Shown piece by piece: positions 1 through 40,187 of a stretch of DNA of 40,187 nucleotides (the first letter of the stretch is position 1; every line of letters starts with the position of its first letter). This DNA is from Roseiflexus sp. (lineage in GTDB: Bacteria > Chloroflexota > Chloroflexia > Chloroflexales > Roseiflexaceae). A program made the position numbers and the translations under genes. Below the pieces are notes generated by a model. It saw only the letters and a program-made list of their open reading frames with translations, was not told the origin of the DNA and made no database searches. The DNA lies in assembly GCA_025062325.1 (NCBI GenBank), contig JANXAL010000021.1, positions 1-40,187 of the forward strand. Reading direction: 5' to 3'.

Positions 1-290
1 TGCCTGAAGCAAGCGATGCCGGGTAAGGGCTTGTCGAAAACGCTCCACTTGTGAGAGCGGGGGTTGGGGGGAAGAGGGAGGAGTTTGCGCATCCTGACGC
101 TCAAAATAGGCAATGCACCGTAAGGGCTTGCCGAAAAATCTACATTTGTGAGTGATCCCCTTCTTCCACCAGCTTCCACCAGGGGAGAAGGGGGAGGTGA
201 GGCACGCCGATGCTTGGATCAGCGATGCAACCAAAAGGCTTGCGAAAAAAAGCGGATGTCCCACCCTCACAGGTGTAGAGTTTGTTGTGT
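1..290. repeat. Dispersed intergenic repeat family, three degenerate copies (reverse orientation)
   Basis: Three related units begin near 1, 100 and 210. Each has a GCAATGC/GCGATGC element, then a GGCTTGnCGAAAA element, then (C)TTGTGAG, then a CCCCTTCT...GGGGAGAAGGGGG hairpin or its remains. The reverse complement of the same unit recurs at 19819-20440, and another copy in this orientation lies at 39985-40137. The second unit carries a short internal duplication of CTTCCACCAG (about 162-182). No credible gene is present. I infer a genome-wide non-coding repeat, possibly a MITE-like or terminator-like element. Confidence 0.75.
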
Positions 291-349
291 GATGGATGTC
301 TTCCACGTCCTGACGCCTTTTTGACCTCATCCCTGCCCTTCTCCCCGAA

Positions 350-501
350 CCCCTAACCCCGCATGCGAGGGGTTGGGGCGCCCAACGCCGTGCCGCTCAC
401 GAGTCACCGTTCCTAACCCCCGCGTGCGAGGGGTTGGGGGAGTGCATCACCCGATTTGTGCGAGTCCGTCCTCCTAACCCCCGCGTGCGAGGAGTTGGGG
501 G
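350..501. repeat. Three tandem G/C-rich hairpin repeats, period about 61 bp
   Basis: Copies at 350-378, 412-440 and 473-501 share CCTAACCCC, a GCGTGCG-type centre and AGGGGTTGGGG. The outer arms are nearly complementary, so each copy can fold into a hairpin. The two later spacings are 62 and 61 bp. Related elements, also 61 bp apart, occur at 19853-19880 and 19914-19940. The runs of four or five G could also form quadruplexes. Copies have diverged and the spacers are unrelated to a CRISPR pattern. Confidence 0.75.
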
Positions 502-543
502 AGAGGGGAGTGTGTTGGCGTCCTGATGCCTCACGCAGGCAGT

Positions 544-1146
544 TCAACACGAAGGCTGGTCAGAGACAATCTCCCCTTGTGAGCGCCCCACCGGGGCATC
601 CCAACGCCTGGATGCTGAAAGTTCCAATGGACGAACCGCGCGGCGACGCAGCACCCACCCGATCAGCAGCGCCCCTAAGCCAGCCGCGAGCAGTGCCAGC
701 CAGGGCGCTTCCTCGCCGGACGTGGCAGGCAGCGGTGCAGCCGCCTGGGTTGCGCCAGTGCTGATGGTAAACCGGAAGCGCCCCGTCTCGCTGTGCCCGT
801 CAATGCTGGCGTTCTTCCAGTTCACTGTGTAGACGCCATCGCTCAGACCGGGGTTCAGCGAGACGACCAGCGTCTTGCGGTTGGGATCATTGCGATCCAG
901 CGTTGTATCGCCGCGATCAACCTGATTGCCGCGTGCGTCGGTCACGCGAATAATGTTGCCTTCTGGTTTCAATTCCTGCGAAAAGACGATGACCACCCGC
1001 TCCGGCGCTTTCGTGACCGTTCCATTGGCAGGCGGTTCGGAGGAGACATAATCGGCATGCGCTAGCGTGCGACTCGTACTGATGAACATCAGCGTCAGCA
1101 GAGTCAGCATGGCGACGATACGTTTGACGCAGAGAAACGACAGCAT
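544..1146 (-). CDS. CopC-domain copper-binding protein, exported and membrane-anchored
   Basis: 200 residues. A signal peptide (about 1-29, hydrophobic AMLTLLTLMFIS) ends so that the mature chain begins His30-Ala-Asp, as in the CopC/YobA family, where the N-terminal His binds copper. The motif D116-G-H118 matches the second half of the family's Cu(II) site. The Ig-like CopC domain spans about 30-130, followed by a linker and one membrane segment (about 148-167) with a positive stop-transfer tail. AAAGGAG lies 7 nt before the ATG and supports this start. The last 25 or so residues run into repeat DNA and are probably not conserved. The expected partner CopD is not in the window. The likely role is extracytoplasmic copper binding or delivery. 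Confidence 0.88.
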   Translation of the reverse strand: MLSFLCVKRIVAMLTLLTLMFISTSRTLAHADYVSSEPPANGTVTKAPERVVIVFSQELKPEGNIIRVTDARGNQVDRGDTTLDRNDPNRKTLVVSLNPGLSDGVYTVNWKNASIDGHSETGRFRFTISTGATQAAAPLPATSGEEAPWLALLAAGLGALLIGWVLRRRAVRPLELSASRRWDAPVGRSQGEIVSDQPSC

Positions 1147-1221
1147 GTCATGACTCCTTTGAGCGTTTCAAAGTGATTTTGATGAGCCGACTTATTTCTT
1201 CGAGCGTACCGGTGAAATGCA

Positions 1222-1283
1222 CCCTGAGCCTGTCGAAGGGCGCATTTCGCCGCCTGCTCTTGGGCCCTTCGACAAGCTCGGGG
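1222..1283. repeat. Inverted repeat with CCCTTCGACA arms
   Basis: Arms at 1222-1240 and 1265-1283 are 19 nt each and complementary except at two positions, separated by 24 nt. The core GTCGAAGGG/CCCTTCGAC belongs to a palindromic intergenic element type I have seen widely in high-GC bacterial genomes (family knowledge, not checked here). It sits upstream of the CopC gene and downstream of the small membrane protein, so it may end the latter's transcript. No T-run follows. Confidence 0.6.
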
Positions 1284-1366
1284 CTTAGGGCGCGGGCGGC
1301 TGCATATGCCGGATTTCTAGCCGTCGGACAACAAAAACAGCGGAGTATTTATTCAACCTTCAGGCG

Positions 1367-1771
1367 TCAGGGAGTCCTGGGAGGCGGCGGCGGCGGGGGC
1401 TGTGCGAAGAAACTGTAGCGCGCCGTTGGATCGGGCTTTGGGGATTGCATCAACACAAGGCAAATGATGAGGAGCATCGGCGCCGCTACACATTCATACA
1501 CCGCGCGGAGCGTCGGTGCAATTGAGGAAGAGACCTCGATCGCATCCTGCGCTGACAATTCTCCGGCGCCCGGTATCAGGTGGCAGAGAAATTGCACAGG
1601 GTGCAGCGCCGTTCGATCCTGGGCGGCCAGCATGTGGCAGTGCGTGATGCAGAGCAGCGGCAACGCGACGATGACGATGACGGAACCAAGAGCAGGCAGC
1701 GCCTGAGCGTGTGCGGCAGATGCGCTGCAGTGACAATAGCGCGCGGGTTGTAAGGCTTGTATCACAAACAC
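1367..1771 (-). CDS. Small membrane protein with His/Cys-rich loop, unknown function
   Basis: 134 residues. Two hydrophobic stretches (about 28-46, and about 95-110) flank a loop carrying THCHM and a later FLCH. The protein ends in a run of seven prolines. GAGG lies 5 nt before a GTG start, and an extended -10 (TGTTATACT on the minus strand, 1920-1928) could serve as promoter. It is upstream of CopC on the same strand. The HxH plus Cys residues and that neighbour suggest metal handling, but I do not recognise the family. It could also be a spurious ORF, since GC-rich DNA yields them easily. The ribosome site and the hydrophobic pattern argue for a real gene. Confidence 0.5.
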   Translation of the reverse strand: MFVIQALQPARYCHCSASAAHAQALPALGSVIVIVALPLLCITHCHMLAAQDRTALHPVQFLCHLIPGAGELSAQDAIEVSSSIAPTLRAVYECVAAPMLLIICLVLMQSPKPDPTARYSFFAQPPPPPPPRTP

Positions 1772-1919
1772 GCTTGCCTCATGCAGGCGCCTAGTCAGAG
1801 TCGGTCAGAAGCGAACTATTGCAGAGTCAGCGCGCCGTGCCAACGCTGACAATCGCGGTCTCAGTTGCTATGCAGAACGTGCAACGACCCGTCTCTGGCG
1901 TTCCGAATATCTGTAGTGT

Positions 1920-1928
1920 AGTATAACA
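1920..1928 (-). promoter_or_regulatory. Possible extended -10 promoter for the small membrane protein
   Basis: On the minus strand TGTTATACT gives a TGn-extended -10 with TATACT at 1920-1925. It lies about 150 nt upstream of the GTG at 1771. I see no convincing -35. The rest of the gap 1772-1995 holds nothing else I can identify. Confidence 0.35.
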
Positions 1929-1995
1929 TAAACGATAGTCGCTCTCGGATGCTTTCTGTGTGAACCCGTCTCAATCCGTGCGGATCCGTGTTCTA

Positions 1996-3204
1996 TCACA
2001 GTGTGATCCCCGCCTCCAGAAGAGACTGGTGTGGTTGGACCGTCACCATCCCGGCGCGAGCCGCCCACGCAGCAACGTCCTGCCGCTGGATCGCTGCTGC
2101 CATCAGGTCGGCGAAGCGGTCGGGCGTGCAGGCGAAACATGGTGCGCCGAGTGCGGCAATATGGGCAGCCGCCGTGTGGCTGTACGTCGGATGCCCCTCG
2201 TCGCTCAGGGCTAGCAGCACGATGACCTGCACGCCGCTGGCGATCAGGTCTGCAATGCGACGAATCATCCGTTCCTGCGGACCTCCCTCAAACAGATCGC
2301 TAATCAACACCAGCACAGTCTGCTCGGGCACGCGCACCAGCGACTGGACATACGCCAGCGCCTGTGCGACGTCGGTGCCGCCGCCAAGCTGCACGCCAAA
2401 CAGCACATCGACCGGATCGCTCAGGTGTTCAGTCAGATCAACGACTGACGTGTCGAACAGCACCAGCGAGGTGCGTAATGACCGGATCGACGCCATCACG
2501 GCGGCAAAAATCGATGCGTAGATCACCGAGGTTGCCATCGAACCGCTCTGATCGACGCACAGAATAACTTCGCGCAGAAGACCGCGACGTTGCCGGCGCC
2601 CGAATCCAATGCGCGTCTCGGGGATGATCGTCCGCAACGATGGCTGGTAGTGCTTGAGATTGGCGCGGATGGTGCGCTGCCAGTCTATCTCACTCAGGCG
2701 TGGACGGCGATTGCGTGCAGCGCGGTCAAGGCTGCCGTTCAGCGTCTGACGCGCCGGTTCCGCCAGTTTGCGCTCCAGTTCCTCCACCACGCGACGCACA
2801 ATGGCGCGTGCGGTCGCTCTGGTCTTGTCGGGAATGACATCCTTGAGCGCCAGGATCGTGGCCACAAGATGCACATCAGGCTCAATGCTCTGCAACAGTT
2901 CCGGTTCGAGCAGCAACTGGCGCAGATTGAGGCGTTCGATGGCGTCGCGCTGCATCATCTGCACAACCGATGATGGAAAGTATTGGCGAATGTCATCGAG
3001 CCAGCGCGTGACATGGGGCGCTGATCGGCCAAGCCCGCCTTTGCGGTTATCGCCTGCCGCCTCGCTGTACAGCGCCCGCAGGACCCGGTCCATCTCGCGA
3101 TCATGCCGGTCGCGGAGATCGAAGCCCGTGCCGTCCGGCTCGCCTAACACCAACCGCCAGCGTCGCAGCCTGCTAGCATGCGCGTTGGAAGTCTCATCGA
3201 CCAC
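1996..3204 (-). CDS. VWA (CoxE-like) domain protein of the SWIM-MoxR-DUF5682-VWA operon
   Basis: 402 residues from the chosen GTG start. A basic, helical N-terminal half (about 1-205) is followed by a von Willebrand A domain with an intact MIDAS: DxSGS at 218-222, a GGGTD loop at about 274-278 and ISD at about 303. This layout matches CoxE-type VWA proteins that partner MoxR ATPases. GGAGGAGG (3211-3218) lies 6 nt before the GTG at 3204. An in-frame TTG at 3228 is possible but has no ribosome site. The start overlaps the upstream DUF5682 stop (3194-3196), so translation is probably coupled. It is the last gene of the operon. The likely role is a Mg-dependent protein-binding adaptor for the MoxR ATPase in the cytoplasm. 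The substrate is unknown. Confidence 0.9.
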   Translation of the reverse strand: MVDETSNAHASRLRRWRLVLGEPDGTGFDLRDRHDREMDRVLRALYSEAAGDNRKGGLGRSAPHVTRWLDDIRQYFPSSVVQMMQRDAIERLNLRQLLLEPELLQSIEPDVHLVATILALKDVIPDKTRATARAIVRRVVEELERKLAEPARQTLNGSLDRAARNRRPRLSEIDWQRTIRANLKHYQPSLRTIIPETRIGFGRRQRRGLLREVILCVDQSGSMATSVIYASIFAAVMASIRSLRTSLVLFDTSVVDLTEHLSDPVDVLFGVQLGGGTDVAQALAYVQSLVRVPEQTVLVLISDLFEGGPQERMIRRIADLIASGVQVIVLLALSDEGHPTYSHTAAAHIAALGAPCFACTPDRFADLMAAAIQRQDVAAWAARAGMVTVQPHQSLLEAGITL

Positions 3205-5401
3205 CAGATGCCTCCTCCGCCTGTTCAATCAACCGGAGCAGCGCAAGTGCGCGTTTGGCGCGCGCGTTGTCTATCTGCATTGGCGCCTCTCGCATGCTGA
3301 TAATTGGACCATTGCGCGCCAGTTCGCCGAGTTGCCGCCGCGCTGCTGGCTCGAAACGCTGAAATGCGCGGCGCAGGATCGGCAACTGCGCCACGAACGC
3401 CGGTTCAGGAAGGCTGATCAGCCAGTCGTCGAGAATGCGCCAGAGGTTCGGGTTGTGAATCAGCGCCAGCGCATCGCCGGAGAGAAACCCTTCAAGCCAC
3501 ACGGCTGCCGTCGCTGGCGCCACAGCTGGCGAGAGCGCCCGGTTCATCCGAATCGCTGTCCCGCTTCCTTCGCCCTCATCGTGCAGCAGGCGCGTCGCCA
3601 GCCCCTGGATCAAGCCGTGCGCTGGCATGTCCGCCAGACGGGTAAGGGTGGCGCGCCACGTCTGGGTTTGCGCCTGGTCTTCCAGGAGCGGTATGTGCCG
3701 ATGAACGGCGACCAGGCGCTCGAACAATTCCTTCGCCGCCTCGTCGCTCAATGCCATGCATGCCAGGGGCAGACCGACGCAGACGCGCGTCAGTATCTCT
3801 ACCGCCAGGGTGCGCACGATAGTGACATCACTCTTGCGCACGTTGCTGTAGCGCGCGGTCTGAATAAGACCCGGGAGCGCCTGCATCAACTGTGCGATGT
3901 CGCCAGTCGTTGAAGCGAGCGCCTCGACCCGCGCCAGGACATCGTTCAGCGCATCCGGCAGATCCGCCAGCAACGTCACCCCCAGGATTTCAATCACATC
4001 CGGCAGGCGCCCGGCGCGCAGCGCCTGCTCACGTGCGCTGGCGGCAGCGGCGGCTTCGACCGTATTCCCCAGGCGGCTTGCTTCGATGATGCGCACAACA
4101 AACTCCGGCGCCCAGTCGGTCAATCGCCAGATTTCGCGGAACGTACCTTGCGCTCCGGGCGGCGTAAACGCCTCGCCCCAGGCGATGCCGAGCAACGCAA
4201 GGCGATGAAGAAAACGACTGCGCTCCAGACCGGATGGTTTGCGCAGATCGATTTCCAGCACCGCTGGCTCGTTCAGATAGGGCGTCAGGCGCAGGCGTTT
4301 GAGGGTGGCCTCAATGTCGCGCTGCAACGGCGGCGCTGGCGCATCAGGCGGTACGCTGCCGATCTTCTGTCCGATGATCAGTCGGTTGCGGATCAGACGA
4401 AGAGGCGCATCGTTACCGCCGCAGAAGACTGCCTGGATCGCCTCTTCAATTTCCCCGAGGTCGGGCAGTGACCGTCCGCGCAGCGCAGCCAGCGCCTCAC
4501 TCAGTCGGGTCGCCTCGATCACGTGCGCTGGCGAGAGGTTCAACCCTTCGGCGCGCAGCACATGCGCTGTGCGAGTCATCCAGTGCGCCACAATGTCGTG
4601 TTCAACGTTCCAGAGATGTTCATACCAGCCAGGTGAGTCGATGCCCGCGCCATACCCCGAATGGCGGGCAAGGCGATCATAGGTCCACGGAATCCAGGCG
4701 GCGCGCACATCTGAGACAGGTCTGGCGCGATGGGACAGTTCTAGGAGCAGGCGCTCGTCCGCCTGAGCGTTGTCCAGATCGAGCAGGGCGGGCGCGTGCC
4801 AGGCGCCGCAGACCACGGCGATGTTGGTGAAGCCCTCACGTTGCGCCCGACGCAACGCAGTGCGCATCGCCGCTTCGCGAGCGCGAGTGAGCGCATCCGG
4901 CGGCGCGTGTGCGTCGGCTTCCGCTCGCAACGCGACCATCAACTCCAGGATCGCCAGGAAGAGGTCGCGCACATCGCGGCGCTGCTCGACGACGTGATCC
5001 CACCAGCGTTCGGGGTCGTCATAGCCAGCGGCGGCAGCAATCTGAGCGAAAGGGTCCGCGGATGACGGCGTTTCGTCTGTCGTGGGCAGTGCAAACCACT
5101 GACGCAACGGCAGATCGACAAAATGCACCGGAATGCCAGCGTCTCTTGCATAGCGCAGCGCCTGCCACTCCGGCGAAAATTCGGCGAAGGGATAGAAAAC
5201 CGCCTGCGTCGGCTGCGTCTCGCGATAGATCAGCAGGGCAACCGGCGGCGTCATCGCCGGATCGGCTATGAACGAAATAAGAGGGTCGGCTTCAGGCGGA
5301 CCTTCCACCAGCAGGCAGTCGGGCTGCGTCAGGTGCAGTGCGTGCCGCACGCTGCGCGCTGAACCAGGTCCGTGGTGGCGAATGCCGAGCAGGGTGATCA
5401 T
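3194..5401 (-). CDS. DUF5682 family protein (TraB/ChaN/Tiki-like N-terminal domain)
   Basis: 735 residues. The N-terminal 230 or so residues carry spaced motifs seen in the TraB/ChaN/erythromycin-esterase superfamily: GIRHHG at 6-11, VEGP at 32-35, and GAWHAP at 199-204. The long C-terminal part (about 270-735) is helical and rich in Arg/Leu/Ala. It looks like a repeat-type scaffold. The ATG is 6 nt after the MoxR stop (5408-5410), and the VWA gene starts inside its end, so all three should be co-translated. There is no signal peptide, so a cytoplasmic protein is expected. By family analogy the N-domain may be a metal-dependent hydrolase, but no substrate is known to me. Family assignment is confident; activity is inference. 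Confidence 0.85.
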   Translation of the reverse strand: MITLLGIRHHGPGSARSVRHALHLTQPDCLLVEGPPEADPLISFIADPAMTPPVALLIYRETQPTQAVFYPFAEFSPEWQALRYARDAGIPVHFVDLPLRQWFALPTTDETPSSADPFAQIAAAAGYDDPERWWDHVVEQRRDVRDLFLAILELMVALRAEADAHAPPDALTRAREAAMRTALRRAQREGFTNIAVVCGAWHAPALLDLDNAQADERLLLELSHRARPVSDVRAAWIPWTYDRLARHSGYGAGIDSPGWYEHLWNVEHDIVAHWMTRTAHVLRAEGLNLSPAHVIEATRLSEALAALRGRSLPDLGEIEEAIQAVFCGGNDAPLRLIRNRLIIGQKIGSVPPDAPAPPLQRDIEATLKRLRLTPYLNEPAVLEIDLRKPSGLERSRFLHRLALLGIAWGEAFTPPGAQGTFREIWRLTDWAPEFVVRIIEASRLGNTVEAAAAASAREQALRAGRLPDVIEILGVTLLADLPDALNDVLARVEALASTTGDIAQLMQALPGLIQTARYSNVRKSDVTIVRTLAVEILTRVCVGLPLACMALSDEAAKELFERLVAVHRHIPLLEDQAQTQTWRATLTRLADMPAHGLIQGLATRLLHDEGEGSGTAIRMNRALSPAVAPATAAVWLEGFLSGDALALIHNPNLWRILDDWLISLPEPAFVAQLPILRRAFQRFEPAARRQLGELARNGPIISMREAPMQIDNARAKRALALLRLIEQAEEASGGR

Positions 5402-5407
5402 ACGCGA

Positions 5408-6490
5408 TCAGTCGGTCAGTTCACGGCAGGCGCGATACAGATCGCTCCAGCCATCACGCGCCTTCACCACAATCTCGAGGTACTCCTTCCAGGCGACCGT
5501 ATCGTGCACCGGGTCTTTGACGACTGCGCCGATGAGTCCAGCGGCGACATCTTCGGCGCTCAACCGTCCGTTGCCGAAATGCGCAGCAAGCGCCTGCCCA
5601 TTGGTAATCACCGAAATCGCCTCGGCGGCCGAAAGCGTTGCGCCCGGCGCCTTCAACCGCGTTTTTCCGTCAATCGTCTGCCCGCTGCGCAACTCGCGAA
5701 AAATGGTGACGATGCGACGGATCTCGTCGAGCGGCGGCGGCTCGGCGGGCAACTCCAGCGCCCGTCCCAGCGCTTCCACCCGCTGGCGGACGATAGCGAC
5801 TTCATCCTCCAGCGTGGCGGGCAGCGGCAGTACGACTGTGTTGAAACGCCGCCGCAGCGCTGCCGACATTTCGTTGACGCCCTTGTCGCGATCATTGGCG
5901 GTGGCAATAATGTTGAAGCCTTTGATCGCCTGAACCTCTCGGCCAAGCTCCGGGATAGCGAGCGACTTTTCGGAGAGGATGGAGATCAGGGTATCCTGCA
6001 CATCAGCCGGGATGCGGGTCAACTCCTCGATGCGCGCCAGCCTGCCGGTCTGCATCGCGATCATGACCGGGCTGGGAACCAGCGCCTGCTCGCTCGGTCC
6101 TTCGGCAATCAGACGCGCATAGTTCCAGCCATATCGCAGGCTTTCTTCGCTCATGCCAGCCGTGCCCTGGACGAGCAGGGTCGAGTCGCCGGAGATCGCG
6201 GCGGCCAGATGTTCGGACACCCAACTCTTCGCCGTGCCGGGAACCCCCAGCAGCAGCAGCGCCCGGTCGGTCGCCAGCGTGGCCACGGCGACTTCGATGA
6301 GGCGGCGATTGCCGATGTATTTCGGCGTGATCTCGAAGCCATTGTTGAGCCGCCCTCCCATAATGTAGGTCACGACGGCTTCCGGCGATAGTTTCCAGTT
6401 CGGCGGACGCGGGCGCGAGTCGACAGCGGCGAGTTCAGCCAGTTCATGGGCAAACGCCTGTTCGGCATGTTCACGCAGCAGATTGGTCAC
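5408..6490 (-). CDS. MoxR-family AAA+ ATPase
   Basis: 360 residues from the chosen GTG at 6490. Walker A is GVPGTAKS (about 82-89). The Walker B region reads LARIEELTR (about 151-159), with Glu-Glu where most families have Asp-Glu. Sensor 1 is IIATAND (about 193-199), followed by an arginine-rich ALRRRF element. GGAG (6498-6501) lies 7 nt before the GTG. An upstream in-frame GTG at 6517 has no such site. It overlaps the end of the SWIM gene by 20 nt. MoxR ATPases work with VWA proteins as chaperone-like remodellers, and the VWA partner is two genes downstream. A cytoplasmic hexameric ATPase is expected. Confidence 0.93.
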   Translation of the reverse strand: MTNLLREHAEQAFAHELAELAAVDSRPRPPNWKLSPEAVVTYIMGGRLNNGFEITPKYIGNRRLIEVAVATLATDRALLLLGVPGTAKSWVSEHLAAAISGDSTLLVQGTAGMSEESLRYGWNYARLIAEGPSEQALVPSPVMIAMQTGRLARIEELTRIPADVQDTLISILSEKSLAIPELGREVQAIKGFNIIATANDRDKGVNEMSAALRRRFNTVVLPLPATLEDEVAIVRQRVEALGRALELPAEPPPLDEIRRIVTIFRELRSGQTIDGKTRLKAPGATLSAAEAISVITNGQALAAHFGNGRLSAEDVAAGLIGAVVKDPVHDTVAWKEYLEIVVKARDGWSDLYRACRELTD

Positions 6491-9302
6491 GGTCGTGCTC
6501 CAGCAAAGCGATATCACGGCGCAGCGTCAGGAGTTCGACGACGTTCGTCATAGCGTCGCCCCAGATCGCTGTGCCATCGGATACGACAGCGGCAAGCGCC
6601 TTCTCGATTATCTCAGGAGGAATCTTCAGCGCCAGCAGGAGAAGATGCGTCGTGAACCAGTGGGTTGTCACCCACCCCCGATCAACGTTGGAGAGCGCAG
6701 TTCGATACATCTCAAAGGCCGCCTGCGCCAGGGCGGGCGTCCAGCGCGCATTGCTTTGCAGCGCCAGATAGAAGAGCAGTCTGACCTGATGAGAACTCCG
6801 GAAGCGCTCGATCTGCGGCAGCAGGAGATCGGCGAGCATTTCCGGCGGCAGAAGATCGATCAGCTCCATACACGCCTGATCGTCGAGGAGCGGCGTCTTG
6901 CTCTCCTGCCAGAAGTTCAACAACGCCAGCGCCCAGTCGGCATCGCGCGCACGCAGCGTGGCAGCGGTCCAGCCCTTGATCAACATCTCGTTGAACGCGC
7001 TCTCTCCAGCGAGCACGAGCAATTGATCCGGCGCGAGATGCCACGCGCGCACCCAGAACGATGGCGGCACACGGCTCACGACAGCAGCCGCGAGAACGCC
7101 CGGCTCTATCGCCTGCGGCGCCTCGCCAGGCGTTGCAGGGACGAGCCCGTCGCGCACGGCGTCGGCGTCGAGGCTGTTGGGGGTCTCCACCGAAAGGCGC
7201 AGCGGCGCCTGATGCAGGTGCAGCATCTGCTGCGCGCGTCGCCACATGCGCTGCACAAAGGCGGACTGCGGCAACCGCACCAGCAGGTCGCGGGCAGCGT
7301 CGCGCACCTCGCTGCGCGCATCGGTCAGGCAGGCTTCCAGCAACGGTTCATCGTCATCGCTCAGCCCAACGGCGAGCGTCTGAACGAACGCTACGCGCGC
7401 TCTGGCAGAGTCTTTGGACCATGTGCTGAGCAGCAACTGCCGCGCCAGCGCCGGATCGGTGCGACGCAGCGTCTGCAACAGATGCACCCGTTGCTCAATC
7501 CTGCCGGTCGTCCACTGATCCGGCGAAAGCGGGACGACACTATCAGTCCACTCAGGATTGATCCGCCCCAGCCAGTCTCCGCGCGCGCCAACCACGCGCC
7601 TGACCAGATCGCGCACACGCGCGTCCTGGCGGGCATATTCAAGCAACACAGGCGCCAGGTGCGGCGGAGCGCGGATGTTGCGATCGGCGAGAGTCGTCAA
7701 CGCCTCGTCCAGCAAGGGGTGCTGCGGCGTTCCAAGGATCGTCTCAAATGTTCGCCACACTTTGTACGGCGGATCGGGGCGCGGTTCGGTTGGCGTCGGC
7801 GGAAAGGCAGGACGCATCTCAGGCAGGAGCGCGCCGCCAAAATCGCGCAGGCCCGCCTCGGCGCTCTGACGCAGATACGATCCGGGATCGGCGACAGCGT
7901 GCCACCCCTGATGGGCAAGACGCAAAAGATCAGGCGGCTGGAGCGGGGATGTTGGAAGAGGGATGCGCGCACTGGCGGTCAGCGTGATCATCCGCTGGCT
8001 GGTGTCCCAGGCGGTCAGTGGCGCAAACGCAAACCCATCCCACAAGCCAAACGTCGTGACGGGCTCGCCGCCGCTGAACGACAGCAGCTTCCACGCGGCC
8101 ATCGGTTCGATCGCCAGCGGTAACGCCCGATTGGTGGCATCGATCAACCACCAGTGATGTGCATCGCCGCTCACAGTGACCTGCCGGATCACTGTCGGAA
8201 ACGCCTCCAGCCATGGCGCCCGTCCCAGAGCATCGGCGTATGCTTCCAGCATCGCGGCGCCGTCTGGCATGCCGTTCTGTGCAAAAACAGCGTCTGCATT
8301 GGCGGACGTACGTTGCAGGATCAACGCGCGCAGCGGGAATGCCGCCGGGAAGTATGCCAGTTCCCCGTAAAAGCGCATGCCAGGGGTGAGATCACTGCCA
8401 AACGGTTGCGAGCGTGGCGCGAAGTACAGCACCAGGGCGATTCTTCCCGCGCTGCTCAAGAGCCAGTTGCGCTGCGTCCGCAGCCCGGTCCGCTCGTCAG
8501 TTTCGAGCGTCTGCGCAACAACGAGCCAGGCGTCTGCCCACGTCTCGCCGTGACGGTGCACCTCCTCCTGCTTCATCGTCCAGCCGAGCGCGGTGCGCAC
8601 CTCGGATTGCGCGCCAGCCGGCAGCGCGTTCAGGTGCCGAAACGCGCGAATGAGCAGATGAATACGGGCAAGCTGCCACACAAGACGCTCAGCCCACAGA
8701 TCGCCGCTAAAGCAGGATTGTGCGGCTGTGCGAATCATGCGTGCAACGCCGGGCAGTTGAGCGTCGATCAGCCGACGTGCGCAATCCTCCCATTCGGAGG
8801 ATGGCATCTGCCGAAGCGCCAGTAAGCCGCGCGAGAGGACATCTTCCAGCCAGCGCTCCAGGGTGCCGAGACCATCCGCTGCGCGCTGCTCACGTTGAGC
8901 GGTGCGTTGCGTCGCAGCCGTTGATGAGCCTGATGATGACGATCGAGACTTTTCAGATGCGTTGGATTGCGTTGTTCGTCGTGCGAGCCGATCCTGCACC
9001 CAGGCTGGCGGCGCTGCCGCGGACACAACGGTCGGGTGCTGAACCGCGAGCAGCACCAGCCCCACCGCGTGTTTGCACGGCGTCTTGCGACTTGGACAGG
9101 AGCAGGCGGCAGTCAGATCATCGAGCGCCACGAACACGCGATAAGGGATGGCGCCGCTGCCTCGATACTCACCCCATAATGCCGCTTCGTGCTGACCAGG
9201 GTTGATCCAGCGGTCGGGTCGGGCGACGCTCTGTCCGTTGCGAAATGCAGCTTCATCGCCTGCAAATGCTCGTATGCGGTTAATGTCAGGCAAATCGAGC
9301 AT
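6471..9302 (-). CDS. SWIM zinc-finger protein, first gene of the MoxR/VWA operon
   Basis: 943 residues from the ATG at 9302. The SWIM motif near the N-terminus has C67-x-C69-x6-C76-x-H78, a complete zinc ligand set. A Ser-rich, low-complexity linker follows (about 120-145), then a long Leu/Ala/Arg-rich region with HEAT-like helical character. AAGG precedes the ATG by about 8 nt. The in-frame TTG at 9377 lies inside the promoter -35 element, so it cannot be the start of that transcript. SWIM domains bind DNA or proteins. Here the domain probably provides target recognition for the MoxR-VWA machine. A frame on the opposite strand stays open for 546 codons (6483-8123) but has no recognisable domain. 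Confidence 0.88.
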   Translation of the reverse strand: MLDLPDINRIRAFAGDEAAFRNGQSVARPDRWINPGQHEAALWGEYRGSGAIPYRVFVALDDLTAACSCPSRKTPCKHAVGLVLLAVQHPTVVSAAAPPAWVQDRLARRTTQSNASEKSRSSSSGSSTAATQRTAQREQRAADGLGTLERWLEDVLSRGLLALRQMPSSEWEDCARRLIDAQLPGVARMIRTAAQSCFSGDLWAERLVWQLARIHLLIRAFRHLNALPAGAQSEVRTALGWTMKQEEVHRHGETWADAWLVVAQTLETDERTGLRTQRNWLLSSAGRIALVLYFAPRSQPFGSDLTPGMRFYGELAYFPAAFPLRALILQRTSANADAVFAQNGMPDGAAMLEAYADALGRAPWLEAFPTVIRQVTVSGDAHHWWLIDATNRALPLAIEPMAAWKLLSFSGGEPVTTFGLWDGFAFAPLTAWDTSQRMITLTASARIPLPTSPLQPPDLLRLAHQGWHAVADPGSYLRQSAEAGLRDFGGALLPEMRPAFPPTPTEPRPDPPYKVWRTFETILGTPQHPLLDEALTTLADRNIRAPPHLAPVLLEYARQDARVRDLVRRVVGARGDWLGRINPEWTDSVVPLSPDQWTTGRIEQRVHLLQTLRRTDPALARQLLLSTWSKDSARARVAFVQTLAVGLSDDDEPLLEACLTDARSEVRDAARDLLVRLPQSAFVQRMWRRAQQMLHLHQAPLRLSVETPNSLDADAVRDGLVPATPGEAPQAIEPGVLAAAVVSRVPPSFWVRAWHLAPDQLLVLAGESAFNEMLIKGWTAATLRARDADWALALLNFWQESKTPLLDDQACMELIDLLPPEMLADLLLPQIERFRSSHQVRLLFYLALQSNARWTPALAQAAFEMYRTALSNVDRGWVTTHWFTTHLLLLALKIPPEIIEKALAAVVSDGTAIWGDAMTNVVELLTLRRDIALLEHDRDQSAA

Positions 9303-9348
9303 GAAGCATACCTTGCCGCCAATTGCAGGCTGACGGCGTTCCGGTAGC

Positions 9349-9377
9349 AGTATTGCACATCCGTTCGCTTTTGTCAA
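9349..9377 (-). promoter_or_regulatory. Near-consensus sigma-70 promoter of the SWIM-MoxR-DUF5682-VWA operon
   Basis: On the minus strand the -35 is TTGACA (9372-9377, perfect), the spacer is 17 bp and the -10 is AATACT (9349-9354), preceded by TGC. Transcription would start near 9342 and give a leader of about 40 nt before the ATG at 9302. It lies between MsrQ's stop and the SWIM gene. No further promoter of comparable quality is visible inside the operon. Confidence 0.75.
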
Positions 9378-9425
9378 TGGTCTGAGGTTCCGTGCACATC
9401 CGCGTCCCGGTCATCGAGGATGTCC

Positions 9426-10085
9426 TCACCTGCTCCGGGGCGTGCCGCGAGCAGGGGTGCGCTCGCTGCCGTCGGCAGCAGAGGCGCTGCCGGATGTACG
9501 CCGCCATGCCTCGATCCGGCGGCGTATCGCTGGCAGCCGCAGGATCAGCAGCAGCGCCACCAGCGCGCCAAGAAACAGCGGCTGTCGAATATCGCTCTTC
9601 TGCGCCCAGGCATAGTGGACCAGCGCCAGCGGCACTGCCAGGTACACCAGGCGATGCAGGAGCTTCCAGGATCGTCCCAACCGCCGCTGCCATCCCTTCG
9701 TCGAGGTCAGCGCCAGCGGCGTGAGGAGCAGGAGCGCCGTCGTTCCGACGAGGATATACCGCTTCTCGGCGACTTCCTGCACAATCAGGGGAATGTTGAG
9801 GCCAAAATCGAGCGCCGTGAAGATCAGCATGTGCAGCACAGCGTAGAGGAAGCCGTACAGTCCGAGCGGACGACGCAGGACAAGGACGCGCTTCCAGCCG
9901 CTCACGACGCTTAGCGGCGTGCAGACGAGCGATGCAATCAGCAGCATAATCGCTGCATAGCCAGTTCGTTGCGTCAGGTATTGGATAGGATTGACCGTCA
10001 GGTTTCCGGCGAACGCATCCCACGCCAGCAGCGCCAGCGGCGCCAGTCCAGCCAAGTGGACAGCATGTGTCCAATACTGTTTCAC
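9426..10085 (-). CDS. msrQ: MsrQ (YedZ), haem-binding membrane subunit of methionine sulfoxide reductase
   Basis: 219 residues from the GTG at 10085, similar in length to E. coli MsrQ. The family order is visible: WTHAVHLAGL at the start, GYAAIMLLIASLVCTPL, RRPLGLYGFLYAVLHML, a TSTKGWQRRLG loop, and WKLLHRLVYLAVPLALVHY. Conserved His residues in the helices would hold the haem. About six membrane segments are present. MsrQ passes electrons from the quinone pool to MsrP, whose gene lies upstream on the same strand. No clear ribosome site precedes the GTG. The ORF stays open to 10277, but that part is repeat-derived. The C-terminal tail after the last helix is Ser/Arg/Ala-rich and unlike the family. 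Confidence 0.9.
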   Translation of the reverse strand: MKQYWTHAVHLAGLAPLALLAWDAFAGNLTVNPIQYLTQRTGYAAIMLLIASLVCTPLSVVSGWKRVLVLRRPLGLYGFLYAVLHMLIFTALDFGLNIPLIVQEVAEKRYILVGTTALLLLTPLALTSTKGWQRRLGRSWKLLHRLVYLAVPLALVHYAWAQKSDIRQPLFLGALVALLLILRLPAIRRRIEAWRRTSGSASAADGSERTPARGTPRSR

Positions 10086-10688
10086 GTTGGGGCGGGTCTG
10101 AGACCCGCCTGTATCCTCCGGGTAGGGATGAGATCTAATCACACGCACCTGTTGTTTCGCGTCTGTCAGCGAATAGGGAAGCGAATAAACGAAAAAAGAA
10201 GAACGAATGCGCACTGCTCGTCGCACGTTTCCGGTCTCTCCCCGCGCGCCTCTTACCCTTTGCCTCTCGCCTCGCACCTCTTGCCGCTCTGCGGTCAGCG
10301 AATCGAGAAGCGAAGAAACGAGTGGAAGCGCAGAGCGAATGCGCCGAGCCTCATGCCTCTTGCCCCTCGCCTCTCGCCTCGCGCCTCTCTGCGGTCAGCA
10401 AATCAGGAAGCGAAGAAATGAACAAAATGAGGAACAAATGCGAACTGCTCGTTGCGCGTCTCTGGTCTTTCCCCGCGCGCCTCTGGACTCGTGCCTCTCG
10501 CCTCGCCTGCGGGATGATCCACGACGGACACGAAGCGACACGAAGGACCTTTTCTTGCCACGGTCACCCTTCGCCTGTTTGCTTTTCCTGCTACGCGCCT
10601 CTCTTGCCTCTTGCCGCGCGCCTTATCCCCTCTTGCCCCTCGCCTCTTGCCTCACGTCTCTTCTGCCGCGCGCCTCTTGCCTTTCGCC
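10086..10688. repeat. Low-complexity gap with three imperfect tandem repeats between msrP and msrQ
   Basis: Three imperfect units each begin with a GTCAGCrAAT element (near 10164, 10293 and 10393). A GAAGCGAAkAAA stretch follows, then an AATGCG element, then a long pyrimidine-rich tract built from CCTCTTGCC and TCGCCTCGCGCC words. The tract continues to about 10688 on the plus strand. A separate hairpin, GGCGGGTC-TGA-GACCCGCC, lies at 10091-10109. Several frames stay open here, but their products are only Arg/Ser/Leu-rich low complexity. I see no gene. The insert separates two genes that are normally adjacent. Confidence 0.65.
10091..10109. repeat. GGCGGGTC hairpin, copy 1
   Basis: Perfect 8-bp arms (10091-10098 and 10102-10109) around a TGA loop. 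The same arms with a GCA loop recur at 28541-28563. It sits just upstream of the msrQ GTG, within what should be its leader, so it could affect msrQ translation. No T-run follows in either direction. Confidence 0.7.
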
Positions 10689-11624
<936 letters not shown>

Positions 11625-11720
11625 TCTAAACCTCGCTGTGTCGCACACTGTCGCGTCATTTCAATGACTGACCAAACGACTCTACGCACCGAAGCCAGAA
11701 ACGGTTGTGTCAGCCAGCGT

Positions 11721-12650
11721 TTACACATCGTCGCCGTACAGCGGCGTGCTCAGGTAGCGCTCGCCGTTCGAGGCGGAGATGAAGACGATCAGCTTGCCCG
11801 CGTTTTCAGGGCGACGGGCAACCTCCAGCGCCGCATACGCCGCTGCGCCGGAACTGATGCCGACCATCAGCCCCTCTTCGCGCGCCAGGCGACGCGCCAT
11901 CTCGAAGGCTTGCTCGTTCGAGACGCGGAAGACCTCGTCATAGGCCTTGGTATTGAGCACCTCGGGGATGAACCCTGCGCCAATTCCCTGGATCTTATGG
12001 GGACCGGGCTTGCCCCCCGACAGCACCGGCGACGCCTCGGGTTCCACAGCAACAACATAGAACGACGGCTTACGCGACTTGATCACTTCCGAGACGCCAG
12101 TAAGCGTTCCACCGGTGCCGACGCCAGCCACCAGAATATCGATCTGTCCATCAGTGTCGCGCCACAGTTCCTCGGCAGTCGTGCGGCGATGAATTTCAGG
12201 GTTGGCAGGATTCTTGAACTGCTGCGGAATCCAGGCGTTCGGCAGTTCAGCGGCGATAGCTTCCGCCTGCGCAATCGCCCCGCGCATGCCCTCGGCGCCC
12301 GGAGTCAGCACCAACTCGGCGCCGAAGCCGCGCAGAAGTTTGCGCCGCTCGATGCTCATCGTTTCGGGCATGGTCAGAATGACTTTATATCCTTTTGCCG
12401 CCGCCACGAACGCTAGCCCGATGCCGGTGTTGCCGCTCGTCGGCTCGACAATCACCGTCTCGCCAGGGCGAATGATGCCCTCGCGCTCGGCAGCTTCGAT
12501 CATCGCCAACCCAATGCGGTCCTTGACACTGCCAGCGGGATTGAACCATTCGAGTTTGGCAACCACCGTGGCATGCGTGGTATTCACACGGTTCAGGCGC
12601 ACAAGTGGCGTGTTGCCTACTAGTTCGGTAATGCTGCCATAGATGCGCAT
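11721..12650 (-). CDS. cysK: Cysteine synthase (O-acetylserine sulfhydrylase)
   Basis: 309 residues, the usual length for CysK. PLP binds Lys43 in NPAGSVKDR. The substrate loop TSGNTG is at 71-76, and the phosphate-binding [10 protein letters not shown] loop is at about 175-184. The C-terminal half has [12 protein letters not shown] and [10 protein letters not shown], characteristic of the CysK type. GAGG lies 5-6 nt before the ATG. The enzyme makes cysteine from O-acetylserine and sulfide in the cytoplasm. The gene is monocistronic and divergent from the CpXC gene, with a strong promoter and a palindrome at the start site. It could equally be the CysM paralogue, but the motifs fit CysK better. 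Confidence 0.94.
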
Positions 12651-12675
12651 GCGTTCCTCTTTCGTTTGTTATTTT

Positions 12676-12687
12676 TGTTACGTAACA
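12676..12687. promoter_or_regulatory. Perfect 12-bp palindrome TGTTACGTAACA at the cysK start site
   Basis: TGTTACGTAACA equals its own reverse complement. It falls immediately downstream of the -10, covering the predicted +1 of cysK, where a bound dimeric repressor would block transcription. The regulator is not identifiable here. Its operator role is inference from position and symmetry. Confidence 0.5.
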
Positions 12688-12692
12688 TTGTA

Positions 12693-12721
12693 AGTATACG
12701 TCCCATAATCGCGCCCGTCAA
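12693..12721 (-). promoter_or_regulatory. Consensus-like promoter of cysK
   Basis: On the minus strand TTGACG (-35, 12716-12721) is followed by a 17-bp spacer and TATACT (-10, 12693-12698). A start near 12686 is expected, giving a leader of about 36 nt. The divergent CpXC promoter lies only 40 bp away. Confidence 0.75.
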
Positions 12722-12756
12722 GCGTTGCAGAGGCAGGATCGCTGAGGCGCAATCCA

Positions 12757-12765
12757 TGCTATAAT
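12757..12765 (+). promoter_or_regulatory. Extended -10 promoter of the CpXC gene
   Basis: TGCTATAAT gives a perfect TATAAT (12760-12765) with the TGn extension. No good -35 is visible at 17 bp, as expected for extended -10 promoters. The longer word CCATGCTATAAT recurs before lon and, with one change, before galE. Confidence 0.65.
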
Positions 12766-12828
12766 ACGGATGGCTGGTTATTTGTCGCGCCGGTGCGTCC
12801 GGCGCGCACGTTTCTGAAAGGGCTTCGC

Positions 12829-14157
12829 GTGACCACTGGTCCCTCATCACAGACGATTCAACTGGCCTGTCCGTCCTGTCGTGCACCGTTACGCGCGTCG
12901 GTTGTGACGATCATCGATGCAGCGCAGCACCCCGAATTGAAGGCGCGCCTGATCGCCGGGCAGTTGAACATGGCGATGTGTCCGAGCTGTGGTATGGCGA
13001 TTATGATCAGCGCGCCGCTGTTCTACCACGATGCTGCCAAACAACTGGCATTTGTGCACTTTCCGCAACAACTCAACGCCCGTCAGGATGAGCAGGAGCG
13101 ATTCATCGGCGATGCGACAGCGCTCATCATGCGCGCGCTGCCGCCCAATGCGCCGCGCGGCTATCTGCTCGCGCCCCGTCGCTTTCTAACGCTTAACTCC
13201 TTGATTGATGCCGTGCTCGAGGCAGATGGCGTGTCGCGCGAGAAGATTGAAGCGCATCGTCAGCGCGTCGATCTAATCGGACGGTTAGCGGAAGCTGCCG
13301 AACGCGGCGATGAGGCGCTTGCCGCACTTGTCGATCAGCACCGCGATGCGATCAACGATGAGTTCTTCGCCGCGATCGACGCTTTCATCGCTGCCAGTCG
13401 CCAGGTTGGGCGCGATGACTCGGCGCAACTGTTGCTGGCGCTGCGTCGACGCCTGGCGGCGATGGTCGGCTTTACCGGCGCAGGCGACGCGGGCGATATG
13501 CCCGAAATGGCGACATCTGAAGCGGTCGAGCGTCTGATCGCTGCGAGCGACGATGAACTGGAAGGGCTAATCGCCGAACTCCGTCCTGCCATCGATTACA
13601 GCTTCTTCGAGGCATGGACAGCGCGCATCGATCAGGCGGAACAGGCTGGCGACCGTGCGACGGCGGAGCGTCTGACCGCCCGGCGGAGCGTCATTCTCGA
13701 AACCGTTGAGCGAATGGACCGCGAGGCGCAGGCGGTGTTCGAGGCTGCGGCGAGCCTGTTGCGCGAGGCGCTCGATGCGCCCGATCCCGAGCGTGTGCTG
13801 CGCGAACGCAGCAATCAGATTAACGAGGCGTTCATGCTGGTGGTGCAGTCGAACCTGGCAGCCGCTGAACGCAGTGGCCAGACTCAGTTGGTAGAGCGCC
13901 TGCGCACGATCGAACGCCTGGCGACGCAGATCGTCGAAGAATCGCTCTCGCCAGAAGACCGGTTCATCAACCAGTTGCTCCAGGCGGAGACGCCCCAGAG
14001 TGCCACAAAGCTTCTGCGCCAGAACTTGGCGATGATTACGCCAGCATTCGTCAAGCGTCTAAACGAGCTGGCGGATCAGATGGACAAAAATGGACGTAAG
14101 CCTGCCGGAGAACGTCTGCGCCAGTTGGCGCGCGAAGCAAGCGTGATGCTATTTTGA
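12829..14157 (+). CDS. CpXC domain protein, unknown function
   Basis: 442 residues from the GTG at 12829. The N-terminal zinc-ribbon-like CpXC domain has CPSC (about 13-16) and CPSC again near residue 50, with a hydrophobic FYHD..KQLAFVHFP stretch, as in this family. The remaining 340 or so residues are helical, rich in Ala/Arg/Glu/Leu, and probably form long coiled or repeat helices (for example EAAASLLREALDAPDPERVLRERSNQINEAF). AAAGGG lies about 6 nt before the GTG. The in-frame GTG at 12793 is less likely. No signal peptide is seen. The function is unknown. The gene ends by overlapping the convergent gene by 9 nt. Confidence 0.85.
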   Translation: MTTGPSSQTIQLACPSCRAPLRASVVTIIDAAQHPELKARLIAGQLNMAMCPSCGMAIMISAPLFYHDAAKQLAFVHFPQQLNARQDEQERFIGDATALIMRALPPNAPRGYLLAPRRFLTLNSLIDAVLEADGVSREKIEAHRQRVDLIGRLAEAAERGDEALAALVDQHRDAINDEFFAAIDAFIAASRQVGRDDSAQLLLALRRRLAAMVGFTGAGDAGDMPEMATSEAVERLIAASDDELEGLIAELRPAIDYSFFEAWTARIDQAEQAGDRATAERLTARRSVILETVERMDREAQAVFEAAASLLREALDAPDPERVLRERSNQINEAFMLVVQSNLAAAERSGQTQLVERLRTIERLATQIVEESLSPEDRFINQLLQAETPQSATKLLRQNLAMITPAFVKRLNELADQMDKNGRKPAGERLRQLAREASVMLF

Positions 14158-14580
14158 TTTCGGAGCGGGCGCGCCAGTTTCGATCTGCTGGCGCGCCTGG
14201 CGCATCAACTGCTCGAGTCGGGCGTTGATGATCTCCTGCCACTCGGCTGCTTCATGATCCTCGAGCGCCCCGCCGCCGTACTTCAGCTCCATCGCCATAT
14301 CCCACCCTTTGCGCTGCGCAAAGCGCTCCAGTTGTTCGCGCCGCTCTCGTGGCCAGCGTTCAATATAGCGCTGAAATGCGCGCACCAATTTGCCGGACCC
14401 ATCGGGGTTGAGCGCAGGGAGAGCGAAGGTGTCGTGCCCCTCATGGGTCGTGTCAGGCTTCTTTGCGGAAGTGAAGTAGATCGCCATGCATGTGCGGCAG
14501 CAACGATACTCGCCAGCCCCGTTGAAGTCAGCAGGGTTGCTCGCAATTGCGCCAATGAGCATACGATCGGTGATGGTCAT
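14149..14580 (-). CDS. Conserved-looking small protein with CCRTC motif, unknown function
   Basis: 143 residues from the ATG at 14580. The N-terminal part has GEYRCCRTCMAIYFTS, which could form half of a metal site or a disulfide. The rest is charged and helical, with an amphipathic C-terminal helix (about 100-135). I do not recognise the family. The ORF extends upstream to 14634, but the ATG at 14580 is the first good methionine, with a weak GGGA ahead of it. It converges on the CpXC gene with a 9-nt overlap of the coding ends. A TGCTACAT sequence near 14620-14635 on this strand may be a -10. Confidence 0.65.
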   Translation of the reverse strand: MTITDRMLIGAIASNPADFNGAGEYRCCRTCMAIYFTSAKKPDTTHEGHDTFALPALNPDGSGKLVRAFQRYIERWPRERREQLERFAQRKGWDMAMELKYGGGALEDHEAAEWQEIINARLEQLMRQARQQIETGAPAPKSK

Positions 14581-14680
14581 GGCATTATTCCCAAACGTAG
14601 CAGTGTTGTACGATACCTTTATGTAGCATAGCATAAGAGAGGAATGTTGTACATACTCTGCGACTGCGGCGCTTCTGCCA

Positions 14681-14689
14681 TGCTATACT
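14681..14689 (+). promoter_or_regulatory. Extended -10 promoter, probably for galE
   Basis: TGCTATACT, within CCATGCTATACT, lies about 185 nt upstream of the galE TTG. No strong -35 is seen. The stretch between it and galE (14690-14873) has no ORF of note but ends in a GGCGCC hairpin. Confidence 0.5.
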
Positions 14690-14835
14690 GTAGCGGCTCA
14701 GGGCATGGGCGCTTCAACCGTAAGGAACGAATGATGCGTGATTGCAAGCGCTTGCCTGTAGCTCATCGCGCGATTTCTGGAAGCGCGAGCGTCGCCTCGC
14801 CTATGCATTGCAGGAGTATCGTATCGCTCTAGCCC

Positions 14836-14855
14836 GGCGCCATTAACCTGGCGCC
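14836..14855 (+). promoter_or_regulatory. GGCGCC hairpin just before the galE ribosome site
   Basis: GGCGCC at 14836-14841 and 14850-14855 with an 8-nt loop gives a 6-bp stem (up to 7 bp with flanking pairs). It ends 5 nt before AAGGAGG (14861-14867). A stem this close to the Shine-Dalgarno could influence initiation. The idea is inference. Confidence 0.35.
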
Positions 14856-14873
14856 ACACGAAGGAGGACCGTC

Positions 14874-15857
14874 TTGAAAATCCTCGTCACCGGCGGCGCT
14901 GGCTATATTGGTAGCATCTGCGCCGCAGAACTCCTTGCCGCAGGTCACGATGTCGTTGTATTCGACAATCTCTATCAGGGTCATCGTGAAGCCGTCCCTG
15001 CTGACGCCGCCTTCGTTGAGGGCGATCTGCGCGATCCCGATGCAGTTGCGCGTCTGTTTCAGCACCACCGCGGTTTCGATGGGATCATGCACTTTGCGTC
15101 GTTTACCCTGGTCGGCGAGAGTATGCAGCAGCCGATCAAGTATCTGCGCGATAATCTGGTGGCAGCGGCGAATCTGCTGGAACAGGCCGTTGCACACGAT
15201 ATCGGGCGCTTCATTCTTTCGTCAACCGCCAATCTGTTCGATGACCCGGAAAAAATCCCAATCGACGCCGACGAGCGGATTGTGCCCGGTTCGCCGTACG
15301 GTGAATCGAAATACTTCATCGAACGGATGCTCTACTGGTTCGAGCGGATCTACGGCCTGAAATACGCCTGCCTGCGCTACTTCAATGCGGCTGGCGGCAC
15401 TCCCGACCGTGGCGAGCACCACGAACCAGAGCTGCATCTGATTCCGATTGTGCTGCAGGTGGCGCTTGGTCAGCGCGAGAAAGTGGTGATCTTCGGCAAC
15501 GATTATCCGACGAAAGATGGCACCTGCGTGCGCGATTACATCCACGTGCTCGATCTGGCGCAGGCGCACATTCTCGCGCTCGAAGCGCTCGACCGGCTTG
15601 GCAGCCGCAAGTACAACCTGGGCAACGGCAACGGGTTCACCAACCTGGAAGTCGTGGAGACGGCGCGGAAAGTGACTGGTCGGCCCATCCCCTATGAGTT
15701 CGGTCCCCGTCGACCCGGTGACCCGGCGATACTGATTGCGTCGTCTGAGGCGATCCGCCGCGAACTCGGCTGGACCCCACGGTTTCCAGAGCTGGAGCAG
15801 ATCATCGGCAGCGCCTGGGAGTGGCATCGCCGCCATCCGTATGGGTATCGCAGTTAG
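14874..15857 (+). CDS. galE: UDP-glucose 4-epimerase (extended SDR)
   Basis: 327 residues, normal for GalE. NAD binding uses GGAGYIG (7-13). The catalytic pair is Tyr142 and Lys146 in PYGESK, with Ser117/Thr118 ahead. Later family blocks are RYFNAAG, a [12 protein letters not shown] block, [23 protein letters not shown] and [12 protein letters not shown]. The start is TTG, chosen because a full AAGGAGG lies 6 nt before it. One oddity is that the usual SSSATVYG block reads SSTANLFDD here. The enzyme interconverts UDP-glucose and UDP-galactose for surface sugars. It could instead act on N-acetylated sugars. The gene is followed by G-rich telomere-like DNA rather than a clear terminator. Confidence 0.93.
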
Positions 15858-15905
15858 GGGTTAGAGGGTAGAGGTTGGGGGTTAGAGGCGAGAGGCAGCC
15901 GTCGA
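15858..15905. repeat. G-rich GGGGTTAG-type tract after galE
   Basis: The stretch directly after the galE stop repeats GGGGTTAGAGG and GAGGTTGGGGGTTAGAGG words, with three or more G-runs. The same style of DNA occurs at 33508-33545 and 38786-38803, in both cases beside gene ends. It could form a G-quadruplex in DNA or RNA. Confidence 0.5.
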
Positions 15906-15942
15906 GCGTGTGAAAGGAGCCGTTGCACGTTGCTGTTGTTAT

Positions 15943-16644
15943 TTATAATGGTGCCTGCCCGGTGAGCCGCGCAACGAAAGCGGCGTGGTCGGCGGTTGCC
16001 AGCCCTTGCTGGACCACCGCCAGCATCCGCGCCAAGTCATTCGCCCAGAATGCCTCGACTGCCAGCCACAGGCCGGGGAAGACCTCGCTGCGCAAAATGC
16101 CGTCGGTCACCGGCAACGCCACATACCCTGCGTCGCGCAACACAAACCAGTCGATCCGCCGCTCGTACATCTGCACGACCAAGTACTCACGCACACCATT
16201 GCGCATATAGGCGCGTTTCTTGTCGTGCAGGTCGTAGGCTGCGCTGCTGGCCGCAATTTCGACCACCAGTTCCGGCGCGCCTTCGAGGTAATCGTCCTCT
16301 CCAACGCGCGACTTGCCGCCTTCCAGTCGCAGCAGTGCGTCGGGCTGCACCTCGTTCTCCAGGTCGAGCCGCACGGTGGCGCTGTCGGCGAGTTCGACCC
16401 CCGGCGTTGCAGCCGCGTATGCGCCCAACCAGGCGATGATCATCGCGTGCGGGTGACCGTGCTGACGGTAGCGGATGGGGGATGTCACGTAGACCACTCC
16501 TTCGACCAGTTCAGCGCGCAGCGTGTCGGGCGCGGCGTGGTAGCGCCGCTCGAACTCCGCACGCGAGAGCCGATCGCCCGACATCAGCGGCGGAACCGAG
16601 TGGGTCGCTTCGGTTGGCGTTCTGACCGTGGATGATGTTGTCAT
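15943..16644 (-). CDS. Uma2 family (DUF820) putative PD-(D/E)XK nuclease
   Basis: 233 residues from the ATG at 16644. The nuclease-like core has E47 (LVEGVV), Asp102 (VQPD), Glu129 (LVVEIAASS) and Lys142/143 (DKKRAY). Then comes REYLVVQMYERRIDWF, all in the Uma2 order. Upstream ATG 16671 is in frame, but a TACAAT -10 at 16673-16678 would put the +1 downstream of it, so 16644 is preferred. Uma2 genes are abundant in cyanobacteria and Chloroflexota. Their biological role is unproven; restriction-like or mobile functions are suggested only by fold. It stands alone here. Confidence 0.88.
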   Translation of the reverse strand: MTTSSTVRTPTEATHSVPPLMSGDRLSRAEFERRYHAAPDTLRAELVEGVVYVTSPIRYRQHGHPHAMIIAWLGAYAAATPGVELADSATVRLDLENEVQPDALLRLEGGKSRVGEDDYLEGAPELVVEIAASSAAYDLHDKKRAYMRNGVREYLVVQMYERRIDWFVLRDAGYVALPVTDGILRSEVFPGLWLAVEAFWANDLARMLAVVQQGLATADHAAFVARLTGQAPL

Positions 16645-16672
16645 AGGTCTGCCCGCACTATGGTTCGCCATA

Positions 16673-16681
16673 ATTGTAGCA
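16673..16681 (-). promoter_or_regulatory. Extended -10 promoter of the Uma2 gene
   Basis: On the minus strand TGCTACAAT gives TACAAT at 16673-16678 with a TGn extension. It lies 28 nt upstream of the ATG at 16644. It resembles the TGCTATAAT motif of the CpXC and lon promoters. Confidence 0.5.
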
Positions 16682-16746
16682 TATAGTTTCAATTGTCGAT
16701 CAAAAAACTCAACCCGTATCTTGTCGGCCCGAAGCGCAAGCTGCGC

Positions 16747-17577
16747 CTAACGTCCCGGAAAGAATGGGAAGAGGCGATGCAGATTCTCCGGCGTGAGGCG
16801 CGCGCCGTACTCGCACTCCTCGAATGCCTCGGCGTAAACGATGCTGCGCCCGCGTTCAGCGCCGTACAGTTTGATGAGCACATCACGGAACCGATCAGCA
16901 TCCCGCCGCATCCGTCCATCGAGGCGGCGTCGCAGCCAGGCGAGGCGTTCGGCATCCTCTGTCGGAACCTCGTGCAGGACGCCCTGATTATACGGCAGCC
17001 ATTCATACATTTGCGATGTATGGGCGTGCAGCATCGCAAATTTCAGGTCGATCACTTCGTCGATAGCGACGACCACATCGGCGGTGAACGGGTAAGGTTT
17101 TTGGAACGTATCGCTGACGTACACAATCACCGGCATCATATCAAGGTGCGGCGTATCGGCGCATACATTTGGAACGGTCACCATATATGAGGCATCCTGG
17201 ATCAACTGCGCGGTGGAACGATGATCAGGATGATAGTCATAAGGACGGGGCGACATAATCAGATCGGGCTTGAACTGCCGGATAAGGCGAATAATCTGAC
17301 GACGATTCTCTAGTGTGGGCATCAGTTCGCCATCGTGGTTATCGAGCGTGATATATCGCGCGCCGATGACCCGTCCCGCTGCCTCTGCCTCGGCGCGGCG
17401 GCGGCGCGCCAGGTAGGCGCCAGCTTCAGTCTGATGCCCGGCATCGCCATTCGTTACCGAGACACAGAGCACCTCGTGGCCCTGGCGTGCATAGAGGGCT
17501 GCTGTTCCTCCGGCAGTGAAATCGACGTCATCGGGATGAGCGCCAAACATGAGCACGCGCAATCGCCCGTCGGTCAT
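16747..17577 (-). CDS. PIG-L / LmbE family N-acetyl-sugar deacetylase
   Basis: 276 residues. Zinc-binding AHPDD (13-17) and HPDH (116-119) are intact, with Asp16 as the likely base. The domain covers nearly the whole protein. Members remove acetyl groups from N-acetylglucosaminyl substrates such as mycothiol, bacillithiol or glycolipid intermediates, and the true substrate here cannot be read from the sequence. GAGGAG lies 7 nt before the ATG at 17577, and this site overlaps the upstream metalloprotease stop, so the two are translationally coupled. An ATG at 17592 is in frame but lacks a ribosome site. No signal peptide is seen, so it should be cytoplasmic. Confidence 0.9.
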   Translation of the reverse strand: MTDGRLRVLMFGAHPDDVDFTAGGTAALYARQGHEVLCVSVTNGDAGHQTEAGAYLARRRRAEAEAAGRVIGARYITLDNHDGELMPTLENRRQIIRLIRQFKPDLIMSPRPYDYHPDHRSTAQLIQDASYMVTVPNVCADTPHLDMMPVIVYVSDTFQKPYPFTADVVVAIDEVIDLKFAMLHAHTSQMYEWLPYNQGVLHEVPTEDAERLAWLRRRLDGRMRRDADRFRDVLIKLYGAERGRSIVYAEAFEECEYGARLTPENLHRLFPFFPGR

Positions 17578-17588
17578 GGGCAGGCTCC

Positions 17589-19580
17589 TCATGGTTGGTG
17601 TAGATCGATACGGTACAATGCCGGTTCTGTTGTGAAATGGGTGGCGCCGCTGACCAGCAGAATGGCGCGTTGTCCTGCGGCTAGGCGCATGCTGGCGCGT
17701 CCCTGAGGGTCAATCTCCGGCGCAATGATCCGCGTCTTGTTGCTCTCGAACAGCAACACTCGCAGGATCCAGCGTTGCGGAAGAATGCCAGACGTGCGCA
17801 CGAACCCTGCCGCTTCCCATTCCCCTGTGTCGGTTTCAGCGCCGTCGGCGACACTGATCTCCGCAATTCGAATATCGTCAATCAACAGGCCAGGACCATT
17901 AATTGCGGCATCGGAAATGACCCAGAAGCGCAGCAGAACCTCCCGACCAGCAAACGGCGTCAGGTCGATGCGTTCGTCAACCCAGCGTCCGCGCGCATTG
18001 CCGAGCGCAGCATCCGGCGCTCCGCTAATGCCGGTGAGTCCGTGCCCCAGATTATGCCCCTGTGGATCGTCGGTGCGCGTGGTGATGCCGGGGAGCGTCC
18101 GCCAGCTTCTGCCGCCGTCGGTGGAGACGGTCACGAATGCGTAATCGTAGTCGCGTTCCAGCTCATGCCAGAGGCGGAATGTCAACGTTGCGCGCCTCAC
18201 GTTGCGTAGGTCAAGGCGCCGCGTCAGCGTTGAGACGCTTTCATCGCCGCGATTGCTCCACCAGGCGAAGCGTCCTTCAATCGGCAGCGTCCCAACCAGT
18301 TGCACAGTATCCGCGCCGTCGAAATCGATAGTCAACGGACCCTCGAGCGGACCCAGGTAGTCCACGCCGAACTGACGCACAGCGCCAGAGGTTGTTCCTG
18401 GATCGAGCTGCGCTGTCGCAGCGCGTGCTGGAAGACCGCGATACGCATAGCGTCCATCGCCTATGGTTGGATCATTCAGAGCATTTGCTACCGCCCAATC
18501 TGCGAACAGATCCTCGAAACGGACGACATCTGCGCGACGGCGAGCGGCGAGATCCGCTAGAACCTGCAGATTATTGCCTGCATCGGCGTCGATCCAGTCG
18601 GCAGGACGGCTCTCACCGGCGTACTGCTCGTACAGATAGCGCATGAAGAGTTGCGCTGCGCCGTAGTGGCGCGTCACGCCGTTTCCCGGCGACCATGTTG
18701 TCAGTTGTGTGTCGGGATTGCGCAGGTACGCCAGCGCTGCGCCATTGTCTCCCAATCCATTCAGGTCTTCGGCAAGCGTCGCAAGACCTTCGTTGAACCA
18801 CGTCGGACTGCGCGGCTGGCGGTGCCAGTGGATCATATGCTGGAACTCATGCGCTAGCGTCGCATTGTAGGCATCGCTGCCAGGAGGGAAGTCGACCGCA
18901 TCGATGACAAACATCTCACGTTCGTTGCTAAAGCGATTGACCGCCCGCGTCACACCGTCGGCGGAGGAAAAATACCCGCCAGCTCCGCGAATGCGGGTAT
19001 TGAGAATCGTCAAACGCACATCGCCATCGACGCCGGGGATGCGCTCCTCACCGAACAGGAAGCGGTTGCGCGGATAGATCCGCTCCTCGAAAACCTTTGC
19101 TGACCGCTCAATTAGGGGTTGTGGAATATCGAGAGATGTATCGACGTACATCAGCGCCACCGGACCAGCGTAGCGCAGGTGCGCCGTCACTGTGTAATTC
19201 AGGTGGTTTGAAACATCAGCTACCCAGAAGGTTTCGATTTCACCAGGCTGAACCTCAAGCGGCGTCGTTCGTGCAACGTCGGGGATGTCGCCACCGCTGA
19301 ACGCTGCGCTGATTGCGCGTTGGTCACGAGGTGCAGGGACGGCAGCAGCAATTGTCGCCAACTCGTCGGCAGGCGCAGCGGCTGGCGCTGTCGGATGGAC
19401 AGGAGCGATAGGCGCAGGCGACGGGGTGATGGATGGCGCAGCGGTTGGCAGTGTGATCAGTGGAGTTGGGGAGGAGGTCGATAGTGGCGCCACAGTCGTG
19501 CATGTGGACGGAAACGCGACAGCGAGCAGTACAAGAGCGCTATACAAACATGGCAACGGTCGAATACGAAAGGGGGTCAT
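17589..19580 (-). CDS. Secreted zinc metalloprotease-like protein (HExxH)
   Basis: 663 residues from the ATG at 19580. The signal sequence (about 8-24, with Cys27 as a possible lipid site) leads into a Thr/Ser/Pro/Ala linker (about 34-75). The catalytic region has HEFQHMIHW (244-252) and FNEG (262-265), a zinc site with a downstream Glu. The C-terminal 280 or so residues are beta-rich, including WWSNRGDESVSTLTR and a jelly-roll-like RLWHELERDYDYAFVTVS block. This resembles the immune-inhibitor-A/M6-like and other Chloroflexota secreted proteases. GAGG precedes the ATG by 7 nt. The ORF is open to 19910, but that part is repeat DNA. The PIG-L gene follows 11 nt downstream. Confidence 0.85.
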   Translation of the reverse strand: MTPFRIRPLPCLYSALVLLAVAFPSTCTTVAPLSTSSPTPLITLPTAAPSITPSPAPIAPVHPTAPAAAPADELATIAAAVPAPRDQRAISAAFSGGDIPDVARTTPLEVQPGEIETFWVADVSNHLNYTVTAHLRYAGPVALMYVDTSLDIPQPLIERSAKVFEERIYPRNRFLFGEERIPGVDGDVRLTILNTRIRGAGGYFSSADGVTRAVNRFSNEREMFVIDAVDFPPGSDAYNATLAHEFQHMIHWHRQPRSPTWFNEGLATLAEDLNGLGDNGAALAYLRNPDTQLTTWSPGNGVTRHYGAAQLFMRYLYEQYAGESRPADWIDADAGNNLQVLADLAARRRADVVRFEDLFADWAVANALNDPTIGDGRYAYRGLPARAATAQLDPGTTSGAVRQFGVDYLGPLEGPLTIDFDGADTVQLVGTLPIEGRFAWWSNRGDESVSTLTRRLDLRNVRRATLTFRLWHELERDYDYAFVTVSTDGGRSWRTLPGITTRTDDPQGHNLGHGLTGISGAPDAALGNARGRWVDERIDLTPFAGREVLLRFWVISDAAINGPGLLIDDIRIAEISVADGAETDTGEWEAAGFVRTSGILPQRWILRVLLFESNKTRIIAPEIDPQGRASMRLAAGQRAILLVSGATHFTTEPALYRIDLHQP

Positions 19581-19620
19581 CGCACAGCCTCTTGCAACAG
19601 GCCACCATCGCTTCCCGGAC

Positions 19621-19626
19621 ATTATA
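19621..19626 (-). promoter_or_regulatory. TATAAT -10 of the metalloprotease/PIG-L operon
   Basis: A perfect TATAAT on the minus strand lies 41 nt upstream of the ATG at 19580. The -35 at 17 bp reads CTTTAT and is weak. The position also argues against the longer ORF start in the repeat block. Confidence 0.5.
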
Positions 19627-19818
19627 CCGTCTCTGTCGGGCGCATAAAGCGGCAACGTCTGTGAGATGTCCGAAAACCGCCCGCTGCCGTCATTGACATA
19701 GCGCGCCAGCGCCGAAGATACAGTACTGCTCCTTGTATCGCTCGTTGTGGACATCGGGACGCCCACACTCTGCGGGGGCAGGTTTTCCGGTGCGCTTCTG
19801 CGCTGTATCATCCCTATT

Positions 19819-20440
19819 GGGCATCGGGACGCCTTAACTCCCCCTTCTCCCCTCAACCCCCCGTGTGCGAGGGGCGAGGGATCAATCAAATGAGAGGGGG
19901 AGGAGAACAATACTCAACCCCCCGTGTGCGGGGGCGAGGGGGCTCGCAAGTGTAGATTTTTTTGGCAAGCCCTTATGCTGCATCGCCTGTTTTGGGCATT
20001 AGGATGCGCACACTCCCCCTTCTCCCCTCGTGGGAGAAGGGGGCTGCTCCCAAGTGGAGATTTTTTCGCAAGCCTCCTGGTTGCATTGCTGATTTCGGGC
20101 ATCGGAATGCCTCAACTCCCCCTTCTCCCCTTGTGGGAGAAGGGGGCAAGGGGGGATGAGGGGAAAAAGGGCGTCTGGACGCAGCAAACATCTATCGCGC
20201 TCCAAAAACTCTACACTTGTGAGGAAGGGGGCTGGAGGATGAGGGGAAGACAGGCGTCGGGACGCCGAGAACGCCCCTCGCACCTGAACAACGTTACCCG
20301 TGAGAACAGGGGCGCCCTTACCACCAACGTCCCCCAGACGTAGGGACAGGCCCCTGTGCCTGTCCCCTCACAAGCGGAGATTTTTCGGCAAGCCCTTACT
20401 TCGCATCGCCCGTTTCAGGCAGCAGGACGCCCTAACTCCC
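19819..20440. repeat. Dispersed repeat family, about four copies in forward orientation, with perfect 12-bp hairpins
   Basis: Units begin with GGGCATnnG at 19819, 19994 and 20097, with a more degenerate start near 20418. The last full period is 103 bp. Each contains a CCCCCTTCTCCC/GGGAGAAGGGGG hairpin with a 5-nt loop, perfect at 20015-20043 and 20118-20146. A GAGATTTTTT.GCAAGCC element follows, then a GCAT.GC element. The same parts, reverse-complemented, make up 1-290 and 39985-40137. No protein-coding signal is present. Confidence 0.75.
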
Positions 20441-20487
20441 CCTGCTCCTCGCGTGGGAGAAAGGAGCGGGGGGATGAAGGGAACAAA

Positions 20488-20850
20488 GGCGTCAAGATAT
20501 GGCAAACCCGCTTCGCACTCTAAAAAACCTATCCTTGAGAGGTAGGGGACGAGAGGGAAACGGGAGTTGGGACGCGGAAAACAAGCTTCGCATCTCAAAA
20601 CTCTCCTTTTGAGGATGGGGCGGGGGTGAGGGCGAAACGGGCGTCAGGACGCAGGAAATTACTTTGCACCCCGAAAACTCTCCACTCGCAAGGAAGTGGA
20701 CTGGGGGATGAAAGCAAAAAGGCGTGGGAACATTCCAAAACTCTCACGCGCCCCACCAACTCGACACTTGTGAGGTAGGGCGGCGGGGATGAGGGGAGAG
20801 AGGGGTTGAAAGCAGAACATACACTTCGCGCCTGAAAACGCTACACGGCT
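20488..20850. repeat. Degenerate tandem repeats, period 74-83 bp
   Basis: Units beginning near 20488, 20562, 20639, 20719 and 20802 share GGCGTnnGGACGC, then a TTCGCnnCTnAAAACTCT element, then CTTGTGAGG and a G-rich GGGGATGAGGG tail. Earlier partial units begin near 20169 and 20252. Spacings are 74, 77, 80 and 83 bp. Both the units and their intervals have diverged, so this is a decaying tandem array rather than a CRISPR. 20850-21006 holds nothing I can identify. Confidence 0.65.
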
Positions 20851-21006
20851 AAGAGTAAGGAGAATAGGTAGGGCGTGGCGCACCGCACATAGCGTATTGC
20901 GCCATTGCAACACGCCTATGCAACGAGTGCGCCACGCTTCTGCTTATCACCCGTGTGCAAAGACGCGGGTCGAGATGCGGTCTGACGCCAGTGATAAGGT
21001 TATCGG

Positions 21007-21264
21007 TTAGACCAGCAATCCAAGCGCGAGCAGAAAGAGCATTACGGTAATCTGCGTGCAGCGCAACCCATCAACTTGAACAGCGCGCCAGAACTCTTCA
21101 CGTCCCAGCCACCACCAGACGCGCGACAAACTCTGGCGCAACTTGCGCCCGCGGAGCGATACTGGAGCTTCAATACGCGCAAGACGCAGCAGGCGGCGCG
21201 TGTGAATGGCAATCATTGCACCCCAGAGACACACAACGACGATCTGAACAATCAGCTCCACCAT
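21007..21264 (-). CDS. Small two-helix membrane protein, unknown function
   Basis: 85 residues. Hydrophobic helices are at about 3-20 (LIVQIVVVCLWGAMIAI) and 68-85 (ITVMLFLLALGLLV), joined by a basic, Trp-rich loop (RRLLRLARIEA, SRVWWWLGREEFWRAVQ). GGAGG lies 6 nt before the ATG, a strong start signal. Positive residues lie between the helices, so both termini are probably outside. I do not recognise the family. It stands alone between the repeat block and lon. Confidence 0.7.
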   Translation of the reverse strand: MVELIVQIVVVCLWGAMIAIHTRRLLRLARIEAPVSLRGRKLRQSLSRVWWWLGREEFWRAVQVDGLRCTQITVMLFLLALGLLV

Positions 21265-21701
21265 GATGTTCCTCCGGATGTATAGTTACGCTGCTGACTG
21301 AAATGGATCTCCTGCGTTGTTCAATGTGGCGATGCCTGCACGTGCAGCCAGTTACTCACAGGCGCGAGGTGCGAGGTGGCGTCTATCTCGGTGGCATGGC
21401 TGATACAACCCCGAACACTGCAGATTCTTTGTGAAGCCAGGGGCGCCTGCGCTGCTGCAGTGTGTATTATACCGACTCGTTCGCTTCATGTGAAGACCTT
21501 TTGTCGATGTTCTTTGCACCAAATGTAGAGCAGCGTTCCTTTCTTCTGCGAGACGTCGCAACTCGCCATCATTCCCAAGTATACCAGCCGCCGCTCGCCA
21601 GCATGATTTCGGTTTTGTGACGGAATATGTACAATTTCGTCGCGTCGCCAGGTCATCGCGCATCTGTTCCGCTGACGGCGCGCATTAGCCTTTCTGCACC
21701 A
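21265..21701. other. Gap before lon with no recognised gene
   Basis: This stretch has several open minus-strand frames, none with domain content or a ribosome site. A GTGTATTATACCG sequence near 21463-21475 could be a stray -10. I see nothing else in it. Confidence 0.4.
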
Positions 21702-21710
21702 TGCTATAAT
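21702..21710 (+). promoter_or_regulatory. Extended -10 promoter of lon
   Basis: TGCTATAAT with TATAAT at 21705-21710, in the context ACCATGCTATAATCC. The ATG at 21756 is 46 nt downstream. No convincing -35 and no HrcA/CIRCE-type inverted repeat is visible. Confidence 0.6.
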
Positions 21711-21755
21711 CCAGTGCATACCATTGGCGAATGGTCCGCTGCTGATGAGGATGCT

Positions 21756-24269
21756 ATGCCCGAAGAATCTCCGATCCTCTTCGATTTCCCGATGAATCCA
21801 GAGTCCGCACTCATCGATGGTCAGGGACAGGAGCGTATATTGCCCGTTGTGCCCTTGATCAACACCGTACTATTTCCGCATATGCTAACGCCGCTCTTTG
21901 TCGGGCGCGAGCGTTCGGTAGCGGCCATTGAAGAAGCAATGAGCGGTGATCGTACGATTCTGGCGGTGGCGCAGCGTGAACCAGACGTTGAGGACGTTGG
22001 TCCCGCCGATCTGTACACTATTGGCGTCGAGGCGGTGATCCAGCGCATCCTCAAGATGCCCGACGGTTCAATCTCGATCGTGGTCCAGGGGCAGCGGCGG
22101 ATGCGTGTTGTCGCATACGTGGAGGGTCGTCAGGCGCTGCATGCCCATAGCGTCGCCATTTACGAAAACGTCGAAAAGACGATCGCGGTCGAAGCCATGA
22201 TGCGCGCAGTGCTCTCATTGTTCGAGAAGGTCGTCAAACTGTCGCGCACGCTGCCCGACGACGCCTACATTATGGCGATGAATGTCAGCGAGCCAGGATG
22301 GCTGGCGGATCTCATCGTTTCGACACTGCCGCTCGATGTCCCGCGTCGCCAGGAGATTCTCGAAACGCTCGACGTTGAGGAGCGGCTGCGGCGCCTGTCG
22401 ATCATGCTCTCACAGGAGCTTGATGTCCTCGAACTTGAGAGTCGCATTCACACCCAGGTTCAGAAGGAGGTTGACCGGTCGCAGCGCGAGTTCTTTCTGC
22501 GTGAACAGATGAAAGCCATCCAACGCGAACTGGGTCAGACCGACCCGACTCAGCGTGAGCTGGACGAGCTGCGCGAGAGGATTCTGGCGGCGGCGATGCC
22601 CGAACGTGCACAGGCGAAGGCGCTCGAAGAACTGGAGCGCATGGAAATGATGCCGCCGGCCTCACCTGAGTACAGCGTAGTGCGCACCTACCTCGACTGG
22701 CTCATCCATCTGCCCTGGAGTCGACAGACCGAGGATAACACAGACCTGATGCGCGCGGCTGCTACGCTTGAACGCAACCATTATGGGCTGCCGCGCGTCA
22801 AAGAGCGCATCCTGGAGTTTATGGCAGCGCGCATGCTGGCAGGTCCGCGTCTCAAGTCGCCGATTCTGTGTTTTGTCGGACCTCCAGGGGTAGGAAAGAC
22901 ATCGCTCGGTCGCTCCATTGCCGAAGCGCTAGGGCGGCGTTTTGTGCGCATTTCGCTGGGAGGCGTCCATGATGAGGCGGAGATCCGCGGACATCGCCGC
23001 ACCTACATCGGCGCGCTGCCAGGGCGAATTATCAAGGCAATGAAGGATGCCGGAACCATCAACCCGGTCTTTATGCTTGATGAGATTGACAAACTGGGCA
23101 GCGATTTTCGCGGCGACCCGGCGTCGGCGCTGCTCGAAGTTCTTGACCCGGAGCAAAACGTCGCGTTTACCGACCATTATCTCGACCTGCCATACGATCT
23201 GTCGCGCGTGTTATTCATCACTACTGCCAACCTGCTCGATCCGATTCCACCGGCGCTGCGCGACCGCATGGAAGTCATCCATCTGCCAGGATACACTGAG
23301 GAAGAGAAGCTGGAAATTGCGCGGCGCTTCCTGGTGCCGCGACAGTTAGAGGCGAATGGTCTAGCCAACCCGGAGTATGTTGCGCAGAGCGTTGAGGCGT
23401 GGACGAAGAATCCGAAAGCTGCGGCGAAAGTGTCAGGCGCTGTGCTGCGCTTTAGCGAGAGCGCCCTGCGTCAGATCATCCGAGGGTATACCTATGAAGC
23501 CGGAGTGCGTAACCTCGAACGCGAAATTGGCGCGATCTGCCGCAAGGTGGCGCGACGTCTGGCAGAAGGGCGCAGTTATGCGCACGTTATTCAGGCATCT
23601 GCGCTCACCCGCTACCTGGGCCCGCCGCGCTACCTCTACGGTCTTGCCGAGCAGCGGGACGAGGTCGGGGTGGCGACCGGCATGAGCTGGACCGCCAACG
23701 GTGGCGATGTCATGGCGGTCGAAGTGTCACTGATGAAAGGGCGCGGCGTGCTGTCGCTGACCGGGCAACTTGGCGAGGTGATGCGCGAATCGGCGCAGGC
23801 GGCGCTCTCGTTTGCGCGCGCTCATGCTGAGGCGTTTGGCATCGAGCCCGGCAGCTTCGAAACGACCGATATTCACATCCACGTGCCGGTCGGTGCTGTT
23901 CCCAAGGACGGTCCGTCCGCCGGGATCACGATGGCAACGGCGCTGATCTCGGCGTTCACTGGGCGACCCGTGCGTCGCGATGTGGCGATGACCGGGGAGA
24001 TTACGCTGCGCGGACGGGTGTTGCCCGTCGGCGGGATCAAAGAAAAAGTGCTCGGTGCGCATCGCGCTGGCATTCATACGATTATTCTGCCGCGGCGCAA
24101 TGCCGTAGACCTTGAGGAAGTTCCAGCGCATGTGAAGCGTCGGCTGAACTTCGTCTATGTCGATCACATGATGGACGTCATCGCCTGCGCTCTGCGTGAA
24201 CGCAGTAGCGATCAGCGTATCTCCGCCTCATCTGCCGAAGAAGCGCTGGTTAACGGGTCGCAACTCTGA
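21756..24269 (+). CDS. lon: ATP-dependent Lon protease
   Basis: 837 residues, the bacterial LonA size. The N-terminal substrate-binding domain starts at [16 protein letters not shown] coiled-coil region (about 230-290) precedes the AAA+ module, with Walker A GPPGVGKT (375-382) and Walker B FMLDEID (about 439-445). The protease domain has the catalytic dyad Ser721 (PKDGPSAG) and Lys764 ([14 protein letters not shown]), 43 residues apart as in E. coli. GAGG lies 5 nt before the ATG at 21756. The frame stays open upstream to 21627, but the promoter lies inside that part. Lon degrades misfolded and regulatory proteins in the cytoplasm. Its stop overlaps the ATG of the next gene. Confidence 0.96.
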
Positions 24270-25327
24270 TGGTTATGGTTACGATACACGATTCGCCCCT
24301 TGCCGGCGTAACGGTACTTGACCTCTCACGATTGATCCCCGGGCCGTACGCGACCCTTCTTCTGGCGCATCTCGGCGCGCAGGTTATCAAGGTCGAGCCG
24401 CCAGGTGTGGGCGATTACCTGCGTCTGTTGCCGCCCGCTGGTCCTGACGGCATGAACCCGATTTTTACAACACTGAATCGGGGTAAACGGAGCATCGTCG
24501 TCGATCTGAACGATGCCGAAGGTCGGCGCGTGCTGCGTGAACTGGCGCGACGCGCCGATGTGTTGGTTGAAAGTTTTCGTCCTGGCGTGCTGGACCGCTT
24601 CGGCGTCGGGCTGGAGACGCTGCGGCGCGACAATCCACGCCTGATCACTTGTTCGCTGGCGGGGTATGCTGCCGATGGTCCGCTGGCAAGCGCGCCAGGG
24701 CACGATCTGACCTATCAGGCAGTAGCTGGCGCGCTTTGTCTGACCGATGCGCCGCCTGCGCCGCCTGTTCTTCCACTGGCCGATCTGGCAGGCGGATTGT
24801 TCGCTGCGCTGGGCGTTGTCGCAGCGCTGGCGGCGCGCAACGTGAGCGGCGAAGGACGGCATGTGTCGGTCACGCTCGAAGAGAGCATCGGCGCGCTGCT
24901 TATTCTAGAACGTGCTGAAATGGACATGCCGTTCCGGTTTGGTGATGTACTGCGCGGCGGTCGCGCCGGGTATCGTCTGTATCAGTGCAGCGACGGGCGC
25001 TATTTAGCGCTGGCAGCGCTCGAAGAAAAGTTCTGGAACGCCTTCTGCGACGCCGTTGGTCGTGATGCGTGGCGCACCCGCTTTGCCGATATCGATCAGA
25101 CGCCGCTAGCTGCGGAGGTTGCTGCGCTGTTAGCGGAACGTCCGGCGCATGAGTGGGAGGCGTTACTGCGCGCTGCCGACGTACCGTGCGCTGTCGCGGC
25201 GACACCGGCGGAGGCGCGAGCATACGCGCCGCTGCCGTTCGCTATCGGAAGGGTTCTGCCTGAAGCGCCAGCGCCGCGGCATGGCGAACATACGGCAGCC
25301 GTGCTGCGCGAATGGGGGATCATCTAG
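24269..25327 (+). CDS. CaiB/BaiF family (type III) CoA-transferase
   Basis: 352 residues. The N-terminal block ends in VLDLSRLIPGPYAT, followed by LGAQVIKVEPPGVGD and a ADVLVESFRPGVLDRFG block. The GHD motif at 144-146 supplies the catalytic Asp, and His145 fits alpha-methylacyl-CoA racemase-like members. Then come DLAGGLFAALGVVAAL and a C-terminal VPCAVAATPAEARA. It is somewhat shorter than the usual 380-430 residues. Members move CoA between carboxylic acids or epimerise 2-methylacyl-CoA, and the substrate here is unknown. The ATG overlaps the lon TGA by one base (TGATG), implying coupled translation. Related enzymes serve the 3-hydroxypropionate bicycle of Chloroflexales, but nothing here ties this gene to it. 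Confidence 0.9.
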   Translation: MVMVTIHDSPLAGVTVLDLSRLIPGPYATLLLAHLGAQVIKVEPPGVGDYLRLLPPAGPDGMNPIFTTLNRGKRSIVVDLNDAEGRRVLRELARRADVLVESFRPGVLDRFGVGLETLRRDNPRLITCSLAGYAADGPLASAPGHDLTYQAVAGALCLTDAPPAPPVLPLADLAGGLFAALGVVAALAARNVSGEGRHVSVTLEESIGALLILERAEMDMPFRFGDVLRGGRAGYRLYQCSDGRYLALAALEEKFWNAFCDAVGRDAWRTRFADIDQTPLAAEVAALLAERPAHEWEALLRAADVPCAVAATPAEARAYAPLPFAIGRVLPEAPAPRHGEHTAAVLREWGII

Positions 25328-25351
25328 CCTTCTGCGACTCAGGAGATGCAT

Positions 25352-26209
25352 ATGCCAGCGATTGGGAGGAATGATCCCTGCCATTGTGGCAGCGGCAAGA
25401 AATACAAACACTGTCACCTGCCGATTGAAGAGGCTGCACGCACCGAACAACTGAAACTGCGGCGCGCCGTTGACACCCTGATGCCAAAGGTGATCGATGC
25501 GGCGCGCGCCGCGCCAGAAGTCGTTCCTGACGCCCTGCAACGCTTCTGGAACGGCAAATACGCGCTAGCGCAGCTTGCTGAACTCGACGATCTGGAAGAC
25601 CGCGGCGCCGATCGGTTCCTCACCTGGCTGGCGTTCGACTATCGCTTCAATGACGGGCGCACTCTGGTTGAGCGGCTGGCAGCGGATCCTGCGTCGCTCG
25701 ATCTGAGCGAACCGGAACGCCAGTTGCTAGGGCAATGGACGGGTGTCGGGCTGCGCGCCTACGTCGTGGACACTGTGCGTAAAGGGCAGGACATCGAGGT
25801 GCACGACCTGTTGAGCGAACAGCCGTATGCCATCGCCGACAGCGCAGCATCACGTCGCCTGGCGCCGGGTGACGTAGTCGTCGGGCATCTGCTGCCCGCC
25901 GGGGAGAAGCGAGTCATTGGCGGCGCTGCGGCGCACCTGACGCCCGACACTGCCGAAAAGTTGCGCGAATTCGTCGAACTGCACCTTGAAGCCTTGCGCT
26001 GCGAATGTCCCGATGCCGGTTTCGATGATCTGCTGCGCATGAAATCGGAGATCCTGAACCACTTCGTTATGGAGCTGCCGGTCGAAGCGCCTGACCCATC
26101 GCTGCTAGACCAGATCATCCTGCAAACGCGCGTGGCGCTTCAATTGGCAGGCGAGTCCATCGGGCTGGCGGGACGGAAAGAGGACGGACGCAGAGATGAG
26201 AACGTTTGA
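25352..26209 (+). CDS. SEC-C zinc-motif protein, unknown function
   Basis: 285 residues from the ATG at 25352. The N-terminal SEC-C motif is GRNDPCHCGSGKKYKHCH (5-22), a complete Cys/His zinc site as in SecA C-termini and many small accessory proteins. The rest is a roughly 260-residue helical domain with WNGKYALAQLAELDDLEDR and a WLAFDYRF block, a pattern found in other SEC-C proteins of unknown role. AGGAG at 25341-25345 gives a 6-nt spacer to this ATG and abuts the one at 25346, so the second start is chosen. It follows the CoA-transferase by 24 nt and is probably in the same transcript. Confidence 0.85.
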   Translation: MPAIGRNDPCHCGSGKKYKHCHLPIEEAARTEQLKLRRAVDTLMPKVIDAARAAPEVVPDALQRFWNGKYALAQLAELDDLEDRGADRFLTWLAFDYRFNDGRTLVERLAADPASLDLSEPERQLLGQWTGVGLRAYVVDTVRKGQDIEVHDLLSEQPYAIADSAASRRLAPGDVVVGHLLPAGEKRVIGGAAAHLTPDTAEKLREFVELHLEALRCECPDAGFDDLLRMKSEILNHFVMELPVEAPDPSLLDQIILQTRVALQLAGESIGLAGRKEDGRRDENV

Positions 26210-26245
26210 AGGCGGAAGGCGCCGCAGACAGGACGGCAGGCCGCG

Positions 26246-28213
26246 ATGAACCTAGTGAAGGCGTATCACAGCGTCGCGCAACGTTCGACATTCCAGCTGG
26301 CAATCGTATGGCTCCTGACGCTGCCAGCACTGTGGTACAGTCTCAATGCCGCGAGTGAATTGCGCGTGGACGTTGGTCAGTGGGGCGACCACACCGCGGT
26401 ACGCGGCGTACATGGCAGGGAAGCCAACCCATTCGAGAACTATCGCTGGACCGAAGCGCATACGACAATCACGTTCCCAAACCTCAACGATCGCTATCGA
26501 ATCCTGCAAATACGCGCCCATGGCTGGCGTCCGGAGGGAATACCAACCCCGTGTGTACGAATCATGATTGCCGGGCGGCAGTGGGGCGCATTTCAGGCTG
26601 AACGCGCATTACGAACATACATGTTTCTGCTGCCGGGAGCAGCGCTGAGCCCGACGATCGAAGCGTCGCTGATCAGCGAGACGTACACTCCGCCCGACGA
26701 TACCCGGACCATTGGTATTGCGATTGACTGGATTGCGCTGGATGCGCTCGATATTCCAAGCAACCCGGCGACAGGTCAATTTGTTGGGCAGGCGCTGTTG
26801 CTCGGACTAGCGCTAGCGCTGATTGTCCTGCTAGCGCTGCCGAGCGCAGTCGCTGCGGTGTGTGGTCTGCTGGCGTCAGCAACGCTGGTTGGATTAAACA
26901 TTGTCGAACCGCTGTGGGCAGGGTTGGGACTGATCCACTGGCTGGTTGTTGTCGCGCTACTGGCTGGCGCTACATGGCTTGTTTCGCCGCATCTGGTGCG
27001 CGCCCTGGAGCGGATGACCAGCGCCGATCCTCTGCCGCGTCTGTCGCCGAGAGCATGGATCACCCTTACGCAGGTGCGGATTGCGTGGGCGCTGCTTGTC
27101 GCCGCACTGCTCGTGCGATTGACTGGCGCAGTGCATCCGCTCTTCGACGCACGCGATGTCCATGTCCATACCCGCTGGTTAAAAACCGTCGCCAGAGGGC
27201 AGTTATTCTTCTACTCGACCCCTGCCGAGTTTCAGAATCGGCAGACCTTCAACCCTCCCGCCGCCTACATTGTTCTACTGCCGCTGCACCTAGCGCTTGG
27301 AGACATGCGCCTAACGGTGCAGGCTGGCGTCGCAGCGCTGGATGCGCTGATCGCTCCGTTGCTGCTCCTAATTGCGCGCGAACTCGGTCTTTCGGCGCGC
27401 GCCGGGCTGTTTGCGATGGCGCTGTATGTCGCCCTGCCGATTGCAATGACTATGATGTGGTGGGGATTCGCCGCCAATGCAATCGCCCAGGTGTGGTGGG
27501 TATTGCTCTTCTGGTTGTTGCTGCGCCTGACGCGGTCGCCGGACCGGTCGCTCTTCGCCCTGTTTACGATTACCGCAGTCCTCTGTCTGACCACTCACAT
27601 TGGCGCACTGGTGACGCTTATAACGTTTCTTGGAGTGGTCGTCTCGACTGGATGGCGCGTCTTGCCCCGCTGCGGATGGCGCGCCATGGTTGCAGGATTG
27701 CTGCTTGCAGGACTGTTTGCCGCGCCAATGTACTTCATCGCTGCCGCTGCGCCGCTGGCAAACGATCCACGCAGCCCGGCTACGCTTGATCTCGTTGCAT
27801 CGTTCGTCGAAGGCCTGGTGCTGTGGCCAGAGCGCGTCGATCTGGTGCAACGCGCTCTGACGCTGGGGTTTCTGCCGCCGATCCTGGCGCTGGCAGCAGT
27901 CGGGCTGCCGCTGCTGTTCACCGCATGCCAGCGACATCCGCTTCAACGCATCCTCGTGATGGCAATGCTGGCAGTGTGCGTCGTCTTTTTCCTCTCGTAT
28001 GTCTTTCTCCAGTTACTGACGCGCTATATCTACTTTGCGACTCCGCTCGTCTGCCTGGCGGCAGGCGCTGCCCTGGCGCGGCTGGCAGTGCGCCCCGGCG
28101 GACGCTGGATCGCGTATAGCCTAACGCTCTTCGTGGCCTGGAGCGGCGTTGCACTCTGGTTTGGCGGCGTTCTGTTGCGGATCAAGCCGTCGCTGGTTCC
28201 GTTGACGCAGTGA
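26246..28213 (+). CDS. Large polytopic membrane protein, GT-C glycosyltransferase-like
   Basis: 655 residues with roughly 14-16 predicted membrane segments. An extracytoplasmic beta-rich domain (about 35-170, WTEAHTTITFPNLNDRYR) follows the first helix. The loop after a later helix has HPLFDARDVHVHTRW and then a TPAEFQNRQTFNPPAAY stretch. That Asp-containing loop after an early helix resembles the catalytic loop of GT-C and Wzy-like enzymes. I infer a polyprenyl-sugar dependent transferase for glycolipids or glycoproteins. The exact family is not recognised. The ATG follows a weak AGG site. It ends the lon-CoA transferase-SEC-C stretch on the plus strand, with 36 nt to the previous gene. Confidence 0.75.
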   Translation: MNLVKAYHSVAQRSTFQLAIVWLLTLPALWYSLNAASELRVDVGQWGDHTAVRGVHGREANPFENYRWTEAHTTITFPNLNDRYRILQIRAHGWRPEGIPTPCVRIMIAGRQWGAFQAERALRTYMFLLPGAALSPTIEASLISETYTPPDDTRTIGIAIDWIALDALDIPSNPATGQFVGQALLLGLALALIVLLALPSAVAAVCGLLASATLVGLNIVEPLWAGLGLIHWLVVVALLAGATWLVSPHLVRALERMTSADPLPRLSPRAWITLTQVRIAWALLVAALLVRLTGAVHPLFDARDVHVHTRWLKTVARGQLFFYSTPAEFQNRQTFNPPAAYIVLLPLHLALGDMRLTVQAGVAALDALIAPLLLLIARELGLSARAGLFAMALYVALPIAMTMMWWGFAANAIAQVWWVLLFWLLLRLTRSPDRSLFALFTITAVLCLTTHIGALVTLITFLGVVVSTGWRVLPRCGWRAMVAGLLLAGLFAAPMYFIAAAAPLANDPRSPATLDLVASFVEGLVLWPERVDLVQRALTLGFLPPILALAAVGLPLLFTACQRHPLQRILVMAMLAVCVVFFLSYVFLQLLTRYIYFATPLVCLAAGAALARLAVRPGGRWIAYSLTLFVAWSGVALWFGGVLLRIKPSLVPLTQ

Positions 28214-28367
28214 AGTGATAGGGCGACGAAGCTGCGGGGGATAGGGGTGAGTCTCAGATCCACCCTTTCGTCTCCAAGTCCACGATGACTCAGTAGGCGG
28301 CAGCTGTCGCCGATGATGGCAGTGGCAGCGGCCACACGCAGAGACTTAGCGACGCCTTGTCCGCTCG

Positions 28368-28455
28368 CACGGGTCTGTACGTGCAGGGGTGTACCCGTAC
28401 AGTTCGGTCATCACCTGGTGCACCGCGCCACGGGTCTGTGCGTGCAGGGGTGTAC
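28368..28455. repeat. 27-nt direct repeat, 61 bp apart
   Basis: Copies at 28368-28394 and 28429-28455 start CACGGGTCTGT and end GCAGGGGTGTAC, with a single mismatch. The 61-bp period equals that of the hairpin repeats at 350-501 and 19853-19940, although the sequences differ. No gene is visible in 28214-28540. Confidence 0.65.
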
Positions 28456-28540
28456 TGCTGGCAGATGTAACAGGGTGTGTGTCTATGCTTCCTGAAGCGG
28501 GGATGTGGCATGGATGCTTGAGGCGGAGTAGCAGGGCGTA

Positions 28541-28563
28541 AGGGCGGGTCGCAGACCCGCCCT
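28541..28563. repeat. GGCGGGTC hairpin, copy 2
   Basis: Perfect 10-bp arms (28541-28550, 28554-28563) around a GCA loop. The core GGCGGGTC/GACCCGCC matches the copy at 10091-10109. The in-frame stop TAA of the VOC reading frame lies at its left edge (28539-28541), so the element appears to have cut the gene's N-terminus. There is no T-run. Confidence 0.75.
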
Positions 28564-28706
28564 CACATCATTCAGGTTTCCATGCAGCCATTGATCGCGG
28601 CGTTTCACTTTCGAGCCTGGTCGAAACAGCGCTGCGCGCCGCGCTTGGAGAGGCGCCCGCTGCCGCTGCGACACCTGCTCGAACTTCTGCCATTCCCATT
28701 ACGCCA

Positions 28707-29132
28707 ATGCCGATCATCTACACGAACTTTTTTGACGACGCTGTTGATTTTTACCAGCGCCTTGGCTTTCAGTTGACAGCGCGCGACCGGGTATACAAAT
28801 GGGCGGAGCTGCGGATGGGCGACATGCTGCTGGGTATTCATGAAGCTTCCCCTCCCGATGCAGCCGAGGCGCACGATAATGCTGGCGATTCGGCGCAATC
28901 CGCCCACCGTACCGATACGGCTCATAAGAAGGCTGTGCAACCCCCGCCGATCACGCTGTCGTTTGATTGTCGGGATGTCCTGGAGAACGTGCTCCTATAT
29001 CTGGTTGATCGCCGCATTTATCTGCTAGGGGCGCCGATCGTCGATGAAGCATACGGTCGATCATACCGCATCCGCGATCCCGATGGACGCGAGATTGAGC
29101 TTGTGGAGCGAGATCGCAATCTGTACACCTGA
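28707..29132 (+). CDS. VOC (glyoxalase/bleomycin-resistance fold) protein, probably N-truncated
   Basis: 141 residues from the ATG. Beta-alpha units match VOC: MPIIYTNFFDDAVDFYQRLGF, KWAELRMGDMLLGIHE, then SYRIRDPDGREIELVE. A Ser/Ala/Asp-rich insert (about 48-78) interrupts the domain. No ribosome site precedes the ATG. The frame stays open upstream to 28542 and reads AAIDRGVSLSSLVETALRAA near 28584-28643, which looks like the end of a ribbon-helix-helix domain. There is no ATG, GTG or TTG there. The original gene therefore probably encoded an RHH-VOC fusion and lost its start to the hairpin repeat. Residues for metal binding are incomplete, so no activity is assigned. Confidence 0.7.
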   Translation: MPIIYTNFFDDAVDFYQRLGFQLTARDRVYKWAELRMGDMLLGIHEASPPDAAEAHDNAGDSAQSAHRTDTAHKKAVQPPPITLSFDCRDVLENVLLYLVDRRIYLLGAPIVDEAYGRSYRIRDPDGREIELVERDRNLYT

Positions 29133-29206
29133 GGGTCTCTCGCTTTCGCTTTATTCCGCCGAACGCAACAGCTTGCGGAAATCTATACATCTGAGGAGAC
29201 ATTGCG

Positions 29207-30935
29207 GTGATGATTCATCTTCGCCGGCTGGCGCTGATCGCCGGTGTGTGCGGCTGGCTTGCGTTGCTGATCGTCCTGGGGTTGCTGATCGCGGCAACGT
29301 TCATCGGGCAAGGGGTGTTGACAGCCCGAGTGATCGGGCTGATTTTTGTCGGTGAGTCGTGGCAGGCAGCAGCGCCGCCGATGTTTGCGATCCTGGCGCC
29401 GGTCATCGTTCGAGCGGCGCTCCAATGGTCTGAGAGCGTTGGCGCGAAAATGATGGCAGTGGCGATCAAAGAACGACTGCGCACCCGGCTCTACGCCCAT
29501 CTGCTCGATCTTGGCGTCGGCTACCTGGCGCGTGAACGGACGGGCGCGGTGCAGGCGACGCTTGTGGACGGGGTGCAGCACCTTGAAGGGTATCTCACCC
29601 GTTACATTCCGCAGTGTTTTGTCGCGCTGATCGCTCCTATCCCGATCATTGCCTTTCTCTATCTATCTGGTCAACCCGCTGATTGCGATTGTCGTTGTGG
29701 TGTGCATGGTGTTGATCCCGATTGCACCTGCTGCATACAGCCGCCTGCTGGGGCGCTATGGGCAGCGTCATTGGGAAGCCTACAGCGCGCTCAACGCTCA
29801 GTTTCTCGATGCGTTGCAAGGAATGACCACCCTCAAGGCGTTCAATGCCAGCGACCGCCACGGACGTCAGCGCAATGAAGAAGCCTGGCGCCTCTACCGT
29901 GCCACGATGCTTCAGATGATGGTCTCGCTTATCGGAACCGGTTTCATCGGACTGCTGACTGGCGCTGGCACATCCGCAGCAATTGGCATCGGCAGCGTGA
30001 AGATGGCAGGCGGCGCGGCGACAATGGCGGATCTGTTGCTCATTCTCCTTCTGGTCGGCGAATGTTTTCGCCCGCTTCTGCTTCTTGATCGCTACTGGCA
30101 TGTCGGATATATGGGGATTGCCGCCAGCACTACGATCCATCGCCTGCTCGACGCTCAGCCAGAGGTCAGGTCGCCTGCTGGCGCGGTTCGCGCCATTCCC
30201 GGCGTCACCCGACCGGCAGTGAGGTTTCAGCATGTGCATTTCAGTTATAACGCGAGTGAGCGTCCGGCGCTCGTCGATCTCTCGTTCAGCATCGATCCCG
30301 GCGAACGAGTGGCGCTCGTCGGTCGCTCGGGCGCGGGAAAATCGACGGTTGTTGCGCTGCTGCTGCGCTTCTTCGATCCGCAACACGGCGCGATCACCCT
30401 CGATGAACGCGATCTGCGCGAATACGACCTGGAAAGCCTGCGACGCATGGTTGCCGTCGTTTCTCAGGATACCTATCTCTTCTACGGAACCATTGCCGAT
30501 AATCTGCGCCTGGCGCGTCCCGACGCAACGCAGGCGGAACTCGAAGCGGCAGCGCAGGCGGCGAACATCCATGCCTTTATCGCAGATCTGCCGCAGGGAT
30601 ACGAGACCATCGTCGGCGAGCGCGGGATGCGCCTTTCAGGCGGGGAGCGGCAGCGGATTGCCATTGCCCGCGCGCTGCTCAAAGACGCTCCGATTCTGAT
30701 ACTGGACGAGGCAACGAGCAGCGTCGATGCGGCGAACGAGGCATTGATCCAAGAAGCGCTGGAGCGTCTGACTGCCGGACGAACCACCCTCATCATTGCG
30801 CATCGTCTCTCGACGGTCATTCACGCCGACCGGATCATCGTGCTGGAAGCGGGGCGTGTCGTCGAAAGCGGCACGCACGACGAATTGACTACACATCACG
30901 GCGCGTATGTGCAACTCGTTGCAGCGCAGACTTAA
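29207..30935 (+). pseudogene. ABC exporter half (CydD-like), frameshifted by a 4-bp duplication
   Basis: The first part (29207-about 29668) encodes an ABC transmembrane domain ending in APIPIIAFLYL, then runs out of frame. The second (TTG 29649 onward, 428 codons) continues VNPLIAIVVVVCMVLIPIAP, with helices, Walker A GRSGAGKST (from about 30322), LSGGERQR and ILILDEATSSVD. Removing one CTAT at 29659-29662 rejoins both as FLYLVNPL with no other change, giving about 575 residues. GAGGAG lies 8 nt before the GTG (29207) and 11 before the ATG (29210). The next gene is its natural ABC partner. Either the exporter is inactive, or a slippage or sequencing error explains the shift. Confidence 0.88.
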
Positions 30936-30956
30936 CGTCACAGGACGGATGACGCA

Positions 30957-32735
30957 ATGAGCACTCTCGAAGCAACCATCTCTACTGATGACCGCTATCA
31001 GATCGCTGACTCGCTGCGCCGGATCTGGCGATTAGTCGGCGTCATTCGACCATACCGGAGCATTTTTGCCGCTACGGTGCTGGCGGGAGTATGTCACCAC
31101 GGCGCAGCCATCGCCGGCGGCGCGCTTGGTGCGGCGCTGGTCGGCGCTGCGCTCTCACAGGCGAGCGTTGTACAATTGTCACCCTATCTCTGGGGATTGG
31201 GAGCGCTGGTTCTGGTGCGTGGCGCAGCGCAATTCATCCATATGTGGCTCTGCCACGATATGGCATACCGCATTCTGGTCGATCTGCGCGCCCGACTCTA
31301 TCAGGCGCTTGAGCGCCTAGCGCCTGGTTATCTGTTGCAGCGGCGCAGCGGCGATCTAGCAGTGGTCGCCATGGCGGACATCGAGCAACTGGAGTGGTTC
31401 TACGCGCACACAGTCGCTGATGTGCTGATTGCAATCATTGTCACGGTTGGCGCGCTGGCGGGTTTGGGGTTGATCCATCCGATACTGCCGGTCGTCCTTT
31501 TTCCTGCGCTGATTCTGGTCTGCACCGTCCCAATCTGGTTGCAGCGCCGCGCCGAAGAGCAGGGCGTGCAGCTACGCCAGCGTCTCGGCGAAGTCAATGC
31601 TAATGTTGTGGATAGTGTGCATGGGCTGCGCGAGGTAGTCATCTTTGGGCGCGGCGCCGATCAACTTGAGCGTCTGGCGCGTCACAACCGGGCGCTCTTC
31701 GATGTTGAGGTTAAGTATGGCAAACGCGCTGGCGCGGAGGCTGCGGTCAGCGGCGTGATTGTCGCATGCGGCATGCTCGCAACGCTCATTGCGGCGGCGA
31801 TGCTGACCTCAAACGGCAGTGTCGCGGCGCAGCTCTTCCCGGTTGCGATCATTCTGGCGGCGGCTATCCTTCCGCCGGTGCTCAACGTTGTTGAGATGGG
31901 CGGGCAGATCGGCGCGATCGGCGCGGCTGCCGGACGATTGTTCGCCATCCTCAATCAGCCGCCGCCGGTCACGGATCGCGTCACAACGGCGACCGCAGAG
32001 CCAATCGCGCCGCATGTGCGCTTTGAGAATGTCTCCTTCCGCTACGCGCCGGACCTGCCTGATGCGCTGTGCGCTGTCAGTTTCGAGGTGCAGCCGGGTG
32101 AGACGGTTGCGCTAGTCGGGCATTCGGGCGCGGGCAAGAGCACGTGCGCCAGTCTGCTGCTGCGCTTCTGGGATGTAACCGGCGGACGGATCACGATTGG
32201 CGGACATGATATTCGTGACTTGCCCCAGGCGACGCTCCGCGAACTGATCAGTTTCGTACCCCAGGATGTTTACCTGTTCAACACGAGCATCCACGAGAAC
32301 ATTCGCCTGGGACGACCTGACGCCAGCGACAGTGAGGTGGAAGCGGCGGCGCGACTGGCGCAGGCGCACGAATTCATCATCGCGCTGCCGCACGGGTACG
32401 ACACGTGTGCCGGCGAGCGCGGCGTGCAGTTGTCCGGCGGGCAGCGGCAACGGCTGGCAATCGCCCGCGCTTTCCTCAAGAACGCGCCAATTCTGGTGAT
32501 GGACGAAGCGGCGTCGAATCTGGACGGCGAAAACGAGCGGGCATTACAACAGGCGATGGCGCGCCTCCGCGCCGAACGCACGACGCTGATCATTGCACAT
32601 CGGCTCTCGACGATCCGCAGCGCTGATCGCATTGTGGTCCTCGATCAGGGACGTGTGGCAGAGACTGGCACGCACGAAGAACTGCTGGCGCGCGGCAGCG
32701 CCTATGCGCGTCTGATTGCTGCTCAACAGGGATGA
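30957..32735 (+). CDS. ABC exporter half (CydC-like), permease plus ATPase
   Basis: 592 residues. The membrane domain (about 20-310, six segments) is followed by the nucleotide-binding domain. Walker A is GHSGAGKST (388-396), the Q-loop region is FVPQDVYLF, the signature is LSGGQ (492-496), Walker B is ILVMDEA (about 511-517) with catalytic Glu, and the H-loop is IIAHRLST. It begins 21 nt after the previous ABC gene, so the two should form a heterodimer like CydDC or a lipid/peptide exporter. CydDC exports cysteine and glutathione for cytochrome bd assembly, but no cyd genes are here. The partner's frameshift may leave this half without function. Confidence 0.9.
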   Translation: MSTLEATISTDDRYQIADSLRRIWRLVGVIRPYRSIFAATVLAGVCHHGAAIAGGALGAALVGAALSQASVVQLSPYLWGLGALVLVRGAAQFIHMWLCHDMAYRILVDLRARLYQALERLAPGYLLQRRSGDLAVVAMADIEQLEWFYAHTVADVLIAIIVTVGALAGLGLIHPILPVVLFPALILVCTVPIWLQRRAEEQGVQLRQRLGEVNANVVDSVHGLREVVIFGRGADQLERLARHNRALFDVEVKYGKRAGAEAAVSGVIVACGMLATLIAAAMLTSNGSVAAQLFPVAIILAAAILPPVLNVVEMGGQIGAIGAAAGRLFAILNQPPPVTDRVTTATAEPIAPHVRFENVSFRYAPDLPDALCAVSFEVQPGETVALVGHSGAGKSTCASLLLRFWDVTGGRITIGGHDIRDLPQATLRELISFVPQDVYLFNTSIHENIRLGRPDASDSEVEAAARLAQAHEFIIALPHGYDTCAGERGVQLSGGQRQRLAIARAFLKNAPILVMDEAASNLDGENERALQQAMARLRAERTTLIIAHRLSTIRSADRIVVLDQGRVAETGTHEELLARGSAYARLIAAQQG

Positions 32736-32758
32736 TTTTCTTATCCTCTATGTGCATA

Positions 32759-32764
32759 TATAAT
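32759..32764 (+). promoter_or_regulatory. TATAAT -10 ahead of the histidine phosphatase gene
   Basis: GCATATATAATC contains TATAAT about 73 nt upstream of the ATG at 32837. A possible -35 (TTTTCT) is weak. Confidence 0.4.
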
Positions 32765-32825
32765 CTCTCATGGGACAGGCGGACGCCAGACGACGCTGCG
32801 CGCGCCTGATGAGCATATGGAGGAT

Positions 32826-32840
32826 ATGAAAACGCAATGA
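32826..32840 (+). other. Four-codon leader reading frame ATG AAA ACG CAA TGA
   Basis: A mini reading frame ends with a TGA (32838-32840) that overlaps the ATG of the phosphatase gene (32837-32839) as ATGA. GGAGG at 32819-32823 is only 2 nt before this ATG and 13 nt before the gene's ATG. Neither spacing is ideal, so the mini-ORF may be accidental. Confidence 0.25.
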
Positions 32841-33508
32841 CCACCTTCTACATCATCCGGCATGGTCAGACCGATTGGAATCTGCAAGGGCGATGGCAGG
32901 GCAAAGCGGACATTCCTTTGAATGATACAGGACGGAATCAGGCGCAGCGTCTTGCCAGACATTTGCACCGGCGAGGCGTCCGTTTTGATGCAATTTACAG
33001 CAGTGACCTGCTGCGGGCATGGGAGACTGCGACGCTGATTGCCAACAAGCTGGATATTACCCCTGTACCGCTGCCTGCGCTGCGCGAAATCGATGTAGGT
33101 GCATGGAGCGGGCTAACCCGCAATGAGGTCATGGCTCAGTTTCACGATCTGTGGGAACGGTTGCACTCAGGCGAGGACGTTCCGCGCGGCGGCAACGGCG
33201 AAACCTTCGGGCAACTCTATGATCGCGTCGTCGGTGCTGTCGAGCAGTTGGTGCGCGAGCGACCGGGTCAGACCATTGCCCTGGTGACGCATGGCGGTCC
33301 GGCGCGTGCGTTGCTGCTTCACGCGGCGCGCGATAAGGTTGGGGTGTTGCCGCGCCCGCTGCACGTCGGGAACACGTCGTTGTCGGTGATCGCATGTGTG
33401 GCGAATGACTGGCATATTTTCACGGTCAATGATATGTCGCACCTCGACAGCGCCATCGAGACTGTCGAGACAGAGGAGACGCAGGTGGACGATGCGGAGC
33501 GGGCGTGA
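32837..33508 (+). CDS. Histidine phosphatase family protein (phosphoglycerate mutase-like)
   Basis: 223 residues. The catalytic RHG is at 8-10, followed by QTDWN. SSDLLRAWETA holds the second Arg, Glu occurs in LREIDVGAWSGLT, and the second His is in VTHGGPARALL. This is the full catalytic set of the dPGM/alpha-ribazole phosphatase family. The family includes phosphoglycerate mutases, CobC-type enzymes and broad phosphatases, and the substrate cannot be told apart here. The ATG follows GGAGG at a long 13 nt. It has its own -10 and probably is not in the ABC operon. The acidic tail (ETVETEETQVDDAERA) is not part of the catalytic fold. Confidence 0.9.
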   Translation: MTTFYIIRHGQTDWNLQGRWQGKADIPLNDTGRNQAQRLARHLHRRGVRFDAIYSSDLLRAWETATLIANKLDITPVPLPALREIDVGAWSGLTRNEVMAQFHDLWERLHSGEDVPRGGNGETFGQLYDRVVGAVEQLVRERPGQTIALVTHGGPARALLLHAARDKVGVLPRPLHVGNTSLSVIACVANDWHIFTVNDMSHLDSAIETVETEETQVDDAERA

Positions 33509-33569
33509 GGTTAGAGGTTAGGGGTTAAGGGTTACGGGAACTGAGAGTCGAGAACTGACGACAGTGTGA

Positions 33570-35381
33570 TCAGTTTCTGGCGATCAGCGGCAGTTGGACG
33601 GAGTACAGACGATCAACGACAATGAGTTCGACCGGAACGATGACCGGCGTGATGCCGTTGACGTGGGGCGCTGAGATGACGACATTGCCGATATAGACGC
33701 CGTTGTTCAATCCAGACTGGTTAGCGCTGACCCGGACCATGCTGCCAACAATTTCGGTCTGGAGCCAGGGAACGTCCCGCGTCGCCTGCCAGCCGGGAGG
33801 CGCACAGCTTGCAACAACATTTAGTTGTGCCGGAGGCGGCGATGATCCGCCGCGCTGCGCCAAGAACCTCAGCCGCTTCGGCGCGACGCTCAGGCGATCC
33901 GGCGTTGTCGCTGCTTCCATGATCTCGGAGAAACGCACGCCATCCGTGAAGCGCACCCACACTCCCTGCCCGCGGTAGTTGCCCCCCGGAACGGACCAGA
34001 CGAGTGGAGCGGTCGCCGGTTGTGATGTGCTGAAAATGGTGACCGCGTCGATAAACACATCAGTTGCGCCGCTGCGCCGGAATTGGAAGATCAGGAAGGG
34101 TTCATTAGGGTTTGAGTGAAACGTGAATGGCAGCGCAAATTCCTGATACCGGTCGGGCGCTGCAAAATCAATGCCTCGTAGACGCAACGGGCCGTACTCT
34201 GTCCCGCCGCCTTTGACCGTTAGCCGCGCCACTTCGCTACTCGATGCATTACTGCCGACTTTGACGCGGAAATAGGCAATCATCGGCGTATCCTTGAAGA
34301 ACGAGGTGTCCCAGACCCATGCGGATGTCTCGCCGACGCCTGTTGCAAGCCGGTATGCCGTGCCGCCCCATGCGTCCGGGTCGGTGACGCGATCGCCGTT
34401 CCCCCATAACGTGCCAAACGTCGGGTGCGTATCATCGGCGATCCATCCCAGGCTCAACTGGACCATTGGCCATCCGCTCCGATCCAGACGGTACAGCGTT
34501 ACAGACGGCTGCGTCGTGCTCAGGTGCGCGTCATTGAGTTCCTGGAGAGGAACCGCGTCTCCCAGATAGATAGTGTCGCTCACAGTTGCGGTGCGGTTGA
34601 GCGGGTCGCGGGTTTTGACGTAGACGGTTCGCCAGCCCTGCCCATCCTCCAGGCTCCAGGTCGTCTCGTTGGAAAATGGCATCCATACGCCGTCGGCAAA
34701 GCAGGGGTCATCGCTGATCATCATCTGCGTCGCCGGACCCAGTCCTGCAAAGCCGCTCTGCGATACGCGATTGTGGATGTAGAGATTGACGCGGGACGTG
34801 GATGTTGACGGGGCTTCGTTTTCGATAATGACCGGTGCATAAACCGGATCCTCGCCAAACATCTGGGCAACGTAGCCGCGCCCGTCGCTTGAGCGGCGGT
34901 AGTATCCCAGCCCGACCTCGCGGAAGGCGGGATGGAGTAGATTGGCGCGATGACCCGGACTGTTTAGCCATCCCCGAACCGCTTCTTCGGGAGTGACATA
35001 TCCACAGAATGCATTCTCCGCGCCTGCCAGCCCTGGGTACCCAAAGTCGCGCGCGCGGTCGACGGGCCATTTCCCGTTTGTGTCCTGGTGACCGCAGTAT
35101 CCTTCCGGGCGATTCTCGGTCGAATCCCATGCGAACCAGCGTGCAGCCGCGGTCAACTGGCGGTTCCAGCGCAACGGAGGAACGCCGTTGGCGCGTCGAG
35201 CCAGGTTGCTGAGATAGACAGTTTGCGCTTCGTCGTACCACAGGGCGGGAGTCTGCGTCGGAGTGGCGGGCGCGCTCTGCACTGGCGCAAAGCACGCGAG
35301 GAGGGCAATGCTCAGAAGCCTCAGTTGTCGCCAGACTCGTGCGGGTTGCAGCCTTAGGATTATTTGTGATACTGCGTCCAT
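33570..35381 (-). CDS. Secreted CAP (SCP/PR-1) domain protein with C-terminal beta domains
   Basis: 603 residues from the ATG at 35381. The signal peptide core LLSIALLACFA ends near VQSAPA. The CAP domain (about 55-180) has the HxD-like SPGHRANLL and FREVGLGYY blocks, and a CGH and YCGH site near the start. The rest is beta-rich, with Ser/Thr linkers, and holds DWLQTEI-type and Ig-like stretches. The protein ends YSVQLPLIARN, a short hydrophobic tail of the kind I know from Chloroflexota secreted proteins. The upstream ATG 35471 lies near a -10, so 35381 is preferred, although its ribosome site is poor. Function is unknown; CAP proteins bind sterols or act outside the cell. Confidence 0.85.
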   Translation of the reverse strand: MDAVSQIILRLQPARVWRQLRLLSIALLACFAPVQSAPATPTQTPALWYDEAQTVYLSNLARRANGVPPLRWNRQLTAAARWFAWDSTENRPEGYCGHQDTNGKWPVDRARDFGYPGLAGAENAFCGYVTPEEAVRGWLNSPGHRANLLHPAFREVGLGYYRRSSDGRGYVAQMFGEDPVYAPVIIENEAPSTSTSRVNLYIHNRVSQSGFAGLGPATQMMISDDPCFADGVWMPFSNETTWSLEDGQGWRTVYVKTRDPLNRTATVSDTIYLGDAVPLQELNDAHLSTTQPSVTLYRLDRSGWPMVQLSLGWIADDTHPTFGTLWGNGDRVTDPDAWGGTAYRLATGVGETSAWVWDTSFFKDTPMIAYFRVKVGSNASSSEVARLTVKGGGTEYGPLRLRGIDFAAPDRYQEFALPFTFHSNPNEPFLIFQFRRSGATDVFIDAVTIFSTSQPATAPLVWSVPGGNYRGQGVWVRFTDGVRFSEIMEAATTPDRLSVAPKRLRFLAQRGGSSPPPAQLNVVASCAPPGWQATRDVPWLQTEIVGSMVRVSANQSGLNNGVYIGNVVISAPHVNGITPVIVPVELIVVDRLYSVQLPLIARN

Positions 35382-35469
35382 CAATGTTGAATATGTATAA
35401 TGAGCCTGGCCGGATATCGCGTCTGCGTCAAGTGAGACGCTGTTGATCAGGCCATACCGGCGCCCTGTC

Positions 35470-35499
35470 ATTATATATCCACAAGAACGGACAGATCAA
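35470..35499 (-). promoter_or_regulatory. Promoter of the CAP gene in the divergent region
   Basis: On the minus strand TTGATC (35494-35499), an 18-bp spacer and TATAAT (35470-35475) fit a sigma-70 promoter. Transcription near 35463 would give a leader of about 80 nt to the ATG at 35381. The -35 ends at the first base of the RDD gene's ATG. Confidence 0.5.
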
Positions 35500-36275
35500 T
35501 GGTCTCTGGTGACTATATTGTTGAGACTCCAGAACAGATCGAGCTGGCATACGACGTTGCCGGGATCGGTTCGCGGTTTCTGGCAGCGATTGTCGATAGC
35601 GCGCTGATCGCCCTTGCGGAATTGGCGCTTTTCTTCGCGCTGGCGCAGATCGCCAGCCTCCTCGAGTTTGCCGAGAGCGTGCTGATTGCCATTGGCGCGG
35701 CGCTGGGGTTTGCTATCCTGTGGGGATACTATATTGCCTTTGAGTTGACGTGGAACGGACAGAGCCCCGGGAAGCGGTTGATTGGGCTACGGGTCGTATC
35801 GGAAGGCGGGCGCCCGATCACGGTTGTCGGATCGATCATTCGCAATCTTATCAGAATTGTGGACTTTCTGCCGTTTCTCTATGGAGTCGGCGTGATTGCC
35901 ATGTTTATTGACAGGCGAGCGCGGCGGTTGGGCGATCTTGCCGCCAGCACGCTGGTGGTGCGCGAACGCGCCGATGTGACGCTGGAAAGCCTGCTCAGGA
36001 GCGTCGAACCGAACCTTTCGTCGCCATCGGGCGATACGACGGATCTGATCGACGTCAGTCTGCTGACGTCTGACGAATACGCCCTGCTGTGCGACTTTCT
36101 TAACCAGCGCCACGATCTGGCGCCGCCAGTGCGTCGGCGTCTGGCGGCGCAACTTGGCGCAGGGTTGCAGGCGCGACTCGACATACCACTCGACGGCGAA
36201 CCGGAGCGACTGGTCGAACGTGTGGTGCGCGCGTATCAGCGTCAACGACGCCGGGGATCACAGGTCGGTCATTGA
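35499..36275 (+). CDS. RDD family membrane protein
   Basis: 258 residues. The RDD core has GIGSRFLAAIVDSALI (R and first D), two or three hydrophobic helices (about 25-50, 60-85 and 120-140), NGQSPGKRLIGLRVV, and then DRRARRLGDLAASTLV. These blocks match the RDD domain. The C-terminal 100 residues are soluble and charged. RDD proteins have been linked to ion or osmotic stress transport in some bacteria; the role here is unknown. The ATG follows CGGACAGATCA, with no strong ribosome site. It converges with the HDAC-like gene and overlaps its end by 18 nt. Confidence 0.88.
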   Translation: MVSGDYIVETPEQIELAYDVAGIGSRFLAAIVDSALIALAELALFFALAQIASLLEFAESVLIAIGAALGFAILWGYYIAFELTWNGQSPGKRLIGLRVVSEGGRPITVVGSIIRNLIRIVDFLPFLYGVGVIAMFIDRRARRLGDLAASTLVVRERADVTLESLLRSVEPNLSSPSGDTTDLIDVSLLTSDEYALLCDFLNQRHDLAPPVRRRLAAQLGAGLQARLDIPLDGEPERLVERVVRAYQRQRRRGSQVGH

Positions 36276-37154
36276 CGCCGCCAGTCGCAGTGTGGCGATA
36301 TGGATGTCCACCGTATCGGCAATGTTGCGGGCGTACCCGCCAGCCATGGTGATCGCTACGGGAATCCCCGCGCGGCGGCAGTGATCAAGCACCATCCGGT
36401 CGCGTTCCAGCAGACCGGCTTTTGTTACCTGCAAGCGTCCGAGCTGGTCATGTTCGTAGGGATCAGCGCCCGCCAGGTAGATCGCCAGGTCGGCGCGGCT
36501 GCGCTCAATGGCTTGGCGCAGCCCTGTTTCCAACGCCGCAAGGTACGCAGCGTCGCCCGTGCCGTCCTCCAGTGCGATATCGAGATCGCTGCGCTCCTTG
36601 CGGAACGGGTAGTTTTTCGCGCCATGGATGGAAAATGAAAAGATTGTCTCGTCATTGGCAAGGATGGCGGCGATTCCATTCCCCTGATGGACATCACAAT
36701 CGATGATGACAACCCGCCGGACTCGCCCTTCGGCTTGCATAGCGCGCGCTGCAATCACGCTGTCATTGAAGACGCAGTACCCCTCGCCGTGGTCGGCATA
36801 GGCGTGGTGCGTGCCGCCTGCCAGACTTGCAGCGATTCCGTCGCCGCTCAATGCCGCACGACAGGCAGCGATGGTTGCGCCAACCGAACGCCGCGAGCGT
36901 TCGACCAGTTGCAGCGACCAGGGAAACCCGATCTGGCGCATCTCACGGTCGCTCATAGCGCCGATTTGCATGCGGTGCAGGTAGTCGGCAGTGTGCGCGC
37001 GCAGAATGTCGCGGTCATCGGCGGCTTCGGGAATGATCAATTCGCCCAGACCTTCAGCAGCCGCCCGTTCGCGCAGCATGGCATATTTGGCGATTGGGAA
37101 ACGGTGGCCCTCCGGCAGAGGGAGAACGAACGTATCAGAGTAGAAGAGTTTCAT
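36258..37154 (-). CDS. Histone deacetylase-like (AcuC/HDAC family) amidohydrolase
   Basis: 298 residues. Motifs of the HDAC fold are intact: LAGGTHHA (His116-His117), GYCVFND, DCDVHQGNG (Asp154 and His156 for zinc), GADPYEHD (Asp231) and AGGY (Tyr274). The family includes acetoin-utilisation AcuC and polyamine or lysine deacetylases. In bacteria the substrate is an acetylated amine, not known here. The ATG overlaps the ligase TGA as ATGA, so the two are coupled. GAGG lies 4-5 nt before it. It is the last gene of the exonuclease-ligase-deacetylase operon and overlaps the convergent RDD gene's end. Confidence 0.92.
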   Translation of the reverse strand: MKLFYSDTFVLPLPEGHRFPIAKYAMLRERAAAEGLGELIIPEAADDRDILRAHTADYLHRMQIGAMSDREMRQIGFPWSLQLVERSRRSVGATIAACRAALSGDGIAASLAGGTHHAYADHGEGYCVFNDSVIAARAMQAEGRVRRVVIIDCDVHQGNGIAAILANDETIFSFSIHGAKNYPFRKERSDLDIALEDGTGDAAYLAALETGLRQAIERSRADLAIYLAGADPYEHDQLGRLQVTKAGLLERDRMVLDHCRRAGIPVAITMAGGYARNIADTVDIHIATLRLAASMTDL

Positions 37155-38785
37155 GAGTCCTCTGGCAGCAGTGCGCGCACCCGTTCCAGCGTATCGGCGT
37201 CAGCCGGGCGCTTGTCGCGCCGCCAGCGCAGGATGCGCGGGAAACGCACGGCAATCCCCGATTTGTGACGATTCGAGCGTTGGATGCCCTCGAACGCCAG
37301 TTCGAAGACCAGTTCGGGCGTAACGGTGCGCACCGGTCCGAACTTTTCTACAGTGTTTCGTCTTACGAAGGCGTCTACTTCCCGGATCTCCTCATCGGTC
37401 AATCCCGAATACGCCTTAGCGAACGGCGTTAACCGGTCGCCGTCCCACACAGCGAAAGTGTAGTCGGTGTAGAGGCTGGCGCGCTTGCCGCTGCCGCGCT
37501 GTGCATAGATCAGCACAGCATCGATAGTGTAGGGCGCAACTTTCCACTTCCACCAGTCGCCGCGCACCCGCCCGACGCGATAGGGCGAACTGCGGCGCTT
37601 AAGCATCAGACCTTCGACGTTGCGGGCGCGCGAGGTTGCCCATTGCGCCGCGAGATCGTCCCAGTCCGTCGCAGCGACCAGTGGCGAGATCAGGAGCGCC
37701 GGACTGTTTGGTGCGCAGGTTGCGATCAGGCGCTCAAGCTCCGTTCGACGCCACTCCAGCGGTTTGTCGCGCACATCGACGCCATTGAGTTCGAGCAGGT
37801 CATACGCTAGAAGCGCGGCTGGCGCCTCATCGAGGATGGCGCGCGTCGGGTTCTTGCGCCCGATCCGGCGCTGCAACTGTGCGAATGGCAGTGCCGCGCC
37901 ATTCTTCCATGGCAGTACCTCGCCATCGATTACGACACCATCGGGGAGCGCTGCGCCAGCCGATGCAATTTCAGGGAAACGGTCGGTGATCAGTTCCTCG
38001 CCGCGCGACCAGAGGAAGGTTTGACCGGCGCGGCGGATCAATTGGCTGCGGATTCCGTCCCATTTCCATTCTGCCTGCCACTCGTTGATCAGTCCAAGCG
38101 TTTCAGGCGGATCGTCGAGCGGGTAGGCCAGGCAGAAGGGATACGGGCGGCTCACGTCGGCGTCAGCGGTATCGTGCGCCAGCAATGCCCGGTAGAACGC
38201 GGCGGATGGCTGCCACTCGCCCATCAAGCGGTGCGCAATCGCCGCAGGGTCGGCGCCGCTGACGCGCGCCAGCGCCCGCACAACGAGTTGCTGCGAAACG
38301 CCGACCCGAAATGCACCGGTGATCAACTTGTTCCAGACGAAACGTTCAGTTCCGCCGAGCGTTGCCCAGACCGCATGCACAATTGCACGTTGTTTTGCCT
38401 CGTCCTGGTCGCGCAGCGGGATCAGCACCTCCTCGACCCAGCGATGGAGCGGCTGCGGACCCTCGAAGGGCAACACTGACCGATCCACATCCACTGACCA
38501 ATCACCGGGTTCTGGCAGAAGAAGCGTCACCGTTTCGGCGAAGTCGCCGACGGCATCGTAGCATTCGCCGAAAAGCCAGTCGGGGATGCCAGCCGCCTCG
38601 ACAGCCCACGCGCGCAGCGTCGGCAACGGCACAGCCTGGCGCACCCGCCGACCGGTGAGGAAGAAGAGCGCCCATGCAGCGTCCGCTGGCTCAGCGCGCT
38701 CAAAGTAGCGCGTCAGCGCCTCGACTTTCGCGTTCGTCTTCGTTGTCTCATCGAGTGCAGCATAGAGTTGTGCAAATGTGTGCAT
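37151..38785 (-). CDS. ATP-dependent DNA ligase
   Basis: 544 residues. The N-terminal DNA-binding region (about 1-210) precedes the adenylation domain, with catalytic Lys241 in EWKWDGIR (motif I). SRGEELITDRFPE and VIDGEVLP (motif III region) follow, then EGLMLKRRSSPYRVGR and WWKWK (motifs IV-V). An OB-fold C-terminus has GSGKRASLYTDYTFAVWDG. This is the ligase class found in archaea and in bacterial ligase-associated repair operons. An MBL-fold exonuclease lies 21 nt upstream, which matches that cluster. No ribosome site is obvious before the ATG. The 21-nt gap instead holds AGGGGTTAGGGG-type DNA. It seals nicks in repair with ATP. Confidence 0.93.
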   Translation of the reverse strand: MHTFAQLYAALDETTKTNAKVEALTRYFERAEPADAAWALFFLTGRRVRQAVPLPTLRAWAVEAAGIPDWLFGECYDAVGDFAETVTLLLPEPGDWSVDVDRSVLPFEGPQPLHRWVEEVLIPLRDQDEAKQRAIVHAVWATLGGTERFVWNKLITGAFRVGVSQQLVVRALARVSGADPAAIAHRLMGEWQPSAAFYRALLAHDTADADVSRPYPFCLAYPLDDPPETLGLINEWQAEWKWDGIRSQLIRRAGQTFLWSRGEELITDRFPEIASAGAALPDGVVIDGEVLPWKNGAALPFAQLQRRIGRKNPTRAILDEAPAALLAYDLLELNGVDVRDKPLEWRRTELERLIATCAPNSPALLISPLVAATDWDDLAAQWATSRARNVEGLMLKRRSSPYRVGRVRGDWWKWKVAPYTIDAVLIYAQRGSGKRASLYTDYTFAVWDGDRLTPFAKAYSGLTDEEIREVDAFVRRNTVEKFGPVRTVTPELVFELAFEGIQRSNRHKSGIAVRFPRILRWRRDKRPADADTLERVRALLPEDS

Positions 38786-38806
38786 AGGGGTTAGGGGTTA
38801 TAACGT

Positions 38807-39808
38807 TTAACCATCCCCTGCCTCGCCCTCGAAGCGCGTCTGGACGACGATTGCGTCACGACCATGCTCTTGAAGCCAGCGCACCAGCACAGCGGCATAG
38901 CCGTGCGTCACCCACACTCGTTCAGCGCCGGTGGCGTCAATCGCCGCCAGCAGACCAGGCCAGTCGGCGTGGTCAGAAAGGACGAACCCACGGTCAATAG
39001 CGCGCCGCCGGCGCGTTCCGCGAATGCGCATCCATCCAGAGGCAAAGCCAGTGGAAACGGCGCCGAACCGGCGCATCCAGGGCGTGCCATGGGCTGAAGG
39101 GGGCGCTAGGATCAGCGCCCGTGACCAGTCGAAGCCGCGCGGCGCTTCGCCGACGTAGCGGACAGGCGGCAACGCCACGCCGCTAGCACGATAATCCTCT
39201 GTCAGGCGCATGAGCGCGCCATGGATGAAAATGGGACCGATCGCAGCATCGAGGCCCGCGAGCAACCGCTGCGCTTTTCCCAGCGCATAAGCGTACAGAA
39301 TGCTGGCTCTGCCCGCTTCCTGATTGCTCCGCCACCAGTCGTTGATCTGCGCGAACACGCTGTCTTGCGGCGGCCAGCGATAGATTGGCAAACCAAATGT
39401 GGACTCAGTGATAAATGTATGGCAACGGACCGGCTCGAACGGTGCGCATGTCGCGTCCGGTTCAGTCTTATAATCTCCGCTTACGACCCACACCTCGCCG
39501 CGATATGCCACGCGCACCTGTGCTGATCCCAGCACGTGACCGGCGGGATGGAACGACACATCGACGCCATTGATCGACACGATTTCGCCATACGCCAGGG
39601 TTTCGATATGCGCATCTTCGCCGAGGCGCGTGCGCAACACGCGCTCACCATCGCATGTCGCCAGGTATGCGGCGCTTCCAGGGCGCGCGTGGTCGCTGTG
39701 CGCGTGGGTAATCACCGCGCGCGCCACCGGCTGCCAAGGATCAATGTAGAACTCGCCAATGGGACAGTACAGACCAGCGTCGGTGAGTCGCAGCAAGTCG
39801 TCGGGCAT
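38807..39808 (-). CDS. Ligase-associated MBL-fold DNA exonuclease
   Basis: 333 residues. The metallo-beta-lactamase HxHxDH motif is ITHAHSDHARPG (33-44, zinc residues His35, His37, Asp39 and His40). Asp in SGDYKTEPD and a C-terminal LSDHADW block match beta-CASP-like DNA-processing nucleases. The family is annotated as ligase-associated exonuclease when beside this ligase, and the gene is directly upstream of it here. The usual partners of the repair cluster, an Lhr-like helicase and a PdeM phosphoesterase, are not in this window. GGAG precedes the ATG at about 11 nt, a weak match. The likely role is resecting DNA ends before ligation. Confidence 0.9.
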   Translation of the reverse strand: MPDDLLRLTDAGLYCPIGEFYIDPWQPVARAVITHAHSDHARPGSAAYLATCDGERVLRTRLGEDAHIETLAYGEIVSINGVDVSFHPAGHVLGSAQVRVAYRGEVWVVSGDYKTEPDATCAPFEPVRCHTFITESTFGLPIYRWPPQDSVFAQINDWWRSNQEAGRASILYAYALGKAQRLLAGLDAAIGPIFIHGALMRLTEDYRASGVALPPVRYVGEAPRGFDWSRALILAPPSAHGTPWMRRFGAVSTGFASGWMRIRGTRRRRAIDRGFVLSDHADWPGLLAAIDATGAERVWVTHGYAAVLVRWLQEHGRDAIVVQTRFEGEAGDG

Positions 39809-39984
39809 GCAGGGATGCTCTCCGGCTCATAGTCTACCGTACATCATACCACACTGCAGCCGTCGCAGGTATGCCGGTGGTCATCGGACTGCGACCAAGC
39901 GAACGCTGCTGAGCAATGCGCCGTCACTGCGGTTGGTGTACATCGACCTTGTCAAGGAGAAGCCTCTTAGAGGTGCGAAGAGGT

Positions 39985-40137
39985 TTGCTGCGTCCTGACG
40001 CTCTGTGTCCCCTCATCCCCCCTGCCCCCTTCTCCCACCAGGGGAGAAGGGGGAGTTTGCGCCCCCCGATGCTCAAAGCAGGCAATGCCACGTGGGGGCG
40101 TGTCAGAAAAATCTGGCCCTTGTGAGCGGGGATACGC
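39985..40137. repeat. Dispersed repeat family, copy at the window end
   Basis: GGTTTGCTGCGTCCTGACGC near 39990 is followed by a perfect CCCCCTTCTCCC/GGGAGAAGGGGG hairpin (40025-40053, 5-nt loop), CCGATGC, GCAATGCC, and a CAGAAAAATCTGG...CTTGTGAG element. Order and orientation match 1-290. 39809-39984 holds no gene I can identify. Confidence 0.75.
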
Positions 40138-40150
40138 CTCCCTACTCGAC

Positions 40151-40187
40151 GGTTCAATCCCCTTCATTGCGGGGCTTTTGTTTTTTC
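40151..40187. CRISPR. Possible single CRISPR repeat at the window edge
   Basis: The last 37 nt begin GGTTCAATCCCC and end in a T-rich GCTTTTGTTTTTTC, with a CCCC/GGGG stem in the middle (loop TTCATTGC). Length, the near-GTTTCAATCCCC start and the stem fit CRISPR repeats of this lineage. Only one copy fits in the window, so array, spacers and cas genes cannot be seen. A Rho-independent terminator is the main alternative because of the T-run, but no plus-strand gene lies upstream. No AT-rich leader precedes it, so it would be the leader-distal or degenerate end. Confidence 0.45.

What the first reader, a model, noticed from the sequence alone, without database searches (positions are those of the whole stretch)
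1996..9377. Four-gene SWIM-MoxR-DUF5682-VWA operon of unknown function
Four genes are packed with overlapping or near-touching ends behind one near-consensus promoter. A SWIM protein could recognise a target. MoxR and VWA form a known type of remodelling pair. DUF5682 has TraB/ChaN-like motifs (GIRHHG, VEGP, GAWHAP) that suggest a hydrolase. The combination looks like a self-contained machine, perhaps for protein maturation, stress response or conflict. I know of no established role.
Basis: partly seen in the sequence, partly recalled or inferred. Interest (0 to 1): 0.8.

Follow-up and report, generated by a model that had tools for sequence, protein, structure and literature searches.

The report
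DdrTUVWX/YehLMPQ-type stress operon in Roseiflexus
This set of four genes is a bacterial copy of a widespread but still unexplained operon, known as ddrTUVWX in Deinococcus (where radiation switches it on) and as yehLMPQ in E. coli, and it probably encodes an ATP-driven protein-remodelling machine built around a hydrolase-like protein.

Summary
The four-gene operon is real. It is the Roseiflexus version of a module with the order SWIM–DUF5691–MoxR–DUF5682–VWA, found in about a dozen phyla; here SWIM and DUF5691 are fused. It is not undescribed. The same set is ddrTUVWX of Deinococcus, induced by radiation in D. deserti under IrrE/DdrO control (PMC5552922, PMC2669436), and its core genes are yehL, yehM and yehP of E. 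coli. No biochemical function was found in the library searched. New here: (1) the ddrTUVWX = yehLMP(Q) equivalence; (2) a structure prediction putting the DUF5682 N-terminal domain in the TraB/ChaN/erythromycin-esterase fold, with near-invariant H9, H10, E33, H202, followed by an alpha-solenoid; (3) RDRM-like operators just upstream of the SWIM gene in three of twelve Deinococcota loci; (4) yehM is a single-locus gene in 97% of E. coli genomes and rare on plasmids and phages, arguing against a mobile anti-phage system. Most likely mechanism: the MoxR ATPase and VWA partner remodel targets selected by the SWIM/DUF5691 protein, and DUF5682 hydrolyses them or acts as catalytic scaffold, in stress or DNA-damage recovery. 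The hydrolase chemistry and target are inferred. No damage operator was found in Roseiflexus.

The parts
9349..9377 (-). Promoter: TTGACA (9377-9372), 17-nt spacer, AATACT (9354-9349) with extended TG
   Evidence: 10 of 12 matches; 1.5 sites per 8.2 kb expected over both strands at the 9-of-12 threshold, so position rather than score is the argument; sequence
9311..9314 (-). Likely ribosome binding site AAGG before ATG 9302
   Evidence: read from sequence
6471..9302 (-). Gene 1: SWIM-DUF5691 fusion (DdrT+DdrU equivalent); ORF extends to 9377 but the likely start is ATG 9302
   Evidence: DdrT similarity 33% over 444 aa beginning at ORF residue 26
9069..9104 (-). SWIM zinc finger CSCPSRKTPCKH (CxC-x6-CxH), ORF residues 92-103
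   Evidence: motif present in 77 of 78 SWIM-family ORFs, the exception being the truncated L003 ORF; C92, C94, C101, H103 conserved
6510..7961 (-). DUF5691 domain (PF18944), ORF residues 473-956
   Evidence: E 5e-97
5408..6517 (-). Gene 2: MoxR-type AAA+ ATPase (YehL/DdrV); Walker A G91-K97, Walker B/acidic E164-E165, sensor-1 N208, R223/R224, R277 conserved; exact start uncertain
   Evidence: 69% identical to DdrV of D. taeanensis and 39% to E. coli YehL, no meaningful match to RavA
3194..5401 (-). Gene 3: DUF5682 protein (YehM/DdrW), 735 aa
   Evidence: 41% to DdrW, 28% to YehM
4682..5401 (-). N-terminal domain of DUF5682 (about residues 1-240): predicted TraB/ChaN/EreA-type fold
   Evidence: AF2 pLDDT 86.5, pTM 0.86; VIA Z 10.4 to 5.5 only to this superfamily, then a drop to 4.9
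5372..5377 (-). H9-H10 of motif GIRHHG
   Evidence: invariant; at least 95% over 98 sequences
5303..5305 (-). E33 of motif VEGP
4796..4798 (-). H202 of motif GAWHAP
3305..4072 (-). C-terminal alpha-solenoid (HEAT-like) region of DUF5682, residues 444-699
   Evidence: AF2 secondary structure; VIA Z about 7-9 to assorted HEAT/ARM proteins, which may mean only a common arrangement
1996..3228 (-). Gene 4: VWA_CoxE protein (YehP/DdrX); MIDAS set D226-x-S228-x-S230, T285, D311 conserved
   Evidence: 51% to DdrX, 35% to YehP

Best explanation
The operon encodes the Roseiflexus version of the DdrTUVWX/YehLMPQ module. Shown: orthology, conserved gene order, intact ATPase and MIDAS signatures, and radiation induction of the Deinococcus copy (published). 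Inferred: a MoxR hexamer and its VWA partner form a chaperone-like motor of the RavA-ViaA/NorQ-NorD type. The SWIM finger and DUF5691 part choose the target, perhaps nucleic-acid-bound or damaged protein. DUF5682, a TraB/ChaN/EreA-fold domain on a solenoid scaffold, hydrolyses the presented target or is switched on by the motor. The machine serves recovery from DNA damage, desiccation or related stress. The orthology part alone I hold at 0.97; MoxR-VWA as motor pair 0.85; DUF5682 catalytic 0.6; a stress/damage role for the Roseiflexus copy 0.4.
For: Conserved order in nearly all of 80 loci of many phyla and in all 17 regions taken from Chloroflexota genomes, where MoxR, DUF5682 and VWA always lie together. 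Full-length similarity to E. coli YehL, YehM, YehP and to Deinococcus taeanensis ddrV, ddrW, ddrX; that locus is named ddrTUVWX with the same 78-aa extra ORF in PMC9510100. PMC2669436 names Deide_18710 as MoxR-like and Deide_18690 as VWA. PMC5552922 reports IrrE-dependent radiation induction, SWIM gene above 10-fold, and an RDRM upstream of each homologue examined. Here: RDRM-like sites with 0-1 mismatch near the SWIM start in 3 of 12 Deinococcota loci. Fold of DUF5682 N-terminus with H9, H10, E33, H202 kept even in YehM and in divergent 900-aa copies.
Against: No enzyme activity, target or deletion phenotype is known. Fold class is shared by non-enzymes (haem-binding ChaN; a structural TraB-family subunit in Tetrahymena complex IV, PMC10060162). 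Profile-profile comparison with TraB and erythromycin-esterase families is weak (probability 19% and 0.5%). No RDRM upstream in the window (best 4 mismatches), no enrichment of SOS boxes outside Deinococcota. D. radiodurans and D. geothermalis lack the operon (PMC5552922), so it is not needed for radiation resistance as such.
Confidence: 0.45

Rival explanations
1. Maturation chaperone: MoxR and VWA activate a dedicated client complex, and DUF5682 is itself the client or a cofactor-binding (metal, haem) co-chaperone rather than a hydrolase, as in NorQ-NorD with nitric oxide reductase or CoxD with CO dehydrogenase.
For: All characterised MoxR-VWA pairs work this way (PMC3893208, PMC9976466). 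ChaN, second-best fold family (Z 9.0), binds haem. DUF5682 sits next to MoxR and VWA in almost every locus, as clients do.
Against: No flanking metabolic enzyme is conserved with the module. Radiation control of the Deinococcus copy does not suggest enzyme maturation.
Confidence: 0.3
2. Biological-conflict (anti-phage or programmed-death) ternary system related to the vWA-MoxR-VMAP systems.
For: MoxR-vWA ternary systems of multicellular bacteria are proposed conflict systems (PMC7159879); many carriers here are filamentous or multicellular; distribution in Chloroflexota is patchy, 42 of 301 genomes.
Against: yehM is present in 5284 of 5426 E. coli genomes, one chromosomal locus in each as a rule; 36 of 72,556 plasmids and one unverified phage record hold it; no PADLOC match; slow evolution (MoxR 69% identical between phyla); no VMAP or effector domain.
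Confidence: 0.12
3. Nucleic-acid repair machine proper: SWIM binds DNA or RNA and the complex acts directly on damaged nucleic acid or on nucleoprotein intermediates, with DUF5682 as structural scaffold.
For: RDR regulon neighbours are recA, ruvB, uvrB (PMC5552922); SWIM fingers can bind DNA or protein (own knowledge); RtcB RNA ligase genes lie within the fetched flanks of four loci and an RtcB gene is also radiation-induced in D. deserti.
Against: No nuclease, ligase or helicase domain in the module. The RtcB genes lie at variable distance and orientation.
Confidence: 0.13

Closest known systems
ddrTUVWX operon of Deinococcus (D. deserti Deide_18730-18690; D. taeanensis LAJ19_RS15970-15995)
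   Same: Same five families in the same order; MoxR 69%, VWA 51%, DUF5682 41%, SWIM 33% identical
   Different: SWIM and DUF5691 are fused in Roseiflexus; no RDRM in the window's promoter region; Deinococcus copies are under IrrE/DdrO control
yehLMPQ operon of Escherichia coli
   Same: MoxR, DUF5682 and VWA orthologues in one run of genes with a SWIM protein
   Different: SWIM gene is last, YehQ is only distantly related and has two SWIM motifs and no DUF5691; DUF4132 gene yehI lies upstream
RavA-ViaA, NorQ-NorD, CoxD-CoxE MoxR/VWA chaperone pairs
   Same: AAA+ MoxR with intact motifs plus a VWA/CoxE protein with MIDAS
   Different: Different MoxR subfamily: YehL match E 5e-72, RavA no significant match; has DUF5682 and SWIM partners
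TraB / ChaN / erythromycin-esterase fold superfamily
   Same: Predicted fold of DUF5682 residues 1-214 or 1-255; conserved His near strand 1, Glu after strand 2, GxxH near the end
   Different: No Pfam match to PF01963, PF05139 or PF04187; large alpha-solenoid extension; activity unknown
vWA-MoxR-VMAP ternary systems
   Same: MoxR and vWA with a third conserved component
   Different: No VMAP, no effector domains, conserved in a core genome

Membership tests
ddrTUVWX/yehLMPQ module | MoxR, DUF5682 and VWA genes adjacent, with SWIM (and usually DUF5691) gene | tested here: met
ddrTUVWX as RDR regulon member | RDRM operator upstream of the first gene | tested here: not met
   best site within 400 bp upstream has 4 mismatches of 10. 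It is an orthologue of the operon, not shown to be a regulon member
MoxR AAA+ ATPases, YehL subfamily | Walker A/B, sensor 1, arginine residues, and closest similarity to YehL rather than RavA | tested here: met
   no subfamily tree was built
VWA/CoxE co-chaperones | VWA_CoxE domain with complete MIDAS DxSxS...T...D | tested here: met
VWA/CoxE co-chaperones | Physical interaction with the MoxR partner | not testable with these tools
   no complex prediction available
TraB/ChaN/EreA fold superfamily (DUF5682 N-terminus) | Characteristic alpha/beta fold | tested here: met
   predicted model only: Tetrahymena complex IV subunit Z 10.4, rmsd 4.9, 179 aligned; ChaN Z 9.0, 4.8, 152; HopBA1 Z 7.7, 3.5, 140; EreC Z 6.8, 3.7, 155; next unrelated 4.9. 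Foldseek alone: best E 1.3e-3
TraB/ChaN/EreA fold superfamily (DUF5682 N-terminus) | Sequence relationship to a named family of the superfamily | tested here: inconclusive
   hhalign probability 19% (TraB, aligned on the GAxH motif) and 0.5% (erythromycin esterase); no Pfam match
TraB/ChaN/EreA fold superfamily (DUF5682 N-terminus) | Hydrolase activity | not testable with these tools
   needs biochemistry; the superfamily includes non-enzymes
vWA-MoxR-VMAP conflict systems | VMAP component and effector domains | tested here: not met
   (only DUF5682, DUF5691, SWIM, AAA_5, VWA_CoxE; bpMoxR below its cut-off)
Known anti-phage systems | Match to a PADLOC model | tested here: not met
   no matches at E 0.01

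The most novel reading that the evidence does not exclude
The module is a new class of AAA+-driven hydrolase machine: a MoxR-VWA motor that feeds or activates a TraB/EreA-fold hydrolase (DUF5682) on targets picked by a SWIM/DUF5691 adaptor, used across bacteria, from E. coli to Deinococcus, to clear specific proteins after DNA damage or related stress.
Probability: 0.25. Interest if true: 0.75.

Novelty: new member of a known kind. Interest (0 to 1): 0.5.

Why it matters
The module sits in nearly every E. coli genome and in many other phyla, yet no function is known. Tying the E. coli operon to a radiation-induced Deinococcus operon gives the uncharacterised yehLMPQ genes a concrete condition to test. 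A predicted hydrolase-type domain with four near-invariant residues gives exact mutations to make. If a hydrolase is driven by a MoxR-VWA pair, that would widen what this ATPase family is known to do.

Tried and rejected
LexA/SOS boxes of four types and the RDRM upstream of 92 modules: no enrichment over shuffles; the Deinococcota sites came from a separate set. Shared inverted repeats upstream within Chloroflexota, Bacteroidota or Proteobacteria: none above shuffles. Sequence-profile link of DUF5682 to TraB or erythromycin esterases: weak. Foldseek on the whole DUF5682 model: swamped by helical repeats, solved by folding residues 1-266 alone. DUF5691 against the DUF5682 solenoid and against the HEAT protein of L086: no relation found, so the solenoid nature of DUF5691 is not claimed. 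Flanking genes: not conserved beyond close relatives, except DUF4132 (YehI) downstream in 6 Bacteroidota loci and upstream in E. coli. RtcB near four loci at 1-6 kb: not pursued. PADLOC scan of 94 neighbours: scattered restriction-modification hits, no control set, so not used either way. Literature on yehQ (butanol, PMC6442406) and yehM (copper, PMC12409786): incidental mutations in evolved strains; no yeh gene in an evolved radiation-resistant E. coli study (PMC3939492).
Full report
Observation. Four genes lie on the minus strand at 1996-9377. Pfam identifies a SWIM finger and a DUF5691 domain in one ORF, a MoxR-type AAA_5 ATPase, a full-length DUF5682 protein and a VWA_CoxE protein. It overlaps the ORF's nominal TTG start, so the coding start must lie downstream; ATG 9302 behind AAGG fits, and similarity to DdrT begins at exactly that residue. 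The only real omission is DUF5691: the first gene is a fusion of two genes that are separate in most relatives, including a genome of the same genus (L088). The 98%-identical Roseiflexus SKYG45 contig carries the same fusion as far as it reaches (L003).

Not chance. In 80 loci fetched by DUF5682 similarity the order SWIM-DUF5691-MoxR-DUF5682-VWA recurs in Chloroflexota, Bacteroidota, Proteobacteria, Acidobacteriota, Cyanobacteria, Planctomycetota, Verrucomicrobiota, Actinomycetota and Deinococcota. A less biased test used one sample of 301 Chloroflexota genomes: 42 hold DUF5682, 31 hold DUF5691 over cut-off, 29 hold both (4.3 expected, p 5e-28), and 25 of the 29 have the two on one contig within 1.1-3.9 kb. 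In 17 of these genome regions MoxR and VWA lie beside DUF5682 every time, even where DUF5682 is so divergent that only two short stretches match the Pfam model (L083, L084, L099: order finger protein-X-VWA-MoxR-DUF5682). There the small first ORF carries a degenerate-looking C...C...CxH stretch read by eye. The invariant core is therefore MoxR-DUF5682-VWA; the target-recognition part varies.

What it is. In E. coli K-12 the orthologues are yehL, yehM and yehP, followed by the SWIM gene yehQ. YehQ itself shows no significant similarity to the window SWIM protein beyond the finger. In Deinococcus the set is ddrTUVWX. The link is firm: D. taeanensis plasmid genes SWIM, DUF5691, AAA, a 78-aa ORF, DUF5682, VWA are the locus that PMC9510100 calls ddrTUVWX with a 78-aa insertion between ddrV and ddrW. 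PMC2669436 gives Deide_18710 as MoxR-like and Deide_18690 as VWA, and proposes a chaperone system. PMC5552922 shows that the D. deserti operon is among the most highly radiation-induced, in an IrrE/DdrO-dependent way, with an RDRM operator upstream wherever homologues were examined. I found no paper that joins the E. coli and Deinococcus operons, within the open-access library searched.

Regulation, tested here. RDRM-like sites (TTATG-N7-CATAA, 0-1 mismatch) lie within about 110 bp upstream of the SWIM ORF start in three of twelve Deinococcota loci: L143, L162 and L166, the last with a perfect match; three more such sites occur in the rest of about 120 kb. Outside Deinococcota no RDRM or SOS-box enrichment was seen, and the window has none. 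The damage link is therefore established for Deinococcus only.

DUF5682. AlphaFold2 on 58 relatives gave a confident model (pLDDT 89.0): an alpha/beta N-terminal domain and a long helical C-terminal part. Folded alone, residues 1-266 (pLDDT 86.5, pTM 0.86) matched, by VIA-align, a Tetrahymena complex IV subunit (Z 10.4), ChaN (9.0), HopBA1 (7.7), EreC (6.8), the Bacillus BcR135 family (6.5-6.7) and 6a7h/6a8j (5.5-6.0), then a gap to 4.9. PMC10060162 reports a TraB-family protein in that complex IV; that the matched chain is that subunit is my inference. That 6a7h/6a8j also belong to this fold class is own knowledge. All top rows thus fit one superfamily, TraB/ChaN/erythromycin esterase. Foldseek by itself is weaker (best E 1.3e-3) and profile comparison is weak, so the assignment rests on the predicted fold plus the position of the conserved residues. 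The C-terminal region resembles HEAT-type solenoids, a match too generic to say more.

The other proteins. MoxR has all ATPase motifs and is 69% identical to DdrV. VWA has a complete MIDAS. The SWIM ligands are conserved in nearly all members. DUF5691 remains unexplained; its most conserved stretch is around residues 597-638.

Mechanism. Known MoxR-VWA pairs act as chaperone-like remodellers for specific complexes (PMC3893208, PMC9976466). The simplest reading is that this pair is the motor, SWIM/DUF5691 recognises the target, and DUF5682 is the catalytic or cofactor-bearing part. The steps up to 'motor pair plus DUF5682 core, radiation-induced in Deinococcus' are shown or published; hydrolysis, target and the role in Roseiflexus are inferred.

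Against a defence role. yehM is in 5284 of 5426 complete E. coli genomes (5166 with at least 80% of the gene in one place), on the chromosome. Only 36 of 72,556 plasmid records and one unverified phage record hold the protein; that phage record carries MoxR, DUF5682, VWA and an MgsA-type AAA+ protein and may be bacterial DNA. No PADLOC match.

Verdict. A real, widely conserved, already named but functionally unsolved operon. The value of this finding lies in joining three separate literatures or annotations (ddrTUVWX, yehLMPQ, the TraB/ChaN/EreA fold) into one testable hypothesis.

Noticed in passing
window 9426-11648, minus strand: Immediately upstream of the operon are genes that read, by eye, like a methionine-sulfoxide reductase pair (MsrQ-like membrane protein 9426-10277, MsrP-like molybdoenzyme 10689-11648). 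The neighbourhood is not conserved in other genomes.
   Followed up: no
window 544-1146 and 11721-12650, minus strand: By eye, a CopC-like copper protein and a cysteine-synthase-like protein flank the region.
   Followed up: no
L042, L043, L044, L062, L072, L080 downstream of VWA; L002 upstream of yehL: DUF4132 (YehI) genes recur next to the module in Bacteroidota and in E. coli, twice in tandem in L062; a possible sixth component. Absent from the window's genome.
   Followed up: partly
L004:1-828, L054:16621-18024, L065:1973-3397, L076:16569-17972: RtcB RNA ligase genes lie near four modules (two phyla). PMC5552922 also lists an RtcB gene as radiation-induced.
   Followed up: partly
L083, L084, L099: A divergent 900-aa DUF5682 subfamily in one genus of the same order, with VWA-MoxR-DUF5682 order and a 160-aa finger-like ORF plus a 452-aa ORF without Pfam match.
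   Followed up: partly
L142 (MT835988.1): A record labelled as bacteriophage from human faeces holds MoxR-DUF5682-VWA, MgsA-type AAA+ and DUF5717 genes; it is probably bacterial DNA mislabelled as phage.
   Followed up: partly
L166:13743-13759: A perfect RDRM-like site upstream of the SWIM gene in Calidithermus chliarophilus, outside the genus Deinococcus, suggests IrrE/DdrO-type control may reach further within the phylum.
   Followed up: no
L014, L008, L015, L059: Loci in which DUF5682 stands without detectable partners in the fetched flank; some are contig ends, but L014 (cyanobacterium) has full flanks.
   Followed up: no
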